The notes under the pieces were generated by a model, which saw only the letters and a list, made by a program, of their open reading frames with translations, was not told the DNA's origin and made no database searches. DNA of 55,346 nucleotides from Nitrospinota bacterium (GTDB lineage: Bacteria > Nitrospinota > Nitrospinia > Nitrospinales > VA-1), in NCBI GenBank assembly GCA_027619975.1, contig JAQCGX010000020.1:1-55346 (forward strand). The letters run 5' to 3'. The position numbers and the translations under genes were made by a program. How positions within the stretch are numbered: the stretch's first letter is position 1; the number at the start of each line of letters is the position of its first letter. Shown here piece by piece: positions 1 through 55,346 of this stretch.

Positions 1-216
1 TGGTTTTCTTAAATTAACAGTAAACTTGAAATTAACATTTTAAGGTCCCAAAAATAGTTTTTCAGCAACCTGTTAGGGTGACTTTTACAAATTGATAACT
101 TTGCCTATAACCAGTGCTAACCCATTTTTAACAGGAGGTGGCGATACTCTTAGTTGAATTTTCGAAACCTCTTTAAAAGGCGCCACCGGCAAACTAAAAA
201 CTAAAGCTGACGTTCT

Positions 217-1005
217 TCATAACAACTCTCCACGAAAAATAGTCACTGCCTGTCCCTCAAGAAGAGCACGGTCCCCGTTCAAGGAAACCCGCACAAAACC
301 GCCCCTGGTGGAAGCCTGGTACCCAAACAATTTCTGTTTGCCAAGCTGATCTGCCCAATAGGGCCCTAAACTACAATGCGCCGATCCGGTCACCGGGTCT
401 TCATCAATTCCCGCCCCAGGCGCGAAAAACCGGGAGACAAAATCATATTTTTCTGAAGCCGACCGACTGGTCACAATGACTCCCCTGACCGGAAAAGCTT
501 TGAGCGCCTTTAAATCCGGTTTCAAGGTGCAAACCATAGATTCGGATGCCACCTCAACCAGATAATCTGTTCCATCCCAGCCGGTGAATTTTGCGTTCAC
601 ACCCAACGCCGCCATCAAGCCTTCAGGAGGCGGAATGTTTTCAACCGTATTTGCGGGAAAATCCAATTCGATCCATTGACCCCGGCGGTGCGCCGTCAGG
701 AGTCCACTGCGGGTATTGAAATGAGCGGGTTGATCCGTTTGCAGGACACTCTCTTCCCATAGCGCATGGGCGCTGGCCAGCGTCGCATGGCCGCAAAGAT
801 CCACCTCCGTCGTTGGCGTGAACCAGCGCAAATCAAAAGCGTTGGGTTTTGGAACGATAAAAGCGGTTTCCGATAGATTCATCTCTCTGGCAATATTTTG
901 CATCCAGGCCGCATCTCCAGGCGTATCTAAAATACAAACGGCAGCGGGATTGCCTTTAAAAGGTTCCGAGGTAAAAGCGTCGATCTGAATTATTTTTATT
1001 CCCAC
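217..1005 (-). CDS. PhzF-family isomerase/epimerase-like protein
   Basis: This 262-residue protein matches the PhzF (phenazine biosynthesis-like) family over its whole length. It opens with IDAFTSEPFKGNPAAVC. The family's catalytic glutamate is in MNLSETAF near residue 44, CGHATLASAH follows, and the second half carries DEDPVTGSAHCSLGPYW, the usual second conserved block. PhzF proteins are two-lobed cytosolic enzymes of diaminopimelate-epimerase fold that catalyse isomerisations. Nothing nearby belongs to phenazine synthesis, so the substrate is unknown and this is probably a housekeeping paralogue. The start used is GTG at 1005, with only a weak ribosome site. The gene stands alone downstream of the glnA terminator. 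Family assignment is secure; function is not. Confidence 0.9.
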   Translation of the reverse strand: MGIKIIQIDAFTSEPFKGNPAAVCILDTPGDAAWMQNIAREMNLSETAFIVPKPNAFDLRWFTPTTEVDLCGHATLASAHALWEESVLQTDQPAHFNTRSGLLTAHRRGQWIELDFPANTVENIPPPEGLMAALGVNAKFTGWDGTDYLVEVASESMVCTLKPDLKALKAFPVRGVIVTSRSASEKYDFVSRFFAPGAGIDEDPVTGSAHCSLGPYWADQLGKQKLFGYQASTRGGFVRVSLNGDRALLEGQAVTIFRGELL

Positions 1006-1083
1006 AATTTTGCACCCATAAAGCCAATGCTAATACCAACCGGCAAAAACACTTTTCCTGGCCAGCAGGATTATAACCTGAAT

Positions 1084-1116
1084 AAAAAAAAGCCCCTTGG
1101 GAATTACCCAAGGGGC
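1084..1116 (-). terminator. Rho-independent terminator after glnA
   Basis: A perfect 10-bp stem (1092-1101 with 1107-1116, GCCCCTTGGG/CCCAAGGGGC) has a 5-nt loop. On the reverse strand it is followed by a run of T (the A tract at 1084-1091). It lies about 30 bp beyond the glnA stop codon, so it should end the glnB-glnA transcript before the PhzF-like gene. Confidence 0.92.
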
Positions 1117-1146
1117 CTAATGATTAACCCTGAATCACTACTTTGC

Positions 1147-2559
1147 TTAACAGTCGTAGTACAAATGGAATTCCAAAGGATGCGGACGCAGTCTCATCGG
1201 AGTGATCTCCTTTTCCCTTTTGTAATCGATCCACTGGTCGATCACATCCTGAGTGAAAACGTCACCTTTCAGGAGAAAGTCATGATCCTCTTCCAAAGCG
1301 GCCAACGCTTCATCCAGTGAATGGGGAAGGGTGGGCATTCCCGCCAGCTCTTCCGGCCCCAAAGCATAGATATCCTTGTCCAGCGGTTCACCGGGGTCGA
1401 TTTTATTTTCAATGCCGTCCAATCCCGCCATCAGCATGGCCGCAAAGGCCAGATACCCGTTGCAGGAAGGGTCCGGAAAGCGAACCTCAACACGCTTGGC
1501 CTTCGGGCTTGGGGAATACATGGGAATGCGGCAGGCCGCGCTCCGGTTGCGACTGGAATAAGCCAGGTTCACGGGAGCTTCAAACCCAGGCACCAACCGT
1601 TTGTAAGAATTGATGGTTGGCCCTGTAATAGCACAAATGGCGCGTGCATGTTTCAGGATGCCGCCAATATAGTGGAGACCCAATTCACTGAAACCGGCAT
1701 AACCGTTGCCTGCAAAAAGCGGCTTGCCATCTTTCCATACACTCTGATGGACGTGCATGCCCGATCCATTATCACCATACAGAGGCTTTGGCATGAAGGT
1801 TGCCGTTTTACCGTGTCTTTTAGCAACATTCTTGACAATGTATTTATACCATTGCAGATTGTCCGCGGTCTTGACCAGAGATGAAAACTTCATGGCGAGT
1901 TCGTTCTGTCCGCCGGTGGCCACTTCATGATGGTGGCATTCCATACCCATCCCCACATCTTCCATCAACAGCATCATTTCAGAGCGCATATCCTGAAAGG
2001 TGTCTACAGGGGACACAGGGAAATAGCCTTCCTTATGACGCGGCTTGTGCCCCAGGTTGGGGCCATCATCGCTGCCCGTGTTCCAGGTCCCTTCTTCAGA
2101 GTCCACTTGATAAAACGAGTGGTTGGAAGCAAGGTCATAACGCACATCATCAAAAATAAAAAACTCCGCTTCCGGGCCGAAGTAAGCCGTATCGCCAATG
2201 CCCGTAGACTTCAGATACGCCTCGGCCTTTTGCGCGATATTCCTGGGATCTCGGGTATATTTTTCTTTGGTTATCGGGTCAACGATGTTGCAAAGCATAC
2301 TGATTGTAGGAATTTCCATGAAGGGGTCCATGACCGCCGTTGTGGAGTCAGGGATGACGAGCATGTCGCTGGCATTGATCGCCTGCCATCCACGCACACT
2401 GGAACCGTCAAACCCCAGCCCTTCTTCAAACAGATGTTCCTCCAATTCACTGATAGGAACCGAAAAGTGCTGCCACGTGCCCAAAAGGTCTATGAACTTC
2501 ATGTCCACAATTCGGGCATCATTTTTTTTTGCCAAATCAACCGCTTCCTTCGGGGTCAT
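1147..2559 (-). CDS. glnA: Glutamine synthetase, type I
   Basis: This enzyme makes glutamine from glutamate, ammonia and ATP in the cytosol. The 470-residue length is typical of bacterial GSI-beta dodecamers. The N-terminal beta-grasp domain covers about residues 15-97. The catalytic domain has the GMHVHQS metal-site motif, the NRSAACRIP block, and [19 protein letters not shown]. The adenylylation tyrosine is recognisable in [11 protein letters not shown] near residue 397, so covalent control by an adenylyltransferase (GlnE) is likely. The gene lies 180 bp downstream of glnB in the same direction, the classic PII-GS arrangement. Two inverted repeats occupy the gap. A strong terminator follows. 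Confidence 0.98.
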
Positions 2560-2645
2560 CGAACGCTCCTGTTACAAAATAGTTTTATAAAAACCAATTC
2601 ATTCATCATCGGCAAAAATCTCCCCCGGCCTCTCCCTCATTGGGG

Positions 2646-2718
2646 TTCGTAATACGAAACCGGTTCAGACTGATTGGGGTATATATTTAGGGTGCAAAGG
2701 AAAATACCGTATTTTTCC
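2646..2718. promoter_or_regulatory. Two inverted repeats in the glnB-glnA gap
   Basis: The 180-bp gap between glnB and glnA holds two dyads. One is an exact palindrome TTCGTA-A-TACGAA at 2646-2658, about 90 bp before the glnA start. The other is GGAAAATAC-GTATTTTTCC at 2699-2718, with one extra T. Both could be operator half-sites or a processing/attenuation structure governing glnA relative to glnB. No sigma-54 element with correct GG-N10-GC spacing was found here. The regulator is unknown. Confidence 0.4.
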
Positions 2719-2738
2719 ACTGACGGCAAGAGTTGCTT

Positions 2739-3468
<730 letters not shown>

Positions 3469-4122
3469 CTAATCACAATCCAGAGTTAACTGATTCAGGC
3501 CATTTTCCAGTTCCATCTGTTTTTCCTGAAGGGAGTCTTCGACAATTTGGCGGGTGAGGTGCATGGGGTTGCCAACATTCACGGCGCAGCGGGTAAAAGG
3601 CAGAGGCAGGATAAACCGGTCCCAACTGTTTAAAACTAATTTGTGTTTGCCCGAAAAAGTCAAGGGAACCACCGGGGTTTCAGTCATACCGGCTATTTGC
3701 AAAATCCCCGGTTGCACCTTGCAACGGGGTCCGCGCGACCCGTCGGCAATGATGGCAATCCTTCCCTCCCGCCTCAGCACCTTGATCAGGGATCGGGCAG
3801 ACGGAACCGCCTTTTTAAAGGAAGACCCGCGAATGACCGCATACCCCATCAACTGGGCAAGACGGGCTAAAATATCTCCATCCTGGCTGGGGCTGATCAA
3901 CAGGTACAAATCGGGTATTTTACGAATATGATAAAAAATATAGAAAATCCGGCCATGCCACAGGGTAATGATAAACCGTCCGGAAAGCCGGCGGATATAC
4001 GCTTCCCCCTCTGGATTTTTGTGGTGCAACCGCAGTGTGAGACACCAAATACGGAAAATGACAAATAAAAGGTAGGGAATCAAATAATTATTGAGAAATT
4101 TTTTCATGTCCTGAAGGCTCAT
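3469..4122 (-). CDS. DUF374 lysophospholipid acyltransferase-like protein
   Basis: This 217-residue protein of the DUF374/acyltransferase-like family has an N-terminal hydrophobic segment (about residues 12-30). The HGRIFY block replaces the HX4D-type motif region. ISPSQDGDILARL and the IIADGSRGPR motif are the two most typical DUF374 blocks. Such genes commonly sit beside lpxB or waaA and probably act on lipid A or phospholipid at the inner membrane, but the reaction is not established. The start overlaps the end of lpxB by 35 bases; an internal ATG at 4107 is an alternative. It appears to be the last gene of the envelope operon. Confidence 0.85.
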   Translation of the reverse strand: MSLQDMKKFLNNYLIPYLLFVIFRIWCLTLRLHHKNPEGEAYIRRLSGRFIITLWHGRIFYIFYHIRKIPDLYLLISPSQDGDILARLAQLMGYAVIRGSSFKKAVPSARSLIKVLRREGRIAIIADGSRGPRCKVQPGILQIAGMTETPVVPLTFSGKHKLVLNSWDRFILPLPFTRCAVNVGNPMHLTRQIVEDSLQEKQMELENGLNQLTLDCD

Positions 4123-5260
4123 CGAGGTATTGGCAAATACTTTCGGCCACTCGGTTCATCACCCCTGGTTCTCCGAGAGATTCGCGGATTTTTAACAGAC
4201 GTGATCGCATAGCTTCCAACCGCTCAGGATTTTTAAGAAGTGCCATGGCTTCCTGTTTGATGTTTTCGGCAGTCGCCTGCCCTTGTATCAATTCTGGAAC
4301 CACCTTTTCTCCGGCGACAATATTGACCAGCCCTATCATCTCCGTATCTATGAGGATTCTGGCCAAAAAGTAAGTGACGGGGTTGAGTTTATAAATGATC
4401 ACCATGGGGCATCCCAATATTCCCGCTTCCAGAGTGGCGGACCCGGAGGCGATGATGAGAAAGTCGCAACAATTCATGACATCATAGGTTTTTCCCGTAA
4501 CGAGACGAATGTTCAAGGGATTCCCTTTTAACTTCCGCTTAATGATTTCAGGATCAATGGAGTCCGCAATGGGAAGGACAAACTGACAGTTTCCCAATTC
4601 ATTTTGAATTTTTTCCGCCGCCTCAAGCATGACATCCAACAGGGATTGGATTTCATTTTTCCGACTGCCCGGAAGCAAACCAATGATTTTTTGGCGGGAG
4701 TCCAAATTAAATTCTGCACAGGCATCCTCTGTGTCCATGGAAGGATGCACCTTGTCGGCAAAGGGGTGGCCTAAAAACTCGGCATCCACTCCCGCTTCCA
4801 GGTACATGCGCTCTTCAAATGGAAGCACCACAAACATTCGGCTGACCGTCTCACGAATTTGTTTGATCCGGCCTTTACGCCAGGCCCAGATTTGCGGACT
4901 GATAAAATAAAATACAGGAACCTTTGCCCGTTCACACAATTTTGCCAGCATGAGATTCAAGGTGGGATAATCAATGAGGATGGCGGCGTCATATTTCCCT
5001 GAAGATATTTCGGCGGCAAGCGTACGGTAAACTTTTATATAAAGCGGCAGTTCTCCGAGAATTTCTATGGCTCCGATCGCCCCCATTCTTTCGATATCGA
5101 AAAAAGTTTCCACACCTTCCGCACGCATCTTCTTACCGCCCACACCAAAAAACCGGCACTTGGGGTGAAAAGATTTTATGGCTTCCACCAAGTGGCTTCC
5201 ATGCAGGTCACCGGAAGCTTCCCCGGCAACAATAAGGATACGCAATGATTTTTTGGGCAT
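4088..5260 (-). CDS. lpxB: Lipid-A-disaccharide synthase
   Basis: LpxB (GT19 family) joins UDP-2,3-diacylglucosamine to lipid X, releasing UDP and forming the lipid A disaccharide at the inner-membrane face. The 390-residue length is normal. The N-terminus ILIVAGEASGDLHGSHL is the family signature. FYISPQIWAWRKGRIKQI and GLLPGSRKNEI (nucleotide-sugar-binding region) follow, then SGSATLEAGILGCPMV near residue 273. It lies 150 bp beyond lpxI and overlaps the acyltransferase-like gene. Confidence 0.97.
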   Translation of the reverse strand: MPKKSLRILIVAGEASGDLHGSHLVEAIKSFHPKCRFFGVGGKKMRAEGVETFFDIERMGAIGAIEILGELPLYIKVYRTLAAEISSGKYDAAILIDYPTLNLMLAKLCERAKVPVFYFISPQIWAWRKGRIKQIRETVSRMFVVLPFEERMYLEAGVDAEFLGHPFADKVHPSMDTEDACAEFNLDSRQKIIGLLPGSRKNEIQSLLDVMLEAAEKIQNELGNCQFVLPIADSIDPEIIKRKLKGNPLNIRLVTGKTYDVMNCCDFLIIASGSATLEAGILGCPMVIIYKLNPVTYFLARILIDTEMIGLVNIVAGEKVVPELIQGQATAENIKQEAMALLKNPERLEAMRSRLLKIRESLGEPGVMNRVAESICQYLDEPSGHEKISQ

Positions 5261-5410
5261 TTAATAATGTGGCTCTCAAAAAAATGACACTTTTTGGCTT
5301 TTGCAATCACCAACCTCTTATTCCAAGAAGTTGATTCATAGTTCAAGTCGAATTTTTTGAGGCGCCCTTATTCATGTTAAATGGAATTAAAAGAGAGCAA
5401 GAGCCGAACA

Positions 5411-6226
5411 TCACACGCAAACCACGGACAATCCCGCCTGGTCGGCCATTTCCACAACTCTTGCCTGATCGACCAGCATCACTCGTTCCGCCTCCAGCGC
5501 CAGAACCCTGGCTCCGCCCTTGACAAGTCCCTCAATGGTTTGAGGCCCCACTCCCGGACTGTCGAAACGGTAATCCTGATCGGTTCGGCTGACCTTGATG
5601 GCAACAGCGTTTCCCCTGGCCAGGGCACATCCTCTTTCAATGGCACGATCCGTTCCCTCAATCGCTTCCACAGCGATGACCGTTTTATTGCAAACGATCA
5701 GGGTTTGTCCAATTTCCATATCCGCCAGTTTTTTTGCAATCGGCAACCCAAACTCGATATCCTCTATTTCGCTTTTGGAGGGTTGACGACGGGATAAGAC
5801 TCCTTGAGGAGGAAAAATTTCTCTTAAGAACTCACGTTGATCCAAAACCTGGAATCCTTCTTTCTCCATTTCTTCGATCACCCCAAGCATGAGGGTTTTG
5901 TCTTCCTTGTTCTTCAGGTTTTTCAGGAATTTTAGCGTCCGCATGTCAAACATCTGGAGACGAAAAATAACGCTCTTGTCCACTTTTCCGAGGATCATAA
6001 CTTCCCGGATGTTTTCGTCTTTCAGGGTTTTAAATATCTTTGAGGTTTTGCCGACTCCTATGGAATAGGACTTCTCGGCAAAGGGGGCCAGTCGGGTATG
6101 GATTTCATCTGTAAACCCAATGGATACGATACGGACACCATTTTTCGATGCCTTACGCGCAAAATAGATGGGGATCTCACCCGCACCGGCAATGAGGCCA
6201 ATCCGGGAAGGTTGGGTTTCGTTCAT
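5411..6226 (-). CDS. lpxI: UDP-2,3-diacylglucosamine pyrophosphatase LpxI
   Basis: LpxI (formerly DUF1009) hydrolyses UDP-2,3-diacylglucosamine to lipid X in bacteria that lack LpxH. The 271-residue protein starts GLIAGAGEIPIYFARKA. Its second domain has FDSPGVGPQTIEGL with the aspartate known to be catalytic in the Caulobacter enzyme, then ARVLALEAERVMLVDQ. It overlaps the upstream oxidoreductase gene by 4 bases (ATGA), implying translational coupling. No LpxH is present in the window, consistent with LpxI serving this step. Confidence 0.96.
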   Translation of the reverse strand: MNETQPSRIGLIAGAGEIPIYFARKASKNGVRIVSIGFTDEIHTRLAPFAEKSYSIGVGKTSKIFKTLKDENIREVMILGKVDKSVIFRLQMFDMRTLKFLKNLKNKEDKTLMLGVIEEMEKEGFQVLDQREFLREIFPPQGVLSRRQPSKSEIEDIEFGLPIAKKLADMEIGQTLIVCNKTVIAVEAIEGTDRAIERGCALARGNAVAIKVSRTDQDYRFDSPGVGPQTIEGLVKGGARVLALEAERVMLVDQARVVEMADQAGLSVVCV

Positions 6227-7197
6227 GCACCAGGGGTGTTTCCAAGCTGGTTGTACTTAGAAAGAATGTTCAAGGCAATCTCCAAAGAGTACAGTTCATT
6301 ATCGACGGCTACTTTTCGCGGACTTCCGTTTTTAGCGCAGTCGATGAAATGCTGAAGCTCCAGCTTGAGAGGATTTTCCTTGTGAACAAAAATGCGTTCC
6401 ACCAGGGACTCCTGTTTGTACATGAGGGACCCTTTACTGAGTTTATGCTCGGAAGAAGACTGTCGATGAATATATATTTCCTGATCGGTGTAGTCCAAAA
6501 GAACATAGGAATCTTTCTGGGTGACGGAAAGGGTTCTTTCTTTATTTTGTGAAGCGCGGCTCGCGACAATGTTGGCAATGCAACCATTTTCGAATCCCAG
6601 TTGCACACTTACAAGATCATCTTTCCTGGAAAACACGGAAGTTCCAAGCACATGGATATTCACAACTTTGGACTTGATTAGATTCAGGACAATATCGATA
6701 TCATGGATCATAACATCCAGAACCACCCCATCATCCTTGATGCGTTCATTGTAGGAACTCATGCGCTTGCATTCCACAAAAATTGGTTGGGACACAATTT
6801 TATGGAGTTCCTGAACCGCGCCATTGAACCGCTCTATATGGCCAATGTGAAGTGTCAATTTTTTGCGGGAAGCGATATCAAACAGCTCTCTGGCCTGATC
6901 TAAATTGTCGGAGCAGGGCTTCTCCAACAAAACGTGAATACCGGCATTGAGAAAATCCTTACCGACAGAATAGTGTAATGAGGTTGGAACAGCGATGACA
7001 ACAACATCCACCTCTTTAAAGATATCCCGGTAATCGGAAAAATAAGAACAGGAATAATTTTTGGCGACGGTGCGGGCTCGCCCCTCATCAATATCCGCCA
7101 CCCCGACAAGGGAAACCTCGCTCATTTCCGATAAGACCCCGACATGGTATTCCCCCATCTTACCCACGCCAATGACACCTGCTTTCACCTGACCCAT
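6223..7197 (-). CDS. Gfo/Idh/MocA-family oxidoreductase in the lpx cluster, possibly GnnA-like
   Basis: This 324-residue NAD(P)-dependent dehydrogenase has an N-terminal Rossmann motif GVIGVGKMGEYH, the family EKP triad residues in VLLEKPCSDN near residue 96, and IGHIERFNGAV. MIHDIDIVLNLI is the second-domain active-site block. It is embedded between lpxA (1-bp contact) and lpxI (4-bp overlap). In Acidithiobacillus, GnnA of this family, also between lpxA and lpxB, oxidises the 3-hydroxyl of UDP-GlcNAc so that GnnB can add an amine, giving amide-linked acyl chains in lipid A. Here no GnnB-like aminotransferase is adjacent, so GnnA identity is inference. Family membership is certain. Confidence 0.9.
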   Translation of the reverse strand: MGQVKAGVIGVGKMGEYHVGVLSEMSEVSLVGVADIDEGRARTVAKNYSCSYFSDYRDIFKEVDVVVIAVPTSLHYSVGKDFLNAGIHVLLEKPCSDNLDQARELFDIASRKKLTLHIGHIERFNGAVQELHKIVSQPIFVECKRMSSYNERIKDDGVVLDVMIHDIDIVLNLIKSKVVNIHVLGTSVFSRKDDLVSVQLGFENGCIANIVASRASQNKERTLSVTQKDSYVLLDYTDQEIYIHRQSSSEHKLSKGSLMYKQESLVERIFVHKENPLKLELQHFIDCAKNGSPRKVAVDNELYSLEIALNILSKYNQLGNTPGA

Positions 7198-7967
7198 TAT
7201 TTCGTAATCCCTCGTGATGATTGTTTAATGAAGTCGATAAGATATCGGATTTCGTCCCCCATTCCAATTTCCTCTTCTATTTTCTCAATAGCCTGTGATG
7301 TGTTGAGTTCGGGGTCCAGTAATAATTTCATAGCATTTTTTAAGGCGGCACGAACCGGGGGTTTGAAATTTTTCCGCCGCAAACCAATCGAATTGGTACT
7401 GACCAATCGAGCCGGAGCGCCTTCGACAAGCGAAAAGGGAAGAATATCTTGGGTGATGGCCGCTTTCCCCCCCACCATCGCAAACTTTCCGATGCGAACA
7501 AATTGATGCACACCTACCTGGCCGGAAACAAACGCATGGTCTTCCACCAGCACATGTCCTGATAGCCCGGTATAATTCACGATGATGACGTGATCGCCAA
7601 TCTCACAATCATGGGCGATGTGCACATAGTTCATCAGCAGACAATGATTGCCAATTTTCGTTTTCTGGGATTCCTTGGCCCCCCGGTGAATGGTCACGTA
7701 TTCCCGGATGACCGTGCCATCTCCGATTTCGACGGAGGATGACACATCCTTAAAATTAACGATCTGAGGCTCGCCTCCGATAGCCGCTCCATGAAAAATT
7801 CGGCAACCGCTACCAATCACGGTATTGGGGCAGATCAGGACGTGAGAACCAATTTCCGTATTATCGCCGACGGTCACATTGGGTTCAAGAATTGAATGGG
7901 GTCCGATGGAAACATTTTCCCCCAGGACCACACTCGAATCGATCTGGGCGCTCTTATGAATTGTCAT
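7197..7967 (-). CDS. lpxA: Acyl-[ACP]-UDP-N-acetylglucosamine O-acyltransferase
   Basis: LpxA performs the first committed step of lipid A synthesis, transferring a hydroxyacyl chain from ACP to UDP-GlcNAc. About 256 residues form a left-handed beta-helix of hexapeptide repeats, visible from residue 5 to about 190. NYVHIAHDCEIGDH contains the catalytic histidine, and VGVHQF holds another active-site histidine. The C-terminal helical domain follows GLRRKNF. The ATG at 7967 is preferred over the TTG at 7976. Gene order fabZ-lpxA is conserved in many Gram-negatives. Confidence 0.96.
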   Translation of the reverse strand: MTIHKSAQIDSSVVLGENVSIGPHSILEPNVTVGDNTEIGSHVLICPNTVIGSGCRIFHGAAIGGEPQIVNFKDVSSSVEIGDGTVIREYVTIHRGAKESQKTKIGNHCLLMNYVHIAHDCEIGDHVIIVNYTGLSGHVLVEDHAFVSGQVGVHQFVRIGKFAMVGGKAAITQDILPFSLVEGAPARLVSTNSIGLRRKNFKPPVRAALKNAMKLLLDPELNTSQAIEKIEEEIGMGDEIRYLIDFIKQSSRGITK

Positions 7968-8078
7968 CTTAAACAACCCTGAAAGGTTTCACTTTGGCGA
8001 AGAAGTACAGGTCCACCGGAACCACAGGCGGGGACGGGATGGGTAATAAACAACCTTCGAAGGATGGTACTTCGGATT

Positions 8079-8507
8079 TTATTTTCCAAGCATTGCCTGC
8101 AAAGTACACTCAGTAACCAGTGCATCGCCGACATAGGCTTCAGCCTGAAACCGAAACAGGGTTCCTCTCTGTTTTATCTTGTTCAACTCAAGCCGTAACT
8201 GATCCCCCGGCACCACCGGCTTGCGAAATTTGGCGGCGTCAATTCCAGTAAAAAAAACAGAAGGGCTACCTTCTTTCTTAAGAATTTTTAAGGCCAGAAT
8301 ACACGCAACCTGGGCCAGCGCCTCAATGATCAACACGCCCGGCATCACCGGGAATTCGGGGAAATGTCCTTGAAAAAACGGTTCGTCGGCGGTCACGTTT
8401 TTGATCCCTACGATCCGGGACTCCATGTCACATTCGGTCACTCGATCGACCATCAAAAATGGATAGCGGTGAGGAATGACTCGCTTGATTTCATTAATGT
8501 CCATCAT
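8079..8507 (-). CDS. fabZ: 3-hydroxyacyl-[ACP] dehydratase FabZ
   Basis: FabZ dehydrates 3-hydroxyacyl-ACP in fatty-acid elongation and competes with LpxA for hydroxyacyl-ACP. The 142-residue hot-dog protein has PHRYPFLMVDRV, the catalytic histidine in GHFPEFPVMPGV, and the catalytic glutamate in IIEALAQVA. The start is one of two tandem ATG codons at 8507/8504. It lies between skp and lpxA. lpxD, which often sits immediately before fabZ, is absent: only about 130 non-coding bases separate fabZ from skp. Confidence 0.97.
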   Translation of the reverse strand: MMDINEIKRVIPHRYPFLMVDRVTECDMESRIVGIKNVTADEPFFQGHFPEFPVMPGVLIIEALAQVACILALKILKKEGSPSVFFTGIDAAKFRKPVVPGDQLRLELNKIKQRGTLFRFQAEAYVGDALVTECTLQAMLGK

Positions 8508-8636
8508 GGCAGTAATTTGTTTTAAAAATAAATAGCATTTTAAGATGACAACTTTAGGGTCGGCGGGAGAACCTCCCCGGCTTTTTTACTTGAGCCTGAA
8601 TCTGTCATCCACAAAACCAGTTTCCCACCTGAGATC

Positions 8637-9182
8637 TTATTTATACTTAAGGTCGTAAGCTTTTACAGCCAAATCGGTAATATCGTTTCCTTCATCGAGA
8701 TAAAGGACTGATTTTTTCTCTAAAATCATAGAATAGTTACGATCCTTACCCACTGCCTGGACAATCTCTATCATTTGCAATAATAATTTTTGAGTCATTT
8801 CCTTTTCTTTTTTACCAAACTCGTTGTTCTGGTCTTCTACGTAACGCTCGAATGCAACTTTTTCTTTTCTAAAATCATCTTCTTTTTGCTTCTTAAGTGT
8901 TGGGTCCAGCACAAAGCTCTGCTTATTCAGATCCTCAAGCATCTTTTTTATTTTTTCTTCTTTTTGAGATATCACGCTTTTTTGCTTTTGAAAGCTGGCT
9001 TTGAAAGCGGCAAACCCATTTTTCCAGTCTTTAGTGCTGGAAATGGCTTTCTGGACATCAATGAAACCAAATTTGGGTGTGGAGGCGGCTGTAGCCATAC
9101 TAACCGTTAACGCCCATGCCAATACTGTGATTGACAAGAGGCGACCAAGTTTTGTGATGGACCGAGTCAGTTCGTGCTGCAT
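8637..9182 (-). CDS. skp: OmpH/Skp-family periplasmic chaperone
   Basis: This is a periplasmic chaperone that holds unfolded outer-membrane proteins on their way to BamA. The signal peptide (about residues 1-33) ends in MATAAS. The mature start KFGFIDVQKAI is typical of OmpH/Skp, followed by a long lysine/glutamate-rich helical stretch (about 55-150) expected to form the tentacles. The ATG at 9182 is preceded by AGAGGG at good distance, so the upstream TTG at 9200 is rejected. It lies 44 bp after bamA. Confidence 0.92.
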   Translation of the reverse strand: MQHELTRSITKLGRLLSITVLAWALTVSMATAASTPKFGFIDVQKAISSTKDWKNGFAAFKASFQKQKSVISQKEEKIKKMLEDLNKQSFVLDPTLKKQKEDDFRKEKVAFERYVEDQNNEFGKKEKEMTQKLLLQMIEIVQAVGKDRNYSMILEKKSVLYLDEGNDITDLAVKAYDLKYK

Positions 9183-9226
9183 GAAGATTATCCCTCTCAA
9201 AATTAAAATGCTTAAATTGTAATAAA

Positions 9227-11503
9227 CTAAAAAGCGCTGCCGGCCGTGAAGTGAAATGCCGTCAAATCCTCTCCGTCTTTTTGGTCGAGCTTGAATCCAT
9301 AAGCAAAACCAACGGGACCAAACGGGCTGAGAAAACGCAATCCCACACCAACGCTGTGCCGCATTTCCACCAGGTTGATATTTTCCGCAGTTGTGGAGAT
9401 ATTGGTACCGTTTCCATAAACATTGCCCCGGTCATAAAACGCAAACCCGCGAAAGGACTTTGAGAAGGGAAACTGCAGTTCTGCATTGAATAGCAGGGAT
9501 TGCGTTCCGCCAATGGGATCCCCTGTAGCATTCTTAGGGCCCACATCCCGTATATTGAACCCTCTCAGGCTGTTGGGACCTCCCATAAAATAGCGCTCAA
9601 ATGCGGGCAAAGTGTCGCCATTATAATCTTCAGCATAATTTAACTCAGCATGAATGGCGCCCACCAACTTCCCAATAATTGGGCGGTAGATGGTAAATTC
9701 ATACCCGGATTTTACGAAATCGGAACCACCAAGCGGCCCGCCGGCGAATTCAAATCGTAACACATGCTTCATACCCTTGGAAGGATTTAAAAAGTCATCC
9801 CGTGTATCGCGCACATAGCTTGGAACTATGCGGCTGGTGGTCCGGATTTCATTTTTTAGAAATGCCGTCTCATCGCCAGGATTAACATCTGAAACCTCTA
9901 CATTTTCAAAACGATAATTCAACCCAACCCAGTCATACTCTGTGAGGGATTTCCCCAGGCGCAACCCGCCCCCCTGGCTTCTGGATGAAAAGCTGAAAAA
10001 GTTTGTTTTTCTATTAAAAAGATCGACTCCCCCTAGAATGTCCGTATCAAATATCCGGGGTTCCGTAAAGGCCAAATTAAAATCACTCCGTATAGCGGAC
10101 AAACTGGTAGAAAAAACAAGACTCTGCCCTCTGCCGAACAGATTGTTCTGCGAAACGGACCCTGTAAAAATCACTTTTTCAACAGAACTGAAGCCGGCAC
10201 CCACTGAAATTGACCCTGTGGGACGCTCGGTCACTGTCGTGGTAACATCGATCAAATCGGGCTTTTCGCCACGACCCGTGTCTATCTTAACATCTTCAAA
10301 AAACTGGGTATTATTGAGCCTCTGCTTGGTGCGTCTCAGCTTTTCGCTGTCGAACAAATCGCCTTCCCGCAAACGAAATTCCCTGCGTAGTACATTATCC
10401 CGCGAACTTACATTCCCCTGAATATTAATTTTACCGACGTAAACCTTTTTACCTTTCGCAATTTCTATGCCAAGGCTCACCGTTTTTTTATCATCATCGA
10501 TTTTGGTAACCGGGTTGACATCCGCATAAGCGTAACCCTGGGTAGAATAAAGATCGGAAATTTTTAAAACGTCTTCACGAAGCCTTGATACGTTGTACCA
10601 CTCGTCTTTTTTAGACTGAACCGCTCCCAGAAGTTCTTCATCGGTAAAAGTACCGTCCCCTTTAATGTCGATGCTTCCGACCTTATACCGGACCCCTTCC
10701 ACCACCGGGATGGTTATATAGATTGCCTGGTCTTTTTTATTGACATCGATTTTGGGCTCCAACACACTCACCCTGACAAAACCACGGTCCTGATAGAAAG
10801 CTTCGATTCGAAACAAGTCCAGTTTCAGGATATCTTTTTGGTAGACTCCCGATTCATCCAGCCAGGAATACCAGGTTTTCTCCTTACTCTCCATTTGCTT
10901 GCGGAGCTCTTTATCTGCAAAGGCTTTGTTACCGGAAAACCTGATTTTCTCAACACTTACTTTCCCGCCTTCCTTGATGTGGATCGTGACTTCAACCAGA
11001 TTTTCAGGAGTCAATTCGGTTTCGATCTTGGATTCAACAAAAAAATAACCCTTCGCGTGATAGAGATTTTCTATCATTTCAATACTTTCAGCAACTTGCT
11101 GATCGTGAAAAACAGCCCCACGGCGCAATCCTATCTTTTCCTGGATATCTTCCGAGTCTATTATTTTATTGCCAACTATTCTTAAATCACCAATGGATGC
11201 GATCTCCACCACCTTAAAGATGACATTCAACCCACCCGGCACGCTTTGCGTATCCACCTGAATGTCTTTAAATTGACCCAGGTCGTAAATTTGTTCGATG
11301 TCTTTGCGGATTTGCTGGCGAGAGAGGGGTTTACCAATTTCTGTCTTGATATAATAGAGAACCGTCGAATCATCGACCCGTTTGTTTCCCTGGATGCTCA
11401 AGGATTGAACGATCTCTCCTTCCTGGGCAAAACCCAACGCAGGGAAAAGGAGAAAAAACTGAACGACTAAAATGGATAGAAAAAACCTGGAGACTTTCGT
11501 CAT
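9227..11503 (-). CDS. bamA: Outer-membrane protein assembly factor BamA
   Basis: This is the core of the beta-barrel assembly machinery in the outer membrane. The 758 residues comprise a signal peptide (about 1-27, ending GFAQ), five POTRA domains (about 30-420), and a C-terminal 16-strand barrel. RGFNIRDVGP is in the position of the conserved VRGF/Y loop-6 motif. The final strand LTAFHFTAGSAF ends in phenylalanine, as expected of an outer-membrane beta-signal. It is the first gene of the envelope operon and is separated from clpC by a strong terminator. Confidence 0.97.
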   Translation of the reverse strand: MTKVSRFFLSILVVQFFLLFPALGFAQEGEIVQSLSIQGNKRVDDSTVLYYIKTEIGKPLSRQQIRKDIEQIYDLGQFKDIQVDTQSVPGGLNVIFKVVEIASIGDLRIVGNKIIDSEDIQEKIGLRRGAVFHDQQVAESIEMIENLYHAKGYFFVESKIETELTPENLVEVTIHIKEGGKVSVEKIRFSGNKAFADKELRKQMESKEKTWYSWLDESGVYQKDILKLDLFRIEAFYQDRGFVRVSVLEPKIDVNKKDQAIYITIPVVEGVRYKVGSIDIKGDGTFTDEELLGAVQSKKDEWYNVSRLREDVLKISDLYSTQGYAYADVNPVTKIDDDKKTVSLGIEIAKGKKVYVGKINIQGNVSSRDNVLRREFRLREGDLFDSEKLRRTKQRLNNTQFFEDVKIDTGRGEKPDLIDVTTTVTERPTGSISVGAGFSSVEKVIFTGSVSQNNLFGRGQSLVFSTSLSAIRSDFNLAFTEPRIFDTDILGGVDLFNRKTNFFSFSSRSQGGGLRLGKSLTEYDWVGLNYRFENVEVSDVNPGDETAFLKNEIRTTSRIVPSYVRDTRDDFLNPSKGMKHVLRFEFAGGPLGGSDFVKSGYEFTIYRPIIGKLVGAIHAELNYAEDYNGDTLPAFERYFMGGPNSLRGFNIRDVGPKNATGDPIGGTQSLLFNAELQFPFSKSFRGFAFYDRGNVYGNGTNISTTAENINLVEMRHSVGVGLRFLSPFGPVGFAYGFKLDQKDGEDLTAFHFTAGSAF

Positions 11504-11565
11504 TTCTTTAAAATATTCTCAAATTCCTTGATTAATCGGAAGTTTTAACGCAGGCAATTTTGGCC

Positions 11566-11618
11566 AAAAAAAAGTATTAAGCTTTCAATCAGTTTAAGGC
11601 AAGAAAGCTTAATACTTT
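11566..11618 (-). terminator. Terminator between clpC and bamA
   Basis: Perfect 16-bp arms at 11571-11586 and 11603-11618 (AAAGTATTAAGCTTTC and its complement) enclose a 16-nt loop. On the reverse strand the stem runs into T residues (A tract from 11566). It lies just past the clpC stop and before bamA, so it should isolate the two transcripts. The stem is A/T-rich but long. Confidence 0.85.
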
Positions 11619-11681
11619 TCAATGAATGGATCCATAACCGCTGAAATTAAATTTAAATTCCCAGCGGGATTCTAATACGCC

Positions 11682-14114
11682 TCAACAAGCATTTAGAGCC
11701 CCGGCGGATTTTTCGGTGAACACAAGCTCATCACCCCGCAAACCAACCTTGATATGCCCGCCACTCTTGAACCGACCCTTCAACATTTCATCTGAAAGCC
11801 GGTCTTCAAGATATTTTTGAATGGCACGTTGCAACGGACGGGCGCCAAAGGTTTTATCGTAACCTTTTTCAGCAAGCCATCTCTTGGCCTCCATACTCAT
11901 TTCCATGGTGAGGCCTTGCTGAATGAGCTGTTCATTGACCAGCTTCAACTGAACGTCCAGAATTTCCACAATATGTTCCAAGTCCAAGGGACGGAACACC
12001 ACCATCTCGCTGATCCGATTTAAAAACTCAGGGTTAAACGTTCTCTTTAAATCCTGCTTGATTTCCTTTTGCATCTTTTCATAATTCAACTCAGCATTGT
12101 CCTTGTGAAACCCTAAGGTAGTGCCTTTATCCAGGCTTCTGGAACTGATATTGGAGGTCATAATGATCACGGTGTTCTTAAAGTCAATCACCCGCCCATA
12201 ACTGTCCGTCAACCGGCCATCATCCATGATCTGCAACAAAAGATGAAACACATCAGGATTGGCTTTTTCGATTTCATCGAACAGTATTACGGAGTAGGGT
12301 TTTCTCCGTACTTTTTCCGTCAACTGCCCACCTTCTTCATAACCCACATAACCGGGAGGAGCACCCGTCAAACGGGAAACATTAAACTTCTCCATATACT
12401 CCGACATGTCCAGGCGTATCAGGGAATCCCTATTACCAAACAAAAACTCGGCGAGGACATTCGCCAGCTCTGTTTTCCCCACCCCTGTCGGCCCAAGAAA
12501 GAGAAAGGTGCCGATCGGCCGACGCAAATCCTTCAGTCCAGATCGGGAACGGCGAATCGCTTTGGTGACCACCTTGACCGCCTCGCTCTGCCCGACAACC
12601 TTGGAAGACAATTCTTCTTCCATATTGAGCAGACGCTCACTTTCTTTTTCCTCAATCCGGGAAAGCGGAACCCCTGTCATGCTTGAAACCACAGCGGCGA
12701 TATCTTCTTCCGTGATGGAGGGTTCGCTCAAGTCCTGGTCGCCTTCCCATCGCTCTCTTTCCTTTTCAAGCGTTTCCCGAAGCTTCTCTTCCTTGTCACG
12801 CAGATCCACAGCCTTCTCGAATTCCTGACCCTCAATACAAGTTTTCTTTTCCCGAATCAGAGAGTCAATATCCCGTTGAATCTGACGCATCTCCGGCGAC
12901 TGGGTCACTTTTCTGAGGCGCACGCGGGACCCCGCTTCATCGATCACATCGATCGCCTTATCGGGCAAAAATCGATCACTGATATACCTGTCCGCGAATC
13001 GCACCGCCGTGACGATGGCCTCGTCGGTAATTTTGGCTTTGTGATGCATTTCGTAAGGCACTTTCAAACCCTTGATGATCTCAATGGTTTCCTCAACCGA
13101 CGGCGGATTCACCACGACGGGCTGGAAGCGTCGCTCCAGCGCTCCGTTTTTCTCAATGTATTTCCGGTATTCTTCCAAAGTCGTTGCGCCTATACACTGA
13201 ACTTCCCCGCGCGATAAAGCGGGTTTCAACATATTGGAGGCATCCACCGACCCCTCAGCGGCACCAGCGCCAACCAAGGTATGCAACTCGTCGATAAAAA
13301 GAATGATATTTTCATTCTGCATAATTTCTTTCATGATTCCCTTGAGACGCGCTTCAAACTGCCCCCGGTATTTCGTCCCCGCAATCAACGAACCCAGGTC
13401 CAGAGAAACAACTCTCTTGTTAAACAATGTATCGGGAACTTCCTTTTCCACCACCATCTGAGCCAACCCTTCGACAATGGCCGTTTTGCCCACTCCCGGC
13501 TCGCCAATCAAAACCGGATTGTTTTTTGTGCGCCGACTCAGAATCTGAATCACCCGCTCAATTTCCTTGAAACGGCCTATGATGGGGTCCAGCTTTCCAT
13601 CAATCGCCATCTTCGTGAGATCACGGCTGAACTCATCCAAGGTCGGGGTCTTACCGACTTCTCTGGAGCTTTCTGTAGGCTCCTTGAACATTTCAGCGAT
13701 CTTCTCCTTCACATCATCGAAAAACATCCCAAAACTATTAAGAACCCTGCAAGCAACCCCCTCCTTTTCCTTAAGCAACCCCAGAAGTAGATGCTCGGTC
13801 CCGATATAGTTATGATTCAGGGATCTGGCTTCCTCCACCGCAAATTCCAAAACTTTCTTTGCCCGCGATGTGAAAGGAATATCTCCGATGATCAAGGAGT
13901 TGGAACTACGGGGAAGATTTTTCTCAAGTTCTTTTCTAAGCTCCCTGAGATCCGCTCCCGACTTTTGCATAATGGCTACCGCAATGCCGCCGCCATCTTT
14001 CACAACACCTTGCAATATGTGTTCCGTTCCAAGATATTCATGACGGTAGAGTTCAGCTTCTTCACGTGCAAGGATTATGACCCTACGGGCTCTTTCTGTG
14101 AATCGTTTGAACAT
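11682..14114 (-). CDS. clpC: ATP-dependent Clp protease ATP-binding subunit ClpC
   Basis: This AAA+ unfoldase, 810 residues, is of the ClpC type. It has two N-terminal Clp repeats (about 1-145), first Walker A GEPGVGKTAIVEGL, and a UVR domain (KKTCIEGQEFEKAVDLRDKEEK) between the AAA modules, which separates ClpC from ClpB. Second Walker A is GPTGVGKTELANVLAE, and a C-terminal D2-small domain is present. It feeds substrates to ClpP and usually needs an adaptor. The ribosome site GAGGTGG lies 6 nt before the ATG. No mcsA, mcsB or ctsR neighbours are present. Confidence 0.95.
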   Translation of the reverse strand: MFKRFTERARRVIILAREEAELYRHEYLGTEHILQGVVKDGGGIAVAIMQKSGADLRELRKELEKNLPRSSNSLIIGDIPFTSRAKKVLEFAVEEARSLNHNYIGTEHLLLGLLKEKEGVACRVLNSFGMFFDDVKEKIAEMFKEPTESSREVGKTPTLDEFSRDLTKMAIDGKLDPIIGRFKEIERVIQILSRRTKNNPVLIGEPGVGKTAIVEGLAQMVVEKEVPDTLFNKRVVSLDLGSLIAGTKYRGQFEARLKGIMKEIMQNENIILFIDELHTLVGAGAAEGSVDASNMLKPALSRGEVQCIGATTLEEYRKYIEKNGALERRFQPVVVNPPSVEETIEIIKGLKVPYEMHHKAKITDEAIVTAVRFADRYISDRFLPDKAIDVIDEAGSRVRLRKVTQSPEMRQIQRDIDSLIREKKTCIEGQEFEKAVDLRDKEEKLRETLEKERERWEGDQDLSEPSITEEDIAAVVSSMTGVPLSRIEEKESERLLNMEEELSSKVVGQSEAVKVVTKAIRRSRSGLKDLRRPIGTFLFLGPTGVGKTELANVLAEFLFGNRDSLIRLDMSEYMEKFNVSRLTGAPPGYVGYEEGGQLTEKVRRKPYSVILFDEIEKANPDVFHLLLQIMDDGRLTDSYGRVIDFKNTVIIMTSNISSRSLDKGTTLGFHKDNAELNYEKMQKEIKQDLKRTFNPEFLNRISEMVVFRPLDLEHIVEILDVQLKLVNEQLIQQGLTMEMSMEAKRWLAEKGYDKTFGARPLQRAIQKYLEDRLSDEMLKGRFKSGGHIKVGLRGDELVFTEKSAGALNAC

Positions 14115-14870
14115 GATTCAACCACCTCGTTTAAAAATTTTGCGGGACTGTGCTTGGGTAGGTCGGGAGGGTTCGTTCCGGACTGGTGAAGCACTCTGTT
14201 TTTTTGTTTGATACCTCTATTAGTTTAGCAAAAGGAGCCAATTATACAAGGATTTATTTCTCCCCGTTCCAGTTGCCTTAACCCCTTATAACCTTTATGG
14301 TTTCAACATATCGCCCCCATAACAGAAATCGGAAAATAGGGCCGGAATCCTTCAAGCGTCGGCCGATAACTTTTTTCGCACAGACCCCGTATCCGGTTCT
14401 GTCATTTTCAGGCTCTGTTTTCGATGAAAATCGGCCTGTTTTTCCAACGATCTTCATGAATAAAAAACTATTGAGAAAACCACCCTTGATGGCTTTTTTA
14501 CAAACCTAAAAAAAAACCAAAATTTTCTCTGAAAAAAAATTTCACTGACGAAATCGAGAAAGTAAGTGGGGAATTTTTAACGTCAAATCCTGGCTACCTG
14601 TCAAAACAATGACTGTGCGCCCTGACCAAAAACCCCGAAAAAAATCCAGGTATTGCACAGACATCTCGAAAAACTTAACTTGGACGACAGACCCACCTGT
14701 TTTTTTATGAGCGCTTTGGATAAATGTGGGCTCTTCAGGAAGAGAGAGCCCGTCAGAGTGGCGGACTGAGGTGAGAAAAAACTGCGACTGTTTACCAGGT
14801 TTGGCAAAAGTTGCTTCAAGAGGCAGGCGATAAGCAAAATCCTGAAAAGATTTACAATTGGAAATCTTTA
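14115..14870. other. Intergenic region between metH and clpC
   Basis: About 750 bases lack a convincing gene. A TATAAT-like -10 lies on the reverse strand at 14241-14246, with no good -35; it is about 130 bp upstream of clpC and could be its promoter. A small hairpin (about 14728-14749, GGGCTCT/AGAGCCC) lies downstream of metH without a T tract. A 78-codon reverse open frame (14601-14837) has no recognisable features and is not called. Confidence 0.4.
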
Positions 14871-17800
14871 TCAGGAATACCCGGCCTCTTTATGAAAACA
14901 CACCACGGCGGCCGTGGTGCCGGGGGGATCAAATTCATTGGACCCGGTCAAAGCCACACCGATGTCTTCTGCCTTCAGAACTTCCCAAATGACCCGGTTG
15001 TTGACCAGATTCACAATCGCAGGATATCCCGGACTGTACCTCTGTCCGTCCTTACCCTTTTTCTGGCCCAACCGCACGCGCAGAAGATTGTGAATGTATT
15101 CGGCCAGGTCCTCCACGATTCGGTCACACATCCCTTGCAGATAAAGAGCCGATTCGGAATCATGTTTTCTTTTGAACTCTTCGATGACGGGGTCCACTTG
15201 CGAACCAGAAGTGGTGATTTGCAACCCAATCAAATCCATCTGCCCCGATGATTTTGGCTGAAAATACTGGGCAATGGAAAATTGATCTTTCCTGCCCTTG
15301 CCGACACAAGGAGTGAAGTGCACCCTGGCAATCTCTTTTTGCAGATCCTTCGGGTCCCAGATGATCACATCATCCCCCTCCGATTGAGCCGGAAGCAGGG
15401 CGAACCGGGCGCGTGGCTTGATCCACTGATTGGTTTCCGACTTTTCAATCCATTCCTCTTTCAACGCCTTGAGATGCTCTGAGGTGACCCCCTTCTGCTC
15501 CCAGGAGGATTTTTTGCCAAATTTCCAGTTGAGAGAAAACAAGCTCTTTTCATCCAGACTCTGGCTCAACTTGCTCAGTTTGAACTCAGCCAGATGGATA
15601 CCATACTCATTACAGGCGACATCATGCTTCTTAAAACTCACCTTGCGGCGCGGCAACGTTTCCAGCAATTTATCGTGAACCTCTTGCAGACCTTTGGCCC
15701 GTCGATACTCAATAATAAGCTTCTCGCGGTTTTCCTCAAGCAGGCTGACCCGGTTGCCCTTGTCTTGCAGAACATTCATGACATTGACTCCATCCATGCC
15801 GCTCTCACAATAGAAAACATTATCGAGAATGACATCGGTATCCGCCTGCCCGTGCATGGCCACGAAACCGGCATGGCGGCGGTTGACCGGAGCCCCGCCG
15901 ATAAGAATGGGGAAATTGCGACCCGCATTCTTCAACATGCGGGCGACGGTGATCATATGGTTCGAGGTTTGCACCAACAGCGCACTCATGCCAATGGCAT
16001 CGGCTTTCTCTTTCTCGGCAGTCTCAATGAAATGCTCCAGGGGAACCTGCACTCCAAGGTCGATGACCCGGTAGCCATAGTTTTCCAGCAAGGTCTTGGC
16101 CAGATCCTTGCCGATGCTGTGCACATCCTGATACACCGTGCCCAAGACCACCACTCCCTTATACTCCAGAGCCTCACCTTCGGGGACGCCGGTTTTCATG
16201 CGCATATACCGTTCCAGAAACGTCATGACATTGCGCATCACGTCGGCGCTTTTTAACAGATGCGGCAAGCTGACTTCCCCGCGCCCGAAAGCATCCCCCA
16301 ACTCACGCATGGTTTTCATGAGATAACCGCTGATAAATTCGAGCGGCTCATGTTTATCGACAATTTGAACGACTTCCAGAACGATCCGGTCATGATATTC
16401 GAAATGGCCGCCATCTTTTTCCAGCGACCCTTGTTCTTTCTGTTTGAACCCGTCTCGGATTTTCTGACAGATCCGGTCTTCCAGAGAAAGATCGTCATAA
16501 TCGATTTTCTTTTGCACCGTGCCGGTTTTTTTGGTCAGTGCGATCCGCTCCAGTTCTTCAAAGGCATCCATGTCCCGATGCAGGATGACTTTTTTTGCCA
16601 GGTCCACATCGTGCTGAGTGAGGCTTTCCAGAGGAACGTAGTGGTTGGGATTGAGAATGGCGCAGTCCAATCCGGCCTTTTGCGCCTCATCCAAAAACAC
16701 GCTGGTGAGCACCTTGCGCATATACGGTTTTTGTGCCAGGCCGTTGGTCAGGTTGCCCACCCCGATGCTGGTTTTCAGGTCGGGATGAATCGCCTTGATG
16801 CGCGGCAGACATTTCAAGGTTTCTGCGCAAAAGTTCAACCCCTCCACCGATTCACTGCCTATCGGGTAAGCATTCACGTCGATCAAAAGCTGGTCCGGCG
16901 TCACGCCAAACTTTTCTTTCGCCTGATTGACAATTTCCAAGGCCAGGTCGAATTTTTCATCCGCCGTCTGCCCCGGTCCTTCAGGGCCATTGACTAAAGC
17001 GACGTAAACCGGGTGATGCTCTGCGGTGAGAGACAGCACCGCTTCCAGCTTGCTCTGCCCCTTGCTGTATTCTTCCAGACTGATGGAATTGATGATGGGC
17101 CGCCCTGGATAAACCTCGATCGCTTCCTGCAGGGCTTCCACGGAAAACGAGTCGAGACACATGGCTCCCTGAAAATCACTGGTGAGGTGATGGATCACCT
17201 CCGGCAAAACTTTTTCCGTTTCGACAATATTGCTGTCCATGCACACATCGATGACCTCGATGCCCAGATCCTTGACCTGCTCGCGAACGATTTCCTCCAA
17301 AGGCGCCATGTTGATCCCGCCCTCGGATTCCACCGCCTCACGAATCACCTGACTGCCCCGCACGTTGAGACGTTCGCCAATGCGGATGAGCCCCTGGGAG
17401 CTGTCGAGGGGGATCGCTTCCTGCGGACCGGAAACATAAACTGTGCGATCGGGTTGACGGCTCTTGCGTTCAACGCCCTGAATGCGTTTTCTTAAAGCCG
17501 CGATATGATCGGGCCGAGTGCCACAGCAACCGCCGACGATGGCGACACCTGATTCGCTGATAAAAGCCGCCATCATTTCCGCCATCGCTTCCGGTTCCAA
17601 TTTGTAGCAGGTTCTGCCATCCTCGGAAATCGGTTGCCCCGCATTGGGAACGATGGAAATGGGATGTTGGCAAAACCGACTGAGTTTTTCCACCGTATCC
17701 CGCATAAGCTCTGGCCCTACATTGCAGTTGATGCCGAACACATCGATTCCCATTCCGGCGACTGCTGTATAGGCGGCGTGAATGTCGGTATTGAAAATCT

Positions 17801-18497
17801 GCATTTTTGAAAACTGATCCACCGTCACCTGAGCCATGATCGGCAGTGACCTGCCTTTTTCTGCAAACGCCCGCTTCGCGCCAACGAGGGAGGCTTTCAA
17901 CTCCAGAATGTCCTGCTGGGTTTCAAACAATAAAATATCCGCGCCACCATCAATGAGCCCCACGACCTGTCGGCGGTTGTTGTCTACAATTTGCGCAAAC
18001 ACAGCTTTCTTGAGATCGGCCTCGGTACTCGATAAAACATAATTCGACGGGCCTATCGACCCGGCAACAAAAAGAGGCCGACCGTCATATTCTGGAAGCT
18101 GTCGGTACGTCTCGACGGCTTGTTTGGCAATTTTCGCCCCGGCAACGTTGAGATGATAAGTGATGGCCTCATAATCGCACTGCCTGAAGTCCAGTTCCTC
18201 TGGAACGGCTTGCATGTCGGCAGGGTCCAGTTTGGAGAAATCAAATTCCTTCAAACGCAATGGCGATGCACCAAACGTGTCGGTCTCTATAATATTGGCG
18301 CCGGCTTTAAGGTACTTCAGGTGGATTTCTTTAAGGTCGTCGGGCCGGGAAAAGATCAACAGATCGGTCAGCATCTTGAAGTCGGGTCCGCCAAAGGCGG
18401 CATCGGTCAGACCCAGATCCTGAACCATGGTCCCCATGGCTCCATCGAGAATCAAAACTTGTTTTTTCAGTGCTTCTTGAAAAGTCATCATTGCCAT
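14871..18497 (-). CDS. metH: Cobalamin-dependent methionine synthase
   Basis: MetH transfers a methyl group from methyltetrahydrofolate to homocysteine through cobalamin. All four modules are present in 1208 residues. The homocysteine domain has zinc-binding cysteines in FGINCNVGP and VGGCCGTRPDH. The pterin domain includes SIGVGNLTNGLAQ. The helical cap and B12 domain follow, with DVHSIG and cobalt-ligand His at about residue 793, then IGMSALLVQTS. The C-terminal reactivation domain has RYSPGYPA (AdoMet-binding RxxxGY-like). It is therefore self-reactivatable. No cobalamin riboswitch was recognised in the 242 bp upstream. Confidence 0.97.
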   Translation of the reverse strand: MAMMTFQEALKKQVLILDGAMGTMVQDLGLTDAAFGGPDFKMLTDLLIFSRPDDLKEIHLKYLKAGANIIETDTFGASPLRLKEFDFSKLDPADMQAVPEELDFRQCDYEAITYHLNVAGAKIAKQAVETYRQLPEYDGRPLFVAGSIGPSNYVLSSTEADLKKAVFAQIVDNNRRQVVGLIDGGADILLFETQQDILELKASLVGAKRAFAEKGRSLPIMAQVTVDQFSKMQIFNTDIHAAYTAVAGMGIDVFGINCNVGPELMRDTVEKLSRFCQHPISIVPNAGQPISEDGRTCYKLEPEAMAEMMAAFISESGVAIVGGCCGTRPDHIAALRKRIQGVERKSRQPDRTVYVSGPQEAIPLDSSQGLIRIGERLNVRGSQVIREAVESEGGINMAPLEEIVREQVKDLGIEVIDVCMDSNIVETEKVLPEVIHHLTSDFQGAMCLDSFSVEALQEAIEVYPGRPIINSISLEEYSKGQSKLEAVLSLTAEHHPVYVALVNGPEGPGQTADEKFDLALEIVNQAKEKFGVTPDQLLIDVNAYPIGSESVEGLNFCAETLKCLPRIKAIHPDLKTSIGVGNLTNGLAQKPYMRKVLTSVFLDEAQKAGLDCAILNPNHYVPLESLTQHDVDLAKKVILHRDMDAFEELERIALTKKTGTVQKKIDYDDLSLEDRICQKIRDGFKQKEQGSLEKDGGHFEYHDRIVLEVVQIVDKHEPLEFISGYLMKTMRELGDAFGRGEVSLPHLLKSADVMRNVMTFLERYMRMKTGVPEGEALEYKGVVVLGTVYQDVHSIGKDLAKTLLENYGYRVIDLGVQVPLEHFIETAEKEKADAIGMSALLVQTSNHMITVARMLKNAGRNFPILIGGAPVNRRHAGFVAMHGQADTDVILDNVFYCESGMDGVNVMNVLQDKGNRVSLLEENREKLIIEYRRAKGLQEVHDKLLETLPRRKVSFKKHDVACNEYGIHLAEFKLSKLSQSLDEKSLFSLNWKFGKKSSWEQKGVTSEHLKALKEEWIEKSETNQWIKPRARFALLPAQSEGDDVIIWDPKDLQKEIARVHFTPCVGKGRKDQFSIAQYFQPKSSGQMDLIGLQITTSGSQVDPVIEEFKRKHDSESALYLQGMCDRIVEDLAEYIHNLLRVRLGQKKGKDGQRYSPGYPAIVNLVNNRVIWEVLKAEDIGVALTGSNEFDPPGTTAAVVCFHKEAGYS

Positions 18498-18739
18498 TTT
18501 TTCAGGTTAAATTAAGGGCTGCCTTTTTTTAGTGTCTCACTATTGCACTTCGACACGCTAAACCATTAAGGTTAACAGAAATTTACGTAATCGAGAAATT
18601 ATCCCGAATCACCCTGCAGGAAATTATTCGTTTTACCTTACTGGTAAAAGATTTGGTCAGGAGATAGTTTGTTGGTTGGAATGACTAAAAATTTAAAGCG
18701 AGTCCCTTTTGATTGCGGTAAGTCTCTCTACAGGGCCTG

Positions 18740-21706
18740 TCATACGGGCAGGATGATGATAAACGTGGTTCCTTTTCGCAAGGAACTTGTTGCGGTTATT
18801 TCACCGCCATGCCGGTGAACAATTTTCTGGCAGATGGCAAGCCCCATGCCGGTGCCTTCATATTCCATTTTGCCATGAAGACGTTCAAACGGTTTGAATA
18901 TTCTTTGCAAATATTGCTCGTCAAAGCCAATGCCCTGATCTTCCACGCGAATTTCATGCCAACCGTTTTCCAGCAACCGATGGCGAACGTTGACGGTGGG
19001 AGGCTTCCCCTCCTGATGAAATTTTAGCGCATTGGATATCAGGTTTTGAAACAACTGATGCATCTGCATCGGGTCGGCCTCGATCACAGGCAGGGTATCA
19101 ATTTTAACTCTGGCCTGGCTCTCCTCAATCCGTGACTCAAGGTCCAGCAAAACATCGGCTACCACTTCCTTTAAATCGACACGCTGATAAGGCAGGGTTT
19201 GAACGGTCACTTTCGAGTATTGCAACAGGTCGCCGATAAATTTCTGCATTTTGTGCGCCGCCCGATCCATGCGGTCCAGATAGTCCTTGCCCCGATCATC
19301 CAGGGAGGGGGCGCAATCTTTTTTCAACCGCGATCCGAAACTGATGATTTTCCTTAAAGGTTCCTGAAGGTCGTGAGAAGCAATGGCGGCAAACTCTTGA
19401 AGATCCCGGTTGCCGGGTTCCATTTCACTGACGGGATGTACCACACTGGGGACTGCTTTTTTCCCGTTCTCAAATTCATTTTCCAATCGTCCATAATTTT
19501 TTTCCAGCGCTGGCTTGGATTCTGTATATTTTCGATCGAAATCGATTCTGAACGAATCGCGCGATTCTTCATTAGACTTCCGGCAACTGATATCCGTAAA
19601 AGTGACCACCGCCCCGACCCGCCGGTTATTTTCCAGGATAGGGGTACTTAAATATTCCACTGGAAAACAGGAACCGTCTTTTCTCCAGAAAACCTCGTCC
19701 ACAACATGGCTGATAACGCCTTCTGCCAGAGCATTGCATATATGACACTGGTCAGGCGGGATAGGAGTTCCATCGACACGGGAGCGATGAATCGTCGCAT
19801 GCTGATTTTTTCCGATGAGTTCCCCTGAGGCGTAGCCCAGCATTTTGGCGCCTGCCGGATTAATAAATGTTGTGTTGCCCTGCAAATCCAAACCACAAAC
19901 TCCCTGCCCGGTCTCATGAGATATTAAATCCTGAAGACGGGTGGCTGTGTCCTCATTTTTTTCCGGCTCCGCGGGTTGCCGCACCTCTTGAAAAACTCGC
20001 TCTCGAGGTTTCATGCGCTCAGGTTCTTTGGGAAAAAGATCCTGCTCTTTTCTGGCAAGAACACTCTTAATTTCCTTTCCTATTCTTTCCAGATGCCCTT
20101 CCCTATCGCGCAAGGTTTTTTTCGTGAGCGCCAACTCCCTTTCCACTTCGGACAAGCGCGTTTCGTATCCTTTTAAATTGCTTTCCAGATCGTTTCTCTC
20201 CAATTCCATTTGCAGAAAGCGCCGATCTTTTTCCTCCGCAGCCTTTTTCGCCCGCGACATTTCATCCGCAACCTGTGCCAGCCGTCGTTCTTTTTCGCGC
20301 AATTGGTCCTGGGCGGCTTCAAGCCGGTCTTCCATTGCTTTTATCTGATGATCCTTTTCCCGTATTTTGTCTTGAACCTGCAGCAAGTCTTCCTCAATGC
20401 GAGTGACCGTTTCGCTTTCCCCCTTCAGATCCTGTTCCAGCTGGTTGAAATCGTCCATGACTTTCATCAACCGTTCTTCTTTTTCCCAAAGGGCCTCTGC
20501 CGTCCGATTGCGATCCTCTTCGGCTTTTGCAATCCGCGCTTCTTTATTCCGGAGGGTGTCCCTCGCGGTCATCAGCTCCTCTTGAACCTGTTGCAAATTC
20601 TCTTTGACGCGATTTAATTCTTCTGCCCCTTGATCTCGTTCCTCAAGCAAGGAACGAATACGATCTTCATTTTCCTGCAAGGTTTTCTCAATGCGTTGCA
20701 GATCTTCCTCGACATCGGCCAAACGGGCATTTTTTTTATCAATTGCCGACTGCAACAATCCGGCGTCCTTTTCCAGTTCCTGCAATTTCACGCTGTTTTC
20801 CCGCAAGGCATTTTCCGTTTCGCGCTGTTCCCGGCCGACTCTGAACAAATGAATATTGCCGGCACCCGCCGCAAGAAACGGTTTTAGATACTCCACCCAA
20901 AGGCTGTCATAGCCTCCCCTTCGGTTAGCCAGGCCGACCACCCCCAGCATTCGCCCCTCATGGTAAAACGGCAGACCCATAAACGAATCCATAGGGCCGT
21001 ACCCGGCGGGCAACGGAGTTTTACTGACGGCGGGAGAAACATATTTCATGAGCAACGGTTTTCCGGACTGGATCACTTCGTCAAACAAAGGCGTCAAATT
21101 GTAGGGCTCTATTTCCGGGGAAGGTTCTTCACGGGGCAGGCCGGCTGGCGCATCCCTGAAAAAGTCCATCGCCATCCCTGCCTTTTTCTTGAAGCAGGGG
21201 TGTCCTTCTTCATTTTCAAGAACCTCGCCAATCACGCCAAACCGGCTTTCAGTGAATGACAGAAGAGATTCGAGGATATTCTTGAACAGGTAACCTTCCT
21301 CGCGCGGGGCCCTTCCCCCCGAAACTATTTGCCCAATATGGTCAATTAATTTTTGCAGTTCCAATTTTTTATTTTGTGTCTGTTTTTGAAACAGGCACAG
21401 CACCGCCACGATCCAGATCGTAAGAAGGGCAAAACTGCGATTGATCAGCGCCGGCCCCAACTCCCCGCCTGCGAAGGAAAGATAAAAACCGAGCAGGCAC
21501 AAGCCGGACCCGGCAAGTGCCGCCGTATAGATATAATCCCGGCCCGGCCACCACAGACCCAGTAATACCACCAGCGCATAGGGCACACCGATGGCCAGGT
21601 CCAGGGGCATGGCCATATCCAACCCGAAGGCATCGGCCATCAACAAAATACCGCCCAGAACCAGAATAATATCCCTGCCTTTTATTCTTCCAATCGTCGC
21701 AATCAT
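18740..21706 (-). CDS. Membrane histidine kinase with GAF, long coiled coil and PAS domains
   Basis: This 988-residue sensor kinase has about four N-terminal transmembrane segments (residues 12-110). A GAF-like domain (about 135-285, with YVSPAVSKTPLPAGYGPMDS) follows. A continuous highly charged coiled coil covers about 290-590. A PAS domain (about 610-725, GVCGLDLQGNTTFINPAG) comes next. The HisKA phospho-acceptor His is near residue 778 in IASHDLQEPLRKI. The HATPase domain has NLISNALKFH, VEDQGIGFD and YEGTGMGLAICQKIV. No response regulator is adjacent. The roughly 300-residue coiled coil is unusual and may transmit signals over distance or dimerise. Confidence 0.93.
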   Translation of the reverse strand: MIATIGRIKGRDIILVLGGILLMADAFGLDMAMPLDLAIGVPYALVVLLGLWWPGRDYIYTAALAGSGLCLLGFYLSFAGGELGPALINRSFALLTIWIVAVLCLFQKQTQNKKLELQKLIDHIGQIVSGGRAPREEGYLFKNILESLLSFTESRFGVIGEVLENEEGHPCFKKKAGMAMDFFRDAPAGLPREEPSPEIEPYNLTPLFDEVIQSGKPLLMKYVSPAVSKTPLPAGYGPMDSFMGLPFYHEGRMLGVVGLANRRGGYDSLWVEYLKPFLAAGAGNIHLFRVGREQRETENALRENSVKLQELEKDAGLLQSAIDKKNARLADVEEDLQRIEKTLQENEDRIRSLLEERDQGAEELNRVKENLQQVQEELMTARDTLRNKEARIAKAEEDRNRTAEALWEKEERLMKVMDDFNQLEQDLKGESETVTRIEEDLLQVQDKIREKDHQIKAMEDRLEAAQDQLREKERRLAQVADEMSRAKKAAEEKDRRFLQMELERNDLESNLKGYETRLSEVERELALTKKTLRDREGHLERIGKEIKSVLARKEQDLFPKEPERMKPRERVFQEVRQPAEPEKNEDTATRLQDLISHETGQGVCGLDLQGNTTFINPAGAKMLGYASGELIGKNQHATIHRSRVDGTPIPPDQCHICNALAEGVISHVVDEVFWRKDGSCFPVEYLSTPILENNRRVGAVVTFTDISCRKSNEESRDSFRIDFDRKYTESKPALEKNYGRLENEFENGKKAVPSVVHPVSEMEPGNRDLQEFAAIASHDLQEPLRKIISFGSRLKKDCAPSLDDRGKDYLDRMDRAAHKMQKFIGDLLQYSKVTVQTLPYQRVDLKEVVADVLLDLESRIEESQARVKIDTLPVIEADPMQMHQLFQNLISNALKFHQEGKPPTVNVRHRLLENGWHEIRVEDQGIGFDEQYLQRIFKPFERLHGKMEYEGTGMGLAICQKIVHRHGGEITATSSLRKGTTFIIILPV

Positions 21707-22151
21707 GCGATAGAAACCCTTTATCTATTTGATAGGGTAAACCTACAGGCTTATCTTTCTGTTTTCAATTGGATAATATATACTGGCGCACTTATACGCC
21801 TTATCCTGTTAGGACTTCCGAAGTAATCGTTAAAAATATTCTTTTTAATTCGGCATGCCAAAGAAGAAATTGTTATTTATACTTCTTTAGGGCATCTCTA
21901 AAAATAGACTAAATGTTCCTAATCGTTAATTTAATGTTCCTAATCGTTAATTTAAGGAGATGGCTTTGTTTTAGTGGGACAGGCTTTCCAGCCTGTCCGC
22001 ACGGGCTGGAAAGCCCGTGCCACCGATATAAGAAATCTTGTGCAATGTTCGATTTCCCGTAATAAACTAATTTTTAGAGGTGTCCTTTATATTTCCGATG
22101 ATTATTTAGGAGTGGTAATCGGATCAGTGGGAGAAAAACGGGTGATCAGAT
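21707..22151. other. Intergenic region holding MITE copy 1
   Basis: Apart from the 196-bp repeat at 21890-22085, nothing coding is visible. The 180 bases before it would hold the promoter of the large histidine kinase. The 66 bases after it contain no recognisable terminator for the SUMF1-like gene. Confidence 0.5.
21890..22085 (-). mobile_element. MITE-like element, copy 1 (inverted orientation)
   Basis: This 196-bp non-coding element has terminal inverted repeats (left GGGCATCTCTAAAAAT, right the imperfect complement ATTTTTAGAGGTGTCC). TTTA is duplicated on both sides (21886-21889 and 22086-22089). The core has two adjacent palindromes built on ACAGGCTTTCCAGCCTGT and GCACGGGCTGGAAAGCCCGTGC. 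Compared with copies at 24121 and 31623 it is inverted, and it is 20 bp longer because a TTCCTAATCGTTAATTTAA unit is tandemly repeated near the left end. No transposase is encoded, so it is presumably moved in trans. Confidence 0.85.
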
Positions 22152-23135
22152 TTATTCTTTTTTTTCAGTTTTTTTAGGAAACAGGGGAGGCTTGTCCTTG
22201 GCACAGCGGAAGCCGACATCTTTTTTTCTGGCAAAGGGATTGAGTTTTTCCCGATACGAGGCACGGGCCTTTAGGGCCACCACTTTTTTGTAGCTCTTTT
22301 TCGGAAAATGGCCAACGCCCATATAGGATAAACCGCGAACCACCATGAATTTTTTGCCGTAGTCCGGGGATTCGTATTCGTTTTTCGGGTAGGGAAGATA
22401 ATAATCCCACACCCATTCCCAGGCGTTGCCGATCATATCTTCAACCCCATAGGGGCTTCTGCCTTCAGGAAAGCTGCCGACCGGTTGCAATTTGTGGCCG
22501 ATCTTTTTTTTAGGGGAATGGCTGATGTTGGCCGCCTCCCAGTTGAATTCGTTTCCCCAGGGAAAGATATTTCCCCTGGAACCGCGAGCGGCTTTTTCCC
22601 ATTCCGCTTCGGTGGGAAGGCGTTTGCCCGCCCATTCGGCGTAGGCGGCGGCATCGAAAAAGTTGACGTGCGTGACCGGCAGGTCGCCATCGCCCTCTGG
22701 AAATTTCGGCCCTCCCCAAAACCGGGGCGGTTTGTGGTCGGTCGCCTGACAGAAAATATAATATTGACGATTGGTCACTTCATATTTATCAATATAAAAC
22801 GCCGGCGTATCCACTCGGTGCTCAGGGAATTCATCGGCGAACCACGGCTTGGTCAGGCCGACACTCAGCGCATGATTCTCACTGTCCACCAAATCGGTGC
22901 CCATGGTGGACTCTCCGGCGGGAATCAATACCATTCCCTCCGGGTCCGGTTGCAATGAACAGCCAATCAGGCTAAACAAAATCAATGCGCAGAAATACGG
23001 TTGCAATTTTTTTAAAACTTTTTTAAAGGCAGCTCCAAAAATGCTTCCCGGCCAGGAGCGGGCCTTATAAAATAAGGGTCCGCGGGTTGCCTGACAAAAA
23101 AATAGCGAATTATTAGAGCTACCTTGAAAATTCAT
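22152..23135 (-). CDS. Formylglycine-generating-enzyme (SUMF1)-like lipoprotein
   Basis: The FGE-sulfatase domain begins MVLIPAGESTMGTD and continues through FYIDKYEVTNRQYYIFC, PVTHVNFFDAAAYAEWAGKRLPTEAEWE, PWGNEFNWEAAN and IGNAWEWVWDYY, to GFRCAKD near the end. Bacterial members are either true FGEs or, more often, carbohydrate- or protein-binding relatives. A lipobox (LIGC) precedes the domain, so it is probably membrane-anchored. With the only upstream ATG (23135) the lipid-attachment cysteine is residue 59, unusually late, so a non-ATG start nearer 23000-23045 is possible. It is divergent from the ParB-like gene with one base between start codons. Confidence 0.85.
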   Translation of the reverse strand: MNFQGSSNNSLFFCQATRGPLFYKARSWPGSIFGAAFKKVLKKLQPYFCALILFSLIGCSLQPDPEGMVLIPAGESTMGTDLVDSENHALSVGLTKPWFADEFPEHRVDTPAFYIDKYEVTNRQYYIFCQATDHKPPRFWGGPKFPEGDGDLPVTHVNFFDAAAYAEWAGKRLPTEAEWEKAARGSRGNIFPWGNEFNWEAANISHSPKKKIGHKLQPVGSFPEGRSPYGVEDMIGNAWEWVWDYYLPYPKNEYESPDYGKKFMVVRGLSYMGVGHFPKKSYKKVVALKARASYREKLNPFARKKDVGFRCAKDKPPLFPKKTEKKE

Positions 23136-23136
23136 T

Positions 23137-24120
23137 ATGCAAATCACTTTAAATAATCTGGCACAAATTCCCCTGCAAACCCTCGACCCGCAGAATTCTC
23201 TGACGGATTTTTCGCTCGGCCCGGTGCCTGATTCCCTGACCACTTCCATTCAGGCAATCGGTGTCATCCACCCGGTGGTCCTCACGAAATCAGGAGACCG
23301 TTTGATCATCATCTGCGGTCACCGCCGGGTGAACGCCTGCCAATCGCTGCAGATTGCCGAAATCCCCGCCCTCTTTGCCTCATCCGATCTGGACGAAGAG
23401 ACGATGCTGATGCTCAACCTGACCGAAAACCAGGGTCATCGAACCTTCAGCGATATTGAAAAGGGACGGATTCTCAATAAACTTGCGGGCGCGAGCGTAT
23501 CTGAAGATATTATTATTGGCAAGTATATGCCGCTCATGGGTCTGGAACGAAGTAAAAAATTGTATCAGGATTTATCCGCTATCGAGCGTTTCAGTCCCGC
23601 CCTGCAAAAACTGTGGCACGAATTGAACGCCCCCCTGCGCGTTTTTTCCGCTTTGATCACATGGGATGCGCCCAGCCGCGATGCGGCGGAAAATCTTTTT
23701 TTCAGCTTGCGTCCGGGAATCAATAAATGCCGGGACCTTCTGGAACTGGTGGAGGAAATAGCCCGGATCGAGAATACCTCTCACGGCGAGCTATTGCGCC
23801 GCGAGGAAATCCAAACCCTGCTCGCCGCAACCGAACTTTCGCCGCATGAAAAATACGACCGCATCGTTCAAACCCTCACTCCCTGGCGCTATCCGACGTT
23901 ATCCGCTTTAAGAAAAAAAATTGCGCAAACGCTGGACCAGCTGACACTGGGGTCGCAGACCAAAATCCGCATTCAGGAAAGTTTCGAAACGGAGGACATT
24001 AAAATCGAAATCCGGGGCCGCAGTCAAAAATCTCTCATCGAGGACGTTGAGAAACTCGAACGCGCCGCCCGTTCAGAGGCGATGGGCGAATTGCTCAGAA
24101 TTTTGCGGGAATTGAATTAA
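23137..24120 (+). CDS. ParB-like nuclease/CTPase-domain protein
   Basis: This 327-residue protein has an N-terminal ParB/Srx domain. VIHPVVLTKSGDRLIIICGHRRVNACQSL holds the ParB GxRR-type motif, and MLMLNLTENQGHRTFSDIEKGRIL corresponds to the ENxxR segment. A helical region follows, where ParB proteins carry the DNA-binding helix-turn-helix. No parA or parS-like site is adjacent, so it is unlikely to be the main chromosome-partitioning ParB; it may be a stand-alone regulator. It starts one base away from the divergent SUMF1-like gene. Its stop codon is inside the TTAA target duplication of a MITE. Confidence 0.85.
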   Translation: MQITLNNLAQIPLQTLDPQNSLTDFSLGPVPDSLTTSIQAIGVIHPVVLTKSGDRLIIICGHRRVNACQSLQIAEIPALFASSDLDEETMLMLNLTENQGHRTFSDIEKGRILNKLAGASVSEDIIIGKYMPLMGLERSKKLYQDLSAIERFSPALQKLWHELNAPLRVFSALITWDAPSRDAAENLFFSLRPGINKCRDLLELVEEIARIENTSHGELLRREEIQTLLAATELSPHEKYDRIVQTLTPWRYPTLSALRKKIAQTLDQLTLGSQTKIRIQESFETEDIKIEIRGRSQKSLIEDVEKLERAARSEAMGELLRILRELN

Positions 24121-24296
24121 GGGCATCTCTAAAAATTAGTTTATTACAGGAAATCGAACACTGTACAAGGATTTCTTATATTGGTGGCACGGGCTTTCTA
24201 GCCCGTGCGAACAGGCTGGAAAGCCTGTTCCACTAAAACAAAGCCATCTCCTTAAGTTGACGATTAGGAGCATTTAGTCAATTTTTAGAGATACCC
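24121..24296 (+). mobile_element. MITE-like element, copy 2
   Basis: This 176-bp copy has ends GGGCATCTCTAAAAAT and ATTTTTAGAGATACCC, flanked by TTAA on both sides (24117-24120, 24297-24300). The core contains hairpin A (GCACGGGCTTTCTAGCCCGTGC) and hairpin B (GAACAGGCTGGAAAGCCTGTTC), enclosed by GTG...CAC, which could extrude as a three-way cruciform. The left duplication includes the TAA stop of the ParB-like gene, which was therefore preserved on insertion. It is inverted relative to copy 1. Confidence 0.88.
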
Positions 24297-24378
24297 TTAA
24301 CAGAGGGTTCGAAGATTTCTGAAAAACCAATGGATGCTTCCCTTATCTCCTCGGGATGCGCAATTTGGCAAAATCTTT

Positions 24379-25575
24379 CTACGTGTAAGAGTATTTCTTC
24401 AAAAATAAATTTACTGCCCGAATGGACTTGGCGATCCAGTCGTCCTGATGCGCTTCTACAAAAAACTGCTTGGCGATCAAGGTATGGACGATGGCGTAAT
24501 ACCCCTGATTGACTTTATCATAAGCCTGTCCCAGCGAGTAATGGGCCTGAACATGCTCGGGATTATGCTCCACGGCTTCCTTGAGCATTGCAATTTCTTC
24601 CTCAGCTTTTTCGGGTTCACGGTGAGACAGGCTGGTTTGATACAAGGCTTCCGCCAAAAAATCCCGGACTTTTTCATTGTTGGGCGTGATTGTAATCGCC
24701 TCCTGCAACGGCTTCACGGCCTCCGTATAGAGTTTCAATTTCATCAACGCCACTCCAAGTTTGAAATAGGCTTCACGAGCCATCTTCGGGCTCACCTGAA
24801 TCGCGGTGCGCAAAGGCCGGACGGCTTCCTTATAATTCTTTAGTTTCGAGTGCAGCATGCCCAGGTTTAAATTGGGCATGACCGATTTTGGGTTCACCGC
24901 AATCGCTTCCTGGTAATGTTTGATCGCCTTTTGGGTATCTCCCAGCTTGGAATAAACCACCCCTAAATTGAAATTGGCATCCACCACCAGGTGATTGTCT
25001 AAACGCAGTGCCTCCTCGATTTTTTTGACCGCATCCTGGTACCGTCCCATATCTGTGTAACATATCCCCAGAGACAAATACGCAGGCCCATATTCCGGTA
25101 AAACATGAATCGCTTGCTCTATATGCTTAATGGATTCCTTATGCTGTTTTCTTTTTCCAAATATTATCGAAAGGTTGGTATGCGCCTCCGCCAGTAGCTT
25201 TCGGGCGGCCTGGCTCTTGGGGTCCAGCTGTAATGCCTTCTCAATCGGCTCGATGGCTTCATCATCCCGTCCCAGGTGGACCAGCGCAAAACCGAGTTGA
25301 TAATGGCCGCTTCGAAGTTTGGGATTGATCCGTATCGCCTCCTGCAATGAGGGCAGGGCTTCTGAAAACCGCGAAAGTTCAATATAAACTTCTCCCAGGT
25401 TGTAATGACTCATGCCATCCTGAGGATTGGCTCGAACGGCTTCCTGATATTTTTCCAACAGAGCGAGAAGTTCTTCTTTCGACCGTTTGGGAGGCTCTTT
25501 CTCGGCAGGGGTTTCGGATTTCCGTGAAAACAGATTTTCCAAAACCTTCTTAATGGATGCAAATAATTGATTCAC
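24379..25575 (-). CDS. Tetratricopeptide-repeat protein
   Basis: This 398-residue protein consists of about nine or ten consecutive TPR units from residue 40 to about 360 (for example YNLGEVYIELSRFSEALP, YLSLGICYTDMGRYQDAV, FNLGVVYSKLGDTQKAIK). A short charged N-terminal segment precedes them. There is no signal peptide, so it is likely a cytosolic or membrane-associated scaffold. The GTG start at 25575 is preceded by AGGGA at 7 nt. Function cannot be assigned: TPRs indicate protein-protein contacts only. No operon partner is evident; the secreted protein upstream is about 275 bp away. Confidence 0.88.
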   Translation of the reverse strand: MNQLFASIKKVLENLFSRKSETPAEKEPPKRSKEELLALLEKYQEAVRANPQDGMSHYNLGEVYIELSRFSEALPSLQEAIRINPKLRSGHYQLGFALVHLGRDDEAIEPIEKALQLDPKSQAARKLLAEAHTNLSIIFGKRKQHKESIKHIEQAIHVLPEYGPAYLSLGICYTDMGRYQDAVKKIEEALRLDNHLVVDANFNLGVVYSKLGDTQKAIKHYQEAIAVNPKSVMPNLNLGMLHSKLKNYKEAVRPLRTAIQVSPKMAREAYFKLGVALMKLKLYTEAVKPLQEAITITPNNEKVRDFLAEALYQTSLSHREPEKAEEEIAMLKEAVEHNPEHVQAHYSLGQAYDKVNQGYYAIVHTLIAKQFFVEAHQDDWIAKSIRAVNLFLKKYSYT

Positions 25576-25850
25576 TTAAGATTCCCTTTCGATCCTAAAA
25601 AAGCTCTATTGCCGACAAGCTGAGTTAACCAAGCATCCCTCAATTATCGTATAAAACACTTAAAATCAACAGTATAGCAATTATTTTCTCAATAGGAACC
25701 CAAAAATCAAGCCTTTTCGGATGGTCTGCGGCCTGTCAACTGTGGTATTTGAATAAAAAGAAGGAGTCTTGATGGAGAGGAATGAGGCGCCCTCCCCCAC
25801 TTCCCCTTGATAGGAAATAGGGGGGTCTTCACTTTTGACGGCAGGGATGT

Positions 25851-26576
25851 TTATTTTTCCTGGTTTTCGACTGCAGGACGAGGCACATAGGCAATGAATT
25901 GCATTTTTTCCCAGTCGGCGTTGCTGTTGGGAATAAAATAGCGCACCTTGGAGCCGCCGCTGATGGACGAGGCATCGGCCAAAAGAGCGATTGTCCATCG
26001 ACCATCGACTTTTTCCCAATAGTCGATATGCGGTTCCTTGATGTCAAATTCAATATTATCATGAGCAATGGCAGGGTTGAGTCTCTCCCGGCCCTGCAAC
26101 TCCACCATCACCATCGCATGGTTTCCCGCTTCGCTGATCGAGATCCTTTTCAGGACATAATTTTGAATGGTAATGAAAGGGTTGGCAAACCATCGGTGTT
26201 TTCTTTGTTGCGGGAACCCGAGCATATCCTTTTTAACCGGGTTCGCCTTTATATAGGCCAGCGGCGGGGTCAACCCGCCGGACAAGTGATGCTCAGCGCC
26301 GTCACGATAATTGTAAACCACCCGACCGTCGAAAAACTGAAACTCCTCCACGGAAACATGCTTCTTAAACTCTGGATGCTGGTAGCGATACACCCCCGGC
26401 AAATCATTGTTGATTTTTTTTTGAAAATAAGCACTTTCCAAAGCCGCCAGCCGGGCGACTTCCTGTAAATAAATCTTTTCCGTGGGAGCCGTCCAGCCTG
26501 CTCCGCAAAGAGTAAAAAATTGTAAAGCCAACACAGCAACCAAAACCCCTGTGACGGCTCGCGTCTTCACAGCCAT
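25851..26576 (-). CDS. Secreted protein of unknown function
   Basis: The 241-residue protein has a signal peptide (about residues 1-30, hydrophobic core VLVAVLALQFFTLCGAGW). The mature part is rich in aromatic and charged residues. The C-terminal third includes DYWEKVDGRWTIALLADASS and SKVRYFIPNSNADWEK. A strong AGGAGG lies 9 nt before the ATG. The family is not recognised. The DYWEKVDGRW phrase resembles the last strands of NTF2/SnoaL-like folds, but this is weak. The 275 bases downstream, to the TPR gene, hold no gene. Confidence 0.72.
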   Translation of the reverse strand: MAVKTRAVTGVLVAVLALQFFTLCGAGWTAPTEKIYLQEVARLAALESAYFQKKINNDLPGVYRYQHPEFKKHVSVEEFQFFDGRVVYNYRDGAEHHLSGGLTPPLAYIKANPVKKDMLGFPQQRKHRWFANPFITIQNYVLKRISISEAGNHAMVMVELQGRERLNPAIAHDNIEFDIKEPHIDYWEKVDGRWTIALLADASSISGGSKVRYFIPNSNADWEKMQFIAYVPRPAVENQEK

Positions 26577-26666
26577 TATCTACAACCTCCTGAAAAAAAT
26601 TATCCTTCAACTCGACTGCTTATCGGCCGATTAAAAAAAATGGATTAGGATTTATTTTGCCGACGG

Positions 26667-28502
26667 TCACGGGCGCGGCTCTTTAAGGTGAGTCAAAATT
26701 TTCTGCGCCAGAGACTCGGTGATGCCAGGGAGGGTTTGCAATTCTTCCTGGGATGCGGCGCGGATATTATCCAGACTGCCAAAAGTTTTCAATAACTGCA
26801 ACCGGCGTTTTTTGCCGATGCCCGGCACCGACTCCAACGGAGAATCCAGAGAACGCTTGTTTCTCAACTGACGATGAAAGGTGATGGCAAAGCGATGCGC
26901 CTCGTCGCGGATTCTTTGCAGTAAAAACCGCGAGGGAGAGTTTTCCTTAAACAAAACCGAGTTGTCTTGATGGAGAAGCAATACCTCATCGGTATCGAGG
27001 TTATTGCGTTGCTTTCCCTTGGCGATGCAGGCGAGATCGACCTTGCCCAACACCCCCGCTTCCTCAAGCGCTTTTGCCGCCGTGTTCAGGTGGCCCCGGC
27101 CCCCATCGATCAGCACCAGGCTGGGAAGGTCTTTACCTTCTTCGAGGAGCCTTTTGTATCTTCGCACCAGCACCTCGCGCATCATGGCATAATCGTCGAT
27201 TCCCTCAACCTCAGCGATTTTGTACTTGCGGTAGGCGGATTTGTCCGCCAGCCCGTTCTTGAATTGCACCATCGACCCCACGGCATGGGTGCCGGAAATA
27301 TTGGAGATATCAAAACCTTCAATCACTTCCGGAAAATTTTTAAGACTCAATGCCTCCTGCAACTCTTCCAGCATGCGAGTGGCCGTCTCGCCCTTATCCT
27401 GCTCCGTGCGCATGGCAAAACGCGCATTTTCCTCCGCCATATTTATCAGGTCGCGTTTTTTGCCACGCACCGGCGTTTCCAGAAAAACCCGGCTTTTTTT
27501 TCTTTCCGACAACCAGGAAGCGATCAAATCCATTTCTTCAATCGCATGCGGAAGCAAAATTTCCTTGGGAAGCAGGACCTCCTCGGCATAGTACTGCTTG
27601 AGAAACGAAGACAGGGTTTCGTTTTCTTCCAACTCGTTCAGACTTTTCATTTTGTAAATCTTCTCCCCCACCATTTTTCCGCCACGGACGACAAGCACCT
27701 GAACCATGGCGAACCCATGCTCTTTGCAATACCCGATCACGTCCTGATCTTCCAGCGAGGTGGAAACGATTTTCTGCTTGTCCAGAACCGTATGGACGGC
27801 TGCGATCTTGTCGCGCAAAACCCCTGCTTCCTCGTAGCGCAAATCCAGGGAAGCTTGCTTCATCTTGTTTTTCAGACGATCAACCAGTTCCGAGTTCTTG
27901 CCCTTCAGGAACAGGATGACATCATTCACCAGTTGCCCGTAATCCTCGGAAGAAATAGTTCCGGCACAGGGAGCGAGGCATCGACCCATCTGGTAATTCA
28001 GGCAGGGCCGCCGTTGCGGACTGCCGTCCAGCTTGTCCTTGCTCTGCCTGAGCGGAAAAATTTTATAAATCAGGCGGATGGTTTCACGCACTTCCTTGAC
28101 CATGGTGTAGGGGCCAAAATACGTCGCCCCGTCCTTTTTCACTTTCCGCACCACTTCCAGCTTTGGAAATAACTCCTGCGTCGTCAGCCGGATGTAGGGA
28201 TAATGTTTGTCGTCCTTTAAAAGAATGTTGTAGCGCGGCTGGTGTTTCTTGACGAAGTTGCTTTCCAGAATCAACGCTTCAGCTTCCGTTTGGGTGGTCA
28301 GGAATTTGATATCCCGCACCTTGCCGAGGAAGATCCGCGTCCTCGGAGGAAGCGCTCTTGAATTCTGAAAATAAGACCGGACTCTAGGCTGCAGGGACTT
28401 GGCCTTGCCAATATAAAGGATGCCGTCTTTCGCATCCTTCATGATATAAATTCCGGGTAACTTGGGAATTTTTTCCAGAATTTCAGTGAGGTGTTTTGTC
28501 AT
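26667..28502 (-). CDS. uvrC: Excinuclease ABC subunit C
   Basis: UvrC makes the dual incisions in nucleotide-excision repair. The 611 residues are full length. The GIY-YIG nuclease domain (PGIYIMKDAKDGILYIGKAKSL) is at residues 16-95. The cysteines CLNYQMGRCLAPCAG lie near 160. A UVR domain (about 205-240) binds UvrB. The C-terminal RNase H-like domain has FDISNISGTHAVGSMV and LVLIDGGRGHLN. Tandem helix-hairpin-helix motifs end the protein (SVPGIGKKRRLQLLKTFG, LPGITESLAQKIL). It is divergent from mazEF. Confidence 0.98.
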   Translation of the reverse strand: MTKHLTEILEKIPKLPGIYIMKDAKDGILYIGKAKSLQPRVRSYFQNSRALPPRTRIFLGKVRDIKFLTTQTEAEALILESNFVKKHQPRYNILLKDDKHYPYIRLTTQELFPKLEVVRKVKKDGATYFGPYTMVKEVRETIRLIYKIFPLRQSKDKLDGSPQRRPCLNYQMGRCLAPCAGTISSEDYGQLVNDVILFLKGKNSELVDRLKNKMKQASLDLRYEEAGVLRDKIAAVHTVLDKQKIVSTSLEDQDVIGYCKEHGFAMVQVLVVRGGKMVGEKIYKMKSLNELEENETLSSFLKQYYAEEVLLPKEILLPHAIEEMDLIASWLSERKKSRVFLETPVRGKKRDLINMAEENARFAMRTEQDKGETATRMLEELQEALSLKNFPEVIEGFDISNISGTHAVGSMVQFKNGLADKSAYRKYKIAEVEGIDDYAMMREVLVRRYKRLLEEGKDLPSLVLIDGGRGHLNTAAKALEEAGVLGKVDLACIAKGKQRNNLDTDEVLLLHQDNSVLFKENSPSRFLLQRIRDEAHRFAITFHRQLRNKRSLDSPLESVPGIGKKRRLQLLKTFGSLDNIRAASQEELQTLPGITESLAQKILTHLKEPRP

Positions 28503-28624
28503 GATCGACTGACTAAATAATATTTGGATTCATTGGCCCCATTATAGCTCGTTCCCCTGCTTCAATCACAACCATCTTCCTGCAGGCGACCGCCGGATTT
28601 TTCCAAATGGGGAAAAATAATTCC

Positions 28625-28659
28625 TTGAAAAGCCAGCACAGCGTATATACAATGTATAT
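28625..28659 (+). promoter_or_regulatory. mazEF promoter with overlapping operator
   Basis: TTGAAA (28625-28630), a 17-bp spacer and TACAAT (28648-28653) form a good sigma-70-type promoter about 30 bp upstream of mazE. A perfect inverted repeat ATATAC-AAT-GTATAT (28645-28659) covers the -10 box. That is the expected position for autorepression by a MazE-MazF complex. Confidence 0.75.
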
Positions 28660-28688
28660 CTTTTTCTATTAAAAAAGGAACTCAAGTT

Positions 28689-28925
28689 ATGGAGTCTAGG
28701 GTCAGCGTATGGGGAAACAGTCTCGGTTTAAGAATACCCAAAGCCTTTGCCAAGGAAATCGGCTTGAAAAGCGGCTCAAAAGTCCGTCTTGAAATGGAAA
28801 AAGGAAAAATCGTTGTCAAACCGATCACAAAATATTCCTTAAAATCCCTTGTTGACCAAATCACTCCGGAAAATCAATCTGGAGAAATGGATTTCGGCAG
28901 ACATGAGGGCCAGGAAATATGGTAG
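28689..28925 (+). CDS. mazE: MazE-type antitoxin (AbrB/SpoVT fold)
   Basis: This 78-residue antitoxin has an N-terminal swapped-hairpin AbrB DNA-binding domain (SRVSVWGNSLGLRIPKAFAKEIG, then GSKVRLEMEKGKIVVKP). The acidic C-terminal tail is expected to wrap the toxin. AAGGAA lies 8 nt before the ATG. The stop overlaps the mazF start by 7 bases, giving coupled translation. It probably represses its own promoter through the dyad at 28645-28659. Confidence 0.93.
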   Translation: MESRVSVWGNSLGLRIPKAFAKEIGLKSGSKVRLEMEKGKIVVKPITKYSLKSLVDQITPENQSGEMDFGRHEGQEIW

Positions 28926-29272
28926 CCAAAAAAAAATATGTCCCGGACCGGGGACATATCATTTGGCTGGATTTCACCCCTCAGGCGGGCCACGAACAAG
29001 CAGGGCACCGCCCCGCACTGGTCATTTCTCCCAAAATCTATAACGAAAAAGCCGGGCTGTTGATCGCCTGCCCCATCACCTCAAGAGTAAAGAGCTATCC
29101 CTTTGCGGTGGAGTTCACGCCTAAATATGGAGGCGGTTGTGTATTGGCCGATCAAGTTAAAAGCCTGGACTGGAAAGTCCGCCAAGCCAAATTCAAGGCG
29201 AAAGCCCCAAAAAAAGTCATGGAAGAAGTCCTGGGAAAACTTGGCGTTTTGATTTTCGGGGAAGAGGAATAA
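28919..29272 (+). CDS. mazF: MazF-type endoribonuclease toxin
   Basis: This 117-residue PemK/MazF toxin is a sequence-specific mRNA interferase. Motifs seen are GHIIWLDFTPQAGHEQAGHRPALVIS (the catalytic arginine is in the HRPALV segment), ACPITSRVKSYPFAVE (catalytic threonine/serine region) and VLADQVKSLDW. It overlaps mazE by 7 bases. The target sequence cannot be read from the protein. It is complete and apparently intact. Confidence 0.94.
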   Translation: MVAKKKYVPDRGHIIWLDFTPQAGHEQAGHRPALVISPKIYNEKAGLLIACPITSRVKSYPFAVEFTPKYGGGCVLADQVKSLDWKVRQAKFKAKAPKKVMEEVLGKLGVLIFGEEE

Positions 29273-29345
29273 AATAAAAGGAATGATCCCAAGATTATCT
29301 GATGAAAATTCTTGAAACAAAATTAAATTCTGTTTTGGAAAAACT

Positions 29346-30848
29346 ATGTGGGAAGAGTCGACAAAAACCTTTCTTAACCGGTCAACCACATTGCGCGATT
29401 TCCTTCCGCCTGTTCTGATCTTCATTTTTTTGTGCTCATCGACCGTTACTCCTGATGTTTTTGCCAGTGAACCCTTGGGCAACATTCTTAGCTGGGGCTC
29501 CGATGCGGAAGGCGGCGCGCCATACGTGTATCCCGACCCCAACGACCCCACCCGATTGATCGGCTTTGAAGTCGATCTCACCCAGGCCCTTGCCAAAGAA
29601 ATGGGCATGACCGCGAAACAGTCGCAAATCGACTGGTCCTCTCTGATCCCCGGATTGAAACGCGGAGATTTTCTGATCGCCATGAACGGCATCGAATGGA
29701 CCGCCGACCGGGCGCGGGAGGTGGCGTTTTCCAAACCCTATTACGTTTTCGCCCAGCAACTGGTGGTCAGGAAAGATGAGCAGGCGATCCAATCCTTTAA
29801 TGATATCGCAGGCCATCGGATCGCGACGCTGGAAGGAACCGCGGCCCACGACCTGCTTTTAAAAACTCCCGGCGTGGAAATCGCCAGTTACCGGGGGCAG
29901 GTGGAACCCTACCGAGATCTGGAACTGGGCCGGGTGAACGCCGTATTGCTGGACACACCCATCGCCGCTCACACCCTTCAAAGTCATCCGGCATTAAAAT
30001 ACGCCGGCCCGCCGGTCAGCGAAGGCGTTTACGTCGTAGCGGTGCGCAAGGAAAACCCCGTCCTGCTGAATAAAATCAACCGCGCTTTGGACAGCCTCTT
30101 TAAGAGCGGCGAGTTGCAATCCATTTATGCGAAGTGGGGATTGTGGAACGACGCGCAAACGCGGTTGCTGGGAAAACAACCGGATGCCTCTCCATCGCAA
30201 AATCCGTCCCATGAAAAAGCTCTGTGGTTTTATCTGCCCCTGCTTCTCAAGGGCGCGGGGATGACGGTTATTCTTTCCGTCGTCTCAATGGCTCTCGCCA
30301 TTGCACTGGGGTTGGCGGTTTGTCTCACCCGGCTGGCGGGCGGCCCCCTGTTGAAACCGCTGGCGGTGGGGTACATCGAAATCATGCGCGGCACGCCCCT
30401 GCTCCTGCAGTTATACATCATCTACTATGGCCTGCCCAATATCGGCATCAACCTGAACGCATTTACGGCGGCGGTTCTCGGCCTGGGATTGAATTACGCC
30501 GCTTACGAGGCTGAGATTTACCGCGGCGGTCTTAAGGCGATCCCCAGGGGACAAACGGAAGCGGCTCTGTCTCTGGGCATGACTTCTGCCATGATCTACC
30601 GCAGAATCCTGATTCCGCAAACCGCGAAGATGGTCCTGCCGCCCGTGACCAATGATTTTATTTCTTTGTTCAAGGATTCCTCCCTGGTATCCATCATCGC
30701 CATCGTGGAGCTGACCAAGACCTATAATATGCTGGCGGTGTCTTCCATGCGGTTCCTGGAGCTGGGAGTGTTGACGGCGATTCTTTACCTGATGATGTCC
30801 CTGCCTTTATCTTTCCTGTCCACGCGCCTGGAACGGAGAGCCCAATGA
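29346..30848 (+). CDS. Polar amino-acid ABC transporter, fused binding protein and permease
   Basis: This 500-residue two-domain protein starts with a signal or anchor segment (about 20-42). A family-3 solute-binding domain follows (about 47-270: GFEVDLTQALAKEMGM, AMNGIEWTADRAREVAFSKPYY, and a DLELGRVNAVLLDTPIA lobe). A HisM/GlnP-type permease with about five membrane spans covers about 295-495, with EIMRGTPLLLQLYIIYYGLP and the coupling loop EAALSLGMTSAMIYRRILIPQ. The binding protein is tethered to its own permease. The last 4 bases overlap the ATPase gene. The substrate is probably glutamine, glutamate or a similar amino acid; this cannot be resolved. Confidence 0.93.
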   Translation: MWEESTKTFLNRSTTLRDFLPPVLIFIFLCSSTVTPDVFASEPLGNILSWGSDAEGGAPYVYPDPNDPTRLIGFEVDLTQALAKEMGMTAKQSQIDWSSLIPGLKRGDFLIAMNGIEWTADRAREVAFSKPYYVFAQQLVVRKDEQAIQSFNDIAGHRIATLEGTAAHDLLLKTPGVEIASYRGQVEPYRDLELGRVNAVLLDTPIAAHTLQSHPALKYAGPPVSEGVYVVAVRKENPVLLNKINRALDSLFKSGELQSIYAKWGLWNDAQTRLLGKQPDASPSQNPSHEKALWFYLPLLLKGAGMTVILSVVSMALAIALGLAVCLTRLAGGPLLKPLAVGYIEIMRGTPLLLQLYIIYYGLPNIGINLNAFTAAVLGLGLNYAAYEAEIYRGGLKAIPRGQTEAALSLGMTSAMIYRRILIPQTAKMVLPPVTNDFISLFKDSSLVSIIAIVELTKTYNMLAVSSMRFLELGVLTAILYLMMSLPLSFLSTRLERRAQ

Positions 30849-31600
30849 TCGCCGTCAACGGGCTTTATAAACACTTCGGGGAAAAACCCGTTTTGAGAGG
30901 AATCGACTGTCATGTAAAAAAAGGGGAAGTTCTGGTCCTCATCGGGCCTTCGGGAAGTGGAAAAAGTTCCCTCTTAAGGTGCATCGGCGGCTTGGAGCCC
31001 TTCCAGGAAGGCAGCGTGCAAGTGGGCAAAACGCGGGTCAGCGGCACGGCGTTTAAAAAAATGTCCAAATCGGAAACAGAAACCCTGCGCCAGCTGCGCA
31101 TCAAGGTCGGCATGGTGTTCCAGCAATTCCATCTGTTTCCGCACATGACGGTGCTTGGCAACATCGTCGAAGCACCCATGCGGGTTCTCAAACTGTCCGA
31201 GAATCAGGCGGTTGCCAGAGCCCAGGAAGTGCTGGCTAAAGTGAAAATGACTGCGTTCATGAACCGGTTTCCGGCTTCCCTCTCCGGAGGCGAACAGCAA
31301 CGCGTGGCCATCGCCCGGACTCTGGCGATGGAGCCGGAATGTGTTCTCTTCGATGAACCGACTTCCTCTCTCGATCCGGAAACCGTTGGAGACGTCCTTG
31401 CCGTCATGCGTTTTCTGGCCAGTGAGGGGATGACCTTACTGGTGGTCACGCACGAAATGTCGTTTGCCCGTGAAGTCGCGGACCGCATCCTCATGCTGGA
31501 TGAAGGCAAGATCATCGAATCGGGATCCGCCGAGGAAATTTTTCAACAACCGAAACAGGACCGGACGCGAACGTTTCTCCAACGTATTCTGAACCGCTGA
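30845..31600 (+). CDS. Polar amino-acid ABC transporter ATP-binding protein
   Basis: This 251-residue GlnQ/HisP-like ATPase has Walker A GPSGSGKSS, a Q-loop in GMVFQQFHLFPHMTVL, signature LSGGEQQRVAIARTLA, Walker B CVLFDEPTSSLDPE, and an H-loop histidine in VVTHEMSFA. The ATG overlaps the permease stop (ATGA), so the two make a minimal two-gene importer. A short insertion (about 58-75, SGTAFKKMSKSETETL) precedes the Q-loop. MITE copy 3 lies just past the stop codon. Confidence 0.95.
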   Translation: MIAVNGLYKHFGEKPVLRGIDCHVKKGEVLVLIGPSGSGKSSLLRCIGGLEPFQEGSVQVGKTRVSGTAFKKMSKSETETLRQLRIKVGMVFQQFHLFPHMTVLGNIVEAPMRVLKLSENQAVARAQEVLAKVKMTAFMNRFPASLSGGEQQRVAIARTLAMEPECVLFDEPTSSLDPETVGDVLAVMRFLASEGMTLLVVTHEMSFAREVADRILMLDEGKIIESGSAEEIFQQPKQDRTRTFLQRILNR

Positions 31601-31622
31601 AGGGAATAGGCAATTTCTATTA

Positions 31623-31798
31623 GGACACCTCTAAAAATTAGTTTATTACGGGAAATCGAACATGGCACAAGGATTTCTTATATCGGTGGCACGGGCGACC
31701 TATCCTTAAATTTAAGGGCAGGTCGCCTGTTCCACTAAAACAAAGCCATCTCCTTAAATTAACGATTAGGAACATTTAGTCTATTTTTAGAAATGCCC
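31623..31798 (+). mobile_element. MITE-like element, copy 3 with a different core
   Basis: This 176-bp copy has ends GGACACCTCTAAAAATTAG and ATTTTTAGAAATGCCC, flanked by ATTA on both sides (31619-31622, 31799-31802). The outer 60-65 bp on each side match copy 2. The core, however, is one new hairpin (GCGACCTATCCTTA / TAAGGGCAGGTCGC) in place of the two palindromes of copies 1 and 2. The left arm of hairpin A and the right arm of hairpin B are kept, so the total length is unchanged. Confidence 0.85.
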
Positions 31799-31826
31799 AT
31801 TAGTTGAAATTGGAAATAGCAGCACA

Positions 31827-31855
31827 TTGATAATGAAAAACGATCAGGCTATACT
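31827..31855 (+). promoter_or_regulatory. Sigma-70-type promoter abutting the NSS transporter start
   Basis: TTGATA (31827-31832), 17 bp, then TATACT (31850-31855). The expected transcription start (about 31862) is only about 3 bases before the ATG at 31865, and no Shine-Dalgarno sequence precedes that ATG. The mRNA is therefore predicted to be leaderless or nearly so. Confidence 0.65.
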
Positions 31856-31864
31856 CTCCGGCTG

Positions 31865-33217
31865 ATGAAAACAGAAACCAACAACAAACGCGGGTTCTGG
31901 GCCAGCCGCATGGGTTTTGTCCTCGCCGCATCCGGGTCCGCCATCGGCTTGGGCAACGTCTGGAAGTTTCCTTACATCACCGGCCAGAACGGCGGCGGCG
32001 CTTTTGTTCTCATTTACCTCGTCTGCATTTTCATCATCGGCCTGCCCATCATGCTGGCCGAATTCACCCTGGGACGAAAAACCAACCTCAATCCCGTGGG
32101 CGCTTTCAAGACCCTCAAGCCCAATTCACCCTGGGTGGGCGTCGGCTACATGGGGGTTGCGGCGGGATTTCTAATTCTCTCCTTTTACGGCGTGGTGGGA
32201 GGCTGGACCCTCGCCTACATCGTCAAATCCTTCAGTCATTCGGTTCTGGAATTCCATTCACCTGCGGATGCAGGTCAGTTCTTCGGCGCCTTCATCGCCA
32301 ACCCGGTGGAAGTCCTGATCTACCAGGCCATGTTCATGGGCACCTGCATGGCCATCGTCATCAAAGGCATTCACGGCGGCATCGAAAAAGCCTGTGACAT
32401 TATGATGCCGACCCTGTTTGTGATTCTTCTGATTTTAATGGTGCGTTGTCTCACGCTTCCGGGTGCGATGGAGGGGGTGAAGTTTTATCTATATCCTGAT
32501 TTCAGCAAGATCTCGCCTTCGGTCATTCTCATCGCCCTGGGGCAGGCATTTTTTTCCCTGAGCTTAGGGATGGGCGCCATGCTCACTTACGGGAGCTACC
32601 TCTCGGAAAAAGAAAACCTGACAGCGGCCACGGTTTACGTGGTCCTCTTCGACACCCTGATCGCCCTCCTAGTGGGGATGGTCATTTTCCCCGCCGTCTT
32701 TGCGATGGGCTTGGAACCCGCCGAAGGGCCGAGTCTGGTGTTCAGCGTTTTGCCCGCGGTCTTTTCCAGCATGCCTTTTGGAACGGTGGTTTCTATTATA
32801 TTTTTCGTCCTCTTGGCCATTGCCGCCATCACATCGGGAATTTCCCTGCTCGAAGTCGTGGTGGCCTATTTCATCGACCAGATTGGCTGGACCCGGAAAA
32901 AAGCCGTGCTGATTATTGGCGGGGTGATTTTTATATTAGGAGTCCCGTCAGGGCTTTCCTTCGGCGTGATGAGCGATGTCAAATTCATGGGCATGACCTT
33001 CTTTGACAACGTGGACAACATCGCCTCCAATTACCTGCTTCCCTTAGGGGGCATGCTGACCGCTGTTTTTGTGGGATGGAAATGGGGCATCGTCAAGGCT
33101 CAGGAAGAAATCGAAAAGCACGAAACCCGGTTTCACTGGGCCAGGCAATGGGGGTTCCTCATTCGCTACATCACCCCCGTCGCCGTGGCCGTGGTTTTCT
33201 TTGCCAAATTCTTTTAG
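31865..33217 (+). CDS. Neurotransmitter:sodium symporter (NSS) family transporter
   Basis: This 450-residue inner-membrane Na+-coupled transporter has about 11 predicted spans, the number typical of bacterial NSS members. The family start FWASRMGFVLAASGSAIGLGNVWKFPYI holds the TM1 sodium and substrate site. GGGAFVLIYLVCIFIIGLPIMLAEFTLGR (TM2) follows, and GQAFFSLSLGMGAMLTYGSY is the TM6 unwound region. The substrate is probably an amino acid. The ATG at 31865 is required to keep the conserved FWASR segment. It ends with TAG. Confidence 0.94.
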   Translation: MKTETNNKRGFWASRMGFVLAASGSAIGLGNVWKFPYITGQNGGGAFVLIYLVCIFIIGLPIMLAEFTLGRKTNLNPVGAFKTLKPNSPWVGVGYMGVAAGFLILSFYGVVGGWTLAYIVKSFSHSVLEFHSPADAGQFFGAFIANPVEVLIYQAMFMGTCMAIVIKGIHGGIEKACDIMMPTLFVILLILMVRCLTLPGAMEGVKFYLYPDFSKISPSVILIALGQAFFSLSLGMGAMLTYGSYLSEKENLTAATVYVVLFDTLIALLVGMVIFPAVFAMGLEPAEGPSLVFSVLPAVFSSMPFGTVVSIIFFVLLAIAAITSGISLLEVVVAYFIDQIGWTRKKAVLIIGGVIFILGVPSGLSFGVMSDVKFMGMTFFDNVDNIASNYLLPLGGMLTAVFVGWKWGIVKAQEEIEKHETRFHWARQWGFLIRYITPVAVAVVFFAKFF

Positions 33218-33236
33218 GCTTCTCCCAATAAGAACC

Positions 33237-33245
33237 TGATATAAT
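33237..33245 (+). promoter_or_regulatory. Extended -10 promoter for the CBS gene
   Basis: TGATATAAT is a perfect extended -10 (TGnTATAAT) and lies 20 bp beyond the NSS stop. Predicted start of transcription is about 33252, giving a leader of some 80 bases that contains the upstream ORF at 33287. No good -35 is seen, as is usual for extended -10 promoters. Confidence 0.5.
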
Positions 33246-33265
33246 AGACCCGATATCTCCTTAAA

Positions 33266-33311
33266 TTGCAAATTTCCCCTGGAGGCATGAGTGTCATGAA
33301 ACGAACCCTCC
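33266..33311 (+). repeat. 46-bp direct repeat, copy A (gene-start duplication)
   Basis: This segment recurs 497 bp downstream at 33763-33808. The last 31 bases (33281-33311 and 33778-33808) differ at a single position. They include the Shine-Dalgarno GGAGG and the codons ATG AAA CGA ACC CTC. The first 15 bases match at 10 positions. Copy B begins a real secreted-protein gene; copy A begins a short upstream ORF. Confidence 0.88.
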
Positions 33312-33334
33312 TCAAAACCCGAAAGAGTGTCTGA
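33287..33334 (+). CDS. 15-codon upstream ORF ahead of the CBS protein
   Basis: ATG at 33287 (GGAGG at 33281-33285) encodes MSVMKRTLLKTRKSV; a second in-frame ATG at 33296 would give a 12-residue peptide. Its TGA (33332-33334) directly abuts the ATG of the CBS gene at 33335, which has no good ribosome site of its own. Translational coupling or re-initiation is likely. The N-terminal codons are a duplicate of the start of the secreted-protein gene at 33793. Confidence 0.5.
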   Translation: MSVMKRTLLKTRKSV

Positions 33335-33739
33335 ATGGACAAGGTAAAAGACCACGTTGCCTATATGGACGAATCGATTTTAAGCATCAGCGCCGAGGCT
33401 TCGGCTGCGGAAGCGGCAAAGAAGATGCGCGATAGTAAATTGAGCTCTCTGATCGTCGTCAAAGGCGGTGAGAATTGGGGAATAGTCACCGAAACCGATT
33501 TATCCAGAAAAATTATTGCCGAAGAACTCAACCCAAAAGAAACCAAGGTCAAATTTATAATGAACAAACCCATTGTCGCCATCGATAGCGATTCAACAAT
33601 GATGAAGGCCTTCGTGAAAATGGGCAACCACAATATTCGACACCTTGCAGTTACCGAGGACGATTTGATTATCGGGGTCCTTTCGATAAATAATTTCATT
33701 TCCTACTACAAGCAGAAATTTGAAAAGGGAACAAAGTAA
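33335..33739 (+). CDS. Two-CBS-domain protein
   Basis: This 134-residue cytosolic protein is made of a CBS pair: DESILSISAEASAAEAAKKMRDSKLSSLIVVKGGENWGIVTETDLSRKII, then NKPIVAIDSDSTMMKAFVKMGNHNIRHLAVTEDDLIIGVLSINNFI. Such modules bind adenine nucleotides and usually regulate a partner. There is no fused effector domain. It is translated directly after the upstream ORF. The partner is unknown, but it follows the NSS transporter and precedes a small secreted protein. Confidence 0.92.
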   Translation: MDKVKDHVAYMDESILSISAEASAAEAAKKMRDSKLSSLIVVKGGENWGIVTETDLSRKIIAEELNPKETKVKFIMNKPIVAIDSDSTMMKAFVKMGNHNIRHLAVTEDDLIIGVLSINNFISYYKQKFEKGTK

Positions 33740-33762
33740 TCATTATTTTTATATCTCGCGCA

Positions 33763-33808
33763 TTGCATATTCATCTTGGAGGCTTGAGTGTCATGAAACG
33801 AACCCTCC
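33763..33808 (+). repeat. 46-bp direct repeat, copy B
   Basis: This is the partner of the repeat at 33266-33311 and includes the ribosome site and first codons of the secreted-protein gene. Where copy A has an ATG at the first in-frame start, copy B has TTG (33784-33786). This makes ATG 33793 the main start here. Confidence 0.88.
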
Positions 33809-34107
33809 CGATTTTGTTTTTTCTGATTTTTATTGTTTCCGGCGATGCGTTCGCCAACAAGGAGCCTGCCTGTAATCCTCCTTATCAACCCACGAATATT
33901 TTAAAACTCCTTTTGAACTATTCGGCAACACTTGAATACATCACCAACGCCCCGGAGCAGTGTCAAAAACCTTTCCAGCGGGATATAACGGAAGTCGTTC
34001 GATCGACCTGGCTGTTTACGAAAGGGTGTAAAAAAGTGACGTTTGAGGATTTTGAAAAGGCGGAAAAATTGCGGCAGGAAAATAGCGCACCGCCACCAAA
34101 GGGGTGA
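33793..34107 (+). CDS. Small secreted cysteine-containing protein
   Basis: This 104-residue protein has a clear signal peptide (MKRTLPILFFLIFIVSGDAFA, cleavage near residue 21). The mature protein of about 83 residues has three cysteines (ACNPP, EQCQKP, KGCKKV) and the phrase PYQPTNILKLLLNYSATLEYITNAPEQC. The family is not recognised. GGAGG precedes the start by about 10 nt. It is probably periplasmic. The 5' end has been copied upstream of the CBS gene (see the repeats). Confidence 0.75.
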   Translation: MKRTLPILFFLIFIVSGDAFANKEPACNPPYQPTNILKLLLNYSATLEYITNAPEQCQKPFQRDITEVVRSTWLFTKGCKKVTFEDFEKAEKLRQENSAPPPKG

Positions 34108-34215
34108 AGCTCAGAAGATCAATCCTGAGGCGGGGATTTATCCCCAACCAGTGAAAGAGAAATCAGATTTTCCTCTGGGTCGCCTGTTTATACTCGGCGG
34201 CGAATAGAGCAAAAT

Positions 34216-34548
34216 CTATTTCGAATTCAAAGATTCCCTGGCGTTGACAGGCAGATCCTCAATATTGTTGGAGTAGTGGACCTCTCCCTTTGCATCGACC
34301 CATTGAAAAACCCGGTTTTTATTTTGCGGACCGGACGGTTTTTCATTGGAAGGCATGGCCCGGTTCCCAACTTCGGATGCGGATTCTATTTTTTCGGCTT
34401 GTGTAGATTTTAATTTTTTACTGTGGCAATGATACTCGCCGGTTTTGCGGTTGGTGTGACAGCCATCGGCATTCGTCCCCCCGGAATGCGCCCATGCATC
34501 CAAAGGCACAAACACTGCGATAAAAATAAAACTGATAATTTTTATCAT
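34216..34548 (-). CDS. Small secreted YHYH-like/DUF4124-like protein
   Basis: This 110-residue protein has a signal peptide (about 1-20, ending DAWAHS). The histidine/cysteine motif HSGGTNADGCHTNRKTGEYHCH is seen in small secreted proteins annotated as YHYH-domain or SH3-adjacent and may bind metal. The C-terminus RVFQWVDAKGEVHYSNNIEDLP resembles the DUF4124 segment (xxYxWxDxxGxxHYSD). The linker is low complexity. It is probably periplasmic; function unknown. It converges with the secreted-protein gene to its left. Confidence 0.75.
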   Translation of the reverse strand: MIKIISFIFIAVFVPLDAWAHSGGTNADGCHTNRKTGEYHCHSKKLKSTQAEKIESASEVGNRAMPSNEKPSGPQNKNRVFQWVDAKGEVHYSNNIEDLPVNARESLNSK

Positions 34549-34584
34549 GGGTCCTCTTAAAAAATCCCCGCCTTTAGGTCAAGT

Positions 34585-35694
34585 TTACCCCTCGGTTGTC
34601 GCCTTAAACTTCTGTCCCTTGCCCACCAGGTTTTTCGAGGGAATGGTGACTTCCTTGCCGTGGCAGGCTTCCACTTGCCCGATCACATGACTGACCAGAT
34701 CGTGAGCCTGGCAGATTCTGACAACGTCTTCCACTTCCTGGGTGCCTTCCACGATCACGCAGAACCCGGTTCCCATATTGAACACTTCAAACATCTCGGC
34801 GTCGCTCACTTCTCCCCGGTCCTGAATCAGTTTAAAGACGGGTGGCGTGGGCGGCAGAGGGTCGATGACGAAACGGATGTTGTCTTTCGCTACCCGGTTC
34901 AGGTTGCAGTATCCGCCGCTTGTGATGTGCACCATCGCCTTCAAGTCAATGCCGGAGTCGAGCATTTCCATGATGGGGTTGACGTAGATGCGGGTCGGTT
35001 CAAGCAGTTCTTCTCCCAGAGTGCGGCTGAGTTTGTCTTCAAATTTGTTGACGCTGGCTTTCTGGTCTTCCCAGTTGTCGCCCAGCAGGATTTTCCGCGC
35101 CAGGGTGAGTCCGTTGGAATGCACGCCGCTGGACGCCAGACCGACGATCAAGTTTCCCGGCTCGATATTTTTTCCGGTATTGATGCGGTCGATTTTCACA
35201 TGGCCGATGGCGGCTCCGATGAGGTCGATGCCGCTGATGATCTCCCGGATCTGCGAAATCTCGCCGCCGGAAATGCTGATCCCCGCCTGCCAGGCTCCCT
35301 GAGCCAGGCCCTTGCCCAATTGATCGAAGACTTTTTCATCGGTGAACGAGCAGGCGATGTAGTCCACCATGCTGACGGGACGGGCGCCGACGCAGATGAC
35401 GTCGTTGACGTTCATGGCGACGCAGTCGATACCGATGGTGTCGTATTTCCCCAAAAGTTCAGCGACGAGTATTTTTGTCCCCACGCCATCAGTGCCGAAG
35501 GCGATTCCCTCGCCGTTGCCCAGATCGATGACGTTGGCAAAATAACCGATGTCCGCCGCCAGCGGATAGCGCTCACTGTATTTTCGGGTCGGCAGGATAT
35601 GTTGCAGGAGACTGCCAAGGGCGCCTTCGGCTCCGGTGCTGTCGACACCGCTCTCGGCGTATTGAGATTTTTCGGACGATGCGTTTTTAGCCAT
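34585..35694 (-). CDS. purM: Phosphoribosylformylglycinamidine cyclo-ligase (AIR synthetase)
   Basis: PurM closes the imidazole ring of aminoimidazole ribonucleotide in purine synthesis, using ATP. The 369 residues are near standard length. Motifs are GIAFGTDGVGTKILVAELLGKYDTIGIDCVAMNVNDVICVGARP, the GGEISQIREI block, GLASSGVHSNGLTLARKIL, and MVHITSGGYCNLNRV. The N-terminus (about 20 residues, AKNASSEKSQYAESGVD) carries the usual YxxSGVD start signature. It stands alone here; purN is not adjacent. Confidence 0.97.
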   Translation of the reverse strand: MAKNASSEKSQYAESGVDSTGAEGALGSLLQHILPTRKYSERYPLAADIGYFANVIDLGNGEGIAFGTDGVGTKILVAELLGKYDTIGIDCVAMNVNDVICVGARPVSMVDYIACSFTDEKVFDQLGKGLAQGAWQAGISISGGEISQIREIISGIDLIGAAIGHVKIDRINTGKNIEPGNLIVGLASSGVHSNGLTLARKILLGDNWEDQKASVNKFEDKLSRTLGEELLEPTRIYVNPIMEMLDSGIDLKAMVHITSGGYCNLNRVAKDNIRFVIDPLPPTPPVFKLIQDRGEVSDAEMFEVFNMGTGFCVIVEGTQEVEDVVRICQAHDLVSHVIGQVEACHGKEVTIPSKNLVGKGQKFKATTEG

Positions 35695-35809
35695 TGAAAT
35701 TTTTGTCCCTGTGTAAAATGTTTGGTGGAGTTGTGCGGCACATCATATCACTAAACAGAAGAATCGTCAGCGCGGGAGTTTCCAAAATATAAAAAATCAG
35801 CGAAACCCG

Positions 35810-37339
35810 TCAGGCGGAGGTGTTTCTGAATGGGCGAAAATAATCCGTCAGGCATATGAGGCTGTTGACGGTCAACCCGATCACGCCGGAGTGGAACCCC
35901 CATATCTTGGAATAATTGATTTCCGAAAACCCCAGGGTTCCAGACCAGGTGAGGCCGAGCGTCACCAGAAGGCCCATGAAGATGCCAACGATCACCGTGC
36001 GCGCGGTCAGCCACCGGCAATGAATGCCAAGATAAATAGCCGGGACGCATTGAATCAGCAATTCAAATTTTAATTTCAAGAGATCGATCAGATTGCCTTC
36101 ATAGGTGATGGCGATCCACACAATGGGGACCATCAGCACCCATGTCGCCCAGCGGCCCACACGTGTCAACTTTGCCTGATCCGCTTCGGGACAAAGAAAC
36201 CGCCCGTAAATATCTTTGGTGACCATGGAGCTGATGCTGAGAAGCGCCGAATCCGCCGTGGACATCACCGCCGCCAAAAGAGCCGCAAAAAGCACAACCA
36301 CCAGCCAGTAGCCCAACTCCGAGCCTTGCATGACTTTGAGACACAAGAGGGTGAAAACCGTCTCGGATGGCGCCACGGTTTGTCCCGCGCCCGTCGCTTG
36401 CACAAGAGCATTCAGGTCGGGAACCTGTGCCGCCATGAGAACCCCGATCATAACGGCGATCAGCGTTGTCGTCAGGGGCAAAAACGCCATCACCGCCAGC
36501 GAGCGCTTTAAAACTTTAACATTGCGGGCGGCATAAATCCGCTGGATCGCCTGCGGGTAGATAGCGGCCCCCAGGCCCACCATCAGAATAAAACTGATCC
36601 ATCGCCGCACTCCCTCTGCATCAGGAGGCTTCACTTTATGAACCGTATCAGGGTTTGCGGCCAATTTAGAGATCGCCACAGGCAGGGAACCGATTTCAGT
36701 CAACGCCAGATAAAGCAGGATTCCGAACCCCAGCAGTAAAATTCCACCTTGAACGGCATCGGTCCAGGCGACACTGCGCATGCCTCCCAATGACTCGTAA
36801 ATCAACATGACTCCAGTCAGGCTGATCACCCCCACCCACAGAGGAATCCGGCCTTGAGAAATCCCTTCAAACGCCGTGCCCAGGGTCTTCATTTGCGCCA
36901 GAGTGAAATTGCACAGGGCGTAAACCATAAGCAGGGTCACTAAAATGCAAAGAAAACGGCTCTGAAAACGGTGATAAATGAAATCTCCTGGGGTTATAAA
37001 CTGATGTTCACGGCTGATTCTGTATAATTTTGGGGCAAACAGGAGATAGGCCACAACGATCGCGGTCATAAAATGGATGGAAAGGATGAACCCCAATCCT
37101 TCACGGTAGGCGGCCCCGCTGAACCCTAAGAAGGTATTGCCGCTGTACTGGGTGGCATACAGGGTCAAAAGGAGAACAATAAACCCCATGCTCCGCCCGG
37201 CGAGAAAAAAATCCCCGAGGCTCTCATCTTTTCTTTTTGTATAAGCGTAGCCGCCGATGGCCAGGAGACTCGCAATATAAAATCCCACAACCACCAGAGC
37301 TCCCGGACCGAAGGGAAGCGCCTCAGTTTCCGGCATCAT
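35810..37339 (-). CDS. Sodium:solute symporter (SSS) family protein
   Basis: This SSS-family transporter of about 509 residues has about 13 spans. Motifs are ALVVVGFYIASLLAIGGYAY (TM1), FFLAGRSMGFIVLLLTLYATQYSGNTFLGFSG (sodium-site region) and AAVMSTADSALLSISSMVTKDIY (TM8 sodium-site serines). The start is placed at one of two tandem ATGs (37339/37336) beside GGAGG; an upstream GTG at 37378 would add 13 residues without support. It overlaps the small membrane-protein gene upstream by about 15 bases, like other SSS transporters paired with a small partner. The substrate is unknown. Confidence 0.9.
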   Translation of the reverse strand: MMPETEALPFGPGALVVVGFYIASLLAIGGYAYTKRKDESLGDFFLAGRSMGFIVLLLTLYATQYSGNTFLGFSGAAYREGLGFILSIHFMTAIVVAYLLFAPKLYRISREHQFITPGDFIYHRFQSRFLCILVTLLMVYALCNFTLAQMKTLGTAFEGISQGRIPLWVGVISLTGVMLIYESLGGMRSVAWTDAVQGGILLLGFGILLYLALTEIGSLPVAISKLAANPDTVHKVKPPDAEGVRRWISFILMVGLGAAIYPQAIQRIYAARNVKVLKRSLAVMAFLPLTTTLIAVMIGVLMAAQVPDLNALVQATGAGQTVAPSETVFTLLCLKVMQGSELGYWLVVVLFAALLAAVMSTADSALLSISSMVTKDIYGRFLCPEADQAKLTRVGRWATWVLMVPIVWIAITYEGNLIDLLKLKFELLIQCVPAIYLGIHCRWLTARTVIVGIFMGLLVTLGLTWSGTLGFSEINYSKIWGFHSGVIGLTVNSLICLTDYFRPFRNTSA

Positions 37340-37583
37340 CCCTCCAGACGCGGAGAATGACAAACGCCGTGAAGGCACTGGTTATGGCACTCGCAGCCAC
37401 GGCAAACACCGCCCAGGCGGGGATTCCCCACCAGGAGCCTGCGATCGGCCACACGGGAATCAAAGCCGCAAACAACAGGCCAAACCCCACCCAGACCCAG
37501 GGTTTGCTGACAGGATCGGAAAATTGCGGCTCACTGGGGGAATCCTCAGAGAATTTTCCCACAGCCCCGGTTTTATTGTTCAT
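37323..37583 (-). CDS. Small membrane protein paired with the SSS symporter
   Basis: This protein of about 86 residues starts MNNKTGAVGKFSEDS. It has two hydrophobic helices, WVWVGFGLLFAALIPVW and IPAWAVFAVAASAITSAFTAFVILRVW. It ends inside the start of the symporter gene, so the two are translationally coupled. The layout (short two-TM protein then SSS transporter) is like YhdT-PanF or the DUF485/DUF997-type partners of acetate and pantothenate symporters. The exact family is not certain. Confidence 0.7.
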   Translation of the reverse strand: MNNKTGAVGKFSEDSPSEPQFSDPVSKPWVWVGFGLLFAALIPVWPIAGSWWGIPAWAVFAVAASAITSAFTAFVILRVWRDDAGN

Positions 37584-37704
37584 GCAAGAAATTGTAACAA
37601 ATGAATGAAGGGAGAGTGAGTTCACCCTCTATTTTCAAAAAAGGGCACGACGGATTCCTCTGGAATCTACCGCCCGTTCCTGCGAGATACTGCGCTGTGC
37701 GCAA

Positions 37705-39129
37705 TCAAGGATACACTCCCATCGTCCGGTAACTGTTATGAATTTTTTCGATGGCGATGGACATGGCGGCAATCCGGTAGCTATGGATTGAGTCGTGGCT
37801 CCAGAACCGTTCACGAATGGCCTGCCAGGCGGTGCGCATGGTGTCGTCGAGCCCGGAACGGACGAGATCGATTTCTTCCGACCCCGAGCAGATTTGCTCT
37901 GCCAATGCCTTGGGAACTTTATGTCCGGAACTTTCAATGGCCTGGATCAGCTGTATATTCTTGCCTTCTTCATAGCGTTTTTGAATTCTGCCGAAACGGA
38001 TATGGGACAGGTTTTTGATCCACTCAAAATAAGAAACCGTGACCCCGCCCGCATTGAGATAGACATCGGGAATACTGACCACGCCCTTTTCCTGCAAAAT
38101 GGCCTCGGCGGCAAAGGTTACGGGACCGTTCGCCGCTTCGGCGATGATTTTGGCCTGGATCCTGCCGGCATTTTCCTGGTTGATGACCCCTTCCATCGCC
38201 GCCGGGATCAGGATGTCGCATGCCTCTTCCAAAAGCGGCTTGCTGTCTTCAACGTAGGTTGCCCCAGGGTACCCCTTAAGGCTCTGGTGAGCGACCTTAT
38301 GGTTATACACTTCCTCCACATTCAATCCGTTGGGGTCCAGCAAGGCGCCATTATATTCGAGGATGCCGACTATCTTCGCACCGTCCTCTTCCTGCAGGAT
38401 TTTAGCCGTGTAATAACCGACATTGCCCAATCCCTAAACGATCACTTTCTTGCCTTCCAGATTTCCTTCCAACCCGGCCCGCTTTACGTCGTCCGGACTG
38501 CGGAAAAACTCCCGCAAACCAAAAACGACGCCACGCCCGGTCGCTTCCACGCGGCCCTGGATACCGCCCATGGACACCGGTTTTCCCGTCACGCAGGCGA
38601 GGTGGTTGATGTCGCCGGGACGGTAGGAATTATAGGTGCTCGCAATCCAGGCCATTTCCCTTTGCCCGGTTCCCATATCCGGTGCCGGAACGTTGGTTCC
38701 TGATCCGATATAATCTTTTTGAATCAATTCAAAGGCGAACCGACGTGTGATTTTTTCCATGTGCTCCCGGTCATATTTGCTCGGGTCAATGAGCAACCCC
38801 CCCTTGGAGCCGCCAAAAGGAACATCCACCAATGCGCATTTATAAGACATCAAAGCCGCCAACGCCTCAACTTCATTCTGGTCCACATGCGGAGCAAACC
38901 GGATTCCGCCCTTGGCAGGAAGTTTATGGTCGCTGTGCACCGCCCGCCAGCCGATAAAGGTTTCCACTTCTCCATTGATCTTGACCGGAAACCGAACCTG
39001 ATAAACGTTATTCACGTTTCTTATATATTGAGCCATTCCGTCAGGAATTTCCAAAGTCGCCCTGGCTAAATCAAAACTCAGGTTAACGCTGTCCTTGAAG
39101 CTGACTTCCCTGTCTGGTGGTAATGTCAT
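37705..39129 (-). pseudogene. gdhA: Glutamate dehydrogenase with an in-frame TAG stop
   Basis: The two halves together make a 474-codon Glu/Leu/Phe/Val-type dehydrogenase. The N-terminal half has KLPAKGGIRFAP and the catalytic-lysine block YKCALVDVPFGGSKGG, then GTNVPAPDMGTGQREM. The C-terminal half has the Rossmann fold GLGNVGYYTAKIL and ends near MGVYP. The codon at 38434-38436 is TAG, in the phrase KKVIV-stop-GLGNVGYY, where relatives carry glutamine (CAG). It is one C-to-T change with no frameshift. TAG is a normal terminator for mazE and the NSS gene here, so recoding is unlikely. Either the gene is inactivated, it is suppressed, or the base is a sequencing error. Confidence 0.85.
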
Positions 39130-39389
39130 GTCGTCATCCTTTCCTCAGAAAAATGGTCTCAAACACATAATTTTCCACATCCCTCTGCAGAAAAAGCAAG
39201 CAAACTAATTTACAATCTCAGTTAATCAGTATACCAAAAATTCTTGATTTATGAAGCGTTATTTCTCTTTTGGCAATCAGGTAATGTCAAAAGTTTCTGA
39301 TAGATATGTCATTCCAGATAGAAATACAGTAGAATATTGGCATACCAAAAATTATAAGTTTTGTCCGACTTTTTCGGTTTTTAATTGCC
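39130..39389. promoter_or_regulatory. Divergent gdhA/yjbQ intergenic region with 12-bp direct repeats
   Basis: ATACCAAAAATT occurs exactly twice, at 39231-39242 and 39342-39353, 111 bp apart in the same orientation, within the 260-bp divergent region. They may be regulator-binding sites for gdhA or yjbQ. A TATAAG (39354-39359 region) follows the second copy, but no matching -35 is evident. Confidence 0.35.
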
Positions 39390-39809
39390 ATGAAACAGTT
39401 CACTCATAAGTTTATCGTCACCACCGAGGGAAAAGGACTGCGCAACATCAACCGGACGATTGTCAACTGGGTGGATGAGCAGGGGGTCGGGACCGGAATT
39501 CTGACCGTTTTTCTTCGCCACACTTCGGCTTCTTTGACAATTCAGGAAAACGCGGACCCGGACGTTCTAGCCGACCTCAATGATTTTTTTAACCGGCTGG
39601 TTGCTGATGGCGACCCGGCATTTCGGCATCGGTCGGAAGGCCCGGACGACATGTCGGCCCATATTCGCGCCGCCCTGACCCAGACCCAGCTATCCGTTCC
39701 CGTTATTGATGGCCGTCTGGCTTTGGGAACCTGGCAGGACATCTATCTATTCGAGCACCGTTCCTCACCGCAACGGCGGGAGGTCGTACTTCATCTTGCA
39801 GGCGACTAA
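39390..39809 (+). CDS. yjbQ: YjbQ/UPF0047 family protein
   Basis: This 139-residue protein of the YjbQ family has RNINRTIVNWV, the nucleophile-region motif GILTVFLRHTSASLTIQENADPDVLADL, a conserved histidine run in GDPAFRHRSEGPDDMSAHIRAALT, and LGTWQDIYLFEHR. The family is often annotated as having weak thiamine-phosphate synthase activity; its true role is unsettled. It is followed after 14 bases by a TPR lipoprotein gene in the same direction, probably co-transcribed. Confidence 0.92.
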   Translation: MKQFTHKFIVTTEGKGLRNINRTIVNWVDEQGVGTGILTVFLRHTSASLTIQENADPDVLADLNDFFNRLVADGDPAFRHRSEGPDDMSAHIRAALTQTQLSVPVIDGRLALGTWQDIYLFEHRSSPQRREVVLHLAGD

Positions 39810-39823
39810 AAGGGAATCCAGTG

Positions 39824-40684
39824 ATGCAAAAAGCAGACAAAACGTTTGAGTTTAAAGGGTCCATGATTCGCAGAATGTTTTTACTGGCCGGGATTCTCCT
39901 GGCTTTGGTCTTGTTGACAGCCTGTGGCACCCCTGAAACCCAGGAGAATTCGGAAAACCCAGCCCCCGTGACGCAATTGCCATCCCAGGTTGTTGATGGA
40001 ATGAAATTGTTGCATGAAAAAAACTATGAAGCCGCCATGAGCACAGTTTTGGCTTTTCTTGCCACAGAACCGGACAACACCGATGCTCTCTCGGCCATGA
40101 GCTTGATTTATGTTAAACTAGGTCGCCTGACGGATGCCTCCCAATTAGCCAAAAGGTCGTTAGAGATCGACCCGGATCAATCCCTGCCTTACAGTGTTCT
40201 GTCAAGAGCGAAATTTCAAACGTCTGGTTTCGAGGAAGCGCTGGATTTAGCCAGGCAGGCTCTCAGGATAGACCCTAATTCCTACCTGGCCTATCAATTG
40301 ATCGGGGAGGTTTATTTGCGGCAAGGATTGAACAAAGATGCGCTCACTGTTTTTAAAGAAGCCATTAAGCTGGAGCCCAATGACCCTGAAATATTAAATC
40401 TTCTCGGGTCCGGTTACATCAAGTCCAACCAACACGACAACGCTTTGCCGATTCTCCTGAAGGCACAGGAAATTGACCCCAACCTTGCGGGAGTGAATTT
40501 CAATTTGGCAGTGGTTTACGCTGAATCTCAGGATGGGGTAAAGGCCATGAAGCACATCGACATCGCAGAACATCTTTACACTCAGGCAGAAAATAAGCCC
40601 TGGATGGCCAAAACCCGGGACATCAAACGTCTGCTCGCCCAAAAATTCGAATTCACTCCCGATGATATTACGAATAAATTCTGA
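39824..40684 (+). CDS. TPR-repeat lipoprotein
   Basis: This protein of about 286 residues has a lipoprotein signal (MIRRMFLLAGILLALVLLTACGTPE, lipobox LTAC). An N-terminal extension of about 14 residues is supported by AAGGGA 8 nt before ATG 39824; the internal ATG at 39866 is the alternative. Six or so TPR units follow from about residue 60 (YEAAMSTVLAFLATEP, VLSRAKFQTSGFEEALDLARQALRIDPN, AYQLIGEVYLRQGLNKDALTVF, LNLLGSGYIKSNQHDNAL). It is probably anchored in the outer membrane and works as a scaffold. Confidence 0.88.
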   Translation: MQKADKTFEFKGSMIRRMFLLAGILLALVLLTACGTPETQENSENPAPVTQLPSQVVDGMKLLHEKNYEAAMSTVLAFLATEPDNTDALSAMSLIYVKLGRLTDASQLAKRSLEIDPDQSLPYSVLSRAKFQTSGFEEALDLARQALRIDPNSYLAYQLIGEVYLRQGLNKDALTVFKEAIKLEPNDPEILNLLGSGYIKSNQHDNALPILLKAQEIDPNLAGVNFNLAVVYAESQDGVKAMKHIDIAEHLYTQAENKPWMAKTRDIKRLLAQKFEFTPDDITNKF

Positions 40685-40900
40685 GAATCGGAAAAACAGC
40701 TTTCTTTCGTCAGCATCTACCCTTCCACCCATTCAAAGAAAAACCGGCATTTATTTTAGAGGAGTGACTTCCTTTACGATCACAGCGTTTTATGGAAACA
40801 AATTTCAACTCATTCAATGGATTACTGGAATTACACCGAAGTTTGAATTAAACTAATTAACAATGAAACCAATTCACCTGAGGTTGCAGCAATCAATTTT

Positions 40901-43615
40901 TTGACCGACACGGAATCTTCAGTCGCATCATCTTCCTTCCTCACAATGAAAAGCATGACCAACGAAACCCTCTTGATCTTCGAAATCCTGGCGCTCATTG
41001 TCCTCACAATAATCTTTTTCCGAATTCGAAAAAAAACCATCCAAAAAGAACGGAACCGGGCCCAATCGAAAATCAGGGAAAGTGAAATCCGTTATGAAAA
41101 AATTCTGGACAACGTTATTGATGGAATTTTCACGATCAACGAAACCGGAACCCTCGAAACTTTCAACCCCGCCGCCGAATTCATTTTTGGCTACAAAGCT
41201 TCCGAAGTGAAAGGCAAAAACATCAGTTTACTACTGACGAATAAAAGTGGAGAAACTCTGAAATCCTTTATCAGCAACCTCAGCGAATCGGGACAATCCC
41301 GCGTTTCCGGAGTCCAGGGGGAACTGACAGGCTTGAATAAAGAGGGTTGCGCATTTCCTATGGATTTTGCCGTGAGCGAAATCATTCATAAAAACCGGCG
41401 GACCTACACCGCCGTAGTCCGTGACATTACCGAGCGCAAACAACAGGATGAGGCCTTGCGGCAGGAATCGGCCTATGTTCAGCTTCTTCACGATGTCTCC
41501 AGCGCCGCCAACGAGGCGGACACTTTTGAGCATGCCATTCAAGTCTGCCTGGATAAAATCTGTAACTTGACCGGATGGGCGCTGGGCCATCTTTTTGTTC
41601 CTACTGAGGATTCTCCTCCCAACCTGATATCGACCAACATCTGGTGTATCAAGGATGATTCAGACAGGCTCGAAATATTCAAGAACGCCACCGATGCCCA
41701 GGTAATTAAATATGGTGAGGGGCTGCCCGGAATGGTTTTGGCCACAGGCAAGCATACCTGGGTTCGCGAGGTGCCCAGGGACCCCCGTGCCCGGCAGGGA
41801 CGGTTTACGGAAGACTGTGGGATTGTCAGCGGATTCGCTTTCCCCGTGCTCATCGGCCGGGAAGTCGTGGCGGTCATGGAATTTTTTTCCACGTATCCGG
41901 TTCCCCCGGACCAGAGGCTGCTGGACGTGGTGGATCAAATTGGAACTCAACTGGGCCGGGTCGTTGAGCGCAAGCGCTCCAATGATGCCATCATCAAGGC
42001 CAAGGAAAAAGCCGAACAGTCCCGGCAGGAAGCGGACCGCGCCAGCCAGTCTAAAAGTGAATTTCTGGCCAACATGAGCCATGAAATCCGCACCCCCATG
42101 AACGCCATTATTGGCATGAGTGACTTGCTGGCGGAAACGCCTCTTAATGCAGAACAAATGCAACTGCTGAAAGTTTTTCGGGGAGCGGGGAACAATCTAC
42201 TGACGCTGATCAACGATATTCTCGACCTTTCTAAAATTGAAGCGGGACAAATTGAACTGGAGGATATTGAATTCAACCCTCGGCACCTGGTGGAAAATAA
42301 TATTGAAATCCTGGATTTAAAATCTCAGGAAAAAGGTCTGCCACTCAATTACCACATTTCCCCGGATGTCCCCAGTCTGCTCCGGGGGGACCCGCACCGG
42401 CTCCGCCAGGTGTTGACCAATCTCATAGGGAATGCCATCAAGTTTTCGGAACAGGGCGAGGTTCTTCTCAGGGTGGAAAAAGACCCGGAGTCAAACGATT
42501 CAGGAAAGCTGCTGTTTTCCATTTCAGATGATGGTGTGGGAATTCCTTCTGACAAACTGGAAACCATTTTCTCCAGTTTTTCTCAGGCCGATTCCTCCAC
42601 CACCCGAAAGTTCGGAGGCACGGGGCTGGGGCTCTCCATTTGCAAAAGACTGGTCGAACTGATGGGCGGGAGGATCTGGGTAGAAAGTAACGTCAATATA
42701 GGCAGCACTTTTTTTTTCACGGTGCATTTTACCGTTCCCGAGCAACAGGAAACGGCCCCTGCGGAAAAACCCAAACAACTGAAGGGTGTAAAAACCCTGT
42801 TGATCGAGCACCGTTCCTCCATCCGGGGAATGATCAACGACCAGCTCCTGGATTGGGGGATGTCCGTCACAACACGGGAAAACGCCGAACAAGGCTTCAG
42901 AGAGTTGAAAAAATCCGAACATACGAAGGCCCCTTACCAGTTGCTCCTGATCAACAGTCGACTTCCAACCATTGGCGGCTTCGGATTTCTAAACAGGCTT
43001 TCCACTGAGCTTAAATTGCAGCCCGCCACCCTGATGATGATGCCCATCGACACTCGTGAGGGAGACATCGACCAGTGCCACAAAATGGGGGTGGTCGATT
43101 ATATGACCAAATTTATTCAACCGGATGTTCTTCTGAAAAAAATTCATGCCGCACTGGGCCATGAGGAAGTTCTCGAAACCGTCATTCCAAATACGGCTTC
43201 CCAGGAAGATCCGCTAAACACGGCGGCCTTGAAAATTCTTCTGGTAGAGGACTCTGAAGACAATCGCTTGCTGGTTCAATTGTATCTGAACAAAACCGGG
43301 CACCAACTCGAAACCGCAGACAACGGCGAAGTGGCGGTCAGCATGTTCAAGAAAAGTGATTACCATCTGGTGTTGATGGACATGCAAATGCCGGTCATGG
43401 ATGGATACACGGCCACGCAAAAAATACGGGAATGGGAAGAACAGCACCATCGCCCCAAAACACCCATCATTGCGTTAACTTCGCACGCTTTAAAAGGGGA
43501 CATGGAAAAATGTCTTGCGGCGGGATGTTCTGATTATATGTCCAAACCCATTATAAAATCCAAACTTCTGGAAGCTCTCCACAATTACTCCCAGACCCCA
43601 ACACAAGCAGGGTAA
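40901..43615 (+). CDS. Hybrid sensor histidine kinase/response regulator
   Basis: This 904-residue (from TTG 40901) hybrid kinase has one N-terminal span (about 25-43). PAS is at about 65-185, GAF at about 200-365, and HisKA has its histidine near residue 394 in [18 protein letters not shown]. HATPase has [18 protein letters not shown] and [20 protein letters not shown]. The first receiver-like domain (about 635-745) has asparagine in the usual phospho-acceptor position (LLLINSRLP, near 685). The second, intact receiver has acceptor Asp near 827 in [13 protein letters not shown]. The start is uncertain: ATG 40946 would remove 15 residues. Confidence 0.94.
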
Positions 43616-43697
43616 GGACCAGGCGCTTTTGTAACCGCTCGATTGAGACAAGATGACAGTGGCTACAAAACAGCACATCGCCACGACGGAAGGAGAG

Positions 43698-43916
43698 TTA
43701 ATAGTCCTTTGAAACAACCGTTCTCCACTTGGTGCTTTTCAGATAGATGAGCATATTGGGGGAATGGGGCATATGGTTCACTGAAACCACCTCCCAATAA
43801 CGGCTTCCCCAGTCGGACAGTTTTTTCTCCAACTCCATAATTTCACTTTCAGAGCTGGGAATGGGCTCTTTCAGGACTTTATAATTCCATTGAAACTTTT
43901 CATAAGACGCACTCAT
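43698..43916 (-). CDS. DUF4177-like small protein
   Basis: This 72-residue protein has WNYKVLKEP at the start, then ELEKKLSDWGSRYWEVVSV and a final strand MLIYLKS. That pattern matches the DUF4177-type fold (a small beta-alpha-beta-beta domain: KWEYKVV, LNxxGxxGWELVS, xxxxLKR). ATG 43916 is preceded by GGAGGAAGGG; the upstream TTG at 43937 is rejected. Function unknown. It lies convergent to the hybrid kinase. Confidence 0.65.
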   Translation of the reverse strand: MSASYEKFQWNYKVLKEPIPSSESEIMELEKKLSDWGSRYWEVVSVNHMPHSPNMLIYLKSTKWRTVVSKDY

Positions 43917-44528
43917 AAACGACCCTTCCTCCTGCAAAATTTATCTGCTGACCATTTGTTATCATCAGAACAGGTCAAAACCTCTCCCGTTTTTGGCCAC
44001 GGAGTTTGGAAAGACCTCCCCCCTACATAAAACAAAAAGCAACCTCTATGCCAAATGAATATTAATTGAAATATAAAGGTTTATAAAATAATTTTCCTTT
44101 TGCAAACTTTTCCACAGCTTATCCCCAAAAGCAAAAACGGGGAGAAATCACGGTGAAACATCATTCAGGCGGCAAAAAACCCCCTACTTCAGGATAAACC
44201 TTAAATTTTTAACGGTTTCCCTTGCTTTGCAAAGCAAATATAAACCATTGTTTTTATAGCTGTGAATAAGTTTTTTTGCCCATTAATACAGCTTTCCGGG
44301 CAAACTTACTCACTATAATTTCAACAGGTTCTGGGAAAATTACCGGTCCTGATTTCCAAAATTTTGTAGAACCCTCAAACGTAAAGCCCCAATAAAGTGA
44401 CATTTTTTGTTACTCCGTTGACTTTTCTCGGCTAAATCAGCTGGTTAAAATCATAATTCCATCCTCCTCAGGGTCCCTTTTCTTCCCAAAATCTCCCCTA
44501 CCTTTTGTTTAGTTGAGACTTAATTTTC
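43917..44528. other. Long intergenic region without a gene
   Basis: No open frame here has a ribosome site or recognisable protein. An imperfect dyad AGTGACAT-TTTTTGTTACT lies near 44396-44414, about 120-130 bp upstream of the sigma-54-type promoter. That is a plausible place for an enhancer-binding protein, though this is speculative. Confidence 0.4.
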
Positions 44529-44545
44529 TTGGCATGGCTATTGCT
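44529..44545 (+). promoter_or_regulatory. Sigma-54-type promoter
   Basis: TTGGCATG-GCTA-TTGCT matches the -24/-12 consensus (YTGGCACG-N4-TTGCW) at all but one position. GG at 44531-44532 and GC at 44543-44544 are correctly 10 bp apart. Predicted start of transcription is about 44556. A small hairpin AATGGG/CCCATT (44558-44576) lies at the 5' end of the message. It points to the TPR gene at 44637. Confidence 0.75.
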
Positions 44546-44636
44546 TTTACTCAGGCTAATGGGAGTCACCCCCATTGATGCGAATCAAGATCAGACAGGC
44601 CAGCTATTCTAACTAATTTGCAGGGAGACTCCTATT

Positions 44637-44966
44637 ATGGAAAAGTCACTGTTTTTTCGGAAGGCTCTTTTAAGGCTTCTTGAAATTTTTCTTGGTCATC
44701 ATCATCCTCTGGTTGCCAAATACCTCGCTTACCTGGGCAGACATTACAATACAAAAGGCAATTGCGCCAAAGCAGAGCTGTTTTTTGTTCGATCCTTACA
44801 AATTCGGGAAGACGTTTTTGGTCCGAAACATCCGACCGTGGCAGATTCCCTCAATCGACTGGCGGGGCTGTATGAAGAGATGAGCGATTTCAACAGATCT
44901 GAGTTCCTTTACAAGCGCGCCCATAAAATCCAAAAGGAGCATTCCACAGAGCCGGTCGCCTGTTAA
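44637..44966 (+). CDS. Short TPR protein
   Basis: This 109-residue protein has two kinesin-light-chain-type TPR units: HHPLVAKYLAYLGRHYNTKGNCAKAELFFVRSLQIREDVFGPKHPTVADSLNRLAGLYEEMSDFNRSEFLYKRAHKIQKE shows the repeated hydrophobic/alanine/tyrosine pattern. GGGAGA lies about 8 nt before the ATG. There is no signal peptide. Under the sigma-54-type promoter it may respond to nitrogen or another enhancer-controlled signal. Function unknown; it could also be a fragment of a larger TPR protein. Confidence 0.75.
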   Translation: MEKSLFFRKALLRLLEIFLGHHHPLVAKYLAYLGRHYNTKGNCAKAELFFVRSLQIREDVFGPKHPTVADSLNRLAGLYEEMSDFNRSEFLYKRAHKIQKEHSTEPVAC

Positions 44967-45334
44967 TTATTTATGGGACAAAATCCTGGCCGCGCCAAAC
45001 GGCGACCGATGTCTCTATTGAGAATTTGGCGCCCATCCCAGATGATTGCAAAATATGCTCACAGTTTTTTACAAGCATGACCTTTATGGCTTTTAATTAA
45101 ATCCTCCCTTTATTATTTGCCATTGCCACAACGGGTTCCAACTGAAGCAAACCCTCTCCTCCAGGCATATTGGTTATTAATTTTTTTTAATTTATTTTTT
45201 GTGGACCCATTCCTGCAATAGAACCATAATAAAGCTATGAGGAATCGGCATTAAGGAGCCTGGGAACCTCGAAGCCCCTGTCCGATTCTGGCCAGTACGG
45301 GTAAATGGTTTACGGTTTTCACTCAGGGATTTTT
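44967..45334. promoter_or_regulatory. Intergenic region with weak sigma-54-like site and 5' structure
   Basis: GTGGACCCATTCCTGCAA at 45202-45219 has GG and GC 10 bp apart, but otherwise matches the sigma-54 consensus poorly. Downstream, GAATCGG (45242-45248) pairs with CCGATTC (45282-45288) around an inner GC-rich segment. This would form a structured leader of about 100 bases before the gene at 45335. No known riboswitch class was recognised. Confidence 0.3.
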
Positions 45335-45754
45335 ATGCCTATTCGAGCCAATAAAAAATTCAACGAAAACAAGCTGATAAAGATTTTGAACCTTCTGGAC
45401 AGTCCCATGGACGGGGAGGTTTTAGCCGCCGCCAAATCTGCGGCCCGTTATTTAAAAAACCATGGGGAATCGTGGAACGAAGTTATCCAAAAATCCCAGC
45501 CGCCGCCATTCGGGCCGCGCCAGGGCGCAAGGTTTATGTGCTTAAGAGACGCGGTGATCCTGAAACGCACCCAACGAGCCCGACTGCTTGCCGTAAGACT
45601 GACCAATGGCTTGACCGAAAACTTCTGGTTTCCCTGCTCCACTCTCAGGGAAATTGGCGGAAATATTTTTGCGGCGCGATGGATTATTGAACAGAAGGAA
45701 AAAGAGTTGCTTGAAGGGAAAAATTTTTCACATATTGACGTGGAACGTAACTGA
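45335..45754 (+). CDS. Hypothetical protein
   Basis: This 139-residue protein begins MPIRANKKFNENKLIKILNLLDSPMDGEVLAAAKSAARYLKNHGESWNEVI. This helical start resembles the N-terminal segment of DUF2786-like proteins that count cell age or density, but only loosely. The rest is basic with a WFPCSTLREIGGNIFAARWIIEQKEKELLEG C-terminus. AGGG lies 5 nt before the ATG at 45335; an upstream in-frame ATG at 45305 has no ribosome site. Cytosolic; function unknown. Confidence 0.6.
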   Translation: MPIRANKKFNENKLIKILNLLDSPMDGEVLAAAKSAARYLKNHGESWNEVIQKSQPPPFGPRQGARFMCLRDAVILKRTQRARLLAVRLTNGLTENFWFPCSTLREIGGNIFAARWIIEQKEKELLEGKNFSHIDVERN

Positions 45755-45922
45755 TCGACGGGTGGACAATTTAGGAGGGGAAAACGTACCCTTCATGAAC
45801 GGCTTCGCCGCAAGCAGATGAGGGGTTTTCATTTAACAGGCGTGAAAGCCACGGGGAACAAAACCCACTTGCGGGATTTAAAAGGGCTTTTTAGCAAGAA
45901 CCCATCATCCGGGCCCTTGAAA

Positions 45923-46063
45923 CTATAAAGTCTCTATGCCAAAAAATTTCAAAAAAGAAACAGCGGCCCAAATACCAATACTTGCAAAAAAACCTAACGC
46001 GACGGCGATCGAGATAAAAAGGACGCCCAGCTTGACAACTTCTCTAAAAAGATTTTTTTTCAT
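45923..46063 (-). CDS. 46-residue single-span membrane protein
   Basis: MKKNLFREVVKLGVLFISIAVALG begins a 46-residue peptide whose residues 12-38 are one strongly hydrophobic helix, ending FLKFFGIETL. A GGGAAAG sequence lies upstream of the ATG. The positive-inside pattern (KK, R, K before the helix) and clean start and stop favour a real small membrane protein. No homologue is recognised. Confidence 0.5.
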   Translation of the reverse strand: MKKNLFREVVKLGVLFISIAVALGFFASIGIWAAVSFLKFFGIETL

Positions 46064-46308
46064 AGACACTTTCCCAAACCCAATAGAACATCACCTTCAG
46101 CTGGAAAGACCAGCCATTTTTATAAGGCCCTGAGGGGCCATTGATAAAACCGGAACACATAGTAACATTTTGTTTACAAAAATCCCTAATAATTGCTCCA
46201 GGGGGATTGCATCCGCCCGGCGGCAGCGTTAGCGGATAGAATCAACCCCAGAAACTCATTTGACCCACCACCCGGCTCCCGACAGGACGATTTTCCCCAC
46301 CCGGCGGA

Positions 46309-47058
46309 TCAATTTCCCTGCAACCGCACACAGGCTTCCACCAACCGGTCCAAATCCTGCAAACCCACTTTCAAATCCGATTTCGAGATTGTCGTATCCG
46401 CCCTGAGAACAACAAACAAATACTCCCTGGTAAGCGCGATTCCGTACAATACCCGAATGTTCTGCCCATCATCCCACTCCAGCCGATGGGTCAGCCCAGC
46501 ATGAGGAAGTTTTCTGGAGGTGATTAAAGCCGGTTGCTGTGAAGAATAGAAAAATTGAAGGTGTTGCAAATAACCTGCGATGAGGTTTTCAGGCAAATCG
46601 CTGTCTGTTTTTATAAAGCCCCCTTTCAGGAACTTTATCAAATTCCCTTCCAAAATCGTTCCGACCAGGAGCTGCATGGGCCGGGTCTTATGCTGAAAAC
46701 CGATATCCATGGCCAAAATCAACTTCTCATGCGTTTTGGGTAGCCGGGGTCGAATCTCAATATCATCTAGTGAGTTTTTTTGGTTGTTGCGCAAAACGTA
46801 TCTGGACTCGCGTTCCTTGACAACCACATAACCAAATTCTCGTTCATAGACCCAGGCGTCCTTATCGATAGTCCAGTCGGCTGTCGGCAAAATAAACGCA
46901 TAACCTTTGGCTTCATGCGCAAAACGACCCTCGGCAATCTTATGAGTGGCACAGCTTTGCGTCGCGAGCAGAAAAAAAAGCAGAATCCCGGCCCTGACCA
47001 AGAAAGCTGCTGATCGTCTCCTCCACATACAACCGCAAGTGAAAAAAAAAGGTTTCAT
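46309..47058 (-). CDS. Lipoprotein of unknown function
   Basis: This protein of up to 249 residues has a basic start (RRRSAAFLVRAGILLFFLLATQSCATH) with lipobox TQSC, so it is lipid-anchored. The ATG at 47028 (MWRRR) is a better start than 47058 for signal-peptide length. The mature part is mixed alpha/beta: GYAFILPTADWTIDKDAWVYEREFGYVVVKE, a central helical stretch, and RLEWDDGQNIRVLYGIALTREYLFVVLRADTT, suggestive of a PsbP/DUF1795-like sandwich. The family is not confirmed. Confidence 0.72.
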   Translation of the reverse strand: MKPFFFTCGCMWRRRSAAFLVRAGILLFFLLATQSCATHKIAEGRFAHEAKGYAFILPTADWTIDKDAWVYEREFGYVVVKERESRYVLRNNQKNSLDDIEIRPRLPKTHEKLILAMDIGFQHKTRPMQLLVGTILEGNLIKFLKGGFIKTDSDLPENLIAGYLQHLQFFYSSQQPALITSRKLPHAGLTHRLEWDDGQNIRVLYGIALTREYLFVVLRADTTISKSDLKVGLQDLDRLVEACVRLQGN

Positions 47059-47327
47059 GAAGCTTGGAGTTCAGATTGAAAAAATAGCAAGTTCTATTAC
47101 AGAATCATACCAGCAGTCGAAATAATCACAATCCCTCAGTTAAACAAAGTATCCCAATAAAACGCCGCTCAAACATCAAACACCTCATAACATACTAATT
47201 TATTTGATTTTATTTCACCTCTGCGCTAACCTTAAAGGGTATCAATTTACATTTATTGTTTGTTCTAATACAAAATAACTCCGTCTTATATCATTCTAAA
47301 TAAAATCAGCCATTGAAGGAACGGCAT

Positions 47328-48305
47328 ATGGATATTGAAAGAAACCATCATATTAAATTACTGATCGTGGACGACAGCCCTCATATCCGCTTCGCATATA
47401 AGCAAATATTGAATCAGATGAGCAGCATAGGATGGACCCTCCTGGAGGCAAATACTGGAGAACAGGGATTGGATTTATGCAGGACAGAAAACCCCGACTG
47501 CATTTTACTGGATTACATTTTGCCCGACACAGACGGCCTGGAATTTTTACTCCAACTGAAAAAAATATCTGTCACCACCCCGGTCATCATGCTGACCGGC
47601 CAGGGCGACGAAACAGTCGCTGTTTTGGCGATGAAGGAAGGAGCCAGCGATTATCTCGTCAAAGGTAATTTGACTCCAGTTTCTCTTAAAAAAGCTATTT
47701 TAAATTGTATCGAAGGAAAGGATTCGATGAAGACGGTGTCAAATAATCTGAAGATAAAACCGGAGAACCAATCATCCAGCCCCAATTGGTATAAAAAGAA
47801 AAAAGCGGAGTTGATCTCCGAAATACAATTATTGAAAGAAAAACTGGAATCTTCTTCAGGCATCGATCCTCTTACCGGCTTGCCCAATCGCACCAATATG
47901 CTGGATAAACTGCGCTATGAAAAGTGCCGGTTCGAACGCAACAGAAAACCCTTTTCCCTGATCATGGCGGACATAGACGATTTTTCGGTCATCCATAAGT
48001 CCTATGATGCTAAAACAGCAAATAACATCCTGGTTCAGGTGGGCAAATTCCTCGACCTTAATTCCCGAAAACAAGACGTGGTCAGTTATTGGGGCAAGGA
48101 GCGATTTCTTCTCCTTTTACCGGATACCGAATTGGATGGGGGCACAATTCTGATTGAAAAACTTTGCAAAAAAGTTGAAGCGAGGGAGTTTTCCCACTCT
48201 AACCAAGCCATCCACATCACCATGAGTTTTAGAATCGGCGCCTACGATGGTGAAACCATGACGATTGAAGATTGCATTCAGGAAGCGGATGAATGTTTAC
48301 TTTAA
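47328..48305 (+). CDS. Response regulator with degenerate GGDEF domain
   Basis: This protein of about 325 residues starts at ATG 47328 (AAGGAAC upstream). The receiver domain (residues 8-130) has LLIVDDSPHIRFAY, acceptor Asp62 in CILLDYILPDTDG, MLTGQGDE and VKGN. A linker coiled coil is followed by a diguanylate-cyclase fold from DPLTGLPNRTNMLDKL. The active-site loop reads GKERF (about 256-260) instead of GGDEF, and the protein stops at QEADECLL without the usual ALYxAK tail. Cyclase activity is therefore doubtful; it may bind GTP or c-di-GMP, or act by protein contacts. Confidence 0.88.
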   Translation: MDIERNHHIKLLIVDDSPHIRFAYKQILNQMSSIGWTLLEANTGEQGLDLCRTENPDCILLDYILPDTDGLEFLLQLKKISVTTPVIMLTGQGDETVAVLAMKEGASDYLVKGNLTPVSLKKAILNCIEGKDSMKTVSNNLKIKPENQSSSPNWYKKKKAELISEIQLLKEKLESSSGIDPLTGLPNRTNMLDKLRYEKCRFERNRKPFSLIMADIDDFSVIHKSYDAKTANNILVQVGKFLDLNSRKQDVVSYWGKERFLLLLPDTELDGGTILIEKLCKKVEAREFSHSNQAIHITMSFRIGAYDGETMTIEDCIQEADECLL

Positions 48306-48516
48306 CCCTACACCAGCATCCTCAAGAAATCCTCTAGTTTTCCATTCTCTCTTTCCCCGTTCATAGATGGTGTAGAATTAAAAATCAAATTTTCCTCCTC
48401 CCCATGCGTTCATTTTTCCAGAGCAACTCAAAGTCACCTGCAAAAATTTTCCAGGCAGTAAAAAATCGTTTAAACTCCTTTGCATGGACTTCGACCCGAA
48501 TAATCAAGAGGAGCGC

Positions 48517-48960
48517 ATGCCGGGAAAGAAATTGATCTTATATTTCTGCCTGGCCTGTGGGCTTGCGGTTTCAGGTTGCGCGGGGAGCGTACCAGCGAAT
48601 CTCGGTCAATTTGCTCCTTGTCCCGAGTCCCCAAATTGCGTTTCGACTCAGGCAAAGGATGAAACCCACGCCATCGCCTCGATTGCATATAGTTCTGATA
48701 GGAAAATCGCCCAAAAGCGACTACTAAAGATAATCAATTCCCTGCCCCGCACCCGGATCGTTGTGGAAAGGGACGATTATTTCCATGTCGAGTTCACATC
48801 GAGAGTCCTGCGCTTTGTGGATGACGTGGAATTTTATTTTGACGTGGAGGAAGGAAAGATTCACTTCCGCTCGGCTTCCCGTATCGGGCATTCCGACCTT
48901 GGGGTCAACCGCAAGCGCATGGAAGCGATTCGTTTACGGTTTTCATCTGCAGAATCATAA
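48517..48960 (+). CDS. DUF1499 lipoprotein
   Basis: This 147-residue lipoprotein has signal MPGKKLILYFCLACGLAVSGC with lipobox VSGC. The DUF1499 domain covers most of the rest: FAPCPESPNCVSTQA near the start, then VERDDYFHVEFTSRVLRFVDDVEFYFD and the signature IHFRSASRIGHSDLGVNRKRMEAIR. Members are small envelope proteins of unknown role. GAGGAG lies 5 nt before ATG 48517. Confidence 0.9.
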   Translation: MPGKKLILYFCLACGLAVSGCAGSVPANLGQFAPCPESPNCVSTQAKDETHAIASIAYSSDRKIAQKRLLKIINSLPRTRIVVERDDYFHVEFTSRVLRFVDDVEFYFDVEEGKIHFRSASRIGHSDLGVNRKRMEAIRLRFSSAES

Positions 48961-48989
48961 ACAACCCAAATAATCTGAACCTGATTTCA

Positions 48990-49493
48990 ATATTTAGGAG
49001 AGGCGGAGGAGGAACGGGAGCGGCGCCGCTAATTTTTCGTGATAACATTTCCGTGCCCACGATTCCAGCCTTGGCCCGGGCCAGAAGGCATCTGGACCAA
49101 TTGGGGCGAAAGGAAATCTCCTTAGTGATCACCGGCGGGTTGCGGACGGCAGACGATTTCTTTAAGGCCCTGGCTCTGGGGGCCGATGCGGTGGCCGTGT
49201 CCAACTCGGCGCTTCAGGCCATCGGATGCCTGGGGATGCGTGCCTGCCACACTAATAATTGCCCTGTGGGCATCGCCACTCAGAAAAAAGATTTGCGTGA
49301 CCGCCTGATCATCGATGAATCTGCAGAAAGGCTCGCCCGATTTTTCGATGCCTCTATTGAGATGATGAAAATTCTTTGCCGCGCCTGCGGTCACACAAGT
49401 TTGGATCAATTGAGTCTCAATGATTTAGCCACCTGGAAAAAAGATATGGCCGATTTGTCGGGAGTCCCATATGCCGGAGTGGGAGGCAAATAA
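48990..49493 (+). pseudogene. 5'-truncated FMN-binding glutamate synthase domain
   Basis: The reading frame from about 48990 encodes GGGGTGAAPLIFRDNISVPTIPALARARRHL, then SLVITGGLRTADDFFKALALGADAVAVSN, CLGMRACHTNNCPVGIATQ (the cysteine cluster of the iron-sulfur/FMN domain), and a C-terminus ending VGGK. That is only the last third (about 165 residues) of the glutamate synthase-related FMN domain, normally about 400-500 residues. Homology begins abruptly at the GGGTGAAP motif. There is no proper start; GTG 49053 would lose the motif. It is likely a decayed remnant, though the sequence retained is uncorrupted. Confidence 0.8.
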
Positions 49494-49546
49494 AAAGTTC
49501 ATATAGAAGTCCTTTCAAGCGCTTGAATGTGATAATTTAAATTGTC

Positions 49547-49732
49547 ATGCAAGAGACCGAAAAATTTTTCAACTGCCCTTATTGCGGCGAACCCATTTCA
49601 ATGGTTTTGGACCTGTCGGTGAACGGGCAAACGTATACGGAAGACTGCGAAGTCTGCTGTCGGCCCATTGAAATCCACTACCGCGTGCAGAACGGAGAGA
49701 TCACAGAATTCTGGGCGCAGCGAACGGAATAA
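49547..49732 (+). CDS. CPXCG-motif cysteine-rich protein
   Basis: This 61-residue protein has two CxxC pairs, FNCPYCGEPI and CEVCCRPIEI, likely binding one zinc, with the remainder matching the small CPXCG-motif family (often seen in marine proteobacteria). It lies 9 bases before the first methyltransferase gene in the same direction. Function unknown. Confidence 0.85.
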   Translation: MQETEKFFNCPYCGEPISMVLDLSVNGQTYTEDCEVCCRPIEIHYRVQNGEITEFWAQRTE

Positions 49733-49740
49733 AAAATAAC

Positions 49741-50556
49741 ATGAATATCGATAAAAAATTGGTTCCACCAGAGAAACAGGCCTGGCCGTTACCAAAAAGT
49801 GATTACTGGTCCACACCGTTCGCCGAAATATTGATGCATCATTTGGATCTGTTTTCCGGCGCATCGGTTCTGGATGTCGCGTCCGGTCACGGGGTTCCAG
49901 CGTTTCACATCGCCGAGCAGGTCGGCCCCACAGGCCAGGTACTGGGAGTGGACATGCATCCCGGCCAGGTGCTTCGCTGTCGCACAACTCAGCAGAACCA
50001 TCTTCCCTGGCTGCGTTTTGAACAGGCGGACATGCGGGCTCTGCCCGCCGATCTTGAAAAATTCGATCGCATCACCGGCAACATTTGTTTCATGTTTTTT
50101 CGTCCGCAGCGGTTCAACGCCCTGCAACAATTGATCGAGTTTTTGAAACCCGGTGGACAGATCGTGTTGACCTTCCCCTGCCTCGGCACCTTCGACTCGA
50201 TATGGGAGCGGGTGAACCGGGAGATGGCCTCCCGCGGACTGAAAAAAGAGCAAGCCTCCTTGGCCGAATACATCGCCGAACGGCCTTCGTCCGAACAGGC
50301 GCGAGAATGGCTGCAGGAGCTTGCAATGGAACGCATCGAAGTGACCGAATGGCCTTTGGAAATCAAATCCGCTCCGGGGCAGGCGTTCCTCAATCATCCC
50401 CTGCTGCGCGGCGGATTTCTGGAAGACGCTTACGAATGTTTCGAAGATCAGGCGCTGGCCAACGAAGTGATGAATCTCGTTGCCGATGACCTGCCAAGTT
50501 TCACCCCCCTGCTGGCCCAGCGTTGCGCCCTGTCCGCGTGGCGCCCGAGCGAATAA
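49741..50556 (+). CDS. SAM-dependent methyltransferase (class I)
   Basis: This 271-residue class I methyltransferase has motif I VLDVASGHGVPAFHIAEQVG (about residues 42-62), VLGVDMHP, and the FEQADMRALP acidic/adenine-binding block. FLKPGGQIVLTFP is the post-motif strand. A C-terminal helical part (about 160-271) may bind the substrate. UbiE/Methyltransf_11-like, but the acceptor is unknown. It sits nine bases beyond the CPXCG gene and nine before the next methyltransferase. Confidence 0.88.
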   Translation: MNIDKKLVPPEKQAWPLPKSDYWSTPFAEILMHHLDLFSGASVLDVASGHGVPAFHIAEQVGPTGQVLGVDMHPGQVLRCRTTQQNHLPWLRFEQADMRALPADLEKFDRITGNICFMFFRPQRFNALQQLIEFLKPGGQIVLTFPCLGTFDSIWERVNREMASRGLKKEQASLAEYIAERPSSEQAREWLQELAMERIEVTEWPLEIKSAPGQAFLNHPLLRGGFLEDAYECFEDQALANEVMNLVADDLPSFTPLLAQRCALSAWRPSE

Positions 50557-50565
50557 TAACCGGGC

Positions 50566-51231
50566 ATGACCATTCGACAAAATGAGAAATTCTGCCGGAT
50601 TTGTGATTCCCCTTCCATCCTGTTTTTTCAGGACACTCGAACATTTTATAAATGCCCGGAATGCCGGTTGATCTTTTCAGAAGACTTTCCTGACAAAAAA
50701 GATGAAGAAAACCATTACAAAACTCAATGGCAAACCACCCATCCTGATTTCTGGAAAGGTCAGGTCGATGTATTGGTACAACTGATAACTAATTATCGAA
50801 CGCCAAAAAATATTTTGGACTTTGGTTCCGGGTCGGGTGAAATGACCCGCGAATTTCTTAAAAGAGGTTATGACATCACCCCGCTGGAACCCATGATCCA
50901 CGGATACCTTAAGGAACAGAATTATCCGGCACAATTTGACGTGGTGATCGTAGTCGAAGTTCTGGAACACCTTCAGGACCCGTGGAAGGAAATTCATGAA
51001 ATTGAAAACGTGTTGTCTCCAGATGGCAACGTCATTTTCTCAACCCTGCTCACCAACGAATTCATCGACCGACCCGACGCAGCCAATCATTTTAGAAACT
51101 GGTGGTACAAAGACGACCCCACCCATGTCAGCTTCTTTTGCAATCACGTTCTCTCCAAAATGGCCGATATGGAAAACTATGACATCGATATCATTGGCGA
51201 CAAAGTGTTCGTCTTGAAAAGGACCCCATGA
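50566..51231 (+). CDS. Methyltransferase with N-terminal zinc ribbon
   Basis: This 221-residue protein starts with four cysteines, CRICDSP and YKCPECRLIF, forming a zinc ribbon. A methyltransferase fold follows: ILDFGSGSGEMTREFLKRGYDITPLEP, FDVVIVVEVLEHLQDPWKEI, LSPDGNVIFST. This layout is typical of C- or N-methyltransferases acting on nucleotide sugars or modified carbohydrates (Methyltransf_23-like). Its stop overlaps a 24-codon ORF by ATGA. Confidence 0.87.
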   Translation: MTIRQNEKFCRICDSPSILFFQDTRTFYKCPECRLIFSEDFPDKKDEENHYKTQWQTTHPDFWKGQVDVLVQLITNYRTPKNILDFGSGSGEMTREFLKRGYDITPLEPMIHGYLKEQNYPAQFDVVIVVEVLEHLQDPWKEIHEIENVLSPDGNVIFSTLLTNEFIDRPDAANHFRNWWYKDDPTHVSFFCNHVLSKMADMENYDIDIIGDKVFVLKRTP

Positions 51232-51302
51232 AAATCATCAAAATTCTGGCCGATAGCAGTTACCTGCCAGCCTTGAAAAACAGAAAGCCCGCCAATCCAT
51301 GA
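51228..51302 (+). CDS. 24-residue ORF overlapping the methyltransferase stop
   Basis: MKIIKILADSSYLPALKNRK... (24 residues) starts in an ATGA overlap with the methyltransferase stop and ends in another ATGA overlap with the next small ORF. Translational coupling is the only support; it could be chance or the remnant of a longer gene. Confidence 0.35.
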   Translation: MKIIKILADSSYLPALKNRKPANP

Positions 51303-51385
51303 CGATTTACATCATCCTATGGATTTTATCCCTGGCCGTTCTGCTCTTTGCCATTTACCTCCGGCACAGAGCATCTCTTGCCTGA
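51299..51385 (+). CDS. 28-residue single-span membrane peptide
   Basis: MTIYIILWILSLAVLLFAIY begins a 28-residue peptide that is one hydrophobic helix followed by LRHRASLA, giving a positively charged cytosolic tail. It begins in an ATGA overlap with the preceding small ORF. It may be a real small membrane protein; no homologue is known to me. About 235 bases without a gene follow. Confidence 0.4.
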   Translation: MTIYIILWILSLAVLLFAIYLRHRASLA

Positions 51386-51620
51386 CTCATGGAAACTCCA
51401 CCGCAAACAGCTCCCCATCTCGTTGTATCTCAAGGGTAAATATCGATTGCCATCTCTCGGCCTGCGCCCAGAGGGTCGGTGAGGATTGAGCACCTCCGCA
51501 AAGTTTATTCCATTCACCCATCTGCACATTTGATTTTTTAGCCCGAATTGAGTAAGTTATAAGCAATCACCAAAAAGACCAACAGAGTTTTTAAATTTCT
51601 CCCAAACCCGGAGGGGCCAT

Positions 51621-52052
51621 ATGCAGGCCGCCCAGCAAACGGTGACCGAAATTCAATCGGTCCTGAACAAATTCCGCGAAGGTTACGGAAATAAGGATAT
51701 CGATATTTTACTGAGTCTTTTCGATCCTGATCCCAACGTCCTGGTCATTGGAACGGGAGAAGATGAAAAACGATCGGGTCTCGCAGAAATCAAAATCCAG
51801 TTTGAACGCGATTTTTGTCAGTCAGATCAACTGACCGTGGAGTTTAAAAATGTCTCGGTATCGCAACAGGAGTCGGTGTGTTGGATTGCGGCAGACACGC
51901 ACGTCTATTTCGACACCCAGGGAAGTCCCATGCAAGTGTTCCTTCGATTCACGGGCGTATTAACTCACCGCACTGGCCAATGGCTGTTTGTCCAAACCCA
52001 TTTTTCACTTCCCTTTTCGGACTCTGCACAAGACGGTCCCACTCCCCAATAA
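51621..52052 (+). CDS. SnoaL/DUF4440-like (NTF2-fold) protein
   Basis: This 143-residue protein matches SnoaL-like/calcium-calmodulin-kinase-II-association-type NTF2 folds. An N-terminal helix IQSVLNKFREGYGNKDIDILLSLFDPDPNVLVIGTGEDEKRSGLAEIK precedes strands VCWIAADTHVYF and VFLRFTGVLTHRTGQWLFVQTHFSLP. GGAGGGG lies 4 nt before the ATG. It has no signal peptide and is likely cytosolic; ligand unknown. A GC-rich hairpin follows. Confidence 0.87.
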   Translation: MQAAQQTVTEIQSVLNKFREGYGNKDIDILLSLFDPDPNVLVIGTGEDEKRSGLAEIKIQFERDFCQSDQLTVEFKNVSVSQQESVCWIAADTHVYFDTQGSPMQVFLRFTGVLTHRTGQWLFVQTHFSLPFSDSAQDGPTPQ

Positions 52053-52086
52053 ATCCAAAGATTAATTTCTTACCTTAATAAATGAT

Positions 52087-52161
52087 CCCCGCCCCAAGGG
52101 GCGGGGTATTTAAAAGTAGTTTTTTTATAACCTCCCCTAACCCCTCCTTGCAAAGGAGGGG
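52087..52161. repeat. Tandem hairpins after the SnoaL-like gene
   Basis: A perfect 9-bp stem CCCCGCCCC/GGGGCGGGG (52087-52106) is followed after some 15 bases by T residues and may end the SnoaL-like transcript. A second dyad CCCCTCCTT/AAGGAGGGG (52141-52161) is part of a CCTCCCCTAACCCCTCC-type sequence that resembles common intergenic repeats in many bacterial genomes. Confidence 0.55.
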
Positions 52162-52230
52162 AATGTGAAAGGAAACCCCGTAGCAGAGCTACGAGGAATT
52201 CTTTTGATTCAATCACAAATAAATTGTACA

Positions 52231-52420
52231 AAAAAAAGGCCCTGCTCATTTGAGCAGGGCCAACTACTTCCAGGAGCTTCCGGTCACTGGCACTTAGCCA
52301 ATGACTACGGAAGCTCCCCTTATACTGTGGTTAGACAAGGGATCACCTCCTTTTATCAGGGGAATGCACATTCCGCACTCAAGGCTCCCCTGGTCCCCAA
52401 AATGCGATACTGACTTTAAC
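52231..52420 (-). ncRNA. Candidate small RNA/leader with extended Shine-Dalgarno and terminator
   Basis: Read on the reverse strand, in order: a hairpin (GGAATG-TG-CATTCC, around 52359-52374), then AAAGGAGGTGATCC (within 52340-52354). That sequence is perfectly complementary to the usual 16S rRNA 3' end over 14 bases. A TTG-initiated 14-codon ORF follows 7 nt later. Next is a 45-nt hairpin (52273-52317; 10 bp plus two 4-bp segments, loop ACTTA on the plus strand). Last is an 11-bp Rho-independent terminator (52238-52261) with a T tract. No gene lies downstream on that strand, so this looks like a self-contained RNA of roughly 170-190 nt. Confidence 0.6.
52294..52338 (-). CDS. 14-residue leader-like ORF in the RNA candidate
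   Basis: TTG at 52338 opens MSNHSIRGASVVIG and ends at TAA (52296-52294), in the loop region of the 45-nt hairpin. The GGAGG core is 7 nt from the TTG, an ideal spacing. A terminating ribosome would cover and open that hairpin, as in attenuation leaders. Translation is not proven. Confidence 0.4.
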   Translation of the reverse strand: MSNHSIRGASVVIG

Positions 52421-52444
52421 AGAATGAAACAAAAATGTTCAAAT

Positions 52445-52460
52445 GTCAAAAAACTTTGAC
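52445..52460. promoter_or_regulatory. Palindrome overlapping a candidate -35
   Basis: GTCAAA-AAAC-TTTGAC is a perfect 6-bp inverted repeat. On the reverse strand it overlaps TTGACA (52449-52444), a consensus -35. The -10 at 17 bp spacing (CATTCT, 52426-52421) is weak. It lies 23 bp beyond the AsmA-like gene stop, positioned to drive the RNA candidate under a regulator. Confidence 0.45.
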
Positions 52461-52482
52461 GCTGGTTTTTGATAAAAAAAAT

Positions 52483-53286
52483 CTACTTTCCCAGTAAACC
52501 CTTTACGGCATCTCCGATCGCGCCTGCGTTTTTCTCAACCAGTTCGGCACCGCCTTTTCCCAGAATTTCCTTCACCTCGGCGACCCCCTCCACGTTGTCG
52601 AGCACTTTGCCCAGATCAAGGGTTTTGACCGCACCCCCTGCCGCGATATTGATCGCATCGATCAACTTTTTAATCACCTCACCGGGAGTCGCTCCGCCTT
52701 TATCGCGGCCAATACCTGCCAGTTGAACTTTTGGAAGCTTGACACTCATCTTCTGTCCTTGCAATCCCACCGCACTGACATTGATCTTGCCATCAAGAAT
52801 GATGAGATTATCTATGATGAGTTTTTTTCCACTCTTCTTAGATTTTACCGGACGGCCCGCATCGGAGCCTTTTCCCTGGCCTCCACCTGTTTGACCAGCG
52901 GCATTTCTCTGCAAAGCATCAAGGTTGCTGCCATCCGTCCCCATCTCATAGGTGATCTCGGGGGCCGAAATAATAATTTCCTTTATGATTACCGTATCTT
53001 TGGTGATGCTCCCCACATCCAGTTGCAGGCTGATTTCTCCCAACTTAAACGCCGTGTCCGTTTCAAAACCTTTGGGATTTCCCACCTCCAATCCCTTCAA
53101 GGTTCCCTTACCGGAAGTCGCGGAGATTTTCGTTTCGTCCAGGGTCACCTTTGCATCGAGCGCTTCGGAGCCATATTTTTCAATGGCCATGGTCACCAGC
53201 AAATCCATGGAAAAAAGCAGGAAAACAACCATAAAACCTGTAAGAACCACGACCATGGCGAGCGTGACCCAAATTGAACGTTTCAT
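52483..53286 (-). CDS. AsmA-family-like envelope protein
   Basis: This 267-residue protein has an N-terminal membrane anchor (about 7-30, VTLAMVVVLTGFMVVFLLFSMDLL). The AsmA/DUF748-like start is YGSEALDAKVTLDETKISATSGKGTLKGLEVGNPKGFETDTAFKLGEISLQLDVGSITKDTVIIKEIIISAPEITYE. A glycine-rich linker and LIIDNLIILDGKINVSA follow. The C-terminal part is helical (IDAINIAAGGAVKTLDLGKVL and on). Such proteins are periplasmic, inner-membrane-anchored, and linked to lipid transport or outer-membrane assembly. Divergent from the DUF2059 gene. Confidence 0.83.
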   Translation of the reverse strand: MKRSIWVTLAMVVVLTGFMVVFLLFSMDLLVTMAIEKYGSEALDAKVTLDETKISATSGKGTLKGLEVGNPKGFETDTAFKLGEISLQLDVGSITKDTVIIKEIIISAPEITYEMGTDGSNLDALQRNAAGQTGGGQGKGSDAGRPVKSKKSGKKLIIDNLIILDGKINVSAVGLQGQKMSVKLPKVQLAGIGRDKGGATPGEVIKKLIDAINIAAGGAVKTLDLGKVLDNVEGVAEVKEILGKGGAELVEKNAGAIGDAVKGLLGK

Positions 53287-53497
53287 AAAGCATCCTTAAT
53301 TTAATTTTTTGGAAATCTTCAACAAACCACTTCTAAAATTGCGGACCCCAGATTAACATACAATTCATTCAGATAAATATCCCTTCTCTGGAAAAACTAT
53401 TCTGACCTTCTCTGTTTTCCTTTGAACAAAACTGTCGTAGCATCGGGATGGTTTTCAAGAGGCCGTCAATCTTTCATTTTATTCGATGGGGTGAACA

Positions 53498-54037
53498 ATG
53501 CAGCGTTCAACAGTTTTAAAAGCAGTAAAAAAAATTTTGACAGTTCTGGTTCTGAGCACCCTGTTAACGAGTCCGGCAGGTGCGGAGACGAACCCTGAAA
53601 AAATCAAAAACATTAAAAAACTTCTCGTGGTTTCCGGGATTCAGGAGCAGTTATCTTATATGAAAGAAGGTGTGCTGAACTCCTATTCGCAGATGATCTC
53701 AGCCGCCTACCCGCAAGTGCCCGATGCCTTCTGGACCGAATTCAACAACCTGGTTGGCGAAAAGGACATGGAAGCTCTGATCGAACAGGTCGTTCCCGTT
53801 TACGATAAACACATGACCAATGAGGTGATCGTCAAACTGAATGAAATGTTTGAAACTCCGTTTTGGAAAGAGTGGCGAGAAAAAATGCCTCTTATCAGCC
53901 GGGAGGCAGGAGTTGCGGGACAAAAATGGTTGCATGAAACCACGCAGTCGGAAAACTTCAAAAAACAGATAGATCAAATGGTTGCAAAACACGAACTGGA
54001 AAAACTCAACTCGGCCCCCACCAAAAATTCAAAATAA
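53498..54037 (+). CDS. DUF2059 secreted protein
   Basis: This 179-residue protein has a signal peptide (about residues 1-28, VLVLSTLLTSPAGAE). The mature part is helical and fits DUF2059: KIKNIKKLLVVSGIQEQLSYMKEGVLNSYSQM, then VVPVYDKHMTNEVIVKLNEMFETPFWKEWREKMPLISREAG. GGGGTG lies about 6 nt before the ATG. It is probably periplasmic. Function unknown in the whole family. Confidence 0.88.
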   Translation: MQRSTVLKAVKKILTVLVLSTLLTSPAGAETNPEKIKNIKKLLVVSGIQEQLSYMKEGVLNSYSQMISAAYPQVPDAFWTEFNNLVGEKDMEALIEQVVPVYDKHMTNEVIVKLNEMFETPFWKEWREKMPLISREAGVAGQKWLHETTQSENFKKQIDQMVAKHELEKLNSAPTKNSK

Positions 54038-54060
54038 GTTGCAGTTCAGGAAGTAGGGGG

Positions 54061-55233
54061 CTAAAGAAACTTTCCGGGGTGGGGCTGGCCGCTGGCGTCG
54101 TAATCGTTTTTCAAATGTTGCCAGCTCAAATGAATATCGCAGTTTTGACAAATAGGAATATCAAACCGCTCACGGGCGATCATTTTTTTCCTGAGGTCGG
54201 TCATCACCGTGCCGCCCCAGACCTCCGCGATACTGTCTTCCACCAAATTGCCGACGGGCGTTCCCGCGAACATATCCGCACAGCACAACACCACACTGCC
54301 ATCCCAGTAAACCACCATCCATTTCCACAACTGCGTGCACGGGGCCTTGTTCGTCAGGTTGAAGCGTTTGTGAGTGAAGCGGGTGCCGACATTCGACTCG
54401 ATGCCATAGCTGTCCAGAAACCCGTCTTTATCGAAACGACCCGCCCAGTTGGAAATAATATTGTCGTTGATGGGCGTCAACGCGATGGAGCAATTGTGAC
54501 TCTGGATGATTCTGAAAAACTCGTGGTCGAGAGTTTCCTCCATCGTCTTTAAAGTCTTGATGCGGAAATTGACAGGAACCGGGTTTTCCAAACTATCATT
54601 GGCTTCGAGCAGGTCGATGATGTTTTTCCGCACCACGTCGTAGCTCATCTTCTTCACATCTTCAAACGTTTCCTTATCCAATTCGTCGAGACTGATATCG
54701 ACCGACACCGAATGCTTCAGAAGAGTGGGAACGATTTTTTCATTCATAAAAAAGGCATTGGTCAGAACTTCCACCCTTTGGATGGTCGGGAATTTCTGCA
54801 GGTATTCGATTTTCTCCTGGATGGTCTTGTCCATCAACGGCTCACCAAACGTGCCAAAATGAACCACCCCGCCACGGACGGCATAGTCGTCTATGATTTT
54901 GCGGTACAGGTCCATCTTCATGGCGCCAAGATCGGTCAGATCCGGATTGGGGCACCAGACGCATTTGGCGTTACAGCGATTTGTCACATCCAATAAAAGC
55001 GCCGGCGGCCAGACCGCAAGTATCGCCGCCAGATCCTTCACGGCAAAATCGAATAGCGGGGAATCGTAAATCTTGCGGCGCAGATAATCCATTTCCTGAA
55101 AAAACGGAATCTTTTTAACCCAGCCTTTGATGCGGTTGCTTGCGGCAACTTTTTTTCTATCCGCTGAAACGGTTTTTGGCTTTTCTAATAGTTCCATAAC
55201 ATCGCTAAATGACAGTCGGTAAAAGGACAGCAT
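54061..55233 (-). CDS. Radical SAM/SPASM-domain protein
   Basis: The 390-residue radical SAM protein binds its [4Fe-4S] cluster through CNAKCVWCPNP (CX3CX2C, about residues 89-96). The GE-type motif is in FGTFGEPLMDK. A C-terminal SPASM-like cysteine set is present (APCTQLWKWM, VLCCADMFAGTPVGN, CQNCDIHLSW), which usually ligates auxiliary clusters. The substrate is unknown; relatives modify peptides, sugars or other small molecules. No precursor peptide is evident nearby. An internal ATG at 55197 is an alternative start. Confidence 0.9.
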   Translation of the reverse strand: MLSFYRLSFSDVMELLEKPKTVSADRKKVAASNRIKGWVKKIPFFQEMDYLRRKIYDSPLFDFAVKDLAAILAVWPPALLLDVTNRCNAKCVWCPNPDLTDLGAMKMDLYRKIIDDYAVRGGVVHFGTFGEPLMDKTIQEKIEYLQKFPTIQRVEVLTNAFFMNEKIVPTLLKHSVSVDISLDELDKETFEDVKKMSYDVVRKNIIDLLEANDSLENPVPVNFRIKTLKTMEETLDHEFFRIIQSHNCSIALTPINDNIISNWAGRFDKDGFLDSYGIESNVGTRFTHKRFNLTNKAPCTQLWKWMVVYWDGSVVLCCADMFAGTPVGNLVEDSIAEVWGGTVMTDLRKKMIARERFDIPICQNCDIHLSWQHLKNDYDASGQPHPGKFL

Positions 55234-55280
55234 TATCCTTATCGGAGTTTTGCCTTGAGTTGATTAGCGGCATATTTAAT

Positions 55281-55346
55281 GGGCATCTCTAAAAATTAGT
55301 TTTCACAGAAAATAGACTCGTGTGCAAAATTTACTTAAATCAGTGG
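55281..55346 (+). mobile_element. MITE-like element, copy 4 (incomplete at window end)
   Basis: GGGCATCTCTAAAAATTAGTTT, the left end of the element family, begins at 55281 after TAAT. The following bases (TCACAGAAAATAGACTCG) diverge from copies 2 and 3. It may be a degenerate copy or a different internal variant. The right end lies beyond the window. Confidence 0.6.

Follow-up and report, generated by a model that had tools for sequence, protein, structure and literature searches.

A Structured RNA of Nitrospinales Carrying a Complete Anti-Shine-Dalgarno Match and a 14-Codon Reading Frame, Apparently an Undescribed Translated Regulatory RNA

Overview

The window (the whole 55,346-nucleotide stretch of a Nitrospinota contig analysed here) carries on its minus strand what looks like a translated regulatory RNA not described before. 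The element combines a promoter-like site, an H-type pseudoknot, a Shine-Dalgarno sequence (SD) complementary to the 16S rRNA 3' end, a 14-codon ORF whose stop codon lies inside a hairpin (P3), and an intrinsic terminator. Its anatomy, conservation and reading frame are established by comparison of sequences. Every part named by the first-pass annotation (SD, TTG-started ORF, hairpin and terminator) is present on the strand given, while the pseudoknot directly upstream of the SD and the promoter-like site TTGACA-N17-CATTCT had been overlooked. We tentatively favour, at slightly less than an even chance, an independently transcribed structured small mRNA, probably dual-function, in which translation would be part of the mechanism. 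A structured RNA lacking an Rfam family is maintained in an order of nitrite-oxidizing bacteria, and occurs sporadically in two further phyla. As it joins the strongest SD seen in its genome to a 14-codon ORF with a hairpin stop, ribosome capture and termination-coupled RNA switching become concretely testable. The comparison further suggests that CC2171, listed by Rfam as an sRNA, is a small mRNA and is translated.

Architecture of the Element

The promoter-like site (52421..52449, minus strand, as are all parts of the element) consists of TTGACA at 52449-52444 and CATTCT at 52426-52421, separated by a 17-nt spacer. Its -10 hexamer is atypical, which is why a generic promoter scan did not return it. 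The pseudoknot adjoins the SD on its upstream side. In stem S1 (52373..52407), TCGCATTTTGGG at 52407-52396 pairs with CCTTGAGTGCGG at 52384-52373; in stem S2 (52357..52392), CAGGGGAG at 52392-52385 pairs with TTCCCCTG at 52364-52357, and this 3' arm ends 3 nt upstream of the SD, AAAGGAGGTGATCC (52353-52340). The ORF (52294..52338), encoding LSNHSIRGASVVIG, starts at a TTG (52338-52336) located 7 nt after AGGAGG, its first L being read as fMet. As previously claimed, its stop codon, TAA at 52296-52294, falls within P3 (52273..52317), a 10-bp hairpin of GGAGCTTCCG (52317-52308) and CGGAAGCTCC (52282-52273) that contains the last codons as well. A terminator scan places the intrinsic terminator, GGCCCTGCTC-AAAT-GAGCAGGGCC followed by T8, at 52230..52261, with its hairpin at 52261-52238. 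Even with the pseudoknot left out, the RNA of the window folds with z = -6.3 relative to shuffles.

The upstream neighbour is an AsmA-like gene, named by inspection (52483-53286), which lies on the same strand and ends about 60 nt before the element. Downstream, a small convergent gene occupies 51621-52052 on the plus strand. Between the terminator and this gene, several GC-rich palindromes (CCCCGCCCCTTGGGGCGGGG; CCCCTCCTTTGCAAGGAGGGG; CCTCGTAGCTCTGCTACGGGG) occupy 52087-52196, looking like an interspersed repeat.

Pseudoknot and Hairpin P3

The stems were assessed in 41 non-redundant elements by comparing the pairing of each arm with its own partner and with swapped partners. For S1, the mean score is 21.7 with own partners and 14.1 with swapped ones (z = 13.5; largest shuffle 15.6), and for S2 the same comparison gives z = 5.0, both z values being inflated because swapping leaves the relatedness of the elements in place. 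The sequence of S1 varies while its pairing is kept. S2, usually CAGGG/CCCTG, also occurs as the compensated variants CCAAGG/CCTTGG, CCGGGG/CCCCGG and CGGGG/CCCCG. In P3, 93.9% of the cells are paired, against at most 59% in slid controls, and its covariation is modest. By reading, the loop that precedes the S2 3' arm is enlarged in two elements (L008 and L010), in which an insertion of ~60 nt, bearing additional hairpins, separates this arm from S1.

The Ribosome Site

The 16S rRNA 3' end reads GGATCACCTCCTTT in two members of the same family, so that 14 of the 14 SD positions pair; the mismatch-free complementarity proposed by the first-pass annotation thus stands on these relatives' 16S. 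A 16S search with the string GGTTGGATCACCTCC had returned no matches because the relatives' 16S reads GGCTGG. The duplex of the window element with the anti-SD amounts to -25.0 kcal/mol, as compared with -14.2 kcal/mol for the best of the 32 ORF-based genes of the window. The 2.93-Mb genome has a single copy of the perfect 13-nt ribosome site AAGGAGGTGATCC; within the order, this string nearly always belongs to the element, the few unrelated matches falling within genes or antisense to 16S. In several Bacteroidota members the SD is shortened. The SD could also base-pair with the P3 3' arm (median -7.8 kcal/mol), in part because GGAG occurs in both.

In viral contigs, the same SD precedes ordinary phage genes of 65-345 residues, besides some short ORFs of the alphaproteobacterial type described below. 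Among these contigs (L154-L199), one phage family uses AAGGAGGTGATCC[AG]TTG to open the gene of a 65-residue protein (LSTTVFDVLN...) that is conserved, and a small hairpin, GGGGC...GCCCC, stands immediately 5' of the SD.

Distribution and Genomic Context

With blastn, the element is found in 42 of the 60 genomes searched, the window genome counted. When 89 bits or more is taken as a strong match, the covariance model (R1) detects the element in 49 of 64 Nitrospinales genomes, with E-values down to 1e-39 in relatives; several of the genomes without the element are incomplete assemblies. In 13 genomes that represent sister orders in the class, there is no strong match (best 17.6 bits). A wider search, made by a pattern scan of GTDB 220 representatives followed by model searches, added members in four Lentisphaerae-class genomes (G078, G079, G106, G876) and eight Bacteroidota-related ones (G080, G225, G227, G228, G249, G325, G707, G738), at low frequency (3/146, 6/119 and 5/395). 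Of the 46 hits of the pattern scan, about 8 appear fortuitous (L036, L042, L043, L047, L057, L063, L065, L066). The SD/hairpin/terminator arrangement, on whose conservation the first-pass annotation had made its reading depend, is kept across the order and beyond.

The element is mostly single-copy. Two assembled genomes (G063 and G019) contain two full copies each, which may reflect a strain mixture in the assembly or a real duplication. A contig of a genome labelled Alphaproteobacteria (OFTM99; L038 / G077:C62) bears a Nitrospinaceae element amid Nitrospinaceae neighbour genes, and is probably misbinned.

Among 44 Nitrospinales elements, 42 are followed by a terminator and 27 have the promoter-like site at a nearly constant distance from the SD, a site found in 0.9% of shuffled sequences. 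Only members of one genus or of a close group have neighbour genes in common; gene orientation varies, and the gene that follows often lies on the opposite strand. Together with a conserved start, stop and frame, these features support the earlier view of a self-contained RNA, which is conserved and probably translated.

Reading Frame and Peptide

Start and stop codons are exchanged at fixed places. Among 56 distinct elements, the start is TTG in 33, ATG in 20 and GTG in 3, at one position and with a spacing of 7 nt from the SD in 52 of them; the stop, likewise in one place, is TAA in 38, TAG in 13 and TGA in 5. Relatives differ in ORF length by whole codons (12-15 residues), and the other two frames are interrupted by stops in 43 and 54 of the 56 elements. 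The peptide is variable in its N-terminal part and frequently ends with a Cys. The motif G-A-S lies 4 codons from the stop in 51/56, in a set selected for [GW]AS and, at some loci, through a pattern in which parts of this motif were already specified. Without the [GW]AS filter, 3 of 60 elements deviate: GAP with a compensated P3 (L108), GTS (L109), and a frameshift (L225). A later model match encodes MSNLTCGASGVTF, again containing GAS, with the same spacing.

The G-A-S residues are kept over three phyla, through codon changes mostly at the third position, some of which disrupt P3 pairing. The P3 5' arm and the G-A-S codons share nucleotides, so that the two constraints are not fully separable. 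For Nitrospinales, substitutions in the true frame give a nonsynonymous/synonymous ratio of 0.73, against 1.14 and 0.56 in the others, and no peptide-wide purifying selection is therefore claimed. At the level of sequence, the features kept are the frame, the start, the stop and G-A-S.

Relation to Rfam Families and to CC2171

A scan of the window with Rfam 15 returned no family at or above its gathering cut-off. Membership in CC2171 (RF01867), a Caulobacter sRNA, was rejected, the window element scoring 26.7 bits against a 75-bit cut-off, and the other subthreshold matches rest on the terminator or on hairpins. A tmRNA identity was also discarded, ARAGORN finding no tRNA-like domain in the window and the Rfam scan being empty. 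Three relatives score 29-31 bits with the CC2171 model, again below the 75-bit cut-off, and the model aligns exactly at the SD and start of the window element. CC2171 itself shows AAAGGAGGTGATCC, one nucleotide, a GTG start and TCT, then a short ORF with a terminator soon after. It thus resembles the element in having AAAGGAGGTGATCC and an NTG at a fixed spacing before a short ORF. In contrast, RNAs of the CC2171 type have no upstream pseudoknot, the SD being ~20 nt from the probable transcription start, and no G-A-S hairpin; instead, a helix joins the start region to the terminator, with a z of only 2.9. The common feature of the two types is this shared initiation signature, read from sequence, and they may or may not be homologous.

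The string AAGGAGGTGATCCNNTGTC is present in 31 of 190 alphaproteobacterial genomes, one of the 31 being a Nitrospinota contig binned as an alphaproteobacterium; the reversed control gives 0. In all of the remaining 29 loci with DNA examined, an 18-35-codon ORF is opened, and no peptide is shared. AAGGAGGTGATCCN-[A/G/T]TGTC always opens this ORF (L123-L152). As the signature invariably precedes a short ORF and no peptide is common to the loci, the pattern points to translation itself. Of the 16 alphaproteobacterial loci scanned, six score above the CC2171 threshold, all six encoding ORFs of 22-26 codons, such as VSHCHTPRSAASVTWIVASGGVRLG; CC2171, annotated as an sRNA, is hence probably a translated small mRNA. 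A passage of Schrader et al. reports that two previously predicted Caulobacter ncRNAs are translated, of which CC2171 may or may not be one (PMC4117421). Among the papers searched, none dealt with the present RNA or with the function of CC2171.

Possible Mechanism and Alternative Explanations

From this architecture we infer transcription, translation, pausing and any target, along with each functional step that follows. The SD would stay exposed between the upstream pseudoknot and the start-codon region, and would capture a 30S subunit with up to 14 base pairs. The ribosome would then make a peptide of 12-15 residues and reach the stop codon inside P3. At that moment the upper exit tunnel would hold G-A-S, at a distance of 5-7 residues from the peptidyl-transferase centre. 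P3 would be covered by the ribosome, which, whether terminating or pausing, would have to melt the hairpin and so release its CUCC-containing 3' arm. This arm may pair with the element's own SD, resulting in self-limitation, or else bind purine-rich stretches of other mRNAs.

Both the pseudoknot-bearing and the CC2171-type RNAs combine maximal 30S capture with an ORF of very few codons and with termination near or in a structure, which favours an RNA dependent on initiation and termination. This translated RNA is ranked ahead of a plain micropeptide gene, itself ahead of a 30S sponge. For the micropeptide gene, the 14-residue peptide would be the sole important product, the SD, pseudoknot and hairpin merely ensuring high expression and a stable mRNA. 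Several observations speak for it: G-A-S is kept over three phyla, with some codon changes at the expense of P3 pairing; many of the peptides end in Cys; the start, the stop and the frame persist; and phages use the same SD for ordinary genes. Most residues vary, however, the substitution ratio is not distinctive, and conservation is as strong for the pseudoknot, and for a stop located in P3, as for the peptide, so we consider this explanation rather unlikely. That the SD titrates or parks 30S subunits, with an ORF serving only to clear them, would agree with a pairing energy far above that of the other window genes, with the sole perfect SD of the genome and with a start that is often a weak TTG. 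Such a sponge is nevertheless improbable, since it would need an RNA abundance near that of free 30S, leaves the conserved G-A-S, stop position and frame unexplained, and fits poorly with the shortened SD of several Bacteroidota members.

The first-pass annotation had also envisaged a stand-alone attenuator. An attenuator is indeed built of an SD, a short ORF and a terminator, and the proximity of the same-strand AsmA-like gene (52483-53286) could likewise suggest its processed 3' UTR. Yet no downstream gene is conserved, and neighbours differ between genera, so that attenuation of a following gene is not supported. Given its own promoter-like site as well, the element is very unlikely to be either a leader peptide or attenuator serving an adjacent gene or a 3' UTR processed from the upstream one. 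That strong motifs merely came together by chance between genes deserves practically no credence: short motifs do arise randomly, as the chance-like pattern hits illustrate, but the covariance-model E-values in relatives, the fold z and the conserved frame and pseudoknot refute it. Returning to the favoured initiation- and termination-dependent RNA, it is doubtful, albeit conceivable, that the Nitrospinales, Lentisphaerae and Bacteroidota pseudoknot RNAs and the CC2171-type RNAs form one functional class of ribosome-capturing RNAs, pairing with the whole anti-SD, switched when the ribosome reaches a stop codon set in structure, and reporting or buffering ribosome availability in trans.

Comparison with Known Systems

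A pseudoknot beside the SD is found in the E. coli rpsO mRNA. The element may be likened to such ribosomal-protein mRNAs by its SD-adjacent pseudoknot, which could, by analogy, hold the 30S subunit, although no ribosomal protein gene follows it. TnaC is a leader peptide arrested at its stop codon, and similarly has conserved residues at a fixed distance from the stop; in contrast, the element has no downstream operon, and pausing there is only presumed. Dual-function sRNAs may carry a tiny ORF, as with Spot 42/SpfP (15 aa) and rnTrpL/peTrpL (14 aa), rnTrpL being leaderless and derived from the trp attenuator (PMC10117765). The element is like these two in being a small independent or released RNA with a 14-15-residue ORF, and unlike rnTrpL in both its leaderless nature and its origin. 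To our knowledge, neither Spot 42 nor rnTrpL bears a full anti-SD complement. In Staphylococcus aureus, an extended Shine-Dalgarno pairing reaches past GGAGG toward the start codon at ~30% of initiation sites (PMC13009471). The pairing of the element likewise extends beyond GGAGG toward the start codon; however, what is a general rule in S. aureus is here a full match at one site per genome.
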